A stretch of 64,000 nucleotides of DNA from Gammaproteobacteria bacterium. GTDB lineage: Bacteria > Pseudomonadota > Gammaproteobacteria > Pseudomonadales > Azotimanducaceae. A program made the position numbers and the translations under genes. Shown here one piece after another: positions 1-64,000 of the stretch. The notes beneath the pieces are model-generated. The model ran no database searches. It saw only the letters and a program-made list of their open reading frames with translations, and was not told the DNA's origin. Location of the stretch: positions 62,001 to 126,000 of the forward strand of contig NZGG01000037.1 of the NCBI GenBank assembly GCA_002690865.1, written 5' to 3'. The first letter of the stretch is position 1. Each line of letters opens with the position of its first letter.

Positions 1-162
1 AAGTCGACACCACTACTCTGATTTCAGGCTCTTTTCTCCACAAATATCGCATTTGGGGAATGAAAGATTTCTGTTTGTATTTTAGACAATGCAGAAAAAA
101 TGTATGTCACTGTTCAATATTAAGACTATTTTCTCGCTTGAGAGAATTAAGTTTTGAAGTTA

Positions 163-939
163 TTACTCTTGTATATTAAGACGAACTAACTCTCTCAAAC
201 CTATAAGAATTAAATCTGGAACAACTTTATCGAAAAGATTCTCACGGTTAAATAATTGGGCGAAACCACCAGTGCCTATAACTACGGGGTGTTCAGTCGA
301 AAATTCCTCTTCAGAAATTCTTTTAATCAATTCCCGTACCATACCAACATTTGACCAGTAGAGACCAGCCTGGATACTTTCTATAGTCGATCTTCCAATA
401 GCTGTTTCTGGCGGGGTAATCTCTACAGAAGGTAATTGGGCAGTATTTTCCTCCAGGGCTCTCATAGAGAGATTCAATCCTGGGATAATATTGCCTCCAA
501 GGAACTCTTTTTTATAGCTGATAGCACATATTGTAGTCGCGGTCCCGAAGTCCGCTACTATAATATTTCGTTCCGGATATAATTTTAGGGCTCCAACAGC
601 ATCTGCTATCCGATCTGCACCAACCTCTCGCGGATCACGATAAAGAATTTTTAGTCCTGTTTTCGTGCCCGGCCTAAGTATAAGTGGCTCAATACTAAAG
701 TACTTCTGGCAAGTGGCACGCAAGGAATAGAGCAAATCAGGGACAACGCAACAAATTGCAACCCTATTAATACTCTCTGGGTCAATATCATTCTCTCGTA
801 GCACGGTACGAAAGAATACACCCAGTTCATCTGACGAACTACGCAACTGCGATGTACGACGGAAGGTTAACTCTAAGTTTTCGCTATCAAATACTCCTCC
901 GAAAATCTGAGAATTTCCTACATCCAGGCAAAGTATCAC
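163..939 (-). CDS. coaX: Type III pantothenate kinase
   Basis: Phosphorylates pantothenate with ATP, the first committed step of cytosolic CoA synthesis. The 258-residue length is normal for the CoaX family (ASKHA fold, unrelated to CoaA). Visible motifs are the N-terminal phosphate loop DVGNS (residues 6-10), GADR (107-110), which carries the catalytic Asp region, and DFGTATT (130-136). The start is GTG and overlaps the panC stop by 4 bp (GTGA), so the gene is translationally coupled as the last member of panB-panC-coaX. BirA, a frequent CoaX neighbour, is not beside it in this window. A short inverted repeat (TTCTC/GAGAA) lies just past the stop but is too weak to call a terminator. Confidence 0.95.
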   Translation of the reverse strand: MILCLDVGNSQIFGGVFDSENLELTFRRTSQLRSSSDELGVFFRTVLRENDIDPESINRVAICCVVPDLLYSLRATCQKYFSIEPLILRPGTKTGLKILYRDPREVGADRIADAVGALKLYPERNIIVADFGTATTICAISYKKEFLGGNIIPGLNLSMRALEENTAQLPSVEITPPETAIGRSTIESIQAGLYWSNVGMVRELIKRISEEEFSTEHPVVIGTGGFAQLFNRENLFDKVVPDLILIGLRELVRLNIQE

Positions 940-1703
940 GTCATTAGCTCAACATTATCTATAAGTCGAATAGATGGATCGGTACCGATTTTAGCTGCAA
1001 TAAAGCGCCGACCAAATTTTGTTTGAACATACTCAACATCAAAACCTTCTTTTGTTAACTTTAATCTCACCTCATCATCACTGCTTTTACTACTTATCAA
1101 CTCATAGATCAGAGGCGCTTTTATCCGTTGACAACTACTAAGATTCAAATTGCGTGAGCTTAAGGCTAATCCATCGGGGTCCCTTACAATTGGACATGGA
1201 ATGATTTCTACATCGAGGAAAAATGCTTCTACCATATCTTTTATAAGCGAATATTGTTGATAGTCTTTCTCACCAAAATAAGCTCTATTGGGCCGTACGA
1301 TATTCAGCAATTTCATTACAACAGTCAATACGCCAACAAAATGTCCAGATCTATATGCACCGCACATCTCATATGAGAAGTCTTTCTCTGTAATTTCGTA
1401 ACGGAAACTATCCGGATACATCTGCGTAAGCTTCGGAAGAAGAAGCGCGTCAACCCCAAGAAATTCAAGTTTCTCACTATCCTTCAAAAGAGTTTCTGGA
1501 TAAGCCTCAAGATCTTCATTGCTATCAAACTGGGTTGGATTGACATAAATACTTACAACTGTATTTTTATTTTCTCTTAGACTTCGCTTTACCAACGATT
1601 CATGACCGTCATGTAACGCGCCCATAGTGGGTACGAACCCCAGAGGACCATCTAAGGATTGTCTTTTATTCATAAAGTCAGTAATCGAATCGAAAACTCT
1701 CAT
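936..1703 (-). CDS. panC: Pantothenate synthetase (pantoate--beta-alanine ligase)
   Basis: Joins pantoate to beta-alanine using ATP through a pantoyl-adenylate. The nucleotidyltransferase HIGH-type motif appears as HDGH (residues 31-34) after VPTMGAL. YFGEKDYQQ (142-150) and LSSRN (181-185), the KMSKS-equivalent region, are present. At 255 residues it is about 25 shorter than typical PanC, trimmed at the C-terminal end; all active-site blocks remain. The ATG start overlaps the panB stop (ATGA), and its own stop overlaps the coaX GTG. It is the middle gene of a three-gene vitamin B5/CoA operon. Confidence 0.95.
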   Translation of the reverse strand: MRVFDSITDFMNKRQSLDGPLGFVPTMGALHDGHESLVKRSLRENKNTVVSIYVNPTQFDSNEDLEAYPETLLKDSEKLEFLGVDALLLPKLTQMYPDSFRYEITEKDFSYEMCGAYRSGHFVGVLTVVMKLLNIVRPNRAYFGEKDYQQYSLIKDMVEAFFLDVEIIPCPIVRDPDGLALSSRNLNLSSCQRIKAPLIYELISSKSSDDEVRLKLTKEGFDVEYVQTKFGRRFIAAKIGTDPSIRLIDNVELMT

Positions 1704-2491
1704 CCATAAGTTTCCGTAAGAGCTGGAAAAGATTTACTTCTCACATCATCGTGAAAACTATTCAAAGCATGAGTTATTAACTCACTACTATTCGCATATT
1801 TCCGCAGAAATTTTGGAGAAAAATCTGGATCAACGCCGAGCATATCATGCAATACTAAAACCTGACCATCGGTATGAGGGCCTGCACCGATACCAATTGT
1901 CGGCACAGAAACACTCTTAGATATGCAATCCCCGAGTTTATTTGGGATACATTCAAGTACAATACCAAAACAGCCTGCCTGCTCTAGTTGATTAGCATCA
2001 TCCATTAGTTTTTTTGCCCCGATTTCTTCTTTACCTTGCACTCGATGTCCACCGAGATTATGAACGGACTGAGGCATCAGACCAATATGTCCCATCACAG
2101 GAATCCCGGCTTCTACGATACGTTTAATTAGATCTACTTGATGCGCTGAACCCTCTATCTTCACAGCAGATGCCCCCGCCTGCATTAAAGTTTGAACTGC
2201 ATCTAATCCTCTACTAATACCCTTGCTACACGAGAGAAATGGCATATCCGCTATAATAAATTTATCTGGAGCCCCCCGCACAACGGCAGCTACATGCATC
2301 TCCATCATCTCTATAGTTGCATGCACGGTTGAGTCAAATCCATGCATTACAACAGCCAGAGAATCTCCAACTAAAATACAATCCAACTTCGACTGGTTGA
2401 TTAGTCTAGCACTCCAAAAATCGTAACATGTGACCATTGATATCTTACAATTTTCTTCCTTTCTTCTAGCAAACGTATGAACATTAACCAT
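1700..2491 (-). CDS. panB: 3-methyl-2-oxobutanoate hydroxymethyltransferase
   Basis: Transfers a hydroxymethyl group from methylene-THF to 2-oxoisovalerate, giving ketopantoate, and so is a consumer of the one-carbon pool. The 263-residue length is typical. Visible family blocks are VGDSLAVVMHG (41-51, Mg-binding Asp), ADMPF (81-85), KIEGS (111-115), GHIGLMPQS (134-142) and the catalytic Glu in IVLECIP (E180). It is first in the panB-panC-coaX operon. The ATG at 2491 has a GGGG-type ribosome site about 6 nt upstream. The promoter must lie in the region up to 2789, but I see no convincing -35/-10 pair for it. PanE (ketopantoate reductase) is not in the window. Confidence 0.95.
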   Translation of the reverse strand: MVNVHTFARRKEENCKISMVTCYDFWSARLINQSKLDCILVGDSLAVVMHGFDSTVHATIEMMEMHVAAVVRGAPDKFIIADMPFLSCSKGISRGLDAVQTLMQAGASAVKIEGSAHQVDLIKRIVEAGIPVMGHIGLMPQSVHNLGGHRVQGKEEIGAKKLMDDANQLEQAGCFGIVLECIPNKLGDCISKSVSVPTIGIGAGPHTDGQVLVLHDMLGVDPDFSPKFLRKYANSSELITHALNSFHDDVRSKSFPALTETYG

Positions 2492-2789
2492 AGGGTACCC
2501 CTTTCAATTTAAAAGGAGCATGATTCTCATTACAGGAAGTTTTCTATGGGCCGGAACAGCCGAGCATCGGTACCTGTCTAAAGATCAAGTCCTACTATTC
2601 TTTTAGCTAAACATTTTGTCCATTCTCGTCGCCTTCACAGAGATAAGCGCGAAACATCGGCAGAATAGGGTGTTTGAACATGGCCGTCAAATAATTTCGT
2701 AGAATTGCTTAGCTCGTTTCTACCAATATGTGTTGAAGATGAATGCCTTGACGCCCGCACTGGGCTATACTTATCAATGAAAATCATTA
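2492..2789. other. Intergenic region between panB and the tRNA gene
   Basis: About 300 bases between divergently read panB (leftward) and the tRNA (rightward). It should hold both promoters. Only the tRNA-proximal candidate (separate entry) is recognisable. No ORF with a credible ribosome site and protein-like composition was seen. Confidence 0.6.
2748..2776 (+). promoter_or_regulatory. Candidate promoter of the tRNA gene
   Basis: A -35-like TTGACG (2748-2753) is followed after 17 bp by TTATCA (2771-2776), placing initiation about 8 nt before the mature tRNA 5' end. A better -10 match, TATACT (2766-2771), lies only 12 bp from the -35, which is too close. Position supports the call; the -10 is weak. 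Confidence 0.4.
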
Positions 2790-2866
2790 GGGCCTATAGC
2801 TCAGTTGGTTAGAGCAGTGGACTCATAATCCATTGGTCCCAGGTTCGAGTCCTGGTGGGCCCACCA
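2790..2866 (+). tRNA. tRNA with CAU anticodon, probably tRNA-Ile2
   Basis: A full 77-nt cloverleaf folds: acceptor GGGCCTA/TGGGCCC, D arm GCTC...GAGC, anticodon stem GTGGA/TCCAT around loop CTCATAA (anticodon CAT at 2824-2826), T arm CCAGG-TTCGAGT-CCTGG, discriminator A and encoded CCA. A CAU tRNA can be elongator Met, initiator, or Ile2 with lysidine at position 34. The initiator is excluded by the paired first base pair. Acceptor pairs C4:G69 and C5:G68 are TilS identity elements known from E. coli tRNA-Ile2 and favour Ile2 over elongator Met. It stands alone, and an accessory region follows its 3' end directly. Confidence 0.93.
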
Positions 2867-3355
2867 ACCTATTGTTGTTAAAGCTGTTTACTGCCTTGAA
2901 AGGTCTAGGAATTTTCCGAAACTGGTCAATTGGAGTAGACAAAATTGAAGACACTGAAAAACCCCTCTTACACCTTCCGAAAGGGACCGGTTTATTACTC
3001 CTAAAAAGCTCTCAGTACGTCTCATGCAGTTCTTTTGTAATTGAAATACATTTCTTTTCTTCAGTAGTCCTTTAAAAGCTTTTCAATATTTAAAATACTG
3101 AACGATTTAACCTGCTGGGTTTATATTAAAGGCTCTTAACGCTTTTTCGGTGACAGTAGTTCGGAGGCGATTACACTAGAAGGTAGGCTCATAGCTCTTT
3201 CCAGAGTTACTCTAGAGAGGCGGTGAGCTTCGTTATCAATGATTTTAGTTACCTCAGTTATTCTCCCTTCACTAGGTAGAAAACTATTGGCCCTTGACAA
3301 CCCAGTACCCCTGTCTGCTATTTGTAAAAAGCATCCCCTAAAACAAGAGGTTGTT
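2867..3355. other. Gene-poor stretch directly downstream of the tRNA
   Basis: Nearly 490 bases with no supported gene. A rightward reading frame runs through the tRNA itself and into this stretch; it is an artefact. A leftward frame (3136-3375) lies antisense to the small ORF at 3356 and has no recognisable protein features. It is the left margin of the tRNA-associated accessory region. I found no integrase and no clear terminator for the tRNA. Confidence 0.5.
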
Positions 3356-3565
3356 ATGACCGCAGAAGTTTTCAAATTTCCACATGACGAAACGCACGTA
3401 ATTTTTTCCTTGATGAAAACTGCAAAGAGGTTAGAAGAAACGTCAGCTGACCAGTGCGTTAAGGTTCAAAGGGATATAATTAATCTACTATTACTAGAGT
3501 GTCGTCGGTCCAATATAAGGACTAGAGTAGTCGCAAGGGCCCTTAAAACTCTTTCTGATGAATAA
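3356..3565 (+). CDS. Small hypothetical protein (69 aa)
   Basis: I do not recognise this protein. The frame is open further upstream (to 3239), but the ATG at 3356 has a good AAGAGG ribosome site six bases before it, so I place the start there. The product is 69 residues, with no signal peptide or membrane segment, and is rich in charged and helix-forming residues. The second half (ADQCVKVQRDIINLLLLECR) looks like amphipathic helix. It lies inside the accessory stretch after the tRNA, about 100 bp before the MORN gene and on the same strand. It could be a chance ORF. Confidence 0.4.
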   Translation: MTAEVFKFPHDETHVIFSLMKTAKRLEETSADQCVKVQRDIINLLLLECRRSNIRTRVVARALKTLSDE

Positions 3566-3663
3566 GAGAAAATGAAAAAGAAACGATGAGGTGGTATCAG
3601 CTTTCCGTCCTGTTTCACCTGGCTGGTTTTACCTAATCATGAATTGGTGGTAGAACTGGTGAC

Positions 3664-3885
3664 ATGAAAATACTCATATTCATTCTAACGTTTACAACTT
3701 CGTCTGTGGTTTGGGCAGAGTGCATCAGTGGCGACTGCGAGAATGGAACTGGAACATTCGCTTACCCTAATGGAGGCAAATACGTAGGTGAGTGGAGAGA
3801 TGGTAAGCGAACAGGAAAGGGAACTTTCACTTGGGCGGATGGAGAGTTTGATGGCCTCGTTGTCCTTTTCTATAGGAATATCTAG
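3664..3885 (+). CDS. Secreted small MORN-repeat protein
   Basis: A 73-residue protein with a clear signal peptide (hydrophobic core ILIFILTFTTSS, cleavage likely after VWA at about residue 18), then two cysteines and roughly one and a half MORN repeats (YPNGGKYVGEWRDGKRTGKG, then TFTWADGEFDG). MORN repeats normally come in longer arrays, so this is either a minimal domain or the remaining front part of a longer gene: the repeat pattern stops abruptly at FDG and a short unrelated tail of about nine residues follows. The stop (TAG, 3883-3885) abuts the ATG of the downstream ATPase with no spacer. Function unknown; likely periplasmic or surface-bound. Confidence 0.6.
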   Translation: MKILIFILTFTTSSVVWAECISGDCENGTGTFAYPNGGKYVGEWRDGKRTGKGTFTWADGEFDGLVVLFYRNI

Positions 3886-4680
3886 ATGAGTTACCTTAGA
3901 TCGATTAGGTTTAAACGTAGAGGTGGATTGCCCAAGGAGTTTCCCTTTACCCTCCCCGCAGTTGAGAGCATGGGGGAGCTGGGATTTGAAAGCCCCGTGA
4001 CGTTTCTTGTGGGCGAGAATGGTAGCGGTAAATCAACTGTACTAGAAGCGATTGCAGTTGGTATGGAGTGTCCGGCGATCGGGAGGTTGGATGTGAACCT
4101 TGACGACATGCTGCTGCCGGCAAGAAGCCTTGCGGCGGAACTTGTCTTTACTAAATCGCTAAAGCCAAAGCGTCGTTTATTTTTTCGTGCCGAAGATGCC
4201 ATGGGTTTCACGCTGCGAGTGAAAGACAATATGGCGGAGCTTAAAGATATGGAGCGTCATTTTGACAAGACACTCAGTGGGGAAGGACGGAAGCGAGCCA
4301 TTGGCTCCGTTCGCGGACAGCGATTGGCGTTGCAGAATCGCTATGGCGAAGACCCTGATAGCCGTTCTCATGGAGAGTGGTTCCTCCATATGTTCAATGT
4401 CCGGGTGCTTGAAAATGGGCTTTATCTTATGGATGAGCCAGAGACCCCGCTGTCACCCACCCATCAACTCAGTTTGTTGTCTATATTAAAGGAGAAGGTT
4501 AATCAGAGTTGTCAGTTCATTATTGCCACCCATTCACCCATCCTGATGGCATTACCCGAAGCAGAAATCTGGAATTTTGACAAATACCCCATTGAGAGGG
4601 TTTCTTGGGAAGATGTGGAACACGTAGCAATTACCAAGGCATTTCTGAATGATCCTGGAAGTTATCTAAGACATCTCTAA
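3886..4680 (+). CDS. AAA/ABC-type ATPase, COG3910-like
   Basis: A 264-residue soluble ATPase resembling the COG3910 predicted-ATPase family. Walker A is GENGSGKST (about residues 44-52). Walker B is LYLMDEPE (about 180-187), followed by the switch motif ATHSPI (about 215-220). There is no long coiled coil, so it is not an SMC or full OLD protein, and no TOPRIM domain follows. It starts immediately after the MORN stop with AGGA 8 nt upstream. Base composition differs from the core genes: 36 of 60 bases are G or C at 4081-4140, which supports transfer. Family members are often stand-alone with no assigned substrate. A phage-defence role is possible but not shown. Confidence 0.8.
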   Translation: MSYLRSIRFKRRGGLPKEFPFTLPAVESMGELGFESPVTFLVGENGSGKSTVLEAIAVGMECPAIGRLDVNLDDMLLPARSLAAELVFTKSLKPKRRLFFRAEDAMGFTLRVKDNMAELKDMERHFDKTLSGEGRKRAIGSVRGQRLALQNRYGEDPDSRSHGEWFLHMFNVRVLENGLYLMDEPETPLSPTHQLSLLSILKEKVNQSCQFIIATHSPILMALPEAEIWNFDKYPIERVSWEDVEHVAITKAFLNDPGSYLRHL

Positions 4681-4756
4681 ATGTCATTGGGTGCAGGAAC
4701 TGGAGGTATTTTCTAAATATCGTGAACTGTAGATTGACCTGCCCATAATATACGCT

Positions 4757-5230
4757 CTATGCATTTGTATCCCTTTTATCAACAATGCTTTCGAGCTCTG
4801 ATGCCAGATTGTTGTGACCACCATGCCTCGCCATATCGCAAAGATTACATAGGTCATCTGGAGGCCCAACAAGCAGAGTAGGGTCGGCTCCTGAATCCAA
4901 CAGAAAGTTGATCATTGTTCTGTCACCATGTGCATATGCGGCTTGGGTTATGGGTAACCATCTTTGGGCTGTCCAAGGATAGTTTATTGTCCACGGATGA
5001 TCCTTAATAACTGTTTTTAGCGCTTGAAGATTATTTTCAGCTGCATAGTGTTGCGCTTGAAAAACCTTTGCGAGTTCACTCATTTCTATACCTTTCGGGT
5101 TTTCATTTTCATACCAATGATGTGCTAAGTCAGAAATTCGTTGCATTTCATTGATGTGCTCATTCAAACAGGCATTCCGAAATGCTGTCAGATCTGGCCA
5201 TTGTTTTTCATCAAATTGCGTTACGGTCAT
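4757..5230 (-). CDS. Ankyrin-repeat domain protein
   Basis: A 157-residue soluble protein with no signal peptide. Two ankyrin-type helix pairs are visible: AQHYAAENNLQALKTVIKDH (about residues 59-78) and ITQAAYAHGDRTMINFLLDS (about 93-112), the latter ending in the GADP turn. The N-terminal 55 residues are helical and charged and unlike any family I know. It faces the opposite way to the ATPase and ends about 75 bp from it (convergent). Ankyrin modules bind proteins; no target can be inferred. It belongs to the accessory stretch after the tRNA. Confidence 0.7.
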   Translation of the reverse strand: MTVTQFDEKQWPDLTAFRNACLNEHINEMQRISDLAHHWYENENPKGIEMSELAKVFQAQHYAAENNLQALKTVIKDHPWTINYPWTAQRWLPITQAAYAHGDRTMINFLLDSGADPTLLVGPPDDLCNLCDMARHGGHNNLASELESIVDKRDTNA

Positions 5231-5494
5231 TTGTTTTGCTCTCGGGCTAACATCAATATTAGCGTTGTGTTAGGCGGGGTAAGTTGGCAAAAGAAACTCA
5301 ATATTAAATTTATCTAGAAATGGACATGAATATTCTCAATGATATGCGGTATCATTAAAAAAAAGTACTGTTAGAGATGTTACAAATGTGTTTTTTTCAT
5401 TTGGAGCTTATGTTAATGGAGTCTATAGAGATGGATAATGCTCACTTGCAAGTTTTCACTATCTCCCAAAGTCGGACCATACTTGAGTTTAGGC

Positions 5495-5869
5495 ATGGGC
5501 GCTAAATTCCTAGGGACGACTCCAGTTCTTACAGTCAGTACTCTGTCTGAGGCCACAGACTTCTATGTCAGTAAGTTGGGGTTTGAGCTTGATTTTGTTT
5601 TTGGAAAACCACAATTTTATGCGGGTGTACGTAAGGATCAAGTTGAACTTCATCTCGTCGCAGAAAATCATGCGAGGCAACCCCGGGGTAGTGCAAGCGT
5701 GAGTATTTTAATTGATGAGGTAGATATTTTTCATGCAACTATAAAGGGCTTAGGCGTTGAAATATTGGTCGCGCCAGGTGATAGAGACTATGGTTTGAGA
5801 GATTTCAGTTGTAGAGATCCAGATGGAAATATATTTCACTTTGGCGTTGATATAAGTTCTAAATCTTAG
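5495..5869 (+). CDS. VOC-superfamily protein (glyoxalase/bleomycin-resistance-like)
   Basis: A paired beta-alpha-beta-beta-beta fold of the vicinal-oxygen-chelate superfamily. Opening strand FLGTTPVLTV, helix LSEATDFYVSKLGFE, and the closing block RDYGLRDFSCRDPDGNIFHF with the metal-ligand-type Asp/Phe end are all visible. The frame is open from 5438, but the fold begins right after the Met at 5495 (GAG 8 nt upstream), giving 124 residues, the usual size. Proteins of this type include drug-binding (bleomycin, fosmidomycin-like) and small-molecule lyases or isomerases; the substrate cannot be told from sequence. It is the last gene of the accessory stretch and transcribes towards the tRNA-end remnant. 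Confidence 0.75.
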   Translation: MGAKFLGTTPVLTVSTLSEATDFYVSKLGFELDFVFGKPQFYAGVRKDQVELHLVAENHARQPRGSASVSILIDEVDIFHATIKGLGVEILVAPGDRDYGLRDFSCRDPDGNIFHFGVDISSKS

Positions 5870-6275
5870 AACGAACCTTCTTGATCAGAAAAAATGATTG
5901 ATATCTATAGATTTATCAAAGTCTTAAGTATATTGGTCTTGATGAGGCTTTTGATAAAGGCAGATCCTGTTTATCTTGCCTGGATAGAAGGCTAAAGGCT
6001 TTACAAGCCTTTCAATCCTTAAAATATCCAACCACCTGTTTATCTATACCAGGTACCCCACTGGACACCTGCCTACCCCTTTTAAGCTTTTAAATCCCCT
6101 CGACCTTTAATCACACGTCCTATGAGCAGCTGGCGCAGCGGGTAGCGGCTTTAAAAAAGCATACGGTAGACAAAAAGGTAGGTATTTTACTGCCTTTGAC
6201 AGTGAACTGAGATTCCTTAAACTCTATATTTATAGACATTTCAGGCAGAGATGGCTCCCTAACGCGGCATCAGTC

Positions 6276-6291
6276 TCCTGGTGGCCCACCA
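6276..6291 (+). repeat. Degenerate copy of the tRNA 3' end
   Basis: TCCTGGTGGCCCACCA repeats bases 2850-2866 of the tRNA gene (T-arm 3' half, acceptor strand and CCA) with one G deleted. It has the same orientation and lies 3.4 kb away. No tRNA can be folded upstream of it. A direct repeat of a tRNA 3' end bounding accessory genes is the classic layout of an integrative element (attL/attR), or else a relic of a second tRNA. No integrase remains between the copies. Confidence 0.5.
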
Positions 6292-6439
6292 TTTAAAAGC
6301 ATGAAAAAATGACTTTTTTATTTATCTTAGGGTATTTTTAGAAATGGAACTGATACCCACTACTTCCGTGAAGAATAATTCATCTTTTCTCTAAAAAACT
6401 TTTTAGTATTAAGTCTAGTAAGCAAACTTCCGGTGCTAA

Positions 6440-6457
6440 TTACCCCCAACGGGGTAA
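6440..6457 (-). terminator. Hairpin after rpoD, possible terminator
   Basis: Perfect 7-bp inverted repeat TTACCCC-CAAC-GGGGTAA lying 17 bp beyond the rpoD stop. On the leftward transcript the stem is GC-rich but is not followed by a clear U run, so termination may be weak or factor-dependent. Position at the end of the rpsU-yqeY-dnaG-rpoD operon is the main support. Confidence 0.45.
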
Positions 6458-6473
6458 CCTACTCTCGAGAGTT

Positions 6474-8300
6474 TCAGGACGTCTCGTCTAAAAAACTCTT
6501 TAAATGATCTGAACGCGTTGGATGACGGAGTTTACGTAAAGCTTTTGCTTCTATCTGACGAATCCGTTCACGCGTAACATCGAATTGCTTTCCAACTTCT
6601 TCAAGCGTATGGTCTGTATTCATATCAATACCAAAACGCATACGAAGCACTTTAGCCTCACGAACTGTTAAACCTGACAAGATACCTCGAGTTGCCTCGC
6701 GCAATCCTTCATCAGCAGCAGTCTCAACTGGCGAACCCACATAGGAACTCTCTCCGAGGCTAGAATCCGAATCTATAAAATCGCCCAAATGAGTATCCTC
6801 ATCGTCGCCAACCGGAGTTTCCATAGAGATAGGATCTTTAGCGATTTTCTGGACCTTCCGAACTTTCTCTTCGGGCATTTCCATTCTCTCAGCCAACTCT
6901 TCAGGACTGGGGTCTCGACCCATTTCTTGTAACATCTGGCGAGAAATACGTGATAGCTTATTAATTGTTTCGATCATATGCACAGGTATTCTAATTGTCC
7001 GTGCTTGATCAGCTATGGAGCGTGTAATGGCCTGCCTAATCCACCAGGTGGCATAGGTTGAAAACTTGTAACCTCGCCGATACTCAAATTTATCGACTGC
7101 CTTCATCAAACCAATATTTCCTTCCTGAATGAGGTCCAAAAACTGTAAACCTCGATTTGTGTATTTCTTGGCTATAGAAATGACTAGGCGTAAGTTAGCC
7201 TCTACCATATCCTTTTTCGCTCGTCTCGCCTTAGCTTCGCCAATGGACATTCGTCGATAAATTTCTTTTATCTCACTAACTTCTAAACCACATTTCTCGG
7301 AGGCCTGCCGGATGCGCTTCTGCGCTCTAACAATTTCATCCTCAAACTTACCTAGCTCTGCAAAACCTTCCTTTATCTGTTTTTGGACCCACTTAAGATC
7401 TGTCTCTGACCCTGCAAACTGTTCCAGAAACTTTTTACGTGGCATTTTACCGCGGCGAACGCATGTATTAATAATATGACGCTCTTGCCGACGCACCTTC
7501 GCATGGACCTGCTTAGGCATTTCGATCATATTTTCATAGTGTTTCGGTACAAATTTAAAGAATTGGAACGCATTACCAAGCGCTTCTAGCTCTTTTTTGC
7601 CGGACTTGCTCGTCCGCCCATTCTTTTTAATGGTGCTGTTTGTCTTTTTGAGTTGCTTTCTCAAGGTATCAAACCGCTCTGCGGCAAGTTCTTGATCTGG
7701 ACCTTTTTCTTCCTCTGCTTCTGTCTCTTCATCCTTTTTAGTTTCCCCGGGAACAACCTGGGCTGCAGGGGCAACATAGTCAGCTGGATCCAGAAAGCCG
7801 ATCAATATATCCAGCAGTTTCCCTTCTTCCTCAAAGCTAGCGTCATAGTGTTCAAGAGCATATTCTGCTGGTCCTGGGAATTGACCTGTTGCATGAAGCA
7901 CATCACGAATGCCCTCTTCGATTCGCTTCGCAATAACGATCTCACCTTCTCTCGTGAGAAGTTCGACCGTTCCCATTTCGCGCATATACATGCGTACTGG
8001 ATCAGTGGTTCTTCCAGCTTCATTCTCAACGGCAACTAGAACAGCCGCTGCTTCCTCTGCCGCAAGCTCATCAGTAGTGTCTTTATCATTAACTAGTAGC
8101 TCATCGCTAGCGGGGGCTTTTTCATGGACTGAAATACCCATGTCGTTAATCATGCCAATAATATCTTCGATCTGCTCCGGATCGGAAATGTCGTCAGGTA
8201 AGTGGTCATTCACTTCTGCGTAAGTTAAGTATCCTTGCTCCCGCCCCTTGCTAATTAAATCCTTTAGACGTGATTCCTGTTGCGCCAATCCAGTAGACAT
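6474..8300 (-). CDS. rpoD: RNA polymerase primary sigma factor (sigma-70)
   Basis: The 608-residue housekeeping sigma factor. Region 1.1 is at the N-terminus (residues 1-60). An acidic low-complexity insert lies near 195-215 ([14 protein letters not shown]), and the long non-conserved region separates 1.2 from 2. Region 2 includes [15 protein letters not shown] and the -10 reading block [17 protein letters not shown]. Region 3 covers IRIPVHMIE. Region 4 ends with [20 protein letters not shown], the -35 helix-turn-helix. It is the terminal gene of the macromolecular synthesis operon (ribosomal protein, primase, sigma). AGAGGGG lies just upstream of the ATG. An internal promoter candidate sits in the 131-bp gap after dnaG. 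Confidence 0.98.
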
Positions 8301-8347
8301 ACCCCTCTATAACCCCTCTTAAAACAACTACGATCATCGAACGAAAT

Positions 8348-8376
8348 ATTATAGCGAGTGAGCACCTATCATTCCA
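8348..8376 (-). promoter_or_regulatory. Candidate internal promoter for rpoD
   Basis: On the leftward strand, TGGAAT (8371-8376) and a perfect TATAAT (8348-8353) are separated by 17 bp, about 50 nt before the rpoD start. The -35 matches consensus at only three positions; the -10 carries the call. Separate promoters for rpoD inside this operon are known in other gammaproteobacteria. Confidence 0.45.
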
Positions 8377-8431
8377 TAGAAGGATCGGTAGGCAAACCTA
8401 GAACCAATGAAGTATGGAGATTTCTTCAGAC

Positions 8432-10240
8432 TTAGACATTCTTCAGGCTATGACCATTATGGTATCTACGAATAAGGTCCTTCTCCTCACTTGACAATGT
8501 GCCGATTGCTCTCTGTAATAGATTCTCAATGTCAGTTTTCTTCGACTCCTCTTCTAGGCGATGTAATTGCAGCCTGACAATCCCTTTGAATTCATCAGCG
8601 AACTGAGAAATATCAAGAAGTTGCTCTTTCTTAGCCAACTGCTGAAGTCGCATAAAATCTGGTCTGTCATTAAAATACTTGAAGATGATTTCAGGACTCA
8701 AAATGTCCTCATGCATAATAAAATCGAGAAGGTCTGACAATAAGGATAGTCTCTCATCAGCCTTCAATAATGAATACTCTTCGGGCTCAAACAGATCAGC
8801 TAACTCTGGTTGTTTTAGTAGCATACTAACTGCCCGATCTACTTGACCACCCAGCTCAGATTTTGGAATATCATTCTTGGCCAATGTAACAGCATTTTTT
8901 ATAGAACTCGGCGGAATGGGACCTGACTGTCTAGACTTACGTTTCTGGTAACTCGCAGATGCCGAAATAAGTGTTTCAGACGTAAGCCCTACTCGGCTAG
9001 ACAAACTATTTACCATCAATTGCTTAAATACACCTTTTGGGATCTGATCAACAAGAGGCATGGCCATCTTGCTCAGCGAAGCCTTTCCTTCAGGCGTTGA
9101 CATATCTAGCGAAGATTCTAAATGGCTATAAAAAAAGTCGGTAAAAGAAGTGCATTTGCTTAACCTTCCTTCAAAACCATCCTTACCCTCTTTGCGCACA
9201 AGCGAATCTGGATCCTCCTCATCCGGAAGAAATAAAAACGCTACAGTTCTTCCATCCTGAAGGTAAGGGAGAACTGCATCCAATGCTTTCCATGCAGCTT
9301 TTCGGCCCGCCTCATCACCATCGAAACAAAATACAATTCTTGATACGAATCTAAATAATCGCTCTATATGATTGTCAGTGGTTGCTGTGCCTAGCGTCGC
9401 TACAGCATATGGAATACCGTTTTGAGCTAAAGCCAGCACATCCATATAGCCCTCTACAACAATAATTTTTTCTAGGTGTGGAGTGCGGCGCCTTGCTTCA
9501 TAAAGGCCATACAACTCTCTACCTTTCTGGAAAACTGGAGTTTCTGGAGAATTCAAATACTTTGGTTTCCCATCCCCAATGAGACGTCCACCAAAAGCAA
9601 TAACCTTTCCTCGCAAATCTTTGATGGGGAACATTATACGATCTCGGAAACGATCATAACTATGGTCACTTCCATCACGCTGCACCAACATTCCAGAATT
9701 ATTTAAAAAAACCCGCTCGAAGTTAGAGCTTGCCATAAAAGTTTGCAGGCTATCCCACTTCGCAACTGAATAACCCAGATCAAAATCTCTAGCTATATGA
9801 CCTGAGAGCCCTCTTCCTTTTAGATATTCAACGGCTCTCTCTCTCGTTGAGTTCGTTCTCAATTGCTCTTTATAAAACTTGGAAGCATGCTCAAGAATCT
9901 CGTAAATTACGCGGCGCTCTCTATTTTCCTGTCTTGGCAAGACTTCGTCTTGTTGAGGAAGTTTCATACCAACCCTTTCTGCTAACATCTCTAAAGCAGG
10001 TATAAAATCCATTCTCAGATGTTCTTGTAAAAACTTTAAAGCCCCACCATGGGCATTACAACCAAAGCAATGATAAAAGCCCTTATCCTGACTAACAGTA
10101 AAAGATGGTGTTTTTTCCTTATGAAAAGGACACAGCCCCTGATAGTTTTTACCCATCTTTTTCAAGACGACACTAGCCTCGATAATTTCAACGATATCGG
10201 TTCGGTCTAATACTTCTTCAATAAAATCCTGTGGGATCAC
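8432..10240 (-). CDS. dnaG: DNA primase
   Basis: Synthesises RNA primers at the replication fork and works with the DnaB helicase. 602 residues. The CHC2-type zinc ribbon uses C37, H40, C58 and C61 (CPFH ... CFGC). The catalytic core (about 125-255) includes the RNAP basic motif MFPIKDLRGKVIAFGGR. The TOPRIM domain follows (IIVVEGYMDVLAL, then FCFDGDEAGRKA with the metal-binding acidic pair). A helical C-terminal domain from about 450 would contact DnaB. The start is GTG at 10240. It lies between yqeY (92 bp gap) and rpoD (131 bp gap). Confidence 0.97.
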   Translation of the reverse strand: MIPQDFIEEVLDRTDIVEIIEASVVLKKMGKNYQGLCPFHKEKTPSFTVSQDKGFYHCFGCNAHGGALKFLQEHLRMDFIPALEMLAERVGMKLPQQDEVLPRQENRERRVIYEILEHASKFYKEQLRTNSTRERAVEYLKGRGLSGHIARDFDLGYSVAKWDSLQTFMASSNFERVFLNNSGMLVQRDGSDHSYDRFRDRIMFPIKDLRGKVIAFGGRLIGDGKPKYLNSPETPVFQKGRELYGLYEARRRTPHLEKIIVVEGYMDVLALAQNGIPYAVATLGTATTDNHIERLFRFVSRIVFCFDGDEAGRKAAWKALDAVLPYLQDGRTVAFLFLPDEEDPDSLVRKEGKDGFEGRLSKCTSFTDFFYSHLESSLDMSTPEGKASLSKMAMPLVDQIPKGVFKQLMVNSLSSRVGLTSETLISASASYQKRKSRQSGPIPPSSIKNAVTLAKNDIPKSELGGQVDRAVSMLLKQPELADLFEPEEYSLLKADERLSLLSDLLDFIMHEDILSPEIIFKYFNDRPDFMRLQQLAKKEQLLDISQFADEFKGIVRLQLHRLEEESKKTDIENLLQRAIGTLSSEEKDLIRRYHNGHSLKNV

Positions 10241-10332
10241 ACCAGTTTTTTCTTTAATCGAGTGTTACGAGGATGACATCGACTTTTTCACAGTGCAAGA
10301 CAAGATAATGTAATAGAGGAGATTTTTAAAGA

Positions 10333-10782
10333 TTAACTCAACTTAGACCTAACAAGCTCGCCTGCAACGGACATATCGACACGACCTTGACCTCGATTTT
10401 TTAGTTCTTTCATCACTTTACCCATATCTGCCATTGACGCAGCGCCAATATCCAAAATGGATTCCTCAACTAGCTTTAAAAGTTGAGCTTGATCTAATTG
10501 TTGGGGGGTAAACTCAGCGATTAGTTCTATTTCAAACTGTTCTTGATCTGCCAGGTCTTCTCGGCCAGCTTTTATATATTGGGATAAAGAATCTCTTCTC
10601 TGTTTAGTCATCTTATTTAGAAGATCAATTACGCGCACATCATCAAGCTCAACGCGCTCATCAATCTCTACTCTTTTAAACTCAGAAGAAACCAGCCGCA
10701 GGACCGCAAGTCTTCGCTTGTCACGCGACCGCATTGCCGTTTTGATATCATCGGCAATCTTCATTTTTATAGCAGAGGTCAA
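10333..10782 (-). CDS. yqeY: GatB/YqeY domain protein
   Basis: A 149-residue helical protein of the GatB/YqeY family, similar to the tRNA-binding tail of the amidotransferase subunit GatB; the stand-alone protein has no agreed function. Conserved blocks are IKTAMRSRDK, VLRLVSSEFKR, QYIKAGREDLA and the C-terminal MGKVMKELKNRGQGRVDMS. The start is TTG at 10782, chosen because GGAG lies 6 nt upstream; the internal ATG at 10764 lacks such a site. It is 24 bp after rpsU and before dnaG, its usual place in gammaproteobacteria. Confidence 0.93.
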   Translation of the reverse strand: MTSAIKMKIADDIKTAMRSRDKRRLAVLRLVSSEFKRVEIDERVELDDVRVIDLLNKMTKQRRDSLSQYIKAGREDLADQEQFEIELIAEFTPQQLDQAQLLKLVEESILDIGAASMADMGKVMKELKNRGQGRVDMSVAGELVRSKLS

Positions 10783-10806
10783 AATTTTCTCCGAATCTAA
10801 AAGGAG

Positions 10807-11022
10807 CTAGTACAAGCGCTCCATTCGACGAGATTCCCGCTGTACTTTCTTTGCGTGCCTTTTTACGGCTGCGGCCGCTTTTCGCTTTCGCACAGAAGTG
10901 GGTTTTTCGTAAAACTCCCTTTTTCGAACCTCTGCTAAGACACCAGCCTTCTCGCAGGATCTCTTGAATCGCCGCAAAGCAACATCAAATGGTTCATTCT
11001 CTTTAACTTTCACGTAAGGCAT
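10807..11022 (-). CDS. rpsU: 30S ribosomal protein S21
   Basis: A 71-residue, strongly basic ribosomal protein. It begins [20 protein letters not shown] and has the family block [21 protein letters not shown] and the Arg/Lys-rich tail. S21 helps mRNA engagement on the small subunit. It is the first gene of the rpsU-yqeY-dnaG-rpoD operon, preceded by a good promoter (11050-11078) and a leader of about 20 nt. The ATG at 11022 matches the family start. Confidence 0.97.
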
Positions 11023-11049
11023 TAATTGATTCCCTAATTAAGGCCCGGC

Positions 11050-11078
11050 ATTCTAGCTACAATTTTTCTGCTTTGCAA
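11050..11078 (-). promoter_or_regulatory. Promoter of the rpsU-yqeY-dnaG-rpoD operon
   Basis: On the leftward strand, TTGCAA (11073-11078), exactly 17 bp of spacer and TAGAAT (11050-11055), a strong sigma-70 match. Initiation near 11043 gives a 20-nt leader before the rpsU ATG. The same 136-bp gap must hold the rightward tsaD promoter; there I see only TATAAA near 11111 without a good -35. Confidence 0.6.
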
Positions 11079-11158
11079 AGTCTAGTTTATGGCGAAAACT
11101 GTAAGAATGTATAAAAATATCAGTAAGATACGAAAAATAAAATAGAGAAAAATAAATT

Positions 11159-12175
11159 ATGAAGGTAATAGGTATTGAAACATCTTGCGACGAGACTGGT
11201 GTAGCCATATATGATTCTAATAAAGGCTTAATAGCAGACCTTCTATATAGTCAGATCCAATTACACAAGGATTATGGCGGAGTTGTGCCTGAAATAGCAT
11301 CTAGGGATCACATTAGAAAAACTATGCCTATGATTCACGAGGCATTAGTCATGTCTAATTGCTCTCCTGAAGATATAGATGGCATTGCGTACACAGCAGG
11401 GCCTGGCTTAATTGGCGCATTACTTGTTGGCTCGAGTATTGCCAAATCTTTGGCTCTTGCATGGGGAATTCCCGCATTAGGAATTCATCATATGGAAGGC
11501 CACTTGTTGGCCGCCAACTTAAGTGATGAACCTCCCTCTCATCCCTTCATAGCACTACTCGTATCAGGGGGTCACACCCAATTGATGAGATGCGAAAATT
11601 ACGGTAATTATGAACTACTAGGAGAGTCTGTCGATGACGCAGCTGGTGAAGCATTCGATAAAGTTGCAAAGATGCTTGGCCTTGGCTATCCCGGTGGCCC
11701 AGAGGTCGCCAAAGCAGCTAAAAAAGGGGACCATAATCGATTTACCTTCCCTCGACCGATGACGAACAAGCCCGGGCTAAATTTTAGTTTTAGTGGTCTG
11801 AAAACCTTTGTTCTTAATACAATAAACGATCTCGAGCATCTCGAAGGAACTGATATAGCTGACATTGCATGTGCTTTTGAGGATGCTGTCGTGGATACTA
11901 TTCGAATTAAATGTGAACGGGCGCTGAAACAAACGGGTTTGAATAGTCTTGTAATCGCTGGGGGTGTGAGCGCAAACCTGTGTTTAAGGGACGTTTTAGG
12001 AATGATGACTAGCAAAAATGATTGCAAACTTTACTACCCAGAAACTAATCTTTGCACAGATAATGGCGCCATGATCGCATACGCGGGCTATCAAAGGTTG
12101 TCTATCGGACAATCAGAATCACTGGAGATAAAGGTACGCCCTCGCTGGCCGTTGAATGAATTGGTGGCTACGTGA
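11159..12175 (+). CDS. tsaD: tRNA N6-adenosine threonylcarbamoyltransferase
   Basis: Catalytic subunit that transfers the threonylcarbamoyl group to A37 of ANN-decoding tRNAs (t6A), working with TsaB, TsaC and TsaE. 338 residues, normal length. IETSCDET (6-13) opens the ASKHA fold. The metal ligands H111 and H115 appear in HHMEGHL, with the third ligand in the late [12 protein letters not shown] block. LVSGGHTQL and FSFSGLKT are also present. It is divergent from rpsU, the standard gammaproteobacterial arrangement, and its stop overlaps the folB GTG by 4 bp. Confidence 0.97.
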
Positions 12176-12525
12176 ACGATACCTTAGTAATTGAGAAACT
12201 AAAAATAGATACCACAATAGGCGTTCACCAGTGGGAACGGAAGATAAAGCAGACTGTACTTGTTGATCTTGAACTTGAGATAGAAAGATCGAACCCAGCT
12301 AATAAGGATCAAATAGAAAATACATTAGACTACACAGCGGTAGCTGATAAAGTGTCGAACATTGTCGAAGGAAGCTCTTATATGCTAATTGAATCTCTTG
12401 CCGAGGCCATAGCAAGCAAACTCATCGAAGAATTCTCCTTAATCAGGATCCGCCTGAAGCTAAGCAAACCAAGTGCAATCGAAAATGCTGAAAATGTCAG
12501 TATAATTATACATCGCCCAATCTAA
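12172..12525 (+). CDS. folB: Dihydroneopterin aldolase
   Basis: Cleaves dihydroneopterin to hydroxymethyl-dihydropterin in folate synthesis. 117 residues form the T-fold. The opening block is [20 protein letters not shown] with the family Gly-Val/Ile turn, then DYTAVADKV and the pterin-anchoring Glu in [10 protein letters not shown], ending VRLKLSKP-type ([11 protein letters not shown]). The start is GTG, overlapping the tsaD stop (GTGA). It is co-transcribed with tsaD. FolK and FolE are not in the window. Confidence 0.93.
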
Positions 12526-12679
12526 CGATGTAATTACTCGAGAGATAGGACACTAAAGAGACAGGAGTAGTGAATCCATACTCTGTGCACGCTGGATTCG
12601 CATTAAATGCCAATGTCAAAGAAAGAAACTAATTCGTTCGATTCGAGTAAAATGCGTATCGATGCAGAGGAATACTAAA

Positions 12680-13021
12680 ATGAGAGAAGATTGTCTCTTC
12701 TGCAAAATTATTAACCAGCAAATCCCAACAAAGCTGATCTATGAAGACGAGACGGTAATAGCCTTCAACGACATCAACCCTCAAGCTCCAGTGCACGCTC
12801 TAATAGTTCCGCGTGAACATATCGACACGATAAATAACCTAGAAAATGAGAACTTAGCAGGTCATATGATTTTGACCGCAAAAAGGCTTAGTGGCGTATT
12901 AGGGATACAGCAATCAGGGTACCGCCTAATTATGAACTGTAATGAGGACGGGGGACAAACAGTATTCCATATCCACTTGCATCTTCTTGGTGGGAAACAG
13001 CTTGGTGAACTCGTACAATGA
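12680..13021 (+). CDS. hinT: HIT-family purine nucleoside phosphoramidase
   Basis: HinT-type histidine-triad hydrolase of AMP phosphoramidates, 113 residues from the chosen start. The zinc-ribbon-like start DCLFCKIINQQIPTKLIYED, AFNDINPQAPVHALIVPREH and the terminal triad FHIHLHLLGG are diagnostic. The frame is open from 12662, but the ATG at 12680 has GAGG nine bases before it and fits the family start. Its stop overlaps the coq7 ATG (ATGA), suggesting coupling. A 150-bp gap upstream separates it from folB. Confidence 0.93.
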   Translation: MREDCLFCKIINQQIPTKLIYEDETVIAFNDINPQAPVHALIVPREHIDTINNLENENLAGHMILTAKRLSGVLGIQQSGYRLIMNCNEDGGQTVFHIHLHLLGGKQLGELVQ

Positions 13022-13656
13022 AAAGTAAACTTAACACTACGGATAAATTCATCTGTGAGTTAGACAGAGCTATCCGGATAAATATTGGTCTTCTCAGCAC
13101 CTTTAAGCCAGGGCCGGTAAAAACATATAAAAATATCAAGCTTACGTCGGAAGACAGAAAAACCTCTGCCCGACTGATGAGAATTAATCACACCGGAGAA
13201 ATTTGTGCTCAGGCACTATATCAGGGTCAAGCAATCTCGACTAAAAGCCCAGAAATATCCCAAATGATGAAAAGAGCCGCCGAAGAGGAGACTGATCATC
13301 TTATCTGGTGCGAAGTCCGCTTACGTGAACTTGAGTCAAGAGTAAGTTACTTGAACCCGATCTTCTACCTAGGGTCATTTTTAATTGGAACCTTAGCAGG
13401 AACCTTGGGAGATAAAATTAACTTGGGTTTGGTCGCTGCCACTGAGGATGGTGTCGTAAAGCATTTGCAAGACCATCTAGAGAAATTACCTGAAAAGGAT
13501 GATCGGTCAAGAGAAATTCTATTAAGGATGAAGGAAGATGAAAAGCAGCACGCCGATAAAGCTATAGCAGCCGGTGCTCAACAATATCCAACTCTGGTCA
13601 AGGGTTTGATGAATTGGGCTTCAAAAATCATGACAAGGACTACCTACTGGATATAG
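13018..13656 (+). CDS. coq7: 5-demethoxyubiquinol-8 5-hydroxylase
   Basis: Di-iron monooxygenase for the last ring hydroxylation in ubiquinone synthesis, membrane associated. 212 residues. The ligand set of the ferritin-like fold is visible: E61 (RINHTGE), E91 and H94 (EEETDH), E143 (ATEDGVVKH) and E175/H178 (EDEKQH). A hydrophobic helix at about 113-132 would dip into the membrane. It uses O2, so the organism makes ubiquinone aerobically. Proximity to osmC and trpC recalls the Pseudomonas order. Its 3' end overlaps the convergent VOC gene by 17 bp. Confidence 0.95.
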   Translation: MKSKLNTTDKFICELDRAIRINIGLLSTFKPGPVKTYKNIKLTSEDRKTSARLMRINHTGEICAQALYQGQAISTKSPEISQMMKRAAEEETDHLIWCEVRLRELESRVSYLNPIFYLGSFLIGTLAGTLGDKINLGLVAATEDGVVKHLQDHLEKLPEKDDRSREILLRMKEDEKQHADKAIAAGAQQYPTLVKGLMNWASKIMTRTTYWI

Positions 13657-14083
13657 ATCGATCGGAGTTGGCGATAGGCGGGTGGTAAATCAATTGAACC
13701 CTTATTCCGCAAGGATCTAAACAGTAAAAACTTCGCGCCCCATCGCGATGATCCCGTGGCTTCGTTAATATCTTAACGCGGCACTCAGTTAGAAATTGAA
13801 ACCAGTGATCAATCTTTTCTTTTTCGTTAATGAAAAAGCCAATGTGATCTAAAGCAGATTCATTAATATCGACGGGCTTTTTGCGCCGATGCAAGGCCAA
13901 ATTATCGTTTCCATTAGTGAGATAAACATTATCTGAATCTGGTCGCCACTCCACATCCATACCAAGTAGTTTGGAATAGAAATATTCAGCACTTTCGAGA
14001 TCAGAAGCAAAAATTGCGACATGCCGTAATCCATTAGTTTTACCCGGATGGTCCAATTTATATCTCAACGATTTCATAATCAT
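13640..14083 (-). CDS. VOC-superfamily protein (glyoxalase-like)
   Basis: A glyoxalase/extradiol dioxygenase-like fold: GLRHVAIFASDLESAEYFYS opens module 1, LDHIGFFINEKEKIDHWFQF opens module 2, and the end block SFYCLDPCGIRVQLIYHP closes it. Ligand-type His (LRHVAIF) and Glu/Gln positions are only partly kept, so catalysis is unsure. The open frame runs to 14152, deep inside osmC. I place the start at the ATG at 14083 (or the adjacent ATG at 14077), which leaves a short overlap with the osmC stop, typical of coupling. About 147 residues. Substrate unknown. Confidence 0.75.
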   Translation of the reverse strand: MIMKSLRYKLDHPGKTNGLRHVAIFASDLESAEYFYSKLLGMDVEWRPDSDNVYLTNGNDNLALHRRKKPVDINESALDHIGFFINEKEKIDHWFQFLTECRVKILTKPRDHRDGARSFYCLDPCGIRVQLIYHPPIANSDRSISSR

Positions 14084-14510
14084 GCGTAATATCGACACCA
14101 CCACGTGAAAGCATGATCGAAACAGAACAATATTTTCCCGATGATAATTCAACTGCTCTCTTTACATGACTTTCTTTTAGTTTTTCCCCCGAGATCTTGA
14201 AATGCACGTGGATAGAAGTAAATACACTGGGTATTTCATCTGCTCTCGCAGCACGAATATCTGCCACACAATCAGTAACAGCCTGTCTCGATTTCTTCAG
14301 CATCGAAAGAATATCAAAGCTAGTGCAACCAGCAAGCCCCATTAAAATGAGTTCCATAGGTCGGATACCTAGACCCTCACCACCTTCACTCTCCGGACCT
14401 TCAATAAGAACTGTATGCCCACTACCTGATTCACTGAGAAATTTTACTCCATCAACCCATTTCACCCTTGCCTTCATTGGATCTGTCATGTTCGTTAGAC
14501 TCAAATTCAT
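14058..14510 (-). CDS. OsmC-family peroxiredoxin-like protein
   Basis: 150 residues of the OsmC/Ohr fold. The two redox cysteines are present: GCTSFDILSML (about residue 90) and SGKYCSVSIML (about 128), the layout used to reduce organic hydroperoxides. It resembles the short YhfA-type OsmC that sits beside crp and trpC in other gammaproteobacteria more than Ohr. The start could also be an internal Met (residue 8 or 12); I keep the ATG at 14510. It is downstream of nothing obvious, 105 bp past trpC, and coupled to the following VOC gene. Confidence 0.88.
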   Translation of the reverse strand: MNLSLTNMTDPMKARVKWVDGVKFLSESGSGHTVLIEGPESEGGEGLGIRPMELILMGLAGCTSFDILSMLKKSRQAVTDCVADIRAARADEIPSVFTSIHVHFKISGEKLKESHVKRAVELSSGKYCSVSIMLSRGGVDITHDYEIVEI

Positions 14511-14615
14511 AAGTCGATACCGTTTCTGTAATAGTTATCGTTATCGTATCCACTTCCGTGATCGTGGACCAGTATTCTTCGTTTACGAGAAAAAATTACC
14601 AAATTAATCCAAAAA

Positions 14616-15419
14616 TTATCGGGGAAAAAGCTCTTCTAATTTTTGTCCGGGATCATCGTGACGCATAAATGCCTCTCCAACCAAAAAACCATCCACACCA
14701 GCCTCAGTCAGCCGCAACACGTCATTACGGTTTTTAATTCCACTCTCGCTAATGATAAGTGTTCCCTCTGGAATAGACTCCAACAAATCTAGCGTTACAT
14801 TGATAGAGACATCAAATGTATGTAAGTCTCTATTATTGATACCAATAAGCGGAGGATTAAAAGACAGGACAGCATCTAGCTCAACTTGACTATGAACTTC
14901 AACCAAGGTGTCCAAACCAATACTTCTAGCCAGCTCACTCATCTGTTTAAGTTCATCTAGGTTGAGTATTGAGGCGATAAGTAAAATACAATCAGCCCCT
15001 ATGGTTGCGGCTTCGTAGATTTGATAGGGATCCACTATAAAATCTTTTCGCAGTACGGGTAACTCGCAGCCATCACGAGCCTCTGTGAGATTCTGATTGC
15101 TCCCCCGAAAAAAAACCTCATCGGTTAATACCGACAAGCACGAGGCACCTCCAAGCTGATAACTTTTAGCTATTTGACTCGGATTTAAATCTCTTCTAAT
15201 AACTCCCTTAGAAGGTGAAGCCCTCTTTATTTCTGCAATCACTCCAAGTCGTCTCAACTGCACATCATGCCTGATTGCATTGACGAATCCCCTTGGACTA
15301 TCAGTACGTTCCAAAGAACTTGTCTGCATTTCAAGACTAGACTTGAGCGTTTTCTTATACTCAATCTCGTTCCATTTCTGAGCAACAATTCGTTTTAAAA
15401 TATCGGGTGCATCAACCAT
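14616..15419 (-). CDS. trpC: Indole-3-glycerol phosphate synthase
   Basis: Closes the indole ring from CdRP in tryptophan synthesis. 267 residues of TIM barrel, monofunctional (no TrpF fused). EIKRASPSKG carries the catalytic Lys. Also visible are VLRKDFIVDPYQIYEA, the active-site Lys/Glu block VEVHSQVELDAVL, GINNRDLHTF and the phosphate-binding SESGIKNRNDV ... GFLVGEAFM. The ATG overlaps the trpD stop by 8 bp. It is the last gene of trpE-G-D-C; trpBA and trpF are not here, as is usual in Pseudomonas-like genomes. Confidence 0.96.
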   Translation of the reverse strand: MVDAPDILKRIVAQKWNEIEYKKTLKSSLEMQTSSLERTDSPRGFVNAIRHDVQLRRLGVIAEIKRASPSKGVIRRDLNPSQIAKSYQLGGASCLSVLTDEVFFRGSNQNLTEARDGCELPVLRKDFIVDPYQIYEAATIGADCILLIASILNLDELKQMSELARSIGLDTLVEVHSQVELDAVLSFNPPLIGINNRDLHTFDVSINVTLDLLESIPEGTLIISESGIKNRNDVLRLTEAGVDGFLVGEAFMRHDDPGQKLEELFPR

Positions 15420-16440
15420 TCACTGCAACCTGCTGAGTAAAATCAGTAAAATCTCTCATCTTCTCCATCGCTAGGCCCGTTCCAATGGCATCCCTTGCCA
15501 TTTCTATGCCATTCGCTAAGGAAGCTGCACCACCTGAAACATAAATAGCAGCGCCAGCATTAAAGGCTACTATATCTGAGGCCTGCTCATTCTTACCCGA
15601 AAGGGCTCCATAAACGAGCGACAAACTTTGTTCAGAATTGGCTACTTTCAGAGGCTCAAGCGAACCTCGCTCAAAACCATATTGTTCTGGCGTTATTTTG
15701 TAATTCGTGACGGTCCCATTTTTCAGTTCCGATACATTAGTTGGTGATGCAATACTTATTTCATCCAGACCATCCTCTGAATGAACAACCATTACATGCT
15801 CGCTACCAAGTTTTTGTAGCACATGCGCCATCGCTGTTAACCATTTCTTATCAAAAACACCAAGCAGCTGGCGCTTTGCCCCTGCTGGGTTAGTTAATGG
15901 GCCTAGAAGATTAAATATTGTTCGGACTGCCATCTCACGACGAGTACCGATTGCGTGCTTCATTGCACTATGGTGCGCAACTGCAAAGAGAAAGCCTACC
16001 CCAACATTATCGATACAACGAGCCACCTGATCCGGCTGAAGCATAATATTTACTCCAGCTTCTTCGAGAAGATCAGCACTACCACTGTTACTGCTGGCGC
16101 TGCGATTACCATGTTTAGCAACTCTGGCTCCAGCAGCAGCAGCGACAAATGCACTAGCTGTGGAAACGTTGAACTTATTGGAGCCACTGCCTCCAGTGCC
16201 ACACGTATCGAGCAAACCAGTAGTATCAACTTCCACCTTGGTTGCTAGTTCCCGCATAACCGAAGCTGCACCACTAATTTCAGCCACTGTTTCGCCTTTT
16301 ATCTGCAACCCTACAAGAAAGCCTCCTATCTGTGAGGACGTTGCTTCACCTGTCATAATCAGCTCCATGACCCCAATCATTTCCTCTTGACTAAGGTTCT
16401 CTTGGGCTATAACCCTAGCTATCGCTTCAGGCATATCCAT
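15412..16440 (-). CDS. trpD: Anthranilate phosphoribosyltransferase
   Basis: Adds the PRPP ribosyl group to anthranilate. Class IV phosphoribosyltransferase; the PRPP-binding glycine loop DTCGTGGSGSNKFNVST (about 80-96) and KHGNRSASS are intact, with the anthranilate-site RTIFNLLGPLTNP later. The open frame extends to 16473 inside trpG, but the ATG at 16440 has AGAGG 8 nt upstream and gives the normal 342 residues, so I use it. That leaves a 16-bp gap after the trpG stop. Confidence 0.95.
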   Translation of the reverse strand: MDMPEAIARVIAQENLSQEEMIGVMELIMTGEATSSQIGGFLVGLQIKGETVAEISGAASVMRELATKVEVDTTGLLDTCGTGGSGSNKFNVSTASAFVAAAAGARVAKHGNRSASSNSGSADLLEEAGVNIMLQPDQVARCIDNVGVGFLFAVAHHSAMKHAIGTRREMAVRTIFNLLGPLTNPAGAKRQLLGVFDKKWLTAMAHVLQKLGSEHVMVVHSEDGLDEISIASPTNVSELKNGTVTNYKITPEQYGFERGSLEPLKVANSEQSLSLVYGALSGKNEQASDIVAFNAGAAIYVSGGAASLANGIEMARDAIGTGLAMEKMRDFTDFTQQVAVNG

Positions 16441-16456
16441 ATTTTTAACCTCTTGA

Positions 16457-17032
16457 TTATCTTTTCCGCGCAATAAAATTAGCTAACAGAGCATGTCCAT
16501 GCTCTGTTAAAATTGATTCTGGATGAAACTGCACACCCTCGACAAAATGATCCTTGTGACGAAAACCCATAATCTCATCTATGCACCCATCATTCATCGT
16601 CCATCCAGTCAGCTCCATATCTTTTGGAACCTGATCAACAATCAACGAGTGATATCGCGTCGCCAAAAAAGGACTAGGTAAACCAGAAAAAATTCCCAGA
16701 CCATCATGGTAAATTTCCGACGTCTTCCCATGCATTACGTGCTTTGCCTTAACCACATTGCTCCCGAATACCTGCCCTATACTTTGGTGCCCAAGACAAA
16801 TTCCAAGAATAGAAATAACTCCAGAAAACTTTTCAACGACTTCTAGTGAGATGCCGGCCTCATTTGGCGTACAAGGCCCAGGAGAAATTACGATGTGATC
16901 TGGTCGCATCGCTGAAATTTCTTTCAATGTTATCTCATCGTTTCGTTTAACCAAAACATCTTGTTCGAGCTCATAAAGATACTGCACCACGTTATAGGTG
17001 AAGGAATCATAGTTGTCTATCATTAAAATCAT
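16457..17032 (-). CDS. trpG: Anthranilate synthase glutaminase subunit
   Basis: Supplies ammonia to TrpE from glutamine. 191-residue class I amidotransferase: the nucleophile C79 is in GICLGHQ, and the His/Glu of the triad are in VQFHPES (H170, E172). The oxyanion segment is [13 protein letters not shown]. An AGGA site precedes the ATG at 17032. It may also serve aminodeoxychorismate synthase (PabA role), since no separate pabA is visible. It lies between trpE and trpD. Confidence 0.95.
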
Positions 17033-17075
17033 CGCTGAATCCTAAGATTTATATCTACTTTTACTAGCCAAAACA

Positions 17076-18575
17076 TCATAGATTTTCCAACGAGATTGAT
17101 GAATGCAGTCCTGCCTTAGCCAAGGCAGCTGCCTTAAATATAGAGCGCGCCTTATTCAGAGTTTCATCCCACTCTAACTCAGGTAAGGAATCAGCTACCA
17201 CACCTGCCCCTGCCTGAATATAAAGTTTTTTATTTTTTATAATTACCGTACGAATAGCTATCGCTGTATCCATATTTCCATTCCACGAAAGGTAACCAAC
17301 TGCACCACCAAATACCCCACGTTTTTCAGGCTCGAGCTCATCGATTATTTCCATAGCTCTGACTTTTGGGGCCCCACTCAATGTTCCCACAGGCAACGTC
17401 GCCCGGAGCAAATCAATGCTGCTGATACCTCCCTTGATGCGACCACAAACATTAGAAGCGATATGCATAACGTGCGCATAGCGTTCAACGACCATCATCT
17501 CGTTAACGCGAACCGTGCCTGGCTCGCATACACGTCCAATATCATTACGCCCAAGATCGATAAGCATCAAATGTTCTGCACGTTCTTTTGGGTCGGCTAA
17601 CAATTCCTCTTCAAGAATTAAATCTTCCTCAGCACTACTTCCACGACGCCTCGTTCCCGCTAACGGTCGGACAGTGACTTCATTTCCGTCAAGTCTAGCT
17701 AATATCTCTGGCGAGGATGATACGATTTGAAAATCCCCTAAATCCATAAAGTACATATAAGGGGAAGGATTAAGTCGTCTTAAGGCCCGATAAAGATCTA
17801 ATGAATCACTCTCAAAATCAACAGACATTCGTTGCGATAAAACAACCTGCATTACATCGCCCTCAACAATATATTCCTTTATCTTTTCTACATCATCTTT
17901 GAAATTTTGTTCCCCATAGCTAGATGCAAAATCACGTTCTTCTAGGGGAGCATGGATAATTGGTTTTGTGACAACACTAGGAATCCGATTAGTCATCGCT
18001 GCCTGCATTTCATCTAGACGAATTTGAGCTTCATCGAGAGCACCTTTTTCATTAATGTGAGTAATTAAATGGATTTTAGCTTCGATGTTATCGAAGACAA
18101 TCACGTCATTTGAAACCATCAGCAGAATATCTGGACACCCTATACTGTCGGTTAAATTCGTGGACTTTAGTTTTTTCTCCACATAACGGACCGTGTCATA
18201 GCCAAAATAGCCAACCAGTCCTCCTGTATAGATTGGTAAATTGGGAAGTTCTGGATATTTATACTCCTGCTTAAATGCTTCTACGTAAGAAAGAGGGTCT
18301 TCGCTAATAACACTCTTTATTACGCGTTGATTTTCCTCAATTGTAATGTTGTTACCAGTAACCCTTATAATTTTTTTACTAGGTAGTCCTACTACCGAAT
18401 AACGCGACCATTTCTCACCACCCTGCGAAGCGGACTCCAGCAAGTAACTAAAGGGACCTCGGGCAACTTTTATATAACAAGATAGTGGTGTGTCCAAATC
18501 CGCAAACAGCTCTCTGACTATAGGGATATGGTTGTAACCTTCGTCTAAAAGACGGATGTAGTTTTCTGGAGTCAT
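17076..18575 (-). CDS. trpE: Anthranilate synthase component I
   Basis: Converts chorismate to anthranilate with TrpG. The frame is open to 18698, but its first 41 residues lie inside rpe and do not look like TrpE. The ATG at 18575 gives MTPENYIRLLDEGYNHIPIV and the usual 499 residues. The feedback-site region is LLESASQGGEKWSRYS. The chorismate-binding core includes DLGRNDIGRV, GTLSGAPKVRAMEI and QAGAGVVADS. It starts 17 bp past the rpe stop. A phosphoglycolate phosphatase (gph), often between rpe and trpE, is absent. No leader peptide or attenuator was seen upstream. Confidence 0.95.
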   Translation of the reverse strand: MTPENYIRLLDEGYNHIPIVRELFADLDTPLSCYIKVARGPFSYLLESASQGGEKWSRYSVVGLPSKKIIRVTGNNITIEENQRVIKSVISEDPLSYVEAFKQEYKYPELPNLPIYTGGLVGYFGYDTVRYVEKKLKSTNLTDSIGCPDILLMVSNDVIVFDNIEAKIHLITHINEKGALDEAQIRLDEMQAAMTNRIPSVVTKPIIHAPLEERDFASSYGEQNFKDDVEKIKEYIVEGDVMQVVLSQRMSVDFESDSLDLYRALRRLNPSPYMYFMDLGDFQIVSSSPEILARLDGNEVTVRPLAGTRRRGSSAEEDLILEEELLADPKERAEHLMLIDLGRNDIGRVCEPGTVRVNEMMVVERYAHVMHIASNVCGRIKGGISSIDLLRATLPVGTLSGAPKVRAMEIIDELEPEKRGVFGGAVGYLSWNGNMDTAIAIRTVIIKNKKLYIQAGAGVVADSLPELEWDETLNKARSIFKAAALAKAGLHSSISLENL

Positions 18576-18591
18576 AACTATTTCAAAACTC

Positions 18592-19251
18592 TTAAGAAAG
18601 CTGAGAGCGCATCGAAGCAATAGTCCGAGCATAGCTGTCGGATTGAAAAATTGCAGAGCCCGCCACAAATGTATCTGCCCCAGAGGCACATATCTCACTC
18701 AAATTTTGTACTTTTACTCCTCCATCAACTTCAAGGCGAATATTTCTATCAACCTGATCAATCAGTTTTCGTGCGCTCTTGATCTTCTCCAATGACTCAG
18801 GGATAAATGTCTGCCCCCCAAAACCAGGGTTGACTGACATAATCAGGATCATATCTATTTTGTCAAGAACACTATTTAAGTGACCTAGCGGGGTTTCAGG
18901 ATTGAAAGCGAGGCCACAGCGAGCACCTCCGAGACGAATATTCTCTAATGATTTTTCGATATTATCACTCGCTTCGGGATGAAAGGTTATATAGCTAGCT
19001 CCTGCCTCCAAAAAATCTCCTATGATTCTATCGACAGGCTCGACCATCAAATGCACATCTATCGGTGCGAGTAAACCGTAGTTTCTTAAAGACTTACATA
19101 CCATAGGACCCAAAGTTAAACTTGGAACATAATGGTTATCCATCACATCAAAATGGATCATGTCCGCCCCAGCCTCTAGTACTGAATCAACTTCCTCTCC
19201 GAGACGAGCAAAATCTGCCGATAAAATAGATGGTGCAATCAAATACTGCAA
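18592..19251 (-). CDS. rpe: Ribulose-phosphate 3-epimerase
   Basis: Interconverts ribulose-5-phosphate and xylulose-5-phosphate in the pentose phosphate pathway. 219-residue TIM barrel: [31 protein letters not shown] (metal-binding His/Asp), [20 protein letters not shown] and EVDGGVK are all present. The start is TTG at 19251 with a strong GGAGG 5 nt upstream. It heads the run into trpE, an arrangement common in gammaproteobacteria. Confidence 0.95.
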
Positions 19252-19290
19252 TTATCCTCCTCGATTTTTAAAGTATATAGCTGTGGGATC

Positions 19291-19953
19291 CTACCCAATT
19301 CCACGATTCAATAAAATCTCATACCGTTCTTTCGTTCCAATATCCATCCAAAAGCCATCATGCTTTTGTCCGGTCACACGCCTGTCAAAGATGGCCTTAT
19401 CCAAGGGTAAACGCAATTTGAACTTGGCTCCAGGGGCTTCTCTAAAAAGATTAGGCGAAAAAATACCAATCCCAGAGTACGTTAGACGATGTAAGCCATT
19501 TCCTACCTTCCTATTTTCCTCAAGCGAGAAATCCCCTTCGGGATGATGCGGAGCATTTTCAACTAAGATAAGGTGTGCCAAAGCATCTCCTAGTTCCGTT
19601 GGGAACATACACGGCTTGAAGTCGCTAACAACATCAGAACTGACTACGATGAATGGATCAGTTCCTAACAGAGGCAGTGCATACTTAATTCCTCCTCCAG
19701 TCTCAAGCAAGTAAGGCTCCTTAGAATACTCTATAGATACACCCCATCGACTTCCATCTCCCAAAGAATCGATAACTTCTTTCTCTAAATACCAGGTATT
19801 AATAACAAATTCATAAAATCCAGATTTGGAAAAAATATTTAACCATCGACCAATAAGTGTTTCACCACCGACCCGCATGAGCGGCTTAGGGATAGTTTCG
19901 GTTAGCGGACGCATCCTCCGACCTTCACCAGCTGCGAGAAGCATAACCTTCAT
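19291..19953 (-). CDS. murU: N-acetylmuramate alpha-1-phosphate uridylyltransferase (nucleotidyltransferase)
   Basis: A 220-residue NTP-transferase. LLAAGEGRRMRPLTETIPKP (5-24) carries the signature and the Lys that contacts phosphate. SSDVV near 110 replaces the usual Asp-bearing metal loop, and FWMDIGTKERYE closes the fold. Paired with the downstream-overlapping kinase gene (ATGA overlap with amgK), it matches the MurU-AmgK recycling route described in Pseudomonas: MurNAc is phosphorylated, then activated to UDP-MurNAc, which bypasses de novo fosfomycin-sensitive steps. A general hexose-1-phosphate uridylyltransferase is the alternative. Confidence 0.85.
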   Translation of the reverse strand: MKVMLLAAGEGRRMRPLTETIPKPLMRVGGETLIGRWLNIFSKSGFYEFVINTWYLEKEVIDSLGDGSRWGVSIEYSKEPYLLETGGGIKYALPLLGTDPFIVVSSDVVSDFKPCMFPTELGDALAHLILVENAPHHPEGDFSLEENRKVGNGLHRLTYSGIGIFSPNLFREAPGAKFKLRLPLDKAIFDRRVTGQKHDGFWMDIGTKERYEILLNRGIG

Positions 19954-20984
19954 GGGCGTACAAATCGATGGGAATTCAATTCAGGTATAATTTTCTGTTC
20001 AATCCAACCACAAAACTTTCGCAATTCATGATAACGTTCTTGCAGTTCCATCATATAACCTATGACTAACGGGATATCTTTTAAATACTGGGCTTTTGAG
20101 TCGCGAAGATGTAGACGTGAAAAAATACCTACACACTTAAGATGACGCTGAAATCCCATCAATTCAAACCATCTTAAAAACTTTTCTCTAGAAACATTTT
20201 TATCTAAACAACCTATTGAAATTAAGCGTTCTCTGTACATTTCCACCCACCCCGCTACCTGATCAAAAGTAAAGCTGTGATAACAATCCTTCAGTAGCGA
20301 TACCAAATCGTAAGTCACGGGGCCAATCACTGCATCCTGAAAATCAATAATCCCAGGGTTATTTTCAGTAGCAACCATTAGGTTCCTGCAATGAAAATCG
20401 CGATGCACAAACGATTGTGGTTGTTCAGCCGCATTGACTAGCATTAACTCCAAAACTTCCTCGAAGCCGGATTCTTCATAGTTGGATATTTGTAGCTCTT
20501 GTTCCAAGAACCAGTCCACAAATAAATGCATTTCTTCAAGCAATTTATTTTGACCAAAGTGCGGGAGATCACATTTTATCTGCTGTAAACGCAGGAGTGC
20601 AGTCAACGCATCTCCATATAATTTATCTATTTCCTCGTTGTCCCCCAAATTAATTCGATCAAGATAAACCGTATCCCCCAAGTCACTTATCATGAGGAAA
20701 CCCAACTTAAAATCACTAGCAAATATTTTTGGGGCGTTTAATCCAGTACTTGCAATCAGGGTAGCAATGTCGACAAATTTTTTACAATCCTCTTTGTATG
20801 GAGGCGCATCAACAAAAATATAAGATGGAATAGATTCCATCCTAAAATATCTTCGGAAACTAGCATCAGACGAAATAATCTTCAGCTTCCTTTTATCGGA
20901 GACTGCTATCCCTCTATATCGGAGACATTGCTGAGCCCAATAATTAAGCTTTTTTTCCCTAAAATCACTCTCCAATACGATCAC
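19950..20984 (-). CDS. amgK: Anomeric MurNAc/GlcNAc kinase (aminoglycoside-phosphotransferase fold)
   Basis: A 344-residue sugar kinase of the APH/choline kinase fold. SDASFRRYFR near the N-terminus matches the AmgK nucleotide loop. FVHRDFHCRNLMV carries the catalytic Asp and GIIDFQDAVIGPVTYDLVSL the metal-binding Asp. With murU it recycles muramic acid into UDP-MurNAc. The start is GTG at 20984. It is read divergently from lptD with at most about 65 bp between starts, so the promoters overlap. Mpl (45363) elsewhere in the window fits active wall recycling. Confidence 0.88.
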   Translation of the reverse strand: MIVLESDFREKKLNYWAQQCLRYRGIAVSDKRKLKIISSDASFRRYFRMESIPSYIFVDAPPYKEDCKKFVDIATLIASTGLNAPKIFASDFKLGFLMISDLGDTVYLDRINLGDNEEIDKLYGDALTALLRLQQIKCDLPHFGQNKLLEEMHLFVDWFLEQELQISNYEESGFEEVLELMLVNAAEQPQSFVHRDFHCRNLMVATENNPGIIDFQDAVIGPVTYDLVSLLKDCYHSFTFDQVAGWVEMYRERLISIGCLDKNVSREKFLRWFELMGFQRHLKCVGIFSRLHLRDSKAQYLKDIPLVIGYMMELQERYHELRKFCGWIEQKIIPELNSHRFVRP

Positions 20985-21011
20985 TTAAATATTTAACCCA
21001 CCTTAAGATTA

Positions 21012-23465
21012 ATGCATTATCATCACACATCTTTACTACTTTTTGTCGTCGTGGAAAAAAACTATTTCATTATCACAGTAATTATGCTGTTTCCTTCGCT
21101 AGCGTTTCCCGAAAGCAAAACTCTATCGGCCGCAGAACGAGACTGGGTGGCAAAAAACCAAGAAGCCGGGGTAAAGATGTCAAGCCATTGCAAAGGTCAC
21201 TACCTACCTCCAGCTTCATTCATGACACGACCCTCTAAAGCAAAAAAGTTGATTATAGTCACCTCAGAGGAAGTCTTGCACGTGGAAAATGAGATAACCA
21301 CATTCCTTGGAGAGGTAGAGGTACAGGGCATAAACAGAACCATTAATGCTTCTAGCATCACCATCGACAGCATCAAAGATCACGCTATCGCTTCTGGAGC
21401 GGTCTCGATTAGAGAAGATGGACTTTTAATACAAAGTGACTATGCGGAAAGTAATCTCTCTAAGGGCGATAGCATAATGAAGAATGCAACCTTCATATTG
21501 CACGAGAATCAAATTCGAGGCAGCGCGGATCAGATAACTTCAACTAATGAGAAAATACTGATAATCGAAGAAGGAAGCTTTACTCGGTGTGAGCCGGGGA
21601 ATAACTTCTGGGGTTTTCATGGGAAAAATATAGAGCTCAAACGAAATGAAGGCTATGGAGTTGCAAATCATGCAACCGTAAAGATAAAAGGTATACCAAT
21701 AGCGTATTTTCCTTACCTACGATTTCCTCTTAACGATGAGCGTTCCTCCGGTTTTTTGACGCCAAGTATTGCCCATAATGATGAGGATGGGATGGACATA
21801 TCGATTCCCTACTATCTCAACTTTTCCCCGAATTATGATGCAACCTACACATTCCGGGATATAGCAAGAAGGGGTATCGTCCATACTTTTGAGGCTCGAC
21901 ACCTGAGCAGATTCTCCGGAAGTGAGATCTATGCTGCGCACCTCTCAGATGACAAAAGAAATCAGGATTTATATCGTAACAACTATACTAAGCAGGATCG
22001 TTGGTCGGTTTATCTTGACCATATTGGGCTTTGGCCATCTCGCTGGACAACAGCAATCACTTACAATGCAGTTTCTGACATGAATTACCTTCAGGATATT
22101 GGAGAATTTAGAGACAGGCCCTCAAAGAATACCAATCGAAATCCATTTTCATCAAGGACTAAAAACCCATCTCTAATAAGAGAAGCCACATTGGGCTTTA
22201 GAGGTGACGGCTGGAGGGCCAACATTCTGACTCGAGGACATCAGAACTTAACTAGTAATGGAATAAACCAGTACTCAGTTCTACCTCAAATCAACTTCCA
22301 AATCGCAGAAGAGATACCCCCTTTTGATGTAGCTTTGAAGGGACAGTTTTCACGCTTTCGTAAGAATGGCAATCACAAAATCACGGGGTCGCCAATCGAG
22401 GGCGATCGTTTTGTTATAGATTCAAGCGCCCGCAAGGTCTTTGAGAAACCCTGGGGTTTTGTACATTCGGAGCTAGGCGTACTGATTCGTAACTACAAAT
22501 TCACTGCCCCTGTGGAAAAATCCATCAACACCTCTCAATTTACGACACCCTATGCATCTCTCGACACAGGACTTAGGTTTGAAAGGCTGTTTTCCTACAA
22601 AAAAACAAATTACCTACAAACACTTACACCTCGCATCTACTTCCTTTCTGTTAAACAAGATTATCAACCAATACTGCCCAAGTTTGACTCCGGATCTTAT
22701 ACACCATCCTTTTCTAGTATATTTCGGCGCGATCACTTTTCGGGCTATGACGAATTAAGAGACGTAAAGCAAATTAGTATTGGTATCACTACAGCCTTTC
22801 TCGATAAAAGATTAGGGAAAGAAATCTTCAAGATAAGTATTGGTCAAATCAGGTATCTCAATAACCGAGATCCTTTTGTTCCTTCAGAAACATCCGAAAT
22901 TCTTTCGTCCAAGTCGTCTCCAATCTTTTTGCAATCACGTTTGCAAGTAAATCAAGTCGGAGTAAATGGCTCATATGAATGGGATCCGGAAAAATCCCAA
23001 GCCAACCAAGCAAGCCTTTCTATAAAGTATAGAGGTGTAGAACAGCGTAAGATTCTAAATTTAACCTATTCCTACACAAGGGGCAGTAATAACCGACTAA
23101 GACGCTTCCAAAACTCTGAAGAAACAGACCTCTCTTTTCTGTGGCCACTCAAGGATAAATGGAACGTTGTCGGGCGATGGAATTTCAACTGGAAGACGAA
23201 TCAAACTATAGAGTCTCTGGTTGGTCTCGAATACAATGATTGCTGTTGGAGAACCCGTATTGCGGTCAGGCGCTTTAATAAACAAACTAGAATCGATCCA
23301 ACGATGGTTAATGTGCCGACTCAAGGACCATTTGCTTCGGGCTATCGAACCAATACGGGTCTGTTTTTTGAGTTTCAGCTAAAGGGCTTATCTACCCTGG
23401 GAGAGAGACTTGATACGCTACTAGAAAATTCTATTTCGGGATATCAGCCTAGAGTAAAACAATAA
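21012..23465 (+). CDS. lptD: LPS-assembly protein LptD
   Basis: Outer-membrane barrel that, with LptE, inserts lipopolysaccharide in the outer leaflet. Residues about 75-220 form the periplasmic LptA-like jellyroll (VEVQGINRTINASS..., ITSTNEKILIIEEG), then a large barrel. The four disulfide cysteines are in the canonical layout: C60, C193 and the adjacent pair C744-C745 (NDCCWRTRI). 817 residues from 21012; a GTG at 21051 would give a cleaner signal peptide (EKNYFIITVIMLFPSLAFP) and may be the true start. It is followed 16 bp later by surA, its chaperone. Confidence 0.94.
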   Translation: MHYHHTSLLLFVVVEKNYFIITVIMLFPSLAFPESKTLSAAERDWVAKNQEAGVKMSSHCKGHYLPPASFMTRPSKAKKLIIVTSEEVLHVENEITTFLGEVEVQGINRTINASSITIDSIKDHAIASGAVSIREDGLLIQSDYAESNLSKGDSIMKNATFILHENQIRGSADQITSTNEKILIIEEGSFTRCEPGNNFWGFHGKNIELKRNEGYGVANHATVKIKGIPIAYFPYLRFPLNDERSSGFLTPSIAHNDEDGMDISIPYYLNFSPNYDATYTFRDIARRGIVHTFEARHLSRFSGSEIYAAHLSDDKRNQDLYRNNYTKQDRWSVYLDHIGLWPSRWTTAITYNAVSDMNYLQDIGEFRDRPSKNTNRNPFSSRTKNPSLIREATLGFRGDGWRANILTRGHQNLTSNGINQYSVLPQINFQIAEEIPPFDVALKGQFSRFRKNGNHKITGSPIEGDRFVIDSSARKVFEKPWGFVHSELGVLIRNYKFTAPVEKSINTSQFTTPYASLDTGLRFERLFSYKKTNYLQTLTPRIYFLSVKQDYQPILPKFDSGSYTPSFSSIFRRDHFSGYDELRDVKQISIGITTAFLDKRLGKEIFKISIGQIRYLNNRDPFVPSETSEILSSKSSPIFLQSRLQVNQVGVNGSYEWDPEKSQANQASLSIKYRGVEQRKILNLTYSYTRGSNNRLRRFQNSEETDLSFLWPLKDKWNVVGRWNFNWKTNQTIESLVGLEYNDCCWRTRIAVRRFNKQTRIDPTMVNVPTQGPFASGYRTNTGLFFEFQLKGLSTLGERLDTLLENSISGYQPRVKQ

Positions 23466-23481
23466 GTTATAGGTATTAAAA

Positions 23482-24759
23482 ATGAATCGAACAATAATCT
23501 TACTACTGTTAATCATAGGATTTGCGAAGAGCCATGCAAAACCGAGGATAATTGATCGAATAGCTGTAGTTATCGATGAAAAAGTTATCACTAACTCGGA
23601 AATAACAGAACGCGTTCAGCTAGTCCGTTCAACGCTGCTTGCAGATAAAAACAGAGCGCTTCCAACAGACGAAATTCTTGTTGAGCAGATCATAGAGCGC
23701 CTGATTCTCGAACATCTCCAATTACAAATAGCAGACCGAGCTGGCCTCCGTATAAGCGATAGTGAGCTAAATCAAACGTTACAAAGCATTGCTATGCAAA
23801 ATAATCTCGACCTCACAGACTTCAGAATGGCAGTTGAAGCAGATGGACAATCATACCCGCGTATGAGAGAACAGGTTAAAAGAGAAATGATAATAAATCA
23901 GGTACAACAGGGCTTTGTTCAAAACCGAATAGCTATTTCAGAACAGGAATTAAAAAATTTTCTTGAATCCAATTTGGGTAAAGCCGTTATCGCTGACGAG
24001 TATCGTCTTGCTCATATTCTGATTGCGAGTCCAGAAAAAGATGAAGGCAGCACATCAACGCTCAAAGCGGAGGCTCTAACCCTAATTAGTCGAAGTAATG
24101 CTGGTGAAAAATTTGAGACGCTCGCTCGCCAGTACTCGGCCGGCCAGAATGCAGCTAACGGCGGTGATCTTGGATGGAGAAAACCTATTCAGCTACCCAC
24201 TATATTTGCTGATCTTGTCAGCGATATGGAAAAAGATGAGCTTCGAGGGCCAATAAAAAGTGGAAGTGGATTTCATATTATTAAACTAATAGATAGGCGT
24301 GGGGCAAAAGCCGAAGGGAATGTTGAGCAAACGAGGGCTCGGCACGTCCTCATAAAACCAAGCGAGATAAGGTCCAATACTGAAGCAAGGGAATTAGCTG
24401 AGAATTTACGAAATGAGGTGCTTAGCGGTAAAACGTTTGAAGAGATCGCAAAAATTAATTCAGAAGACCCCGGATCTGCGCTAAGTGGGGGTGATTTGGG
24501 TTGGTCTGTTACAGATATATATGTGCCAGAGTTCGAGGCCATGCTTAAAAGTATGGAACTTAATATTATCAGTCCTGTTTTTAAGACCACGCACGGCTAT
24601 CATTTCCTAGAAGTTACTGGGAAACGAATCGAGGACTTTAGTAATGAATATCAAAAGAATATGGCAGAAAATTATTTGCGTAGCCAAAAGTTTGATGATG
24701 AGTTAGATATCTGGTTAAGAGAGATAAGAGAGGATGCCTTTGTAGACATTCGAATTTAG
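23482..24759 (+). CDS. surA: Periplasmic chaperone/peptidyl-prolyl isomerase SurA
   Basis: Escorts outer-membrane proteins, including LptD, across the periplasm. 425 residues: a signal peptide (about 1-19), the N-domain with EQIIERLILEHLQLQIADRA, then two parvulin domains beginning at RLAHILIASP (about 175) and RARHVLIKPS (about 287), each with the GGDLGW motif, and a C-terminal helix. Directly after lptD, as in E. coli. PdxA, usually next, is missing; rsmA follows at once. Confidence 0.96.
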   Translation: MNRTIILLLLIIGFAKSHAKPRIIDRIAVVIDEKVITNSEITERVQLVRSTLLADKNRALPTDEILVEQIIERLILEHLQLQIADRAGLRISDSELNQTLQSIAMQNNLDLTDFRMAVEADGQSYPRMREQVKREMIINQVQQGFVQNRIAISEQELKNFLESNLGKAVIADEYRLAHILIASPEKDEGSTSTLKAEALTLISRSNAGEKFETLARQYSAGQNAANGGDLGWRKPIQLPTIFADLVSDMEKDELRGPIKSGSGFHIIKLIDRRGAKAEGNVEQTRARHVLIKPSEIRSNTEARELAENLRNEVLSGKTFEEIAKINSEDPGSALSGGDLGWSVTDIYVPEFEAMLKSMELNIISPVFKTTHGYHFLEVTGKRIEDFSNEYQKNMAENYLRSQKFDDELDIWLREIREDAFVDIRI

Positions 24760-24790
24760 CAAACGTATCTATCATCAATAGAAGAAGAAA

Positions 24791-25558
24791 ATGGTAGCTC
24801 GAAAAAGATTTGGTCAACATTTTTTACATGACTCAAGTGTAATTGGTCGCATTATTGATCTTGTCCATGCGCTGCCAGAAAATAATATTATTGAAATAGG
24901 GCCGGGTCGAGGCGCTATCACAGATGGCCTAGTAAACAGTGGATGTAATCTTCGTCTTGTAGAAATTGATCGAGACCTTGTCCTTGAGCTCAAAAAAAAA
25001 TATGGTGGAAAATTAGAAATTCTGACAACTGACGCTCTCAAACTGAATTACGGTAACTTCGGTAAGTGTTTAAGAGTAATTGGCAATCTCCCTTATAATA
25101 TTTCAAGCCCGATTCTGTTCAAACTTTTCGGATATGTCTCTCATATAGAGGATATGATATTCATGCTTCAGAAAGAGGTGGTAGATAGGATATGTGCACC
25201 TTGTGGTACAAAAAATTACGGTCGTCTGTCTATTATGAGTCAATATTACTGTACAGCAGAAAAAATGTTTGATGTGGCTCCAGAGGCTTTCTCACCGCAA
25301 CCGAAAGTGAATTCAGCGGTGATAAAATTAATACCACACGACAACCCAGATCGATCTCAGAGTCTGATATGTTTGAAAAATATTGTTACCGGAGCATTCA
25401 GTCAGCGCCGAAAAACCATACGTAACGCCCTTAAACCTTGGCTAAACCAAGAACAGTTAGCTTCTATAGGAATAGACACTACTCTGCGGCCGGAAGAACT
25501 CAGCCTAAAAGACTTTATTAAGTGTGCAGATCTAGTATGGGAACTTCAACAAAAGTGA
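24791..25558 (+). CDS. rsmA: 16S rRNA dimethyladenosine transferase
   Basis: Dimethylates A1518 and A1519 of 16S rRNA; loss gives kasugamycin resistance. 255 residues. RKRFGQHFLHDSSVI opens the protein. The SAM loop is IEIGPGRGAITDGL (about 35-48), catalytic motif NLPYNISSPI (about 98-107), and LQKEVVDRI and FSQRRKTIRNAL follow. It starts 31 bp past surA and ends overlapping apaH. Confidence 0.97.
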   Translation: MVARKRFGQHFLHDSSVIGRIIDLVHALPENNIIEIGPGRGAITDGLVNSGCNLRLVEIDRDLVLELKKKYGGKLEILTTDALKLNYGNFGKCLRVIGNLPYNISSPILFKLFGYVSHIEDMIFMLQKEVVDRICAPCGTKNYGRLSIMSQYYCTAEKMFDVAPEAFSPQPKVNSAVIKLIPHDNPDRSQSLICLKNIVTGAFSQRRKTIRNALKPWLNQEQLASIGIDTTLRPEELSLKDFIKCADLVWELQQK

Positions 25559-26364
25559 GCACCTTCGTAATAGGCGATATCCAAGGCTGTTTCGACGAGC
25601 TACAGGAACTCCTAAAAAAATGTCTTTTCGATCAACGAAATGACTGTCTCTGGTTTGCCGGCGACTTAATAAATCGTGGCCCGAAGAACCTCGAAACAAT
25701 GAAGTTTGTGCTTAACCAGAAGAACTCTGTCGTTGTATTGGGTAACCATGACTTACATTTTCTTGCTGTTTCAAAAAAAAAACATACCTCTGCCAGTACC
25801 GATACATTTCAAGATATTCTCGATAGTGATGAACGAGATGATATCATTGATTTTTTACGACACCAGAAACTCCTACATTACGACGCTAAAAAAGAATGCG
25901 CCATGGTGCATGCGGGAATACCTCCTATATGGAATCTAGCTGAAGCGCTCAGTTATGCTCGTGAGGTAGAATCTGTTCTGACTGGTCCTGATTTTTTATG
26001 TTTTCTAGAAGGAATGTATGGTGACACACCAGCGAGATGGGAAAAGACACTTGAAGGCAATGATCGACTCCGTATTATTACCAACTATTTTACTCGACTG
26101 AGATACTGCAAAATTGACGGTACGATGGAACTAAAACAAAAATCAAATTTTCCTCCAAAGGGTTTTTCTCCTTGGTTTAAATTCTCTCCAAGAGAGCAAA
26201 TGAAAATATTATTCGGACATTGGGCATCCCTTGATGGGATTACAGAAAAGAAAAATATTATTGCTCTAGACACAGGTTGTGTTTGGGGCAGGTCACTTAC
26301 TGCGATACGGCTTGAAGATGGCAAATTATTCTCCACACCAGCCCTCCAAAAATATCAACTATAA
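25555..26364 (+). CDS. apaH: Symmetrical bis(5'-nucleosyl)-tetraphosphatase
   Basis: Hydrolyses Ap4A to two ADP and can decap Np4-capped RNA. Calcineurin-type metallophosphatase: GDIQGC, GDLINRGP and GNHD are the metal-binding blocks, with late FGHWASLDG and ALDTGCVWG. The frame opens at 25522, but the GTG at 25555, overlapping the rsmA stop (GTGA), gives a start aligned with E. coli ApaH (STFVIGDIQGC). About 269 residues. ApaG, which normally lies between rsmA and apaH, is missing. Confidence 0.93.
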   Translation: MSTFVIGDIQGCFDELQELLKKCLFDQRNDCLWFAGDLINRGPKNLETMKFVLNQKNSVVVLGNHDLHFLAVSKKKHTSASTDTFQDILDSDERDDIIDFLRHQKLLHYDAKKECAMVHAGIPPIWNLAEALSYAREVESVLTGPDFLCFLEGMYGDTPARWEKTLEGNDRLRIITNYFTRLRYCKIDGTMELKQKSNFPPKGFSPWFKFSPREQMKILFGHWASLDGITEKKNIIALDTGCVWGRSLTAIRLEDGKLFSTPALQKYQL

Positions 26365-26406
26365 TTGAAGATGCGATATACACATTTTCTTATCAAAACA
26401 TATTAA

Positions 26407-27492
26407 ATGGATATTTTTCTTGTTGGTGGAGCAGTTCGAGATAACCTCATGGGCCTTTCGGCTACTGATTATGATTGGGTTGTCGTAGGTGCAGATCAGA
26501 AAGCTTTATTAAAACAGGGTTACCGTCGTGTCGGCAAAGGTTTTCCAGTGTTCCTGCACCCCAAGACTAAAGAAGAATATGCGTTGGCAAGAACGGAACG
26601 TAAAACAGGACCCCAACACACAGATTTTGATTGTGATGCAAGGTCTTCCATTACCCTCGAACAAGATCTTTATCGTCGAGACCTTACCATAAATGCAATT
26701 GCTCAAGATAAAGACGGGAAGTTAGTTGATCCTTACGGAGGCCAGGCGGACTTAAAGGCGAAGGTTCTTAGGCATATCTCTCCAGCCTTTGCAGAGGACC
26801 CTCTGCGAGTTTTACGCGTTGCTAGATTTGCAGCGCGCTTCCCTGAATTCGAAATTGATGCAAGCACAATGAGGCTCATGCGAGAAATGATTGATGCCAA
26901 GTTCCTCCATGAGTTAACTCCTGAAAGAGTATTCGAAGAAACTAAGAAGGCTTTGTCAACAAGAAAACCACATCGTTATTTTGAGACACTGAAAGATATC
27001 GATGCAGATCTGCAACTTTGGCCAGAACTCAAAGAAAACGATATCATCCGTCTAAAGAAATGGTCAAGCAATACTAATCCTGTTCATTCCTTTACGATAC
27101 TTTCGGGTCTCCTAAGTATAAATACGGTATCAAGATTAACGGAAAGATTAAGATTCCCCACCGTCTATAAACAGGTAAGCATATTGACGATGAAAATTCG
27201 TGAAACCGATCTCGCCAATATCTCTTCTGCAGATATCGTTAATATCCTCTATGAGCTAAATGCATTTCGTCTTCCCGAACGATTCAAAGAAGCTAGTACG
27301 CTCGCAAGTGCGCTAAATAAATTAGAGAGAACCGACTTACCACATAACAACGAGTGGCCGAAATATCTATCAGCAGCAGCAGCAGTAACGGCAGCAGGTG
27401 TTGATTTGACGGTCTCCGGGGCACAAATTGGCCGAGAAATACGAAAAGCACAAATAGTAAGCATTGACCAATTAAAAGGATCGACTAAGTAA
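26407..27492 (+). CDS. cca: CCA-adding tRNA nucleotidyltransferase
   Basis: Builds or repairs the 3'-CCA of tRNA without a template. 361 residues. [10 protein letters not shown] (7-16) and DYDWVVVG with the metal Asp pair form the pol-beta head. [25 protein letters not shown] and [10 protein letters not shown] are the neck and body motifs. It lacks the C-terminal HD phosphohydrolase domain of the E. coli enzyme (412 residues), as in many bacteria. It is convergent with purD 37 bp away; no clear shared terminator. Confidence 0.95.
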
Positions 27493-27529
27493 CGTAAAAA
27501 TAGCTTCGAACAAACACTAAGCATTGTCT

Positions 27530-28810
27530 CTAGGACTTCTCTCTAGCGATTGCTAAATGGCCAATATCAGAGCGATAGTATTTATTTTGAAAGTCTATTT
27601 GATCAACAATTTTATATGCATTTTGCTTTGCCTCTCGCACAGACTTGCCGAGAGCAGTAACTCCTAAGATACGACCACCATTAGTCACGATACTATCTCC
27701 TAGGAGCTTAGTGCCTCCATGGAATACCTCACCGTCATTTTTTAAATCTAATCCTAAAATGATATCATCTTTGTTGTATTTCCCTGGATAACCTCCTGCA
27801 GCAAGAACCACTGTAAGCGCTGCATCATGGACAAAATCCACTTTCATGTCAGCAAGACGCCCATCTAATGTCGCATTACATAATTGCACGAGATCCGACC
27901 TCATTCTCATCATTAGTGGTTGTGTCTCTGGATCTCCAAGCCTGCAGTTATACTCGATAACATATGGATTTCCCTCAGCATCAATCATCAATCCTGCATA
28001 TAGAAATCCAGTATATGCTGTGCCTTCCTCACGCATACCGTCAATTGTTGGCCTTATTATCCTATCCAGAACGCGTTGATGAACTTTATCTGTTATCACT
28101 GGGGCGGGAGAGTATGCGCCCATGCCTCCAGTATTTGGTCCTTTATCGCCGTCAAAAACCGCTTTGTGATCCTGAGAAGAAGCAAATGGTAAAAAGTCCT
28201 CGCCGTCAGAAACTACTATAAAACTCGCTTCCTCTCCTAAAAGGAATTCTTCCACTACAACTTTAGTTCCTGCCTCACCAAAATCACCGTTTGTCATCAT
28301 CCCGCGAATAGCCTCTTCAGCCTTCTCATGGGTCGAAGCAATAATCACGCCTTTCCCCGCTGCGAGACCATCGGCCTTTATAACGATAGGTGTTTTCATG
28401 TTTCGAGCATAGCTCACTGCATCATCAGCCCGATCGAAGTTACCATAGGCTGCTGTGGGAATTTCATATTTCGATAAAAACTCCTTTGTAAAGATTTTTG
28501 ATCCCTCTAATCGTGCAGCTGCAGCGCTAGGGCCGAAGCAACGTAAACCCGCCAATCGAAAATTATCAACAATGCCTGCAACCAAAGGTGCCTCAGGACC
28601 AATAATAGTTAGCTCTATATCATTCTCTTTGGCGAATCGAATCTGTCCATCAATGTCCCATACTTCAATGTCTACATTCGAAAGCTTTGGATCCAACGCT
28701 GTGCCGGCGTTCCCAGGAGCAACATAAACCATATTCACATTTATTCCTTGACTTGCTCGCCAGGCAATAGCGTGTTCACGACCACCATTTCCAATTACTA
28801 AAACGTTCAA
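27530..28810 (-). CDS. purD: Phosphoribosylamine--glycine ligase
   Basis: ATP-grasp enzyme making GAR, step 2 of purine synthesis. 426 residues. VIGNGGREHAIAW opens the N-domain. PIVIKADGLAAGKGV and EEFLLGEEAS form the ATP-grasp core, and LEYNCRLGDPETQ-type (IEYNCRLGDPETQP) is the metal site. The start codon is TTG at 28810, only 3 bp past the purH stop, so translation is probably coupled. It is the last gene of the long leftward accB...purD cluster. Confidence 0.96.
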   Translation of the reverse strand: MNVLVIGNGGREHAIAWRASQGINVNMVYVAPGNAGTALDPKLSNVDIEVWDIDGQIRFAKENDIELTIIGPEAPLVAGIVDNFRLAGLRCFGPSAAAARLEGSKIFTKEFLSKYEIPTAAYGNFDRADDAVSYARNMKTPIVIKADGLAAGKGVIIASTHEKAEEAIRGMMTNGDFGEAGTKVVVEEFLLGEEASFIVVSDGEDFLPFASSQDHKAVFDGDKGPNTGGMGAYSPAPVITDKVHQRVLDRIIRPTIDGMREEGTAYTGFLYAGLMIDAEGNPYVIEYNCRLGDPETQPLMMRMRSDLVQLCNATLDGRLADMKVDFVHDAALTVVLAAGGYPGKYNKDDIILGLDLKNDGEVFHGGTKLLGDSIVTNGGRILGVTALGKSVREAKQNAYKIVDQIDFQNKYYRSDIGHLAIAREKS

Positions 28811-28813
28811 TAG

Positions 28814-29428
28814 TTATCCCAATTCATAGTTTTTTTCAGTAAACCTCGATAGATATTTCGCGATCGCTGAATCATAAACGGCAACATGCTCAAAGGCTTT
28901 TACTGCCAACCTAAATCGAGTTCGATAACTTAGGCAGCTATCATTCTCGTATAGTTCTTCCACCACCAAATTGTAATCTGCAATGTCTACTACCACTGTA
29001 ACACTTAGCATATTCTTCGCAGCGGACCGGAGCATAGCAGGGCCTCCAATATCGATATTTTCAATAGCCTGCTCAAAGGTACAATCTTGAGATTCCACAG
29101 TCGCCTCGAAGGGATAAAGGTTAACCACGAGCAAATCGATAGATTTAATTTGATGGCTTTGCATAATCTCGTCGTCCTGCCCTCGGCGCCCAAGAAGACC
29201 CCCATGAATTTTAGGATGCAAAGTTTTCACTCTCCCACCCATCATCTCAGGGAACCCCGTATAGTCAGCAACCTCCTGAACTAAAACATCATGATTCGTC
29301 AGGAGTTTATGAGTGCCTCCAGTGGACATCAAAGTGACACTGAGCGATTGGAGAGACTGCGCGAAGTTCAGCAAACCCCTCTTATCCGAAACGCTGAGTA
29401 ATGCATTATTTATTTTAACCTTGTCCAT
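28814..29428 (-). CDS. purH: PurH N-terminal domain only (IMP cyclohydrolase), AICAR transformylase domain absent
   Basis: Only 204 residues where PurH normally has about 520. The MGS-fold IMP cyclohydrolase domain is complete: [68 protein letters not shown] and the closing [11 protein letters not shown]. The reading frame stops right at the domain border, 3 bp before purD, so there is no room for the missing half. It should cyclise FAICAR to IMP but cannot formylate AICAR; another enzyme must do so. It sits in the normal place, between fis and purD. Confidence 0.9.
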
Positions 29429-29447
29429 TAACCGGTCCCCAAAGCCA

Positions 29448-29693
29448 TCAGATTAAACGATATCGAACTAATTTTTTTCTGAGAGTCCCTCGGTTTATGC
29501 CTAAGATCTGCGCTGTCTGAGATTGGTTATTACCAGTAAACCTTAAAACACAATCTAACAAAGGTGCCTCTACCTCAGCTAAAACTAAATCATATAAATT
29601 AGTAACTGGCTGATCTCCAACAAGCTCAAGATAGTCATCAACGGCACTTTTTACTGTTTCGGAGAGCGTTCTATTAGTTATGTTCACTGTCAT
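29448..29693 (-). CDS. fis: Fis-family DNA-binding protein
   Basis: 81 residues, shorter at the N-terminus than the 98-residue E. coli Fis, as in Pseudomonas. [20 protein letters not shown] is the dimer helix block and the C-terminal HTH is [21 protein letters not shown] nucleoid protein that bends DNA and tunes rRNA and stable RNA promoters. 11 bp downstream of dusB, the conserved dusB-fis operon of gammaproteobacteria. Confidence 0.95.
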
Positions 29694-29704
29694 ATAGTCA
29701 CTCG

Positions 29705-30664
29705 TTAAGCTGCAAGATTTAAGTTTTTAATAAAATTCACCTGAGATTGCAGCGATTCCAGCTGATTAAAATCGCGCCGCTGTTGATCTACGTTTAATCG
29801 AGAAAGATACCAACTGACGTGCTTTCTCGCCACTCTCACTCCCGTATATTCACCATAAAAGTCAGACAGAGCTATTACATGATCCTCCAATACTTGAACG
29901 ATTTCTTTTTTCGAGGGAGTTTGGTGGCTGGTGCCATTTAGTAAAGCATCAACTTGCGCTGGTAACCATGGTTGGCCCTGGACACTGCGACCCATCATAA
30001 CTCCGTCTAAATCGTATCGATTTAACAACAAGCAAGCAAAATCCGCTGAATTAATATCACCATTACCGATTACTGGTATGTCTACCGCATTCTTCACCCA
30101 GCCAATCATATCGTAGTCAACTGATCCGCTAAATCGATCCTCTCTAGTTCGACCATGCACCGTTATGAGCTGGATTCCTGCGTCTTCTGCAATTCGAGCT
30201 ACCTTTATGGCATTTATCTGATCCCTAGACCAACCGATACGCATTTTCATCGTCACAGGCACATCAACAGCCTTCACAACAGCGTGGAGAATACGACCAA
30301 CTAAAGGCTCATCCCTAAGCAATGCTGATCCTGCGAGCCGATTACAAACTTTCTTAGCCGGACAACCCAAATTAATATCAATAATCTGCGCTCCACGCTC
30401 GACATTTCTATGGGCAGCTTCCGCCATCTTAGCCGGCTCTGAACCAGCAATTTGTATCCAACGAGGCTCTTCCTCATTATGAAATTGAAGTCTGTACTTA
30501 GATTTCTTAGTCGACCATAAATTTGTATCACTGGTAACCATTTCTGATACCAACCAGTACGCCCCAAATTTTCTACAGAGATTCCTAAATGGCTGATCCG
30601 TAACTCCAGCCATCGGAGCAACAATAACCCGGCTAGGATGACTATATGGTCCGATTTTCAGCAT
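29705..30664 (-). CDS. dusB: tRNA-dihydrouridine synthase B
   Basis: FMN enzyme reducing U17 in the tRNA D-loop. TIM barrel with VIVAPMAGVTDQPFR at the N-terminus, the catalytic Cys region NLGCPAKKVCNRLAGSALL, then MKMRIGW and TVHGRTREDRFSG, and the FMN-phosphate block IPVIGNGDI. The frame opens at a TTG (30676); I prefer the ATG at 30664, which fits the family, giving 319 residues. Coupled with fis. Confidence 0.95.
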   Translation of the reverse strand: MLKIGPYSHPSRVIVAPMAGVTDQPFRNLCRKFGAYWLVSEMVTSDTNLWSTKKSKYRLQFHNEEEPRWIQIAGSEPAKMAEAAHRNVERGAQIIDINLGCPAKKVCNRLAGSALLRDEPLVGRILHAVVKAVDVPVTMKMRIGWSRDQINAIKVARIAEDAGIQLITVHGRTREDRFSGSVDYDMIGWVKNAVDIPVIGNGDINSADFACLLLNRYDLDGVMMGRSVQGQPWLPAQVDALLNGTSHQTPSKKEIVQVLEDHVIALSDFYGEYTGVRVARKHVSWYLSRLNVDQQRRDFNQLESLQSQVNFIKNLNLAA

Positions 30665-30718
30665 ACGCACAACCAATATTCTCGAAAGTGAATAATAACA
30701 ATTACCAACGAAAAATCC

Positions 30719-31528
30719 TTACCTCGTCACAACAGAAACATCATAACCGACTGCGAGTTTACCCGGATCTAAAATCTTCAAGGAAAACCTAACCTCAGTA
30801 CCCGCAGGAATAAATCTTAGATCCTTAAAATCGCCATCAAGATATTCCTCAGCCCAGAAGATTCGTCCCGCCATAGATGCGCCGCTAGAATTATAAAACT
30901 CTAGCTTAATTCCTGGAAATCTTTGTCTAAATACTGCAGAGTTTTGGATAATAGCATCGACAATAAGCGCTTTTGGGTTGTCAGGATCTGACCTAATCAA
31001 TAAGTCGCCTACTTTCAAAGATTTTAGATCACTAAAATCAGCTAAATGGCACCCCAACAGAGCGCATAACTCTGTCGCATAAATACGATAATTCGGATCA
31101 GCAGCATAGCGGTCAAAATTAAAATATAAATATTGGGCAAAGCCTAGAAGGAGAAATAGAATGCTGATTCCCCAACATGCCCCGGACACTTTGGAATCTG
31201 ACTGAGTCATTGGTAACAGATCGTAAGAATCATCAATATCTTTAATGTCAATTACCTGAAAATCGATTTCGTCAAATTTTGTATGCCTATCTGTATACTT
31301 TGATTCTCTCCAACTCGACTGGTCTTGCTCACCATGCAAATGAAACTCTTGACTATCCTTGGAGGCTTCTTCTGAAACCTCCGGACCATCTTTCTTTATA
31401 TCTGAAGTCGCATAAAATATTGTAAAGCATGAGCCACAACGCAATGCCCCATTAGCTGCAAGCAGTTGTTCCTTAGAGACCCGAAATACAGTCGTACACT
31501 TAGGACAAGTCTTTGTATTCGTTGTCAT
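30719..31528 (-). CDS. Zinc-ribbon DUF3426 membrane protein
   Basis: 269 residues from the ATG at 31528, which overlaps the prmA stop (ATGA); the longer frame to 31564 is unlikely. An MJ0042-type zinc ribbon starts the protein (CPKC and, 19 residues on, CGSC). An acidic linker follows, then one membrane helix (WGISILFLLLGFAQYLYF), then a C-terminal DUF3426 domain of beta strands on the far side. Its function is unknown. It sits between prmA and dusB in many gammaproteobacteria, and the same order here supports the identification. Confidence 0.85.
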   Translation of the reverse strand: MTTNTKTCPKCTTVFRVSKEQLLAANGALRCGSCFTIFYATSDIKKDGPEVSEEASKDSQEFHLHGEQDQSSWRESKYTDRHTKFDEIDFQVIDIKDIDDSYDLLPMTQSDSKVSGACWGISILFLLLGFAQYLYFNFDRYAADPNYRIYATELCALLGCHLADFSDLKSLKVGDLLIRSDPDNPKALIVDAIIQNSAVFRQRFPGIKLEFYNSSGASMAGRIFWAEEYLDGDFKDLRFIPAGTEVRFSLKILDPGKLAVGYDVSVVTR

Positions 31529-32391
31529 TCTCGTGTTGGATTTTTGAGATGTACTAATTCCCAACCATCATTAGTACAAGAATTACATACTTCGAAAGAT
31601 TTATAGGCCTGCAGAACTGATTTCCGTTGGGACTCCATAATACCTGACAATACAAGACTCCCTCTTGGTAAAACTGATCGCTTCAGTGGCTCACTGAGAG
31701 CGATCAAAGGTTCGGATAAAATATTCGCAATCACAATATCAAAGCGGCCTAAAGGCTTGTGCCCCAACAAAGCTGAGATGTCACTAGCTTTATTTTTTTT
31801 AGCATTTTCTTCTGTAGCCGCAATAGCTTGTGGGTCATTGTCTATCGCTACAACATTCCTAGCTCCAAGCAAGTATGCTGCAATAGCTAAGACACCAGAC
31901 CCGCACCCAAAGTCAAGCAAACTAGATTCTCTAAGATTTGCTTCAGACAACCACTCCAGACAAAGTCTCGTAGTACTGTGACTACCGGTTCCAAAGGCAA
32001 GGCCAGGATCTAAATTGACTATTACAGCATCATCATCAGAAACATTCATCCCGTTTGGGCATATCCATAAGCGACGACCAAACTGCGTTGGTTCAAAATA
32101 TTTTAGCCACTCTCTCTCCCAAACGCGGTCTAAGAGATTTTCATAACCAACTAAGCTAAATCCATTAGTAAGGATTTTCTCGTTTATTCTAACAATATCT
32201 AATTCATCAGAGAATAATGCAGACATGCGTACGGTAGGCCAGATAGGCGTTTCTCCATATCCTGGCTCATAAAGCGGATCATCACTACCGTCAGCGATAG
32301 TGACAGAAAGCGCACCTAAAAACCAAAACAAATCCTCTAGCTCAATACTTCGCTGTTTTTTAGTTTCTACGGTAACATTGAACCAACTCAT
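31525..32391 (-). CDS. prmA: Ribosomal protein L11 methyltransferase
   Basis: Trimethylates several amino groups of L11. 288 residues. An N-terminal substrate-recruiting domain (WFNVTVETKK..., GALSVTIADGSDDP) leads to the SAM Rossmann domain: GLAFGTGSHSTTRLCLEWL, LDFGCGSGVLAIAAYLLGA and IVANILSEPLI. The ATG overlaps the accC stop (ATGA) and its own stop overlaps the DUF3426 start. Order accB-accC-prmA is standard for the group. Confidence 0.96.
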   Translation of the reverse strand: MSWFNVTVETKKQRSIELEDLFWFLGALSVTIADGSDDPLYEPGYGETPIWPTVRMSALFSDELDIVRINEKILTNGFSLVGYENLLDRVWEREWLKYFEPTQFGRRLWICPNGMNVSDDDAVIVNLDPGLAFGTGSHSTTRLCLEWLSEANLRESSLLDFGCGSGVLAIAAYLLGARNVVAIDNDPQAIAATEENAKKNKASDISALLGHKPLGRFDIVIANILSEPLIALSEPLKRSVLPRGSLVLSGIMESQRKSVLQAYKSFEVCNSCTNDGWELVHLKNPTRE

Positions 32392-33704
32392 TCAAACAAC
32401 CGAGTGAGAAATTGTGTATTAAACACTCCATCCAAAAAGCTCTTATTCCGAATAACTTCCAAAAGTCTATCTTTGTTCGTACTAATTCCCGAGATCTTTA
32501 GCTCCTCTAGCATACGGTCCATCTTTTTGATGCTGCCAGATCGACTTAAATCCCAAGCTATAAGCTTAGCGATAAGAGAATCAAACTGATGTGGAACGAC
32601 ATAACCGCCATAAAGATGCGAATCCACCCTCACACCCGAACCACCAGGAAATATGACGGTAGAAACCAATCCAGGACAAGGATGATAATCTTTATCCTCA
32701 GCATTGACCCTACATTCCATTGCACAGCCCTGAAAACTTATCGAATCCTGATAAAAAGGTAGACTGTTGTTATCTGCAATCATGAGTTGGAGTTCTACCA
32801 AATCTCGTCCCGAAATCAACTCAGATACAGGGTGCTCCACCTGGATACGGGTATTCATTTCAACAAAATAGAACTCACCATCCTGGTATAGAAACTCCAG
32901 TGTGCCTGCATTCCTATATCTTAATTCTGCGACCGCCCCGACGGTCAAACTACAAATATTTTCGGTTTCCTCATTAGTCAGACCCGAGGCAGGCGCCTCC
33001 TCAATGAGCTTTTGCTGACGCCGTTGGATAGAGCACTCGCGAGTACCAAAATGAATCACATTACCCAGGCCATCGCCAAAGATCTGCACTTCTATATGTC
33101 GAGCATCGTCTAAAAATTTTTCTAAGTAAACAGAATCATCTCCAAAAAAACCCTTTGCCTCTGCCTTCGCGCTAATAACCGCTCCAACCAGTTCAGATTC
33201 ATTCTTGACGACTCTAATACCTTTCCCTCCACCACCAAGAGCCGCTTTAACCACAACAGGGAAACCAAGATCTCTAGCTATTCCCATGGCGACATTAGGA
33301 TCAGAAACTTCTACTTCAGAACCTGGCACTGGATTCAAGCCCAGTTTGCGAAAAGTATGTCTCGCTTTTATTTTATCTCCCATTTCGGCAATTTGGAGGG
33401 GTGTGGGACCGATAAAAATTAAGCCTTCGTCCTCCGTCATCTGACAAAATTCTTGGTTCTCGGCTAAAAATCCGTACCCAGGATGAACCGCATCACACCC
33501 AGAAATTTTTGCTGCCGAGACTAAATCTTGTGCACAAAGATAATCATTTTCGCTTACGCAGAAAATTTCGTCTGTATGCCTTAGATGAAGTAAATCTTTA
33601 TCAACAGCAGCATAGGCTCCCACAGTTTTGATTCCCAACTCGCGACAAGTTCTTTGTACGCGAAGGGCTATCTCTCCCCGGTTAGCGATAAGAACTTTTT
33701 GCAT
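32388..33704 (-). CDS. accC: Acetyl-CoA carboxylase, biotin carboxylase subunit
   Basis: Carboxylates biotin on AccB using ATP and bicarbonate for malonyl-CoA. 438 residues. LIANRGEIALRVQRTCRELG opens the N-domain. The ATP-grasp contains the glycine loop ALGGGGKGIRVV and HIEVQIFGDG, with the catalytic FVEMNTRIQVEHPVSE and, later, ECRVNAEDKDY. 59 bp after accB. A second malonyl-CoA source, MatB, is encoded at 55923. Confidence 0.97.
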   Translation of the reverse strand: MQKVLIANRGEIALRVQRTCRELGIKTVGAYAAVDKDLLHLRHTDEIFCVSENDYLCAQDLVSAAKISGCDAVHPGYGFLAENQEFCQMTEDEGLIFIGPTPLQIAEMGDKIKARHTFRKLGLNPVPGSEVEVSDPNVAMGIARDLGFPVVVKAALGGGGKGIRVVKNESELVGAVISAKAEAKGFFGDDSVYLEKFLDDARHIEVQIFGDGLGNVIHFGTRECSIQRRQQKLIEEAPASGLTNEETENICSLTVGAVAELRYRNAGTLEFLYQDGEFYFVEMNTRIQVEHPVSELISGRDLVELQLMIADNNSLPFYQDSISFQGCAMECRVNAEDKDYHPCPGLVSTVIFPGGSGVRVDSHLYGGYVVPHQFDSLIAKLIAWDLSRSGSIKKMDRMLEELKISGISTNKDRLLEVIRNKSFLDGVFNTQFLTRLFE

Positions 33705-33763
33705 GATGCTGAAACCTAACTAAGGGAAAAATATTAAGAAACTAGGGAGAAACATATCGAAAT

Positions 33764-34183
33764 TTAGATAACGGTGAATAATGGTTGATCAAACTGAACT
33801 GCTTCTCCATTACCTACAAGTATCGCCTCGATGGTGCCTGAAACTTCTGATCGTATTTGATTCATCATCTTCATGGATTCAATAATACACAAAGTATCAC
33901 CCACAGTGATTCGGTCACCAACTTCCACAAATGGAGGTGAACTTGGTGAGGCGGCACGATAAAAAGATCCGACCATCGGTGCGTTCACCGTATTCCCTTC
34001 AACAGTCCCTATCGCTATAGGTTTCAGCCCATCGGCTCTGGACTCCTCCCCTGGTGAGACTATATTCTGGCGTGCTGTTTGTCGGGAGATCCTAACACTA
34101 TCTCCACCTTCTTTGACTTCAATTTCTGACAGGCCTGACTCTTCCATCAGCTCAATCAGTTTCTTGACTTTTCTTATATCCAT
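33764..34183 (-). CDS. accB: Biotin carboxyl carrier protein of acetyl-CoA carboxylase
   Basis: 139 residues. The N-terminal segment (KKLIELMEESGLSEIEVKEG) interacts with AccC. A Pro/Ser-poor linker precedes the C-terminal biotinyl domain with the biotin Lys at K105 in ESMKMMNQI (Ser replaces the commoner Ala two residues before the Lys). The thumb-like APMVGSFYRAASPSSPPFVE is present. 8 bp after aroQ, upstream of accC. Confidence 0.97.
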   Translation of the reverse strand: MDIRKVKKLIELMEESGLSEIEVKEGGDSVRISRQTARQNIVSPGEESRADGLKPIAIGTVEGNTVNAPMVGSFYRAASPSSPPFVEVGDRITVGDTLCIIESMKMMNQIRSEVSGTIEAILVGNGEAVQFDQPLFTVI

Positions 34184-34191
34184 TATTCCAC

Positions 34192-34623
34192 CTACAATCT
34201 ACTTAGAGCGGCTTGCGCTGCAAGCAAATAACCCTGGGAGCCTAGTCCAATAATTGAACCAACGGCAATATCTGAAAAAAAGGATCGTTGCCGAAAATCC
34301 TCCCTATTATCAATATTAGATAAGTGCACCTCAATAAAGGGTATTCCAACCCCAAGAAAAGCGTCTCGAAGCGCAATGCTGGTATGAGTAAACGCACCTG
34401 GATTGATTATTATAAATGACGTATCCAACCTGGATGATTGAACTTTACCTACAAGGTCATGCTCAGCATTAGATTGATAAGCATCAAATTCATGACCAGC
34501 AGCTTCTATAACCTCTCTCATTGCTTGGTTAATAGTCTCTAAATTCTCCGAACCATACAAATTCGGTTCTCGCACTCCCAAAAGGTTTAAGTTCGGACCA
34601 TGAATTACTCTAATTTTTGACAT
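34192..34623 (-). CDS. aroQ: 3-dehydroquinate dehydratase, type II
   Basis: Shikimate pathway dehydratase, 143 residues, dodecameric type II fold. GPNLNLLGVREPNLYG with the catalytic Tyr, YQSNAEHDLV, INPGAFTHTSIALRDA and the His of FIEVHLSNIDNRE are all seen. First of aroQ-accB-accC-prmA, the order found in Pseudomonas and relatives, where dsbD often lies just upstream, as the remnant at 34695 does here. Confidence 0.97.
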   Translation of the reverse strand: MSKIRVIHGPNLNLLGVREPNLYGSENLETINQAMREVIEAAGHEFDAYQSNAEHDLVGKVQSSRLDTSFIIINPGAFTHTSIALRDAFLGVGIPFIEVHLSNIDNREDFRQRSFFSDIAVGSIIGLGSQGYLLAAQAALSRL

Positions 34624-34694
34624 ACCTTCATTTTCCTAGAATATGTGAGCGAAATAAGCTTTTTTTTTAGAACTTATAGTTTTTTTATGCAAAA

Positions 34695-35132
34695 TCAAAA
34701 ATTAAATGTCCGTCTCTGCTGTGGATAACAGAACCCTAATTTCGAGCATCCCTGAAAACTTACAATTAGTTCTTCTTCTAATCTATTTTTTGATGTTAAG
34801 GGGAGCCTTACAACCAATTCATCAAAATAAACTTCAACCTCGCCGAAAAAATCATCATAATGTGGCACCGCCACAGGAATATCTGATTCAACTATATCTA
34901 GCGAGAAAGCTAACTTTTCTTTATATAGGTAACAACTAGGGGCAATTAGCCAACGAACCTCTATAAAGTCGCTAGTTTTTTCAAGGGAGAGTTGAAAAGC
35001 CACATCGACAGGAGGAATCACAGACTTATCTGCCTTTAACAAAGATTTTGATGGGGTTGCTACTAATTCTCCAACGGTAGGCAGTACCATACTCATCATC
35101 CAACTGAAAACTAAAAGTTTAGAAAAACTCAT
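34695..35132 (-). CDS. Stand-alone DsbD alpha-like periplasmic domain
   Basis: 145 residues from the ATG at 35132: a signal peptide (SFSKLLVFSWMMSMVLPTVG), then an immunoglobulin-like domain typical of the DsbD N-terminus. It has VAFQLSLEKTSDFIEVRWLI, APSCYLYKEK and the closing FQGCSKLGFCYPQQ, so both redox cysteines are kept. The eight-helix membrane core and C-terminal thioredoxin domain of DsbD (about 570 residues) are absent: the frame ends 70 bp from aroQ. Without them it needs another electron donor. The longer open frame to 35162 starts with TTG and overlaps the divergent gene. It could be a decayed remnant. Confidence 0.75.
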   Translation of the reverse strand: MSFSKLLVFSWMMSMVLPTVGELVATPSKSLLKADKSVIPPVDVAFQLSLEKTSDFIEVRWLIAPSCYLYKEKLAFSLDIVESDIPVAVPHYDDFFGEVEVYFDELVVRLPLTSKNRLEEELIVSFQGCSKLGFCYPQQRRTFNF

Positions 35133-35186
35133 ACACAAAACTCTAACAATCATACAATGCAAGCGAACACGGTCACTAACGGTATT

Positions 35187-35894
35187 ATGCCTCGAATACT
35201 AAAACAACACTTTTGCTCAATCTCAAGTTTATCAGTGTCCTCTTCCATTTACTTCTTATTAGTATGCTGCTCACTAAGCTCATGCCATGGACTTCGAATT
35301 AATACTATCGACACAACGAACGTTCTAACTAACAAAACGGAAACCCTTGCTGATCCTAGGGTGGCAAGATTTCTGTCGTTAGCGGAGGATGCTTTTACTA
35401 GGCAACGACTAACCAGCCCGATCGATGACAACGCATATTTATGGTATTCACAAGTACTCGCTTTAAACCCAAACAACACCACCGCAAAGCATGGAATTAG
35501 TGACATTGTCGAGCAATATTTGAGCTGGGCCATTAAAACATTTGAAACCGATAGCCTCGTGCGAGCACTTGATTATATTGCCAAGGCAAAGTCTGTAGAT
35601 GATACGCATTCAAATATCGCATTAGTCGAAGCAAATATTATAAGCCGATCGTTAATTCTCGAAACCAGCTTTGCGATTAACCAACAGAAATTGGCTTCAA
35701 GACATAAATCGGTAAAAGTCCAAATGCGAGATATCGCAATGGAAATTGATCGACTTAATGCTCGCGTAGTAATTCAGGCAAGAAGCGATATCGAGGGAAG
35801 GTGGATTTATAAACAACTCAATTTCCATAGCACAATGCGTATAAGGGCTACTTTTAAAATTAGTCAATCTCCTCAAGTAACACTCCACTACTGA
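35187..35894 (+). CDS. Lipoprotein-like protein with TPR-like helices
   Basis: About 235 residues from the ATG at 35187 (the frame is open from 35157). A hydrophobic segment ends in a lipobox-like LSSC, suggesting a lipoprotein. Then come TPR-like helix pairs: FLSLAEDAFTRQRLTSPIDD, NAYLWYSQVLALNPNNTTAK and ALDYIAKAKSVDDTHSNIAL. The C-terminal third (ASRHKSVKVQMRDIAMEIDR and on) is basic and unlike known domains. I cannot name the family; similar repeats occur in envelope proteins that end in PEGA- or TonB-type tails. It lies before DUF2333 on the same strand. Confidence 0.6.
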   Translation: MPRILKQHFCSISSLSVSSSIYFLLVCCSLSSCHGLRINTIDTTNVLTNKTETLADPRVARFLSLAEDAFTRQRLTSPIDDNAYLWYSQVLALNPNNTTAKHGISDIVEQYLSWAIKTFETDSLVRALDYIAKAKSVDDTHSNIALVEANIISRSLILETSFAINQQKLASRHKSVKVQMRDIAMEIDRLNARVVIQARSDIEGRWIYKQLNFHSTMRIRATFKISQSPQVTLHY

Positions 35895-35935
35895 AGTCCT
35901 GAGTGATAGATTATAAGCTATATGTATTCAATTCT

Positions 35936-36976
35936 ATGACCATAAAAAAGATGCTAGACATTCGGACTCGAATAAAGAAAGAGACGCAGGCAGCAGGAAT
36001 ACCTTGGAGTGCGGGCATACTATTGATTGTCGCGTCGTCAATAATTGCTGTCCTAGGCTTCATCTGGAATAAAGAAGAAGAACTATTTGAGGTCGAAAAC
36101 ATCACCTCACAAGTTCTTGCAACGAATCAAGCAACTAAAGTGACCGGTAGCACTACTGTAGCTGTAATGATTGAAATTTCTAACAGACTATTAGGGAAAC
36201 GCGGTGGCTACATCAGTAACGACATTGTGCCTCCAGGAGTATGGATGGATAACGTACCTAACTGGGAATTTGGCGTCCTAGTGCAACTTCGCGATATGGC
36301 TAGAACAATGAGAAATAATTTTTCTCGATCGCAATCGCAATCGATGGAGAATCCTGCATTGGTGGTGGCTGAGAATCAATTCTACTTTGATAGTAACAGT
36401 TGGATGTTACCCGCAACCGAATCTGAGTACCGGAAAGGAATCCGAGAATTGAACACCTATCTTGTCAGACTGGGTAGTACAGACGAAACAGATGCTCAAT
36501 TTTATGCGCGAGCAGACAATCTTGGGATTTGGCTGTCTGAAGTAGAAACCCGCCTTGGAAGCCTATCTCAGCGGCTCAGCGCAAGTATAGGAAAACGCCA
36601 AATCAACACATCTCTTGCAGGCGATTCAGCAGCCAAACAGTCAACCAATACAAGTATGGAAATACAGGTTAAAACGCCTTGGCTTGAACTTGACGATATC
36701 TTTTATGAAGCACGAGGCACAACATGGGGACTAATTCATTTGCTAAAAGCAATCGAAATTGACTTTCAAGACGTTTTAGAAAAAAAGAATGCTTCTGTCA
36801 GTCTCCAGCATATTATTCGCGAACTTGAGGCAAGTCAGGAAACCCTTTGGAGTCCTGTTGTCCTCAACGGAAGTGGCTTTGGTATTGTGGCTAACCACTC
36901 ACTCGTGATGGGTTCACATATATCAAGAGCTAATGCAGCCATTATCGAACTGCGAAGATTACTTGAAGATGGATAA
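35936..36976 (+). CDS. DUF2333 family membrane protein
   Basis: About 346 residues: a short cytoplasmic N-terminus, one membrane helix (AGILLIVASSIIAVLGFIW), then a large periplasmic domain with the strongly conserved DUF2333 blocks GGYISNDIVPPGVWMDN, NWEFGVLVQLRDMARTMRN, FSRSQSQS and FDSNSWMLPATESEYRKGI. The family is confined mostly to proteobacteria and has no known function. The open frame begins at 35903; I take the ATG at 35936. It follows the lipoprotein-like gene by about 40 bp and may be co-transcribed with it. Confidence 0.85.
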   Translation: MTIKKMLDIRTRIKKETQAAGIPWSAGILLIVASSIIAVLGFIWNKEEELFEVENITSQVLATNQATKVTGSTTVAVMIEISNRLLGKRGGYISNDIVPPGVWMDNVPNWEFGVLVQLRDMARTMRNNFSRSQSQSMENPALVVAENQFYFDSNSWMLPATESEYRKGIRELNTYLVRLGSTDETDAQFYARADNLGIWLSEVETRLGSLSQRLSASIGKRQINTSLAGDSAAKQSTNTSMEIQVKTPWLELDDIFYEARGTTWGLIHLLKAIEIDFQDVLEKKNASVSLQHIIRELEASQETLWSPVVLNGSGFGIVANHSLVMGSHISRANAAIIELRRLLEDG

Positions 36977-37030
36977 TACAATGGTTTTCTATTTGACAAC
37001 ATTTTTGTAACATTAGGCAGCTTTAATGAT

Positions 37031-37052
37031 CTACTGGGCTAAAATCCAGTAG
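37031..37052 (+). promoter_or_regulatory. Stem-loop in the hppA leader
   Basis: Perfect 7-bp inverted repeat CTACTGG / CCAGTAG around an 8-nt loop, ending 27 bp before the hppA ATG. No U run follows, so it is not a classical terminator. It might shape hppA mRNA. A TTGACA lies at 36993-36998, but no -10 is suitably spaced. Confidence 0.35.
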
Positions 37053-37079
37053 CAAACAACAATCCAACCGGACAACCTT

Positions 37080-39110
37080 ATGAGCAGTTTGACTAATGTG
37101 CCACCAATTTTTGGTGTTCTAGGCCTCGTTTGTGCTTTTATCATATACATCCTAATGACCCGATACGACGAAGGTGAAGATAAGGTCAAGAAGATTGCCG
37201 ACTCTATACATGAAGGCGCAATGGCTTTTATGCATAGAGAGTATTCATACCTTCTTATCTTCACGGTAGTGCTATTCCTGATAATTTTGATTACGGATCT
37301 AGGAATAAAAACTGCTCTAGCTTTTGCAGTGGGCGCAATCACATCAGCTGCAGCCGGATACCTGGGTATGTTCGCCGCCACCAAAGCAAATGTCAGAACA
37401 ACGACTGCAGCCCAAACGAGTGGTCAATCTGGCGCCCTCACAGTAGCCCTTTATGGTGGATCAATCATGGGATTATGCGTTGCTTCGCTGGGGCTAATTG
37501 GGCTAGGTTCTCTATACTGGTATTTTGGCGGCAACACCGAAACGGCTCATGCTATTCATGGGTTTGGTATGGGTGCGTCATGCGTCGCTCTTTTCTCTAG
37601 AGTTGGCGGCGGAATCTATACAAAAAGTGCCGATGTGGGCGCAGATCTTGTAGGGAAAGTTGAAGCAGGTATCCCAGAGGACGATCCTAGAAACCCCGGT
37701 GTTATCGCTGACAATGTTGGAGATAATGTTGGAGATATTGCCGGCATGGGTTCGGATATCTTTGAGTCTTATTGTGGTTCTATGATTGCTACTATTGCAA
37801 TAGCCTCCACACTGGCAATGACGGCTGAACACGGTGTTACAGCGTTAGCAGCAGATTCAGGAAGAGCTGCTTTAATGTCTCTGCCATTAGGACTGGCGAG
37901 TATTGGACTAATTTGCTCCATACTTGGAATTATTGTGGTTCGTATGATGTCGGGAAGGTCTGCAGAAGCAGCGTTGCATATGGGACATAACGCATCAGCC
38001 TTGCTACTAATCATTGGCTCATACTTTCTTACTAAATTTATGGGTATAAGTGTAAATATATGGTTTTCCATAATTGCTGGCACGCTTGGAGGAGTAGTAA
38101 TTGGTTTCGTTACACAGTACTACACATCAAAAGGACCAGTAGTGAAGATTGCGGAGGCGGGTAAAACCGGAACAGCCACTGTAATGATTACTGGATTAGC
38201 CGTAGGCATGCAATCTGTAGTTATACCGATACTAGGGATCGCTGCGATTATATATGTTTCTACTGAGTTCGCTGGGCTCTATGGGGTTGGTATTGCGGCA
38301 GTAGGAATGCTTGCAACCGTCGGTATGACGATGGCTCTTGACGCATATGGTCCAGTGGCGGATAACGCTGGTGGTATTGCGGAGATGGGCGGTCTCGGTG
38401 AAGAAGTCAGAGCGATTACAGATGGTTTAGATGAGGTAGGAAATACAACTGCAGCCATTGGTAAGGGGTTCGCGATAGGTGCGGCAGCGCTCGCCGCTTT
38501 AGCCATTATAGCCGCATTTGTCGAAACGATGTCGGCGGCAGATCCATCATTCTCCCTCGAGTTGTCAAATCCAAAAGTACTAGTTGGAATATTTATTGGT
38601 GGTGTACTTCCTTTCCTTATTGCATCTATAACTATGACTTCTGTTGGAGATGCTGCAATGGAGATGATTGAAGAAATTCGGCGGCAGTTTCGCGAGATTG
38701 AGGGTCTTATGGAAGGTAAGGCAGATCCGGACCACAACAAATGTATAGAAATTGCTACTAATGCTGCATTGAAGAAAATGATTCTTCCGGGCGTTATTGC
38801 TGTTTTCATGCCTCCATTAGTTGGGTTTCTTCTTGGTGCACAAAGTCTTGGCGGTATGCTAGCGGGTGCTCTCTTGGGCTGCGTTCTGCTTGCGCTCATG
38901 ATGGCAAACGCTGGTGGTGCATGGGATAACGCGAAAAAACATGTCGAGAAAGGTAATCTCGGCGGGAAAGGCTCAGAGGTTCATGCTGCAGTTGTCGTTG
39001 GAGATACTGTTGGCGACCCATTTAAAGACACATCGGGGCCCTCTATGAATATCCTTATTAATGTGATGGCAATAGTCAGCCTTGTAATAGCGCCGTTACT
39101 ATCCTCATAA
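37080..39110 (+). CDS. hppA: Membrane-bound pyrophosphatase (ion-pumping)
   Basis: Couples PPi hydrolysis to H+ (or Na+) export across the inner membrane. 676 residues and about 16 membrane helices. PPi/Mg site blocks: [37 protein letters not shown], the later [16 protein letters not shown] and the C-terminal [12 protein letters not shown]. The potassium switch segment [10 protein letters not shown] (454-463) has Ala458 and Gly461, where potassium-independent pumps have Lys and Thr, so this looks like the K+-stimulated type. The H+ versus Na+ choice cannot be settled by eye. Convergent with the PPi-type phosphofructokinase gene. Confidence 0.95.
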
Positions 39111-39168
39111 TCAAGTTATTGTTCAATGTCTCAGTAGCGCATTCTTTGTCTCAAGGACTTTGGATGTA

Positions 39169-40425
39169 CTACTGAACATCGAATCTTGGTAGCTTTTTCT
39201 TAAGCAACTTATTCTCTGTACGAACATAACTTGGCAAACCATTCCTGTAAGGAGGAAAATCCTCACCTTCAATTAATGGCGCCAAGTACTGTCTGCAACG
39301 GCTAGAAATACTATATCCATCTTTAGAAATAAAGCTCCGAGGTATTTTGCGTTCTACATTCGCAACCTTAGACAACGAGACTTCGCCAATACTCCAGCGG
39401 TAAGGCTTTTCATTTCGTCGCAAGATGATAGGCATAACTGCATTTTTCCCTGAAGCCGCGAACTCAACTGCCGCCTTACCAACGGCATAGGCTTGCTCTA
39501 CATCAGTAGCAGATGCAATATGTCTTGCAGACCGTTGAAGATAGTCTGCAACTGACCAGTGACACTTATAACCTTGTTCCCGCTTTATCTGGTCTACAAG
39601 AACTGGAGCGACACCACCAAGTTGTTTGTGTCCAAAAGCGTCATCTATGCCTGTCTCTGCAACGAATGTTTCATCGTTGTATTGGATACCCTCAGAAGCC
39701 ACTACAACACAGTGGCCCACACGATTGACGGTCTCTTTCACCTTGGTCAAGAATTTTTTCTGATCGAATTTAATTTCAGGAAATAAAATAATATGTGGTG
39801 ATGAGTTCCGCGCAGCTTTCGCTAGGCCTGCTGATGCTGCAATCCAACCAGCGTGCCGACCCATTACTTCCAGAACAAAAACTTTTGTTGAGGATTCAGA
39901 CATCGCCGCCACATCGAGACCTGCTTCCAAGGTGGAGATCGCTACAAACTTCGCCACAGAACCAAAACCCGGACAACAATCTGTGATTGGTAAATCATTA
40001 TCAACAGTTTTAGGAATACCAATACAAGTGATGGGAAAACCCATCTCCACGCTTATTTGCGACACTTTATAAGCTGTGTCTTGAGAGTCCCCACCCCCGT
40101 TATAGAGAAAATAGCCAATATCATGCGCCCGAAAAACCGCTATCAGCCTCTCATATTCAGCTCGACTTTCTTCAATTGATTTAAGTTTATACCGACAGGA
40201 TCCGAATGCTGCACTTGGCGTACTTCTCAGACCGCTGATCGTTTTTTTACTTTCCAAAGAAGTATCGATTAGCTCTTCACGCAAAGCACCAACGATGCCA
40301 TTGAAACCAGCAATGACCTTGCCAACCCTGCGCTCCCGTCTCGCCGTTTCGATCACGCCGCAAGCAGTTGCGTTAATAACTGCCGTCATCCCACCCGATT
40401 GGGCATAAAATATATTTTTCGGCAA
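39169..40425 (-). CDS. pfp: Pyrophosphate-dependent 6-phosphofructokinase
   Basis: 418-residue phosphofructokinase. Two residues separate PPi- from ATP-users: the Asp in GGGDSQDTA (D113; ATP enzymes have Gly) and the Lys in GIPKTVDND (K139; ATP enzymes have Gly). Both are of the PPi type. The catalytic Asp pair is in TVDNDLP and the effector-like MGRHAGWIAASAGLA is conserved. It phosphorylates fructose-6-phosphate reversibly and can also serve in gluconeogenesis. Its end lies 58 bp from the convergent hppA end, pointing to linked PPi use. Confidence 0.93.
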   Translation of the reverse strand: MPKNIFYAQSGGMTAVINATACGVIETARRERRVGKVIAGFNGIVGALREELIDTSLESKKTISGLRSTPSAAFGSCRYKLKSIEESRAEYERLIAVFRAHDIGYFLYNGGGDSQDTAYKVSQISVEMGFPITCIGIPKTVDNDLPITDCCPGFGSVAKFVAISTLEAGLDVAAMSESSTKVFVLEVMGRHAGWIAASAGLAKAARNSSPHIILFPEIKFDQKKFLTKVKETVNRVGHCVVVASEGIQYNDETFVAETGIDDAFGHKQLGGVAPVLVDQIKREQGYKCHWSVADYLQRSARHIASATDVEQAYAVGKAAVEFAASGKNAVMPIILRRNEKPYRWSIGEVSLSKVANVERKIPRSFISKDGYSISSRCRQYLAPLIEGEDFPPYRNGLPSYVRTENKLLKKKLPRFDVQ

Positions 40426-40518
40426 AACCGGTTCTCCTAGTCTGGATAAGACCTAATTACGGATATCGTATCGCTAAACGAAACAAAAAAATCATCTACC
40501 TAATAATTTGAGGAGAAA

Positions 40519-42261
40519 CTAAGAAGTCCACTTCTCTACTATAGGAATTCTTCTGCCTATACCAAATGCAACTTTCGAAACCTTAGTCCCCGGACAAGTT
40601 TGGCGTCTTTTAAATTCCATCCTACCAATCAGACTGAGTATTCTTTGAAAATTGTTCTCAGCATTTTCTGAAAAAAGCCATGAGATCAAAAACTGAGTAT
40701 CTGATGAAATCGCTTGTTCCTGGTTCCTTTGAGCCCATAACTTAAACCCATCGAAAGTACTCACGTAATCTTCAACATACGCGCGCACTATGGGATCTAG
40801 TATCGCATAGGATAATAAACTTTCTTCGTCCTTTTGACCTTCTGCCAACTCTGCACTCGGTGGTTTCTTCCAAATATTCGAGGGAATATCACTACACTGC
40901 TTCGCAATGTCTATCACTTGGAATTTATATAAATCTTTAATAGGAGCAAAACTAAAATTCATATCGAAGTGCGTGTAGTAACCACATGCTGACTCAGTCT
41001 TGTTACCGGTTGACAGAGGCATAGCTCCATAGGCATTACTAAAATGCATTATATAAAGATCTCGCAACCGAGCCTGCATATTCTCATCTGCCACACCATT
41101 ATAACGTTTAGTTTCTACAACGTTTGCAACGAGATTCTCTTTCTCACTATATATAGAAAATCTTTCGTTCAACATTGCTATAGAAGATTCATGGTCAATC
41201 GGTACCTCATAGTCCCAACATCCAAGATTACGATGGAGCATCAAAGCATCCTCTCTAGCGTGCTTCGAACTATAGATAGATGGTAATCTAATAGCATGCA
41301 CATTCTTGGGTCCCAGTGCCTTGCATGCGAGCTTACAAACAACTGCGGAGTCCACACCGCCACTTGAGGCAACGACCACTTGGGTAAAACCAGACTTAAT
41401 AACATAATCCTTAAGACTCAAAACAAGGAGATCAAACACGCTCACGAAGGGAATAGTGGCTCTGTAATCTTCAATTGAAGGAATCAGTGGATCAGAACCA
41501 TTTAGATCAACAACGTCATACGTATCCTTAAACACTTCAGTAGACATATGAAGCAATCTCTGTCCTTGCATCACGAAACTATGTCCATCAAAAATTAATT
41601 CATCTTCACCGCCACATTGATTTACATAGACTACTGTTACAGGTGAATCTCTGGAAGAGATCAAATTAAGCCTCTGCCATTCTTTATCGTGCACATATGG
41701 AGAACTATTCAAGGTAAGCATAACTTCTATACCTTTATCCCGATATTTACTAAGCGGATTATCAACATAACTATAGTCTTGAGAACCTTTGTCGTTCCAT
41801 AAATCTTCACAGATTGCTATACCCACTTTCTTGTTAGCTATTTCGAGGATCAACAGTTCATTTCCAGGTTCGTAATACCTCGCTTCGTCAAACACATCGT
41901 AAAAAGGGACAAGCTGTTTTTTATAACAGCCGACAACCCTCCCTTCAGCTGCTATTGCTGCCATATTAAAAAAGGGTTTTCCGGGCCCTGCGTTTCGCGC
42001 TATAAAACCAAAAACTATATGCAGTCCGGGGAAAGTCCTTGCAGAATACTTAACCACCCTTTCATAACTAATGAGATTCTGTTCGATATACTTTGGATCA
42101 TAAAGCAGATCTTGACTTAGATAACCGGGGATAGTTAGCTCAGGAAAAACAATCACATCACATTCGGCTTCACTCGCTTTATCGATGCCTACAAGGATTT
42201 TTTCGAGATTTCCATCAAAGTCACCCGGGGTTGTATTAATTTGTCCCAGGCAAACTCTCAT
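40519..42261 (-). CDS. nadE: Glutamine-dependent NAD+ synthetase
   Basis: Last step of NAD synthesis: amidates deamido-NAD. 580 residues, fused. The N-terminal nitrilase-type glutaminase has triad Glu41 (FPELTIPGY), Lys115 (KKQLVPFYDVFDE) and Cys151 (ICEDLW). The C-terminal synthetase has its PP-loop SSGGVDSAVV near residue 300 and PLSTGNKTE later. Its ATG overlaps the ctaA stop by 4 bp. Stand-alone ammonia-using nadE is not seen. Confidence 0.96.
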   Translation of the reverse strand: MRVCLGQINTTPGDFDGNLEKILVGIDKASEAECDVIVFPELTIPGYLSQDLLYDPKYIEQNLISYERVVKYSARTFPGLHIVFGFIARNAGPGKPFFNMAAIAAEGRVVGCYKKQLVPFYDVFDEARYYEPGNELLILEIANKKVGIAICEDLWNDKGSQDYSYVDNPLSKYRDKGIEVMLTLNSSPYVHDKEWQRLNLISSRDSPVTVVYVNQCGGEDELIFDGHSFVMQGQRLLHMSTEVFKDTYDVVDLNGSDPLIPSIEDYRATIPFVSVFDLLVLSLKDYVIKSGFTQVVVASSGGVDSAVVCKLACKALGPKNVHAIRLPSIYSSKHAREDALMLHRNLGCWDYEVPIDHESSIAMLNERFSIYSEKENLVANVVETKRYNGVADENMQARLRDLYIMHFSNAYGAMPLSTGNKTESACGYYTHFDMNFSFAPIKDLYKFQVIDIAKQCSDIPSNIWKKPPSAELAEGQKDEESLLSYAILDPIVRAYVEDYVSTFDGFKLWAQRNQEQAISSDTQFLISWLFSENAENNFQRILSLIGRMEFKRRQTCPGTKVSKVAFGIGRRIPIVEKWTS

Positions 42262-43268
42262 CCGCTAGGCTTGCTTACGTAAAGGAGATAAATTAGTACA
42301 AGCATAACTATAACAGCTAAAGCTTGATGAAGGCTCGCCAATGACAGAGGCACATAAAGAAGAAGAGTACTGACCCCGAGGGCAAATTGCGTGATAAGAC
42401 AACCACTCAGAACCAACCAGCCCATAACGAGTCGGCGTGAACCACCTAAGGCCTTAAAAAGACCCACAATCATAACCACAAGCAGAACTGCTCCTAACCA
42501 ACGATGAATAAACTGAACCATAGCACTATTTTCGAACAAATTTATCCAGAAAGGAGACATCATTGTCGCTGCTTGGGCAATAAAATTGCCGTCCATAGTT
42601 GGAAAGGTATTAAATCCCAAACCAGCGCGCAAGCCTGCAACGAACGCACCATAAGTCACTTGGGCACCAAACAGTACCGTGGTTACTAAAAGCCACCCTC
42701 TCGTTTTCCCTGAATCGGTCACTCCGCTTACCTTACAAACCTCGAGCAAAAACCAGAAGAGATACCCAAGCAAAAACATAGCGAGAAGCAGATGAGCTGC
42801 CAATCGAAAATGGCTAACTCGGGGCATATCTACCAAGCCACTTTTGACCATGTACCATCCCAATAACCCTTGCAAACCTCCTAATACAAAAGCGATGAAT
42901 AACTTTGGGACTAATTCTCGCCTAATCATTTTAAAGTATGCCAGGAGTACTAGGGGGACGAAGAATATTAAGCCAATGATTCTTCCTAAAATACGATGGC
43001 CATATTCCCAATAATAGATGAACTTAAACTCGGGAAGCTCCATATCGTGATTAACTTTCTGATATTCTGGGTACTTTTTGTAAGCGTCAAATGCCTCCTG
43101 CCAGCCCTCTTCACCAAGCGGTGGGATCACACCTAAGATCGGCTTCCAATCCACCATAGAAAGACCACTGTGCGTGAGTCTTGTCACTCCTCCCACCACG
43201 ATCATAAAAAATACCACAACGCAGACACTTCCAAGCCACCAGGCAACGGCACGATCAGCTTTACTCAT
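42258..43268 (-). CDS. ctaA: Heme A synthase (CtaA/COX15 type)
   Basis: Oxidises the methyl of heme O to a formyl group, giving heme A for aa3-type cytochrome oxidase. 336 residues, eight membrane helices in two four-helix halves. The GGVTRLTHSGLSMVDWKPI block opens it; EYGHRILGRIIG carries the first His pair, and QFIHRWLGAVLL the second. It is of the longer COX15-like class. Upstream of and coupled to nadE. CtaB and cox genes are not in the window, but it implies an aerobic heme-copper oxidase. Confidence 0.95.
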   Translation of the reverse strand: MSKADRAVAWWLGSVCVVVFFMIVVGGVTRLTHSGLSMVDWKPILGVIPPLGEEGWQEAFDAYKKYPEYQKVNHDMELPEFKFIYYWEYGHRILGRIIGLIFFVPLVLLAYFKMIRRELVPKLFIAFVLGGLQGLLGWYMVKSGLVDMPRVSHFRLAAHLLLAMFLLGYLFWFLLEVCKVSGVTDSGKTRGWLLVTTVLFGAQVTYGAFVAGLRAGLGFNTFPTMDGNFIAQAATMMSPFWINLFENSAMVQFIHRWLGAVLLVVMIVGLFKALGGSRRLVMGWLVLSGCLITQFALGVSTLLLYVPLSLASLHQALAVIVMLVLIYLLYVSKPSG

Positions 43269-43470
43269 AACTTTTTAACCCACTCAGTTGATAGGATCTT
43301 ATATAAAAACTTTCCATTTAGCTTCCCCAGAAACTTACGAATCTCGCGAAGAAACAGTTTTCTAAACCCAAAATAGCTTGTAATTCGACGGCCCAAACAC
43401 GGAGCTTCGCCATGTGTAAGCCAAGACTAGACGAATCGGATATACTATTGAAATTTACTGTGACCAAAGC

Positions 43471-44766
43471 TTGAAACCTCGTACTATCGACACCTCAACC
43501 TACGCTAGCAAATCATTATTTGCTGCTCTGAAAGTGCCAGATTATATGTTCCTGTGGGTAGGAATGGTAACTGCAGCCTTTGCAATGAATATGCAAACGG
43601 TGGCCCAAGGTTGGCTCGTGTACGAAATGAGCTCCTCCGCACTAGATTTAGCCTGGGTTAGTCTTGCACAAACTTTACCCACAATTATTTTCTCATTAAC
43701 GGGTGGCGTTATTGCAGATCGTTTCCCAAAAAAACCGATAATTGGTTTCTCGCCTTTAATCAACGGAACAGCATCCCTTGTAATGGGTTGGATTATTATG
43801 TTTGGTGAGGTTACCTTTTGGGATTTTATGTGGGTGGCGTTCGTCAATGGAACTGCAATGGCTTTATCGATCCCTGCACGCACAGCGCTCATACCAGAGG
43901 TCGTTGGCGAAAGGCTTGTATTCAATGCAATGGCCTACAACATGACGGCCTGGAACCTCGCGCGAATATTAGGACCTGCCCTCGCGGGCTTTATAATAGC
44001 AAAGCTAGCTCAAGGGGATACAACCTCTAGCTTGGGAGTAGGTCTCGTTTTCTTTATCTTATCTTTCTTATATTTTACTGCTGCAATAACTGTCCTTTTT
44101 ATTAAACATCACGGCAAACCAAGTGGCCTAAACAAAGAATCAGCGCTTGAGGATCTTAGAGCAGGGATACGATATCTTTTTCGCACACCAGTCGTAGCAG
44201 GATTGATGCTTCTCACAAGCGTGTCCTTTCTCTTTGGGACCACACTTAATACTCTGCTACCAGCATTTAACTCAGATGTCCTAGCTGGCGGACCTGATGA
44301 TCTGGGACTACTCCTCACGGGCATGGGCATTGGGGCCATCATCGGCTCGCTCACTATGGCAAAGATGGGAAATCTAAACCATAAGGGCTACTGGCTTTTA
44401 TCCATCAGCGGATTCTGGGGATTAGGGTTGGTAGGCCTAGCATTTACCCAAAATTTTCTTCAAGCTATATTAATGATCGCGGTGATTGGATTTCTCTCGG
44501 CCCTTGCACTTTCAATGAACCGCTCCGTACTGCAGCTGCAGACCGAGCGGCACATGAGGGGAAGAGTAATGAGCTTCGATATGATGGCGCATGGTCTGAT
44601 GCCATTAGGCTTAATTCCTATTGGTTACATTTCAGAAGTCGCAAGCATTGGCACCGGTCTCGCGACAAGCGGAGGACTTTTTTTTCTAAGCGTGATTATC
44701 GTCGCTTTCGTGATGCCTGACTTGAGAGATATTAATACTGGCTATTCAAGAGAACCTGAGTCTTGA
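43471..44766 (+). CDS. MFS transporter (MFS_3/EntS-like)
   Basis: 431 residues, twelve predicted membrane helices. The signature between helices 2 and 3 reads GGVIADRFPKK, the drug-exporter type. The group most like it includes EntS-style exporters and uncharacterised bacterial efflux proteins. The start is TTG at 43471; there is no strong ribosome site, and later starts would cut the first helix (MFLWVGMVTAAFAM). Divergent from ctaA across a 200-bp gap. The substrate cannot be inferred. Confidence 0.85.
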   Translation: MKPRTIDTSTYASKSLFAALKVPDYMFLWVGMVTAAFAMNMQTVAQGWLVYEMSSSALDLAWVSLAQTLPTIIFSLTGGVIADRFPKKPIIGFSPLINGTASLVMGWIIMFGEVTFWDFMWVAFVNGTAMALSIPARTALIPEVVGERLVFNAMAYNMTAWNLARILGPALAGFIIAKLAQGDTTSSLGVGLVFFILSFLYFTAAITVLFIKHHGKPSGLNKESALEDLRAGIRYLFRTPVVAGLMLLTSVSFLFGTTLNTLLPAFNSDVLAGGPDDLGLLLTGMGIGAIIGSLTMAKMGNLNHKGYWLLSISGFWGLGLVGLAFTQNFLQAILMIAVIGFLSALALSMNRSVLQLQTERHMRGRVMSFDMMAHGLMPLGLIPIGYISEVASIGTGLATSGGLFFLSVIIVAFVMPDLRDINTGYSREPES

Positions 44767-44817
44767 AACGAATTATCAAAATAAGGGATTATTAGATCTC
44801 TAAACTGAATCATCAAT

Positions 44818-45351
44818 ATGCTATCTATTCTAAAATACTTCTGGCAAATCTGTCTGCTGAAATCAGGACCTGAAAGAATTCCGTCTAGAGCGCTTATTCT
44901 TCTTCTCATTTTTTTAATTTATGTGTTGACGAATACGGTCGGTGGAGTAATTGCGCAGCCCTCGCAAAGTATCGGGTTGGTCATAGGAATGGTGCTGATA
45001 GAGGTTATAGTTTTCACTGTGGTTACTTTGCTATTATTATTTTATAAGAACTTATCCAAACGGCTCATTTCTACATGCAGTGCATTGCTCGGTGCAGGTG
45101 CTTTCATAGTTTGTATTCAGATTCCATTTATACTTCTAAGGCAATTCTCTGATATTACACTACTAATATTTTTCTCTGAATCCATCTGGCTAGTTTGCCT
45201 TGTTTGGTGGCTGGCGATAGTGGGAAATATATACCACCGTTCAGCGCATATTAGTAAACTTCAGGGTTCAGCTATCGCATTTATCAATATGCTTTTAGTC
45301 GCTACCGTAGTCCTGATTGCGTTCCCGCCCCCTCAGATAGTAACTTTTTAG
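44818..45351 (+). CDS. Small multi-pass membrane protein of unknown function
   Basis: 177 residues with five hydrophobic segments, for example ALILLLIFLIYVLTNTVGG, IGLVIGMVLIEVIVFTVVTL, LLGAGAFIVCIQIPFILL, WLVCLVWWLAIVGNIY and FINMLLVATVVLIAFP. No soluble domain or motif. It looks like Yip1-type or DUF membrane proteins, but I cannot place it. It lies between the MFS gene and mpl, 12 bp before mpl, so it probably shares the mpl transcript. Confidence 0.7.
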   Translation: MLSILKYFWQICLLKSGPERIPSRALILLLIFLIYVLTNTVGGVIAQPSQSIGLVIGMVLIEVIVFTVVTLLLLFYKNLSKRLISTCSALLGAGAFIVCIQIPFILLRQFSDITLLIFFSESIWLVCLVWWLAIVGNIYHRSAHISKLQGSAIAFINMLLVATVVLIAFPPPQIVTF

Positions 45352-45362
45352 TCTCGGTATCT

Positions 45363-46727
45363 ATGCGTATTCATATTTTAGGGATCTGTGGCACACTGAT
45401 GGGAAGTATTGCCCTCCTCGCAAAACAATCTGGACATAAGATATCTGGATCTGACCAAAACGTTTATCCCCCAATGAGTGACCAACTAGAACAAGCTGGC
45501 ATTGAGCTCAACTCTCCATATTCAGCAAAAAGCATCCCCAAGGAAGTTGATCTGGTCGTAATAGGTAATGCAGGCTTAAGTCGAGGCAACCCTGCTTTGG
45601 AAATCGTCCTTCGCCAGAGAATTCCATTTTGTTCTGGCGCAGAATGGATCGGGCGTTATCTTCTTGAGAATCGTTGGGTTATTGCAGTAGCAGGCACTCA
45701 CGGAAAAACTACCACCTCAAGTATGGTTACCTCAATACTCAGCGAGCTAGATATGCACCCTGGATATTTAATAGGAGGGATACCATCAAATCTTAAAAAA
45801 TCTGCGGACCTAGGTAGTTCTCCCTATTTTGTTATCGAAGCAGATGAGTACGATACATCTTTTTTTGATCATCAATCGAAGTTCCTCCACTATCGACCGC
45901 AAACCCTTGTCATCAATAATCTTGAATATGATCATGCAGACATCTTTAAAGATTTATCGCAAATTCAACATCAGTTTCACCTTCTCATAAGAAAAATCCC
46001 AAGCAATGGCCAGATCATTTATCCGCCGAGTGATGAAAATGTTTCACAAGTTATCTCTCAGGGATGCTGGAGTACTCTAAAAACTTTTGGTTTCAATGAT
46101 GCTGAGTTAACAGCAGCTAATATAGCAAGTGATGGCAGCGAATTTGATGTTGTTAACTGCGATAAATTAGTCGGTCATGTGAAATGGGGGCAGACAGGAA
46201 TGCACAATATTTCCAATGGCTTAGCCGCGATCGCGGCATGCACTCACGCTGGCATTCAACCCAAGACTGCCTGTCAAGCTCTGTGCAATTTCATAGGAGT
46301 CAAGCGTCGTATGGAATTAATATATGAAAATCTTACTGTTAAAGTATACGATGATTTTGCACATCACCCAACCGCAATTCATACAACTCTTAACGGATTG
46401 CGCTCGCGAATTGGAGATGGAAAAATACTAGCAATCATTGATCCAGCATCGCACACCATGAAAATTGGTACGCATGCGCGAATCCTAGCAGATTCAGCAG
46501 CGCCGGCCGACCATACCATCTGGCATGAACCAAAAAATATTGAATGGAATATGAGCGAACATTTGAAAGGACCCAAAACAGAACTGGCGCATGGAGTCGA
46601 AGACATTATTTTACGGGTCAAGAAATATATTGCCCAAAACCATCCCTTAAACATCATAATCATGAGCAATGGAGCTTTCGGTGGCCTAAAAAAAGAACTC
46701 GTAAAGTTTCTCCAACAACATGCGTGA
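45363..46727 (+). CDS. mpl: UDP-N-acetylmuramate:L-alanyl-gamma-D-glutamyl-meso-DAP ligase
   Basis: Murein tripeptide recycling: joins recovered tripeptide to UDP-MurNAc. 454 residues of the Mur ligase fold. ILGICGTLMGSIALLAKQSG opens it (the CGTFMG-type start separates Mpl from MurC), the ATP loop is GTHGKTTTS (111-119), and the later DDFAHHPTAI is kept. It fits the MurU-AmgK recycling genes at 19.3-21 kb. The stop overlaps the DUF2161 start by 8 bp. Confidence 0.95.
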   Translation: MRIHILGICGTLMGSIALLAKQSGHKISGSDQNVYPPMSDQLEQAGIELNSPYSAKSIPKEVDLVVIGNAGLSRGNPALEIVLRQRIPFCSGAEWIGRYLLENRWVIAVAGTHGKTTTSSMVTSILSELDMHPGYLIGGIPSNLKKSADLGSSPYFVIEADEYDTSFFDHQSKFLHYRPQTLVINNLEYDHADIFKDLSQIQHQFHLLIRKIPSNGQIIYPPSDENVSQVISQGCWSTLKTFGFNDAELTAANIASDGSEFDVVNCDKLVGHVKWGQTGMHNISNGLAAIAACTHAGIQPKTACQALCNFIGVKRRMELIYENLTVKVYDDFAHHPTAIHTTLNGLRSRIGDGKILAIIDPASHTMKIGTHARILADSAAPADHTIWHEPKNIEWNMSEHLKGPKTELAHGVEDIILRVKKYIAQNHPLNIIIMSNGAFGGLKKELVKFLQQHA

Positions 46728-47412
46728 AACAGATCTTTTTGAACCCGTCAGTCTCTACCTAAGAGACAACGGATATAGCGTTAACGCTGAGGTTGAGGAT
46801 TGTGATGTCGTAGCTACTAAGAACGATGATCTCATCATTATTGAACTTAAAACTAGCGCGAATCTAAAGTTACTTATCCAAGCAACACAAAGGCAAGCCA
46901 TCGTCGATAGCGTTTACGTTGCTATCCCCGAACCTAAAAACAAGCGGCGATTTAAAGATATTCAAAACCTATTAAAGCGACTTGAAATCGGATTGCTTAT
47001 AATAAGCGAGGGAATTTTAGGGGTTCGAGTGCTAAAGGTGTTGGATCCTCTGCCCTCAGTAAAACGAATAAATAGTAAAAAAAAATATGCAATAATCAAG
47101 GAAATTTCAGGAAGATCTAAAAATTACAACATAGGTGGAAGCGCCCACGTAAAACTCATAACAGCGTACCGAGAAAGAGCAATTTACATCGCAACATGTC
47201 TTCAAGAGCTAGGTCCTAGTTCCCCAAAATTGCTTAGAGATATTGGCGGGGGGGCAAAAACTCAAGCTATACTTTCTAATAACTATTATGGTTGGTTTCA
47301 AAAACTAAGTAGAGGAGTCTACAATATAACCCACGAGGGGAACGAAGAATTAAAACTCTATCCTGAATTAAGCAAACAAAGTAAAAAAGTTCTGGTGGAA
47401 CAATTCACCTAG
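46720..47412 (+). CDS. DUF2161 restriction-endonuclease-fold protein
   Basis: 230 residues. The N-terminal half carries a PD-(D/E)XK-like core: CDVVATKNDDLIIIELKTS has the Asp and the E-x-K of the nuclease motif, and SVYVAIPEPKNK continues the sheet. The C-terminal half is winged-helix-like (YIATCLQELGPSSPKLLRDI, YGWFQKLSRGVYNIT). This matches DUF2161, a putative PD-(D/E)XK phosphodiesterase. It overlaps mpl, an unlikely place for a restriction gene, so the nuclease role is doubtful. Confidence 0.8.
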   Translation: MRETDLFEPVSLYLRDNGYSVNAEVEDCDVVATKNDDLIIIELKTSANLKLLIQATQRQAIVDSVYVAIPEPKNKRRFKDIQNLLKRLEIGLLIISEGILGVRVLKVLDPLPSVKRINSKKKYAIIKEISGRSKNYNIGGSAHVKLITAYRERAIYIATCLQELGPSSPKLLRDIGGGAKTQAILSNNYYGWFQKLSRGVYNITHEGNEELKLYPELSKQSKKVLVEQFT

Positions 47413-47526
47413 AAGACAACCTACTATATACAACTATTCCAAAACTCTCTTTAGAAGGCAAAAAGTAACTGCGGAGTGATTACATTCCTGCTAGTATTAA
47501 TTGGTCTTAGTGATCATTGTTAGCAA

Positions 47527-48246
47527 ATGTTTTCACCCGAACTTTTCTTCGATTTAAAACACTTCTCTCATTCAAATATTTTCTCAAATACACAAACGGT
47601 CTGGACACCACTGGCGAACTTAAATAACTATTTAGAAAATTGGTTTAGTAGCCATAGGCCATGTCAAAATGATGTATCTATCGCAGAAACTGCAAGGATA
47701 TACGGAGCTGTTAGCTTTGGTCCTGGGAGTCTAGTTGAAGACGGTGCATGTATTGTTGGACCTGCAGTAATTGGAGAAGAATGCGAAATTAGGCAAGGAG
47801 CCTATATCAGAGGAAATTGTTTAATGGGTGATCGATGCATCCTCGGTCATGCCTCAGAATTGAAAAACTCTATAATGCTTAATGACGCAAAAGCGCCGCA
47901 CTTTGCCTACGTCGGGGATAGTATTCTCGGCAATAATGTCAACTTGGGGGCCGGTACAAAACTCTCCAACCTTACGATCTCAACGAAGAAAAATATAAAA
48001 AGTGGTCTTAGACCCACGCTCAAACTCAGCGTCAAAAATAAAATTATAGATACAGGTCTAAGCAAACTCGGGGCGATCGTAGGTGATAATTCACAAACAG
48101 GCTGTAATGCAGTCACTAATCCAGGAACCATTATCGGAAAAAATACCTTGGTTTATGCGAATACGTCAGTGTCTAAGGGCTTGGTCCCAGAAAACAGTAT
48201 AGTCAAACTTAGGCAAGTAGTAGAAATTACTGAACGAAACACTTAA
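47527..48246 (+). CDS. Left-handed beta-helix acyltransferase-like protein (GlmU C-terminal type)
   Basis: 239 residues. The first 50 are non-helix sequence, then hexapeptide repeats (IAETARIYGAV, VEDGACIVGPAVIGEECEIR, AYIRGNCLMGDRCILGHASE and so on) typical of LbH acyltransferases. It resembles the acetyltransferase half of GlmU or bifunctional sugar-1-phosphate nucleotidylyltransferases but lacks the uridylyltransferase domain. The acceptor is unknown; possibly sugar-nucleotide acetylation for the envelope. It starts 115 bp after DUF2161. Confidence 0.75.
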   Translation: MFSPELFFDLKHFSHSNIFSNTQTVWTPLANLNNYLENWFSSHRPCQNDVSIAETARIYGAVSFGPGSLVEDGACIVGPAVIGEECEIRQGAYIRGNCLMGDRCILGHASELKNSIMLNDAKAPHFAYVGDSILGNNVNLGAGTKLSNLTISTKKNIKSGLRPTLKLSVKNKIIDTGLSKLGAIVGDNSQTGCNAVTNPGTIIGKNTLVYANTSVSKGLVPENSIVKLRQVVEITERNT

Positions 48247-48291
48247 TCTGGCTAACATAGCAGTAATCAAAGACTTAATCCTCCATGACGA

Positions 48292-50004
48292 ATGAACATA
48301 CAACAGTTTCTTGAGCGAGAGCTTACAAAAGACCTAGTGAAAATTTCGGGAAAAAATTTTCCTGCCATAGTAAAACCAGCCCAGCGTACAGAATTTGGTC
48401 ATTATCAAGCAAACGGCATTATGGGCGCCGCGAAGGCGCTAAAGCAGAATCCCAGGGAACTTGCGAAAAAGCTTGTATCGAATACTCAAGCACGACCCTT
48501 TGAAACAGAAATTGCTGGGCCTGGGTTCATTAATATCACCTTAAAGACCGACTTTATCGCTGACGCACTAAGTGCGCTTCGCTCTGACCCTCTATTAGGC
48601 ATAACCAAGCCAAAATCTTTAAAAATCGTCGTAGATTACTCCTCACCTAATCTAGCCAAAGAAATGCATATTGGCCATTTAAGAACGACGACCATTGGCG
48701 ACTCCATAGTCAGGATCTTGGAATACATTGGCCACGATTTAGTCCGAGCAAATCATGTAGGGGATTGGGGGGCCCAATTCGGCAGTTTACTAGCATATAT
48801 GGATCAACTTACTGAAACAGGCCAATCATTATCGACGGAACTCAAGGACTTAGAGCGTTTCTACCAAGCAGCAAGTGCTTTATTTAAAAAAAACCAAGAC
48901 TTTGCTGAAAAAGCACGAAATTACGTTGTGAAACTCCAAAGTGGAGACCCTAATTGCATAGAACTTTGGAAACAGTTTATTTCAGAATCAATTCGTCACA
49001 GTCAAGTAGTCTATAAGACATTTGATATAACATTAGCGAATAGCGATATCCGTGCTGAAAGCGCCTACAACGATGACCTACCTACCGTAGTGCAGGAACT
49101 AGCAAGTGAGCACAGCCTCCTTGTTGAGAGTGATGGCGCAAAATGTGTATTCCTCGATGAATTCAAAGGTAAAGACCAAAAGCCACTGCCAGCGATTATC
49201 CAAAAATCTGATGGCGGATATCCGTATATGGCAACGGATCTCGCAGCAGCCAGATATCGGACGCGTGTGTTAAAAGCAAATAAAGTGCTTTATGTTGTTG
49301 GAGTAGAGCAGCAGCTTCATTTGAAACAGGTATTCGCAGTAGCAAAAAAAGCTGGATATATCCAAAAAGATCAGGAGTACAAGCACCTCTCTTTTGGAAT
49401 GGTCCTTAAAGAGGATGGCAGTAGATTCAAGACCCGAGACGGTGCTGATGTTAAACTGATAGACGTGGTGAATGAGGCGATCGAAAGAGCTCTCGCGTTA
49501 GTGAGCAAAAAAAATCCATCATTGAGCATATCGGAAAAACAAAAAATAGCTCGTGTGGTCGGGATTGGTTCCATCAAATATGCAGAGCTTTCAAAAAATA
49601 GAACTACAGACTATATCTTCGACTGGGATAGAATGCTTTCATTTGAGGGCAACACAGCACCGTACCTACAATATTCGTATACCAGAATTCGAAGTCTTTT
49701 TCGCCGGGCTGAAATTAATTCTTTAGAGGGAAAAATTGAAATCACGGAAGAGGCTGAGATTAGGCTTAGCCTTAAAATACTGCAATTCCCCGAAGCAATT
49801 GAAAGTACTTTGGAAGACTATCAAGCTAACGTATTATGTGGTTACCTTTATGAGCTTTCAGGTTTATTTAATACCTTTTATGAGCGATGTCCCATCCTCG
49901 GATCATACAATCAAACCAGTCGATTAATTCTCTGTGACCTAACTTCCCGAATAATCAAACAAGGACTTGAGTTGCTTGGTATTAAAACGGTAGAACAAAT
50001 GTGA
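48292..50004 (+). CDS. argS: Arginyl-tRNA synthetase
   Basis: Class Ia synthetase, 570 residues. The N-terminal Add-1 domain binds the tRNA elbow. The HIGH motif is HIGHL in SSPNLAKEMHIGHL (about residues 115-128). The KMSK region is degenerate (GSRFKTRDG), normal for ArgRS, and the C-terminal helical domain binds the anticodon. It ends overlapping folA. The ATG at 48292 is the only sensible start. Confidence 0.95.
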   Translation: MNIQQFLERELTKDLVKISGKNFPAIVKPAQRTEFGHYQANGIMGAAKALKQNPRELAKKLVSNTQARPFETEIAGPGFINITLKTDFIADALSALRSDPLLGITKPKSLKIVVDYSSPNLAKEMHIGHLRTTTIGDSIVRILEYIGHDLVRANHVGDWGAQFGSLLAYMDQLTETGQSLSTELKDLERFYQAASALFKKNQDFAEKARNYVVKLQSGDPNCIELWKQFISESIRHSQVVYKTFDITLANSDIRAESAYNDDLPTVVQELASEHSLLVESDGAKCVFLDEFKGKDQKPLPAIIQKSDGGYPYMATDLAAARYRTRVLKANKVLYVVGVEQQLHLKQVFAVAKKAGYIQKDQEYKHLSFGMVLKEDGSRFKTRDGADVKLIDVVNEAIERALALVSKKNPSLSISEKQKIARVVGIGSIKYAELSKNRTTDYIFDWDRMLSFEGNTAPYLQYSYTRIRSLFRRAEINSLEGKIEITEEAEIRLSLKILQFPEAIESTLEDYQANVLCGYLYELSGLFNTFYERCPILGSYNQTSRLILCDLTSRIIKQGLELLGIKTVEQM

Positions 50005-50480
50005 ATATTTCGATAGTAGCGGCTCGATCCCTTAATGGAATCATTGGTAACAGTCTTAAAATTCCATGGGTGGTTAAAGGTGAACAGGCATTATTCAAAA
50101 AGATCACTATGGGTGGAATATTGATCATGGGACGAAAAACCTTTGATTCCTTAGGTAAACCGCTCCCTGGGCGAGAAACGATCATTATTTCTCGAAATGA
50201 AAACTATAACTGCGATCAATGTAAAGTCTGCTCTTCCCTAAAATCAGCTCTGGTAGAGGCTGAGAAGCTAAAAAAATCTGTGTTTATAGCGGGAGGAGGT
50301 CAAATTTATGAACTCGCTTTACCTGTTGTTAACACAGTCCATATCAGCACTATTGAGAAGGAAGTTTCGGGGGATGTACCTTTCCCGAAATTTCCAACAA
50401 AAGAATTCATTCTTGCTGAAGAACATAGATTTACATCAAATATCAACTATATCTATCAGCGCTTTGAAAGACGAAAATAG
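50001..50480 (+). CDS. folA: Dihydrofolate reductase
   Basis: Regenerates THF with NADPH. 159 residues. VAARSLNGIIG opens it, KIPW is kept, and the NADPH block IMGRKTFDSLGKPLPGR plus FIAGGGQIYELAL are conserved. The expected active-site acid position is not clear by eye. The start is GTG overlapping the argS stop (GTGA). With folB, panB and the one-carbon genes at 53-55 kb it belongs to the folate set of this window. It ends about 130 bp before the peptidase gene. Confidence 0.93.
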   Translation: MNISIVAARSLNGIIGNSLKIPWVVKGEQALFKKITMGGILIMGRKTFDSLGKPLPGRETIIISRNENYNCDQCKVCSSLKSALVEAEKLKKSVFIAGGGQIYELALPVVNTVHISTIEKEVSGDVPFPKFPTKEFILAEEHRFTSNINYIYQRFERRK

Positions 50481-50608
50481 CTCACTAACCTTTAATAAGA
50501 TAAGTTTGAACTAATAAAAGAATCTTAGCTGGTGATTAAAATTAAGCTTTGTGCTTTAACAAGCGGATCCCGATCCTTTATAAATATTTTAAGGATGAGA
50601 GAAACATT

Positions 50609-51130
50609 ATGAATGTTCAATTATTATCAAAACTTCATGCACTAGGTATTAATGAATGCCATTTAAGAGCGTGTAAATTGTTAGAGTATGAAGAATGTAA
50701 AAACCTTGTAAGGTCTGAGAATGATATGTTTGGACGCGTTCAACGGATGTCTCCGACTGCACTTTCTTGTTGGCACAAACTTAAACGAGCAGCTGCAAAA
50801 GACAGTATAGAACTTCTGCTAGTGTCTGCATTTAGATCAATAGACTACCAGTGCGAATTAATCACGAGAAAGTTAAAAAAAGGCGAGGACCTAAGTACTA
50901 TTCTAAAGGTAAATGCCATCCCAGGCTTTAGCGAACACCATACAGGGCAAGCCCTTGATTTAAACACCACAGAGTGCTGCCCTTTGTCTGAGGAATTCGA
51001 GCTAACATCAGCTTTTGATTGGCTCCAGGAAAATGCTTCGCATTACAAATTTAGCATGAGCTTCCCTCGTAATAACATCAGAGGAATGGTTTACGAACCG
51101 TGGCACTGGACATGTCAAATAAGACCCTAG
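50609..51130 (+). CDS. M15-family D-alanyl-D-alanine carboxypeptidase
   Basis: About 173 residues from the ATG at 50609 (the frame is open from 50549). The zinc-site motif SEHHTGQALDL (H, then D) and the late EPWHW (the second His) fit VanY/M15B peptidases. There is no obvious signal peptide, so the protein may act on recovered muropeptides in the cytoplasm or be exported otherwise. This again fits wall recycling (mpl, murU-amgK). Its 3' end overlaps the convergent fpr gene by 4 bp. Confidence 0.85.
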   Translation: MNVQLLSKLHALGINECHLRACKLLEYEECKNLVRSENDMFGRVQRMSPTALSCWHKLKRAAAKDSIELLLVSAFRSIDYQCELITRKLKKGEDLSTILKVNAIPGFSEHHTGQALDLNTTECCPLSEEFELTSAFDWLQENASHYKFSMSFPRNNIRGMVYEPWHWTCQIRP

Positions 51131-51927
51131 CTTTTGTGCTTCAATAATTTTTCTGCAATCAATCTCTTCTGGTCATCGGATAAATCGGCTTGCCCATTCC
51201 CTCCTGTTTGAGATGCAAAAAGATATTTTTCTCTTACAACCTCACGGGTTGAGAAACCAAGCAGCTTTAACTCATTAAAACAATCATCAACCATGTTTGG
51301 ATTACCACAAATCAAGAAACGATCATTTCCCGGATCGAGTTTGAAACCGCCTAAAACTTTAGTCACGTATCCATTATTTTCGAAATGATTTAACTGCGCT
51401 TCATTACGACTGTAACATAACTGTAAAGTACAATTTGTCCAATCCTTTAAAATCGTTACCAATTCATCCGCATAAAGAAATTCGCTTCTGTTACGAACTC
51501 CAAAAAGTAGAACCACTTCTACATTATCTGCTTTCAAAATAGATAGCATAGTTAAAAAAGGAGCGACACCTGTGCTGGTCGCTATAAGAAAAAGACGTTT
51601 TGGAAGTTTCTTCGGTAGAACTAATCTTCCATAGGGTCCTGCCACTTGCGCCAGAACACCATGATTACAGCCAAACAAATATTCGCTTGCTCGTCCACCT
51701 GGAACTGCAGACACAACCAGATCCATCTCTGACTCTGATGCGTCAGTAAAGTTACCTAAACTATAAGAGCGTTCAAACGATCCTTTGTTATCGCAAAAAG
51801 TAAATCTCAAAAACTGACCGGGATCATATTGAACTAGTCGATCATCTGTCCTTTGGAAACGAAATTCTTTTGTGCTTTCGGAGAGTTGTCGGATACGTGT
51901 CAACTGTGCGGAAAAATGTTCAACCAT
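51127..51927 (-). CDS. fpr: Ferredoxin--NADP+ reductase
   Basis: 266 residues. The FAD block RSYSLGN (RxYS type) lies in the N-domain, then the NADP domain with ATSTGVAPFLTML and LLFGVRN, and the C-terminal KYLFASQTGG. It moves electrons between NADPH and ferredoxin or flavodoxin, in oxidative-stress response and iron-sulfur upkeep. It is divergent from the NUDIX gene. Confidence 0.9.
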   Translation of the reverse strand: MVEHFSAQLTRIRQLSESTKEFRFQRTDDRLVQYDPGQFLRFTFCDNKGSFERSYSLGNFTDASESEMDLVVSAVPGGRASEYLFGCNHGVLAQVAGPYGRLVLPKKLPKRLFLIATSTGVAPFLTMLSILKADNVEVVLLFGVRNRSEFLYADELVTILKDWTNCTLQLCYSRNEAQLNHFENNGYVTKVLGGFKLDPGNDRFLICGNPNMVDDCFNELKLLGFSTREVVREKYLFASQTGGNGQADLSDDQKRLIAEKLLKHKS

Positions 51928-52116
51928 ATATTCGCTCTTTCATTATCACTCAATATGACATAGGCACCATTAAACTCGTAAGGGGTGCAGCCAAAACCTC
52001 TTTCGATAGGCAGCTCCTAGTTTACTCAAATACGAAATTAATAGACAATTCTCGGAAATAGATTCGAAGCAGGAAAAAGAATAAAAATGGTTTATACCAC
52101 CAAGGTTTCTTGAACG

Positions 52117-52551
52117 ATGATCCTAAGATATCGAAGTTCTGCTCTTACCATAAAAAATTCATTAATGCTGCTTGTAGAGCATGAAGATCCAAGTACGAAA
52201 GTACGATTTTGGTCAGTTCCAGGAGGTGGAATTGAGAGAGGTGAATCAGAAGAGCAGGCCGCAGTTCGAGAGACCCTTGAAGAGACCGGTTATCAGATAA
52301 ACTTAATCTCGGGATCAAAAATACAGACCCGTTATCTGTTCAACTGGAATAACGAAGACTACGACTGCCACACGACATGGTTTCTCGCTGAAACAAAAGA
52401 TATTGAAGTCCAACCAGTTAATGATGAGATTTACCTTCTCAGACATTGCTGGTTTCCTGTTAACGACAGAGGATATCTACTTCAGCACCACGCTGCGATC
52501 CTAAATTCCGTAAATACCCTCCTAGGGGGGTCACGAGCACTAATGATGTAA
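52117..52551 (+). CDS. NUDIX hydrolase
   Basis: 144 residues. The NUDIX box GGIERGESEEQAAVRETLEETGY fits the GX5EX7REUXEEXGU pattern. YQINLISGSKIQTRYLF continues the fold, and there is no extra domain. The substrate is unknown; MutT-like cleaning of nucleotides is possible. An AAGG site lies upstream of the ATG. Located between fpr and the sugar-phosphate isomerase gene. Confidence 0.85.
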   Translation: MILRYRSSALTIKNSLMLLVEHEDPSTKVRFWSVPGGGIERGESEEQAAVRETLEETGYQINLISGSKIQTRYLFNWNNEDYDCHTTWFLAETKDIEVQPVNDEIYLLRHCWFPVNDRGYLLQHHAAILNSVNTLLGGSRALMM

Positions 52552-52604
52552 TCTTGATTGCGATCAGCTACTCCTTAGTATAATAATCATTTCTTTAATC
52601 TAGA

Positions 52605-53222
52605 GTGTTTAATTTGAACATAAAAGAAAATATCGCTGCCATAATAGAAAAAGAAGCAAATGCTATGAAGGCAATTAATATCACAGATGCATTTGAAGAC
52701 GCTGTTAATGTCTTGTTTAAGTGCAAAGGTCGAATCGTTACTACTGGTATCGGTAAAGCAGGCTTCATGGCACACAAATTTGCCTCGACCCTTTCATCTA
52801 CTGGCACGCCGGCTTTTTTCGTGCATCCTGCGGAGGCTGGTCACGGAGACATGGGTATGATTGATAGGAATGACCTCATCGTCGCCTTCTCGACTAGCGG
52901 AAAATCCACTGAAGTAATTGAAATGCTTCAAATAGCCAAAGATCTCGGTATCCATGGAGTGATCGGCATTACATCACATGTAGAATCACCATTACGCGAA
53001 CTTAGCGAGATTATTCTTGATATGGGACCAGATATTGAAGAACCTTGCCCTCTAAACCTCACCCCAAGCGCCACTATCGCCGTTATGCTTGGAATTAGTG
53101 ATGCCCTTGCCTTGACTCTGATGGAGCTTCGAGGCTTTACCGCATCTGATTACGGTCAACGACATCACAGAGGGTATTTGGGAAGTATCACAAGAGCTAC
53201 ACAAAATTCTGAAGAATTTTAA
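52605..53222 (+). CDS. SIS-domain arabinose-5-phosphate isomerase (KpsF/GutQ/KdsD-like) lacking CBS domains
   Basis: 205 residues. The SIS sugar-phosphate isomerase domain is complete: TTGIGKAGFMAHKFAST, HPAEAGHGDMGM and FSTSGKSTEVIEML. It ends SDYGQRHHRGYLGS where KdsD has its FHPGG segment, and the C-terminal CBS pair of E. coli KdsD (328 residues) is absent. CBS-less arabinose-5-phosphate isomerases are known from Bacteroides. It makes A5P for Kdo of LPS. The start is GTG at 52605 (a TTG at 52614 is possible). Confidence 0.8.
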   Translation: MFNLNIKENIAAIIEKEANAMKAINITDAFEDAVNVLFKCKGRIVTTGIGKAGFMAHKFASTLSSTGTPAFFVHPAEAGHGDMGMIDRNDLIVAFSTSGKSTEVIEMLQIAKDLGIHGVIGITSHVESPLRELSEIILDMGPDIEEPCPLNLTPSATIAVMLGISDALALTLMELRGFTASDYGQRHHRGYLGSITRATQNSEEF

Positions 53223-53244
53223 AGGTGTCGGAAAATATCAAAAT

Positions 53245-54132
53245 ATGATTATTGATCCAGCAACAATTGCGCAAAAGTATATCAATGAAGTGTGCAAAGA
53301 AATCACGAGGAAAGAACTTAACATCAATATCTTAGGATTGATCGCAACAAAAGATAAACCATCCATCTCCTATGCAAAAGCTACACAAAAAAGATTTGCA
53401 GATGCTGGGATCAATTATGATTTACAACGTATTGAGCGTTTAGACCTTGAAAAAGCCATAGACGAAGCAAATAAAAACCCAACTATCCATGGAATCTTTA
53501 TTTATTTTCCAGTCTTCAATAATCAGCAAGATGATTACCTTCGCAATCAAGTTGATTACCATAAAGATATTGAAGCAGGCAGCCTTTATTGGACAAGAAA
53601 ACTCTATACTAATGATCGACTAGCCGGTCGTGATAGTATCCACAAAGCTCTCCTGCCTTGTACACCACTCGCAGTTGTAAAATTACTGACTGAAATAGGT
53701 CGGTATGATGGTCATCACAAACCACTAGAGCATAAAAAAGTTACGATATTTAATCGTAGCGAGGTAATTGGTAGGCCACTAGCAGTAATGATGTCAAATG
53801 ATGGCGCAGAAGTATATTCATTCGATGTCAACGGCCCCCTACTATTTGAGAACGCCAGAGCTTATGAAACTAAGATTACCCGCGCCGAAGCATTAAAAGA
53901 ATCACAAATAGTAATCACAGGCGTCCCGAACAGCGACTTTACTCTTATAAAATCAGAAGAAATTAGCGATGGTACAATCTGTGTAAATTTTTCCAGCCTC
54001 AATAATTTTGCGGATGATATTACAACCAAAGCAGATACTTTTGTTCCCAGAATCGGCCCAATGACTGTTGCAATGTGTATGAGAAATACATTGCGTATCT
54101 ACCAGAACTACCAGGAACAAACCAATGTCTAA
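53245..54132 (+). CDS. Methylenetetrahydrofolate dehydrogenase resembling monofunctional NAD-type MTD1
   Basis: 295-residue FolD-fold protein in the folate position. Canonical FolD has S-x-x-Y-x-x-x-K-x-K. Here the segment at 40-49 reads SISYAKATQK: Ser40 and Tyr43 stay, but the catalytic Lys is Thr47. The same Y-A-x-x-T-Q-K layout, FPVFNNQQDDYL (bacterial FolD has PLP here), LLPCTPLAVVKLL and FNRSEVIGRPLA are what I recall from yeast MTD1, which has dehydrogenase but no cyclohydrolase activity and uses NAD. The gene overlaps the cyclohydrolase-like gene that would supply the missing step. I infer a monofunctional dehydrogenase. Confidence 0.8.
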   Translation: MIIDPATIAQKYINEVCKEITRKELNINILGLIATKDKPSISYAKATQKRFADAGINYDLQRIERLDLEKAIDEANKNPTIHGIFIYFPVFNNQQDDYLRNQVDYHKDIEAGSLYWTRKLYTNDRLAGRDSIHKALLPCTPLAVVKLLTEIGRYDGHHKPLEHKKVTIFNRSEVIGRPLAVMMSNDGAEVYSFDVNGPLLFENARAYETKITRAEALKESQIVITGVPNSDFTLIKSEEISDGTICVNFSSLNNFADDITTKADTFVPRIGPMTVAMCMRNTLRIYQNYQEQTNV

Positions 54133-54709
54133 TCCTCTGTGCAACCTGACTATTAAAGATTACCTTGCAGCGCTCGCCTCAAAATCAGCCACTCCAGGCG
54201 GAGGCAGTGCTGCTGCCTTGACAGCGGCCCAAGGTGCATCTCTTCTCTCTATGGTTTGCCAATTCACCCAATCAAGTGATAAATCAATAATAGAGAGAGG
54301 AGAGGCATGTTTATCAACTTATACCAAGCTTTTGCTTCTAGCCCAAGAAGATGTAGATGCATTCAATAATGTGATCAAATGGTACAGCAATATTGAGAGC
54401 GACGATTATAGAAATGCCGTTAGACAAGCTATAGTGGTCTCTCTAAGTATAATGCGCGAGGCTAGCGAATTGGTGGATGCAGCAAAATATCTATCTGAAG
54501 CAGGAAATAAAAATCTCATTACTGATGTAGCTATCGGGGCGAACCTGCTCTCATCGGCTATAGAAAGTGCTTCTGTTAATATGTTGATTAACTGCAAATC
54601 GATACCAAATGAAGAATTATGTAAGAAATCAAAACAAGCATCGATTAGGTATCTCGAATCAAGCAATCAACTGCAGCAAGTTTACCTTTTAATTAAACAA
54701 AGGATTTAG
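54125..54709 (+). CDS. Cyclodeaminase/methenyl-THF cyclohydrolase (FchA/FTCD-C type)
   Basis: 194 residues of the formiminotransferase-cyclodeaminase fold. TPGGGSAAAL (23-32) is the folate-binding loop, followed by helical sequence. Stand-alone proteins of this type are methenyl-THF cyclohydrolases (FchA) in methylotrophs and formimino-THF cyclodeaminases elsewhere. No histidine-degradation gene is near, and the 8-bp overlap with the MTD1-like gene favours a cyclohydrolase role in methylene- to formyl-THF conversion. Formyl-THF is used by purN 3 kb on. Confidence 0.85.
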   Translation: MSNPLCNLTIKDYLAALASKSATPGGGSAAALTAAQGASLLSMVCQFTQSSDKSIIERGEACLSTYTKLLLLAQEDVDAFNNVIKWYSNIESDDYRNAVRQAIVVSLSIMREASELVDAAKYLSEAGNKNLITDVAIGANLLSSAIESASVNMLINCKSIPNEELCKKSKQASIRYLESSNQLQQVYLLIKQRI

Positions 54710-54727
54710 GACCTTTGACGAAATACA

Positions 54728-55177
54728 TTACGTCTTACATATCCAACGACTGCGCAGAGCCTGACCGCCGGGATACGTTGTAGCCAGTGCCTCCGTAAGT
54801 AGCAATTCAAACAAAATTGACCTTGGACTAGGACGATAGCCTGAAGCCCCCTCTGCTAAATTTCGAATTAGTGAATCACTTATTCGCTGCGCATTACCGG
54901 TCATCTGAAATTCACCACTACTACCGGAACTATCATTCACAGCACAATGCAAACAAAAATAACCATTCTCTCGCAAGTCTTGTACTTTCTGAGAACTCGC
55001 TTCAACAAATATAAAACAATAACCTTCGTCAATAATTGGGATAACCGGGTGAGCTCTAGGAGTTCCATCTAGACGAACAGTCGCTAAATACGCGACTTTA
55101 CCATCCAGACGTTTCTTGCCGAAAGAAGCAAGCTCCGAAGAATCCTTCTGAAACAGATTCCAAGATACCGCGCCCAT
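54728..55177 (-). CDS. Pyridoxamine-5'-phosphate oxidase family protein
   Basis: 149 residues of split-barrel flavin fold: VAYLATVRLDGTPRAHPVIP is the family opening strand pair and EFQMTGNAQRI the later one. It is not PdxH itself: the PdxH substrate blocks are missing. Members bind FMN, F420 or heme; the cofactor is unclear here. Convergent with the cyclohydrolase gene (18 bp apart). Confidence 0.75.
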   Translation of the reverse strand: MGAVSWNLFQKDSSELASFGKKRLDGKVAYLATVRLDGTPRAHPVIPIIDEGYCFIFVEASSQKVQDLRENGYFCLHCAVNDSSGSSGEFQMTGNAQRISDSLIRNLAEGASGYRPSPRSILFELLLTEALATTYPGGQALRSRWICKT

Positions 55178-55336
55178 TAATTTTTTCCTATTTCATCAAA
55201 GAGCTTTACTAGGATTCTCCTAATTATCTTATATAAGTCTTCATTCCTAATCCTGTCAACCACAGCAGCGAGCATATAGATCAAGTTTGAAGCACCGTTT
55301 TCACCTTTTTAGTCTTAATCCAAGATCATTATAGCT

Positions 55337-55807
55337 TCACTCCAAGCATGACTCTTTTTTTCTTGGAAATTCCATTTGAGCAATACTACCCACTATAGCT
55401 CTCGCTTTTATTTCTTTACCTGATCGAAACTGTAGGATCAATTTTAAACAGTCACCCTGAACAGGCCTCTCCCGCAGGCCTATCGCCATCATATGTAATC
55501 CAGCTGGTTCAAAGTATGCTGTTTCTCCCGGAGCTATTTGCACTGATTCGATATGTACCATCCCAATCATCCCTTGCTGCTTGACAGATCTATGGAGCAT
55601 CACCAAATTTGCTTGCTCGCTTGTTACCGACTCTAAAAACTCGAATCCTTGGCTTTCATTGATCAAGCGTCCATAAATCGCTACGGAACTATGTTCTTGT
55701 GGTGTTTCACGCAACCATGCTTGATTAAAGTAAACATCATTAGCAGATACATTTGCACAAAAAATACAACCAAATACGATAACAGTTCTGAACATAAGGA
55801 CGACCAT
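55337..55807 (-). CDS. Periplasmic copper chaperone (PCuAC family)
   Basis: 156 residues with a signal peptide (FRTVIVFGCIFCANVSA). The copper-site pattern H-x(n)-M-x(n)-H-x-M is visible: LHRSVKQQGMIGMVHI, then PAGLHMMAI. PCuAC proteins load copper into the CuA or CuB site of cytochrome oxidase, consistent with ctaA in this genome. The family is usually next to Sco; Sco is not seen. A second possible start is at 55795. Confidence 0.85.
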   Translation of the reverse strand: MVVLMFRTVIVFGCIFCANVSANDVYFNQAWLRETPQEHSSVAIYGRLINESQGFEFLESVTSEQANLVMLHRSVKQQGMIGMVHIESVQIAPGETAYFEPAGLHMMAIGLRERPVQGDCLKLILQFRSGKEIKARAIVGSIAQMEFPRKKESCLE

Positions 55808-55922
55808 CCGAAATAGGCTTAAAGTTTATCATTTCTAGAATTTAGAATTACTGATAACCTCGCTGGACGGGTTATCTTGCATTACCATAGACTTCCATTG
55901 TCAGTAACTACAGAGCTTTAGA

Positions 55923-57422
55923 ATGTCAAACGCCTATAATTTTTTCTTCTCTGGAGTCAAAGAAGGAAGTGCTTTTATCCGGAATCCACAGGGTCAGATC
56001 CTTTACACCTACGAAGATTTCGCGGCAATAACTGGAATGTACGCAAATTTCCTTTTGGAGACTGGTCTTAAACCAGGAGATCGAGTCATGGTTCAAGTAG
56101 CAAAATCCCCTGAATGTCTCATGTTCTACTTCGCCTGTATGCAAGCGGGCTGTATATACGTCCCTCTAAATACTTCCTATAAAACTGATGAACTAGCTTA
56201 CTTTATCGAAGATGCAAAGCCCTCTATGATCCTCTGCGAACCAAAACAAAGGAATCAATTTCATGAGTTAAGTGATGCGCACATATTCTCCATGGATAGT
56301 AACGGCATTATCGATGCTGATCTGCCAAGCCTTGATAGTCAGTTTGAGCCTCTAGATCGGAGTGATGACGACGCAGCTGTAATAATCTATACATCGGGCA
56401 CTACCGGAAGACCTAAGGGCGCGATGATTACACACGCGAATATCAAAAGTAATGTGGCTACGCTATCCGATTACTGGGAATGGAGAACAGAAGATATTCT
56501 CCTCCATGCCCTACCTATATTTCATATCCATGGTCTTTTTGTAGCAAGTCATTTACCGGTGCTGAATGGCAGCCCAATTATCTTTCTAGATCATTTTGAC
56601 GCAAAGCAGATTGCTCCTTTACTCTACGAAAGCACTGTCTATATGGGTGTGCCGACAAATTATACGAGACTGCTAGCTCAACCAGAGCTAACAAAGCAGT
56701 CTTGCTCTAATATGCGGATATTCATTTCTGGGTCAGCCCCACTTCTAGTATCTACATTCGAAGAATTCAAACTGCGAACTGGCCACACTATTGTCGAACG
56801 ATATGGAATGTCCGAAACAGGAATGAATATCAGCAATCCGATTCATAGAAAAAGAAAAGCAGGCACCGTTGGTTTTCCTTTACCCGGTATTGAATGTCGA
56901 ATCGTAGATGATAATGACCAGAAAGTAGGAATAAATAGCACTGGTAATTTAGAGATTAGGGGGCCTAACATTTTTAAAGGCTACTGGAATATGCCAGATA
57001 GAACCGCTAGCGAGTTTTCTGCAGAAGGCTTCTTCCGAACCGGAGATCTTGCACAAGAGGATGCAGAAGGTTACATCTCGATAGTTGGCAGAAGTAAAGA
57101 CATGATTATCTCAGGAGGGCTGAACATCTATCCCAAAGAAATCGAGGATGTACTAGACTTTATGGACGGGATAGAGGAATCAGCGATAATTGGGCTTCCT
57201 GATCCTGACTATGGCGAGGCTGTTTCTGCAATAATCGTAAAAGATAGCTCTAGTCGAATTACAAGCGAACAAGTAAAAGTTTTTATCAAGGAAAACCTCG
57301 CTAGCTTTAAAACAGCAAAGCACGTATTTTTTGTTGATGAGCTTCCTCGAAATACAATGGGGAAAGTACAGAAAAACACGCTTCGTAAAATATTTTCCGA
57401 TAAGCTTAAATATAGTATTTAA
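55923..57422 (+). CDS. matB: Malonyl-CoA synthetase (acyl-CoA synthetase family)
   Basis: 499 residues of the ANL adenylate-forming superfamily. P-loop-like IIYTSGTTGRPKGAMITHAN (A3), MSETGMN (A5), FRTGDLAQEDAEGY (A7), the hinge and IVGRSKDMIISGGLNIYPKE (A8), and catalytic Lys in PRNTMGKVQKNTLRK (A10) are intact. Overall shape matches MatB, which activates malonate. It would give malonyl-CoA without AccABCD. The substrate is inferred; another short acid is possible. Located before purN. Confidence 0.75.
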   Translation: MSNAYNFFFSGVKEGSAFIRNPQGQILYTYEDFAAITGMYANFLLETGLKPGDRVMVQVAKSPECLMFYFACMQAGCIYVPLNTSYKTDELAYFIEDAKPSMILCEPKQRNQFHELSDAHIFSMDSNGIIDADLPSLDSQFEPLDRSDDDAAVIIYTSGTTGRPKGAMITHANIKSNVATLSDYWEWRTEDILLHALPIFHIHGLFVASHLPVLNGSPIIFLDHFDAKQIAPLLYESTVYMGVPTNYTRLLAQPELTKQSCSNMRIFISGSAPLLVSTFEEFKLRTGHTIVERYGMSETGMNISNPIHRKRKAGTVGFPLPGIECRIVDDNDQKVGINSTGNLEIRGPNIFKGYWNMPDRTASEFSAEGFFRTGDLAQEDAEGYISIVGRSKDMIISGGLNIYPKEIEDVLDFMDGIEESAIIGLPDPDYGEAVSAIIVKDSSSRITSEQVKVFIKENLASFKTAKHVFFVDELPRNTMGKVQKNTLRKIFSDKLKYSI

Positions 57423-57470
57423 TGAATCGCATGTTAAACTGCGCGTTGACCAGCAAGAAGATTCCGAAAA

Positions 57471-58073
57471 ATGAATCTCGGTGTTATCGCTTCAAATCGT
57501 GGGACTAACCTTCAAGCAATTGTTGATGCATGCAGAGAGAAAAGACTCGATGCAAAAGTTTCCGTAGCAATAAGCAATAACAGCAAATCACTTGCTATTC
57601 TTCGTGCTCGTAAAGCCGGTATCCCAGCCTTCCATATATCTGAGAAAACACACCCAAGCCCGTTAGATCTTGATCAAGCGATATTGAACATACTAAATAC
57701 TCATGATGTTGATTTTGTTGTTCTAGCTGGATACTTAAAGCATATGGGGAAAAAAACTTTGTTGGCCTTTCCCAAAAAAGTAATCAATATTCATCCATCC
57801 TTATTACCATCGTATGGCGGTAAAGGGATGTACGGGCGCAAAATACACGAAGCAGTACTTAAAAATAGAGATACCGAAACGGGTATCACAATTCACTATG
57901 TTGATGATGGCTATGATACCGGGGAAATCATTTCACAATTGCGTATACCCATCGATAGTTCAGATTCTGTCACTTCTTTAACGAATCGAATCTTAAAACA
58001 AGAACATGAGTTTTTAATCGCTACTTTAAACTGTTTGATTAGCAAGGAGCGCTCATGTCGGAACACGGTCTAA
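57471..58073 (+). CDS. purN: Phosphoribosylglycinamide formyltransferase
   Basis: Formyl-THF-dependent GAR transformylase, 200 residues. IASNRGTNLQAIVDAC opens the fold. The catalytic Asn-His-Asp set is in INIHPSLLPSYGGKGMYG and the later HYVDDGYDTGEII. A formyl-THF user, unlike the ATP/formate enzyme PurT. PurM, its usual partner, is not next to it. 48 bp after matB. The prs-like fragment overlaps its 3' end. Confidence 0.95.
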   Translation: MNLGVIASNRGTNLQAIVDACREKRLDAKVSVAISNNSKSLAILRARKAGIPAFHISEKTHPSPLDLDQAILNILNTHDVDFVVLAGYLKHMGKKTLLAFPKKVINIHPSLLPSYGGKGMYGRKIHEAVLKNRDTETGITIHYVDDGYDTGEIISQLRIPIDSSDSVTSLTNRILKQEHEFLIATLNCLISKERSCRNTV

Positions 58074-58333
58074 TACAGACACCTCTAGCACCTATCGCAC
58101 TGATGGCATGTGAATCTGGAAGAAAGTTTGGTGAAGAAGTCGCCAATAGACTTGGTCAAAAACTGATCCCTTCAATGGAAACCTGGTTCGCTTATGGGGA
58201 AGGAAAGGTTGTTGGCACAAGTGCTGTTATTCATGAAGAAACACCTGGCTGGCATCACTGCTGCCACATAGAGGATGTTCTATCCCAGGTTATCGAGAAG
58301 ATTAACTCGAGAGGAAGCATGACCGAAATTTGA
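58055..58333 (+). CDS. Short protein resembling a fragment of the PRPP synthetase N-terminus
   Basis: 92 residues. AAGGAG lies upstream of the ATG at 58055, so translation is likely. Residues 15-50 (ESGRKFGEEVANRLGQKL, then FAYGEGKVV) are like the first helix and strand of ribose-phosphate pyrophosphokinase-type folds (phosphorylase or PRTase N-domain). After that the sequence departs and ends without the PRPP loop. A truncated or diverged relic, or a small independent protein. It overlaps purN by 19 bp in another frame, so it is in that operon. Confidence 0.4.
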   Translation: MSEHGLIQTPLAPIALMACESGRKFGEEVANRLGQKLIPSMETWFAYGEGKVVGTSAVIHEETPGWHHCCHIEDVLSQVIEKINSRGSMTEI

Positions 58334-58338
58334 GGACC

Positions 58339-58366
58339 TTGACATCCTGAGCCATATGTCTATATT
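58339..58366 (+). promoter_or_regulatory. Promoter upstream of ileS
   Basis: TTGACA (58339-58344, perfect -35), 16-bp spacer and TATATT (58361-58366). Transcription would begin near 58373 and give a leader of about 155 nt before ileS, containing the hairpin at 58442-58479. It begins just past the stop of the preceding gene (58333). Confidence 0.6.
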
Positions 58367-58441
58367 TACTATCGCCCGAATTTTGATAAAATGTGCGGAC
58401 ATAAAGTTATTGTATGTAAAGGTTAGAGTTAAGTTGTTTCG

Positions 58442-58479
58442 ATACCAAGAAACCCGCCGTATGGCGGGGTTCTTGGTAT
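58442..58479 (+). promoter_or_regulatory. Long GC-rich hairpin in the ileS leader
   Basis: A 10-bp stem ATACCAAGAA / TTCTTGGTAT, one A-G mismatch, then a 6-bp stem CCCGCC / GGCGGG closing a GTAT loop. Very stable. No T run follows, so it is not a standard rho-independent terminator. It lies between the promoter and the TTG start, so it is in the leader; it may terminate or shape ileS mRNA. A tiny ORF of 11 codons (58391-58426, one Ile codon) precedes it. Confidence 0.6.
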
Positions 58480-58529
58480 ATAGGCTTTGTCATTTGACTA
58501 ACATGTTCTACAAGCAAAGGGTTACCTAA

Positions 58530-61500
58530 TTGACTGAAACAGATAATACGAAACCAAGTAACGACAACTTTTCGTTTGTAGAAGCAGAGCATGCGATTGC
58601 TAGCTACTGGGAAAAAGCCGATATTTTTCAGCGATCACTGCATCAGACTGAAAAAGCTAAGCCCTACATTTTTTACGATGGTCCGCCATTTGCGACAGGA
58701 CTGCCGCATCATGGGCATCTTGTTGGTTCAGTATTAAAGGATGCAATACCACGATACTTTACGATGAAAGGGAATTTTGTGCAGCGCCGTTTTGGTTGGG
58801 ACTGTCATGGACTGCCGATTGAACACGAAATTGATAAAGCTCTTGGCATGTCATCTCAAGAAGCCGTAGCGAAATTAGGTCTGAAGGGCTATAACGACGA
58901 GTGCCGAAAGATTGTTCAAAGATATACTGCTGAATGGGAAAAAACCATTACCAGACTGGGTCGTTGGGTAGACTTCAAGAATGACTACAAGACGATGGAG
59001 CCTTGGTACATGGAGTCAGTATGGTGGGTAGTAAAACAACTCTGGGAAAAAGGACTCATATACCGCGGCGAAAAGGTCGTGCCCTTCTCCACTGCCCTCG
59101 GGACCGTATTATCAAACTTCGAAGCCACATCAAATTATCAGAATGTACAGGATCCCGCAATTACAGTTTTATTCAAATTGAAAGATGGAGAATCTTACCT
59201 TGCAGCTTGGACGACAACTCCATGGACTTTACCCTGCAATCAAGCCCTTTGTATTAACACCAAGGTAGACTATGTCACTGTGTTAGACACAGATCTAGAT
59301 AAATCTCTTATCATTGCGAAAGACAGATTAGACTTCTTTACTAAAATAAAAAACCTGGAAGTGATAGATACAATGCCAGGAGAAGCTCTCGTTGGAAGAA
59401 GGTACGAACCCTTATTCCCCTACTTTACAAACCTTGAAAATGAGGGTGCGTTTCAGATTTTAGAAGATGATTACGTAAGCACGGATACAGGCACAGGAAT
59501 TGTCCATCAGGCTCCAGCATTTGGGGAAGATGATTTCCGAATTTGGAAAAAGAATGGATTTAGCAATCCCGTCTGTCCTGTTGACATGGAAGGGAAGTTT
59601 ACCGAAGAGGTGACTGACTTTGCGAGCACGCACGTCAAGAAAGCCGATAAAAATATCATCAGATATCTAAAAGAGAGCGGCAGCCTATATATTCAGGATG
59701 TTTTAGTCCACAGCTATCCCTTTTGCCCTCGATCAGACACCCCCATCATCTATAGAACAATCGATTCATGGTATGTGCAGGTTGAAAAAATTCGTGAAAA
59801 ATTGATTGAAGTGAATAGCAAAATAAACTGGGTTCCCGCACATATTAAAACAGGCCGAATGGGCAATTGGCTTTCTGGCGCTGTGGACTGGGCAATTTCA
59901 AGAAATCGATATTGGGGTACACCTCTACCAATTTGGATAAACGACGAGACAGGAAACAGCATTTGTATAGGCTCACGCAAAGAACTCCTCAAATATACTG
60001 GAGCTTCGGTTGATGATCTACATCGAGAAAATGTTGATAATTTGACTTTTGCAATCGAAAAGGAGCCTGGCACCTACAGACGTGTTGAAGAGGTTTTGGA
60101 CTGCTGGTTCGAATCGGGAGCTATGCCATATGCTCAACTTCATTTTCCCTTCGAGAATAAAGAGCTCTTCGAAAAAGGATTCCCAGCCGAATACATCGCA
60201 GAAGGCTTAGATCAAACGCGGGGCTGGTTCTATACGCTGATTGTGTTAGGCACAGCGCTTTTCGGGGTGCATCCTTTTAAGAACGTAATTGTCAATGGCA
60301 TAGTGATGGCGGAAGATGGTAAGAAAATGTCTAAAAGACTCCGGAACTACACACCGCCTGACGAGCTTATGGAATCCTATGGTGCAGACGCGCTCAGACT
60401 TTACCTCATTAATTCCGGATTAGTGCGTGCTGAAGAGCAACGATTCGCAGATACAGGAGTAAGGGACATGGTACGAAGAGCTCTTCTACCATGGTTAAAT
60501 TCCTTTAAATTCTTTACCACTTACGCTTCTATAGATGGTTGGCTTCCAAACCATGAACACATAAAGATTGAAAATATTATGGATCGTTGGATCTTATCCC
60601 GCCTACAATCTCTAAAGGCTACTATTACGTCAGAGATGGAACGATATCGCATCTATAACGTAGTGCCTGCACTATTTGAATTCATAGATGATTTAACTAA
60701 TTGCTATATTCGATACAATCGATCACGCTTTTGGTCAGAAGAAAATACTGATGACAAAGCCTCAGCATACCAAACTCTTTACACAGCCATAAAAGAACTC
60801 AGTACTAGTCTAGCTCCCTTTGCGCCTTTCCTGGCTGAATCGATCTATCGAGACTTGCCTCTTATAAATGATGATCCAGAATCCGTACACCTTTGCAACT
60901 ATCCAAGTGCAGATCATTCATTAATAGATCCAGTCCTAGAGAAAGCTGTTACAAGGATGCAACACATAGTTTTGTTAGGGAGACAAAAACGTAACCAAGA
61001 AAAAATCAAAATAAAATATCCGCTGAGCCGGATGACTATTATCCACGAGGACTCCTCTTTATTAAAAGAAATAGTCAAACTAGAAAGCTATATTCTCTCT
61101 GAACTAAATGTAAAAGAGTTAATCTATTCGACCGATGAAAATAAATATATTGATCTCTATGCGAAACCAAATTCACCAGTACTCGGAAAAAGACTTGGAG
61201 GCCAATTCAAATTCTTTAAAGAAAAAATAGAAAGCTTATCCCCTATCGATATTATTAAATTTCAGGAAGAAGGTGAAACTACAATCAATAATGAGCAGTT
61301 TTCCTCAGGAGAAATTTTAGTATTCCGCGAACCGAAAGCTGGGACAGAAACACTCTCTAATAGATTCATATCAATTGAACTAAATACCGTCCTAACGAAC
61401 GATTTGATAGAAGAAGGATTAGCTAGAGAAGTGGTAAATAGAGTCCAGAAATCAAGGAAAGATTTAGGATTTAATGTAGCAGATAGAATTCATATTTACT

Positions 61501-61658
61501 TTGAGGCATCCAAAGAATTAGAGCAGGCGATTGAAAATCATAAACAATATATAAAAGAAGAAACTCTGGCTCTTAAAATGACTGCGGGAAAGAATCTACC
61601 AATCTCATTCAAGATTGAAGACTATGAACTTAGTTTGCATTTGAAAGTAATAAATTAG
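58530..61658 (+). CDS. ileS: Isoleucyl-tRNA synthetase, type 2 (eukaryote-like)
   Basis: 1042 residues, class Ia. HIGH motif is HHGHL (60-64) after GPPFATGLP; KMSKR at 599-603. Length, the GLPHHGHL form and the KMSKRLRNY sequence (not KMSKSLGN) place it with IleRS2, the class of eukaryotes and of the acquired mupirocin-resistance gene. Bacterial IleRS1 has a C-terminal zinc site; here the end is the longer IleRS2 type. Editing domain (AAWTTTPWTLPCNQAL) is present. The start is TTG at 58530 with AAGG upstream. It could be the only IleRS of the cell. Confidence 0.94.
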   Translation: MTETDNTKPSNDNFSFVEAEHAIASYWEKADIFQRSLHQTEKAKPYIFYDGPPFATGLPHHGHLVGSVLKDAIPRYFTMKGNFVQRRFGWDCHGLPIEHEIDKALGMSSQEAVAKLGLKGYNDECRKIVQRYTAEWEKTITRLGRWVDFKNDYKTMEPWYMESVWWVVKQLWEKGLIYRGEKVVPFSTALGTVLSNFEATSNYQNVQDPAITVLFKLKDGESYLAAWTTTPWTLPCNQALCINTKVDYVTVLDTDLDKSLIIAKDRLDFFTKIKNLEVIDTMPGEALVGRRYEPLFPYFTNLENEGAFQILEDDYVSTDTGTGIVHQAPAFGEDDFRIWKKNGFSNPVCPVDMEGKFTEEVTDFASTHVKKADKNIIRYLKESGSLYIQDVLVHSYPFCPRSDTPIIYRTIDSWYVQVEKIREKLIEVNSKINWVPAHIKTGRMGNWLSGAVDWAISRNRYWGTPLPIWINDETGNSICIGSRKELLKYTGASVDDLHRENVDNLTFAIEKEPGTYRRVEEVLDCWFESGAMPYAQLHFPFENKELFEKGFPAEYIAEGLDQTRGWFYTLIVLGTALFGVHPFKNVIVNGIVMAEDGKKMSKRLRNYTPPDELMESYGADALRLYLINSGLVRAEEQRFADTGVRDMVRRALLPWLNSFKFFTTYASIDGWLPNHEHIKIENIMDRWILSRLQSLKATITSEMERYRIYNVVPALFEFIDDLTNCYIRYNRSRFWSEENTDDKASAYQTLYTAIKELSTSLAPFAPFLAESIYRDLPLINDDPESVHLCNYPSADHSLIDPVLEKAVTRMQHIVLLGRQKRNQEKIKIKYPLSRMTIIHEDSSLLKEIVKLESYILSELNVKELIYSTDENKYIDLYAKPNSPVLGKRLGGQFKFFKEKIESLSPIDIIKFQEEGETTINNEQFSSGEILVFREPKAGTETLSNRFISIELNTVLTNDLIEEGLAREVVNRVQKSRKDLGFNVADRIHIYFEASKELEQAIENHKQYIKEETLALKMTAGKNLPISFKIEDYELSLHLKVIN

Positions 61659-61846
61659 TTTTTCTAAAACATATAGTGATGATATTGATCTCAGCAAGAT
61701 CAAATGAACAATAATGAGGGGTACAATGGAATAAACGTAAGTTCTTTGTAGGGATTATAATCAAGTCATGGACATGTCGAAGCGGCTAACAGTATGCTTC
61801 GTAACCAAACTTAAGTCTGTTTTGACTAATGGCAAAAGGAGTTACT

Positions 61847-63181
61847 ATGCTTAAGCACTGCCTACTTACTATTTCTTTGTTACTTCTAATTAACCAGTGT
61901 CTAGCGGCTTCGCTTCAAGAGGTCTATGAACTTTCCGTGGCAAATGATCCGGAACTAGCAGCGGCACAGGCATCATTTAAAGCCCAGAAAGAATTAACAA
62001 TTCAGAGAAAGGCAGGGCTTCTCCCTAGCGTTAGTATCGGTGGAAGTTCAACCGTGGGAGAGCGTTGGATTCTTAGTAGCAATTTCCCCTCTGAACCATC
62101 TGGCTCACATGGATGGAATGCATCACTATCACAGCCCATATTTCGTGTTGACAACTGGTATCGCTTTAGGCAAGGGCAGGATATTAAAGCTCAAGCCGCG
62201 GCAAATTTTGCAGTAGCCCAGCAAGCACTAATTGTTCGAGTCACTGAAAGCTACCTCCGAATACTTGAAGCTCAGGCTGCATTAACCTCCGCCAAGGCAG
62301 AGAGAGACGCGGTAAAACGACAGCTCGATCAAGTACAACAAAGATTCGATGTAGGTTTAGTCGCCATCACTGATGTTCTGGAAGCGCAAGCAGCCTATGA
62401 TGCTTCAATCGTTTCTGTAATCGAACAAGAAGGCGCCCAAAGTATAAGCTTTGAAGCCCTTCTGCGACTTACGGGGAAAACTATTTCAGAAATATCGGGA
62501 ATAATTGAGGAAATGCCAATCACTGCGCCAAATCCTAACACCGTCGAAGACTGGATCGAAAAAGCGCTTAGTAATAACTACTCGTTGATAGCGGCTAACG
62601 AAGGTTTAAAGATATCTCAAAAGGATGTCAAGATTGCCAGATCAGGCCATTTACCAATCATTAATGCAAATGCTGTTTGGTCCCATAATGTCACAGAGGG
62701 GAGAACATTTTTGGGATCAAAAACGAACAATCGTAGCTACAGTATCAATATAAATATACCTCTGTATCAGGGCGGGCAAATTCGATCAGGAGCACGCCAG
62801 GCGCTTTATAACCTTGACTCAGCTCAGGAAAATTTTGATTATCTTCAACGTACCGTCGTAGAAAATACACGTAATCTATTTACTGCAATAAAAACAGATG
62901 TGGCTCGAGTTCGTGCCCGCCAGCGAAGTATCGAGTCAAGCCAGAGCGCCCTCGAGGCAACGAGAACGGGGTATGAGGTTGGTACCCGAAATATTGTTGA
63001 GGTCTTACAAGCTCAACGGCAACTTTATCTAGCCCAGTTCCAATATGCTAGCGCGCGATATCAATATATTCGCGATAATATTAGGTTGAAAGAAATTGTC
63101 GGGAATCTTTCTCCATCAGATGTTTATTCCCTGGATAAGTACATCAAATTGGACGGCTCTGTTAAACGCTTGCCTCAGTAA
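61847..63181 (+). CDS. tolC: TolC-family outer-membrane efflux protein
   Basis: 444 residues from the ATG at 61847, chosen for AAAAGGAG five bases upstream. A signal peptide (CLLTISLLLLINQCLA) is followed by two pseudo-repeats of barrel strand plus long helix: AAAQASFKAQKELTIQRKAG and, in the second half, SARQALYNLDSAQ and RTGYEVGTRNIVEVLQAQRQ. It would form the trimeric exit duct for type I secretion or RND efflux. No membrane-fusion gene is next to it. A 190-bp gap precedes it with a TATAAT (61756-61761) but no -35. Confidence 0.9.
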   Translation: MLKHCLLTISLLLLINQCLAASLQEVYELSVANDPELAAAQASFKAQKELTIQRKAGLLPSVSIGGSSTVGERWILSSNFPSEPSGSHGWNASLSQPIFRVDNWYRFRQGQDIKAQAAANFAVAQQALIVRVTESYLRILEAQAALTSAKAERDAVKRQLDQVQQRFDVGLVAITDVLEAQAAYDASIVSVIEQEGAQSISFEALLRLTGKTISEISGIIEEMPITAPNPNTVEDWIEKALSNNYSLIAANEGLKISQKDVKIARSGHLPIINANAVWSHNVTEGRTFLGSKTNNRSYSININIPLYQGGQIRSGARQALYNLDSAQENFDYLQRTVVENTRNLFTAIKTDVARVRARQRSIESSQSALEATRTGYEVGTRNIVEVLQAQRQLYLAQFQYASARYQYIRDNIRLKEIVGNLSPSDVYSLDKYIKLDGSVKRLPQ

Positions 63182-63262
63182 TTAATCTATTAATAGGGCA
63201 CTTTATTGAATTACAGTAATCTAAGTGCGATGTATATAAATCAAAGGGGCCTGAGAATTAAA

Positions 63263-64000
63263 ATGTTTAAATGGACCTTCGGGATAATTTCCTCCAGTAC
63301 ATTAATCATCTTTTTTCTAGTTTTTTCTAGTGAACAAGGGAATGCCACAGGTTCCGAAGAAAATCCGTTTTTAACAGGTGACGAACGCAACAATATCAAG
63401 ATATTTAGTGACGTTAGTCCGTCAGTAGTCTATGTCACCAATACGCAGGTGGTTCGACAGCGCTTTTCCTTTAATGCTATGGAAGTTCCTAGAGGTTCTG
63501 GAACAGGCTTCGTTTGGGATAATAACGGACTTATTGTGACGAACTACCATGTTATCTATGGTGCTCACAAGGTGCTTATTACCCTTCATGATGGACAAAC
63601 TTATGAAGCTGAAAATGTAGGTGTGGCACCGGAAAAGGATATTGCACTACTAAAAATAGATGCGCCAAGCTCAGCACTTCAACCGATAATAGTGGGTGAT
63701 TCATCAAATTTGGCGGTTGGCCGAAAAGTATTGGCCATTGGGAATCCCTTCGAGCTCGATACAACACTTACTGTAGGTGTTGTTAGTGCGCTGGGTAGAG
63801 AAATAAAATCATTGGATAATAGAACCATAAAGAATGTCATCCAAACTGATGCTGCGATCAACCCTGGAAACTCTGGCGGCCCCTTACTTGACTCAAGGGG
63901 ACAGTTGATAGGCGTCAATACTTCGATAATTAGTCCCACCGGCGCCAATGCCGGTATTGGTTTTGCCATCCCTGTAAATACAGTGAAACTTATAGTTCCG
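63263..64000 (+). CDS. HtrA/Deg-type trypsin-like serine protease (partial, runs off the window)
   Basis: 246 residues visible and no stop. The N-terminal hydrophobic stretch (WTFGIISSSTLIIFFLVFSS) is a signal or anchor. The triad is complete: His in VTNYHVIYGAH, Asp in EKDIALLKI and Ser in NPGNSGGPLL. PDZ domain(s) would follow outside the window. It could be DegQ, DegP or a membrane-anchored DegS type, which cannot be told here. The start could also be 33 bp upstream (63230). It follows tolC by about 80 bp. Confidence 0.88.
   Translation, partial: MFKWTFGIISSSTLIIFFLVFSSEQGNATGSEENPFLTGDERNNIKIFSDVSPSVVYVTNTQVVRQRFSFNAMEVPRGSGTGFVWDNNGLIVTNYHVIYGAHKVLITLHDGQTYEAENVGVAPEKDIALLKIDAPSSALQPIIVGDSSNLAVGRKVLAIGNPFELDTTLTVGVVSALGREIKSLDNRTIKNVIQTDAAINPGNSGGPLLDSRGQLIGVNTSIISPTGANAGIGFAIPVNTVKLIVP

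Follow-up and report, generated by a model that had tools for sequence, protein, structure and literature searches.

Can two overlapping genes take over the work of FolD, a widespread housekeeping enzyme? The window analysed here, a stretch of 64,000 nucleotides from a gammaproteobacterium of the order Pseudomonadales, carries a gene for a FolD-fold protein resembling yeast MTD1, overlapped by a gene for a protein of the FTCD_C family. Very probably, the pair jointly replaces bifunctional FolD, with a monofunctional, probably NAD-dependent dehydrogenase on one side and a separate cyclohydrolase on the other. The MTD1-like protein, from which the Lys, Gln and Asp of FolD are missing, would oxidise 5,10-methylene-THF to 5,10-methenyl-THF. 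Its cofactor is most likely NAD+, and a useful cyclohydrolase activity is improbable. The FTCD_C protein would then hydrolyse methenyl-THF to 10-formyl-THF, to be used for purine synthesis and formyl-Met. What each enzyme does, which cofactor is used and which way the flux runs are inferred from sequence and genome comparisons.

The gene pair and its surroundings

The MTD1-like gene (positions 53245-54132, forward strand) begins with ATG and encodes 295 aa; the FTCD_C gene (54125-54709, forward strand), also with an ATG start, encodes 194 aa and a putative FchA-type methenyl-THF cyclohydrolase. They share 8 bp, ATGTCTAA (54125-54132, forward strand). A sequence-only reading of this DNA had placed both reading frames here and called them 'fused by overlap'; their position and the overlap of the neighbours are as described, but these are two separate overlapping genes and not a fusion, so that the wording was loose.

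A SIS-domain protein of the sugar-phosphate isomerase type (52605-53222, forward strand; Pfam PF01380, PDB 3etn) is encoded 22 bp upstream of the MTD1-like gene, and 42 of 46 gammaproteobacterial loci have such a gene directly 5' of the pair. A DUF885-type gene follows the pair in most gammaproteobacterial loci and is absent from that place in the window and in its nearest relative (L083); by Pfam, a PNPOx-domain gene lies downstream of the pair in the window, on the opposite strand. PurN, a consumer of 10-formyl-THF, is encoded near the pair and outside its overlapping run (57471-58073, forward strand; NCBIfam TIGR00639, 176.8 bits against a cut-off of 150.1).

An MTD1-type protein

Yeast MTD1 (PDB 1edz, 1ee9) is a monofunctional NAD-dependent methylene-THF dehydrogenase, and by sequence, tree and catalytic sites the product of the first gene is probably of this type, and not a bifunctional FolD. 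A Pfam scan with matches up to E 0.001 found PF00763 (58.9 bits) and PF02882 (56.9 bits), both above the curated cut-offs, and no MtdA-type domain. Compared with PDB sequences, the protein matches yeast MTD1 best (1edz, E 9.6e-56, 192 bits); the next match is the best FolD, at E 6.2e-13 and 52 bits, and identity to 11 FolDs is 23 to 27%. The structure predicted on the basis of an 18-sequence alignment, with a mean pLDDT of 91.4, has 1edz as its best Foldseek match (TM 0.91 by query length), and VIA-align gave Z 38.3 and rmsd 1.9 over 293 aligned residues for this entry, against Z 31.8 for the next. The FPVF and NRSEVIGRPLA blocks, which the sequence-only reading had likened to yeast MTD1, indeed align with FPVF and NRSEIVGRPLA there. 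Family models may mislead in such a case: among the best 25 of 30 NCBIfam families, the models matching the protein are all named bifunctional and none reaches its cut-off, the best FolD score being 69.7 against 423 bits.

In a tree of 63 dehydrogenases, which samples 42 of 76 distinct MTD1-like proteins, the window's among them, and 20 of 52 FolDs, none of these eukaryotic, and adds yeast MTD1, a branch with SH-aLRT 100 splits MTD1-like proteins from FolD, with yeast MTD1 on the MTD1-like side. The tree is a quick search without bootstrap, and yeast MTD1 and one FolD sit on long branches, which leaves the exact place of yeast MTD1 unsure. Sequence, tree and model agree in grouping the protein with yeast MTD1 and not with bifunctional FolD. 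L188, a FolD that has diverged strongly and forms a very long branch, comes from a Desulfuromonadales genome (G083) that also has an MTD1-like protein.

Catalytic and cofactor residues

In the portions of PMC6443876 and PMC3368264 available to us, Tyr52, Lys56, Gln100 and Asp125 of the human enzyme are assigned to binding and catalysis, with Lys56 assigned to both reactions in the latter. We aligned 76 MTD1-like proteins with 52 FolDs, the FolDs coming solely from loci returned by the searches; rows with identical last 230 residues were merged and FolDs below 270 aa dropped. The catalytic Tyr (Tyr43 here, Tyr53 in yeast) is kept in all aligned proteins of both kinds. The Lys56 site is Thr47 in the window's protein, as the sequence-only reading had it, and Thr57 in yeast MTD1; the larger alignment has Lys there in none of the 76 MTD1-like proteins (Thr in 65, Ala in 11) and in 52/52 FolDs. 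Two further catalytic sites, beyond those of the earlier reading, differ from FolD as well. Tyr87 stands at the Gln100 site (Tyr in 76/76 MTD1-like proteins, Gln in 52/52 FolDs) and Glu110 at the Asp125 site (Glu in 76/76, Asp in 52/52); yeast MTD1 has the same Thr, Tyr and Glu at the three sites. Ten of the 11 proteins with Ala belong to Chlorobiaceae loci without an adjacent Fch gene, and the remaining one (L019) to a pair genome of the OM182 family.

One may ask whether the MTD1-like protein is still bifunctional by way of its Thr, Tyr and Glu, with the FTCD_C protein merely assisting or speeding the second step. The fold, Tyr43 and Pro89 are retained, and one genome (G082) has an MTD1-like gene by itself. 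Nevertheless, we find this reading very improbable, as the Lys to which the accessible part of PMC3368264 assigns both reactions is missing in 76/76 MTD1-like proteins, and the other 47 of 48 genomes with an MTD1-like gene have either FolD or FTCD_C.

An acidic residue at the end of a Rossmann-fold strand such as that carrying Asp194 usually favours NAD over NADP. In the model, Asp194 ends a strand of the nucleotide domain, and it is present in 76/76 MTD1-like proteins and in yeast MTD1. FolDs are gapped at this column; by a pattern scan, 36/52 have His-Ser, His-Arg or His-Lys at this place, and His-Ser or His-Lys also occurs in 11 of the 12 non-matching FolDs listed. From this one invariant Asp, the MTD1-like protein probably prefers NAD, and its predicted output would be NADH.

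The FTCD_C protein

The sequence-only reading had assigned the neighbouring gene to the FchA/FTCD-C type, and this assignment holds: the protein matches PF04961 with 130.9 bits against a cut-off of 24.5 (E 5.5e-38), and the nearest PDB entries are T. maritima 1o5h, the closest, and 7vg4, which we take to come from M. extorquens. These entries are named formiminotetrahydrofolate cyclodeaminase (1o5h) and methenyltetrahydrofolate cyclohydrolase (7vg4). With 95.3 bits the protein does not reach the cut-off of the NCBIfam FchA equivalog (NF045657, 275 bits), and we therefore describe it as FchA-like and do not file it as an FchA equivalog. Nine residues (P24-G27, D76, N128, D134, N152 and N156) are present in 55/55 OM182 and Chlorobi rows of the alignment, in 1o5h, and in nine strong FTCD_C rows (L201-L208 and 7vg4) except for one row at N128. 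'OM182-type' is a group label taken from record titles, several gammaproteobacterial records being titled OM182 or K189A clade. Six loci (L209-L214), five of them from the window's own order, form a divergent FTCD_C set that lacks several of the invariants.

For the window's FTCD_C protein, the name of the closest structure, 1o5h, would suit a formimino-THF cyclodeaminase of histidine or purine breakdown, placed beside the dehydrogenase by chance. We hold this to be most unlikely. The formiminotransferase domain PF02971 was not found in 28/28 pair genomes, which leaves such an enzyme with no known source of substrate, and it is on this ground that the cyclodeaminase role was rejected; moreover, among 107 genomes FTCD_C is confined to those with an MTD1-like gene and without canonical FolD.

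Mutual exclusion with FolD

A cyclohydrolase function of the FTCD_C protein is in keeping with the way in which these genes are distributed. The host genome (2.42 Mb in 46 contigs, rated 99% complete) contains a single PF00763 protein, and a hidden second folD was rejected since no further FolD-family gene was found; profile searches found neither a second FTCD_C nor FTHFS (fhs) in it. The sequence-only reading had proposed a genome-wide search for a second folD or fhs, and neither turned up; its other two grounds for refutation, a place with FolD in a tree and a catalytic Lys in a better alignment, did not hold either. The same PF00763 domain was present in 12 of 14 control genomes. As neither a formate-THF ligase nor a further FolD-family gene was found, 10-formyl-THF would, as far as the searched families go, be reached through the pair alone.

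The comparison covered 107 genomes, namely 78 from the window's surroundings (its own and 77 from relatives within its genus, family or order) and 29 behind 30 non-gammaproteobacterial loci. An MTD1-like protein at E <1e-100 occurs in 19 of the 78, FTCD_C in the same 19 and in 0/59 near relatives without MTD1-like. A further PF00763 protein is missing from all 19, against at least one PF00763 protein in 55 of the 59 others. The remaining four (G021, G025, G050, G061) have no FolD-family gene and no FTCD_C; FTHFS is present in G025 alone, and G061 is rated 98% complete. In the set of 29, which carries no completeness ratings, nine genomes have FTCD_C, all without canonical FolD, and in one of them (G090) both MTD1-like and FTCD_C are present twice; canonical FolD is present in 19 of the 20 without FTCD_C. 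The exception is G082 (L130), a Desulfuromonadales metagenome bin that has FTHFS along with its MTD1-like gene and lacks both canonical FolD and FTCD_C, where an incomplete bin with a missing contig or an unrecognised cyclohydrolase is a possible explanation.

Overall, canonical FolD is found in 0/28 genomes with both MTD1-like and FTCD_C and in 19/20 with MTD1-like and without FTCD_C, so that 47/48 MTD1-like genomes have one or the other. This either-or pattern backs the earlier proposal of a neighbour that makes up for the missing cyclohydrolase step. Relatedness among the genomes reduces the independent basis of the exclusion from 28 cases to about two replacement events; a Fisher test that pooled related genomes was set aside.

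If the pair worked mainly as a reductive route for the uptake of formate-derived carbon, like that of acetogens, this would fit the gene adjacency, which is like that of the acetogen fchA-folD cluster. FTHFS, though, is missing from the window's genome and was not found in 26 of the 28 pair genomes (it is present in G027 and G029), leaving no known entry for formate there, and we regard a mainly reductive role as very unlikely.

Relation to known systems

MtdA/Fch pairs are known in methylotrophs, for example Methylobacterium extorquens, where MtdA, of another dehydrogenase family, gives NADPH. As in those pairs, dehydrogenase and Fch are separate here and the window's Fch is homologous to 7vg4; in contrast to MtdA, the window's dehydrogenase carries the FolD-family domains PF00763/PF02882. 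With bifunctional FolD it shares the fold and the Pfam domains, but Lys, Gln and Asp are replaced and it falls on the opposite side of the tree. Yeast MTD1 is the nearest by sequence and model, and agrees with the window's protein at four diagnostic sites (T47, Y87, E110 and D194), whereas the window's gene is bacterial and overlaps an FTCD_C gene. In yeast, the cyclohydrolase step is supplied by other folate enzymes. The accessible part of PMC11064299 describes ADE3 and MIS1 as trifunctional and treats MTD1 as a fungal FolD-family gene that is difficult to place; it gives MTD1 'only cyclohydrolase function', against the titles of papers cited there, and the words Fch and MtdA are absent from that part.

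Among acetogens, 13 of 14 have fchA according to the available portion of PMC5039349. In what is accessible of PMC10472528, Acetobacterium woodii has a cluster fhs1-fchA-folD, and the title of a 1984 paper cited there makes its methylene-THF dehydrogenase NAD-dependent. A separate FchA beside a methylene-THF dehydrogenase, NAD-dependent in A. woodii, is common to both arrangements, while the acetogen cluster differs in its Wood-Ljungdahl setting and in having fhs in the same cluster in A. woodii. The sequence-only reading, sound in the main, had seen in the pair a different solution from that of the methylotrophs; this stands for the MTD1-type dehydrogenase but not for the split and the use of NAD, both of which are known in A. 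woodii. What sets the pair apart would be the MTD1-type dehydrogenase as partner. In the literature searched, which included few subscription papers, no title or abstract start described a bacterial MTD1, an MTD1/Fch pair, a replacement of FolD, or the one-carbon genes of OM182 or Chlorobaculum.

The 28 pair genomes amount to a natural experiment, in which the loss of FolD together with a separate cyclohydrolase suggests which activity the MTD1-like protein lacks. A central folate pathway can apparently be rebuilt from different parts in some marine and green sulfur bacteria, and predicted redox bookkeeping would change for the uncultured marine bacteria that have the pair and for Chlorobaculum. 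Bacterial relatives of yeast MTD1 also provide material on the evolution of NAD use and of monofunctionality.

Distribution and evolution

A collection scan with two short patterns, which favours close relatives and gives an incomplete list of lineages, returned 76 loci, many from genomes already counted. By record title they come from Gammaproteobacteria or Pseudomonadales, from Desulfuromonadales and from Chlorobiaceae, among the last Chlorobaculum thiosulfatiphilum DSM 249. An FTCD_C sequence lies directly 3' in 46/46 gammaproteobacterial loci, truncated in L105 where the contig ends and short in L115. Ten of the other 30 loci also have it in this place, and these ten are all from Chlorobi. 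The genes stay adjacent even in relatives whose MTD1-like protein has only about 55% identity, which makes chance adjacency unlikely; with FTCD_C following in all 46 gammaproteobacterial loci, it was ruled out.

In a wider draw of Pseudomonadota, an MTD1-like protein at E 1e-40 was found in 0/397 genomes besides the window's, and FTCD_C above its cut-off in 16/398, the window's included; six of the other 15 are from the window's order, and the five of these six that were aligned belong to the divergent set. FTCD_C is therefore not tied to MTD1-like, and the count of 0/59 is valid for the searched near relatives alone.

In a tree of the MTD1-like proteins, Fch-bearing Chlorobi nest (support 80 to 84) among Chlorobiaceae without Fch and with FolD. 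On the simplest reading, the MTD1-like gene would first have stood beside FolD, Fch would then have been gained, and FolD lost last. The Fch tree (71 rows, many long branches) places Chlorobi (support 100) apart from OM182 (90), and Fch was apparently recruited twice, with the OM182-type and Chlorobaculum-type pairs assembled separately. One may speculate further that MTD1 is an old, cross-domain, NAD-specific subfamily with OM182-type, Desulfuromonadales and Chlorobiaceae branches, in which two independent recruitments of FTCD_C, with loss of FolD, would twice have switched the output from NADPH to NADH; this broader model could equally well prove right or wrong. That the pair took the place of folD within the folD locus itself was rejected: the SIS neighbour accompanies 16 of 19 MTD1-like genes and was seen at 0/60 FolD loci, scanned over about 1.5 kb per side.
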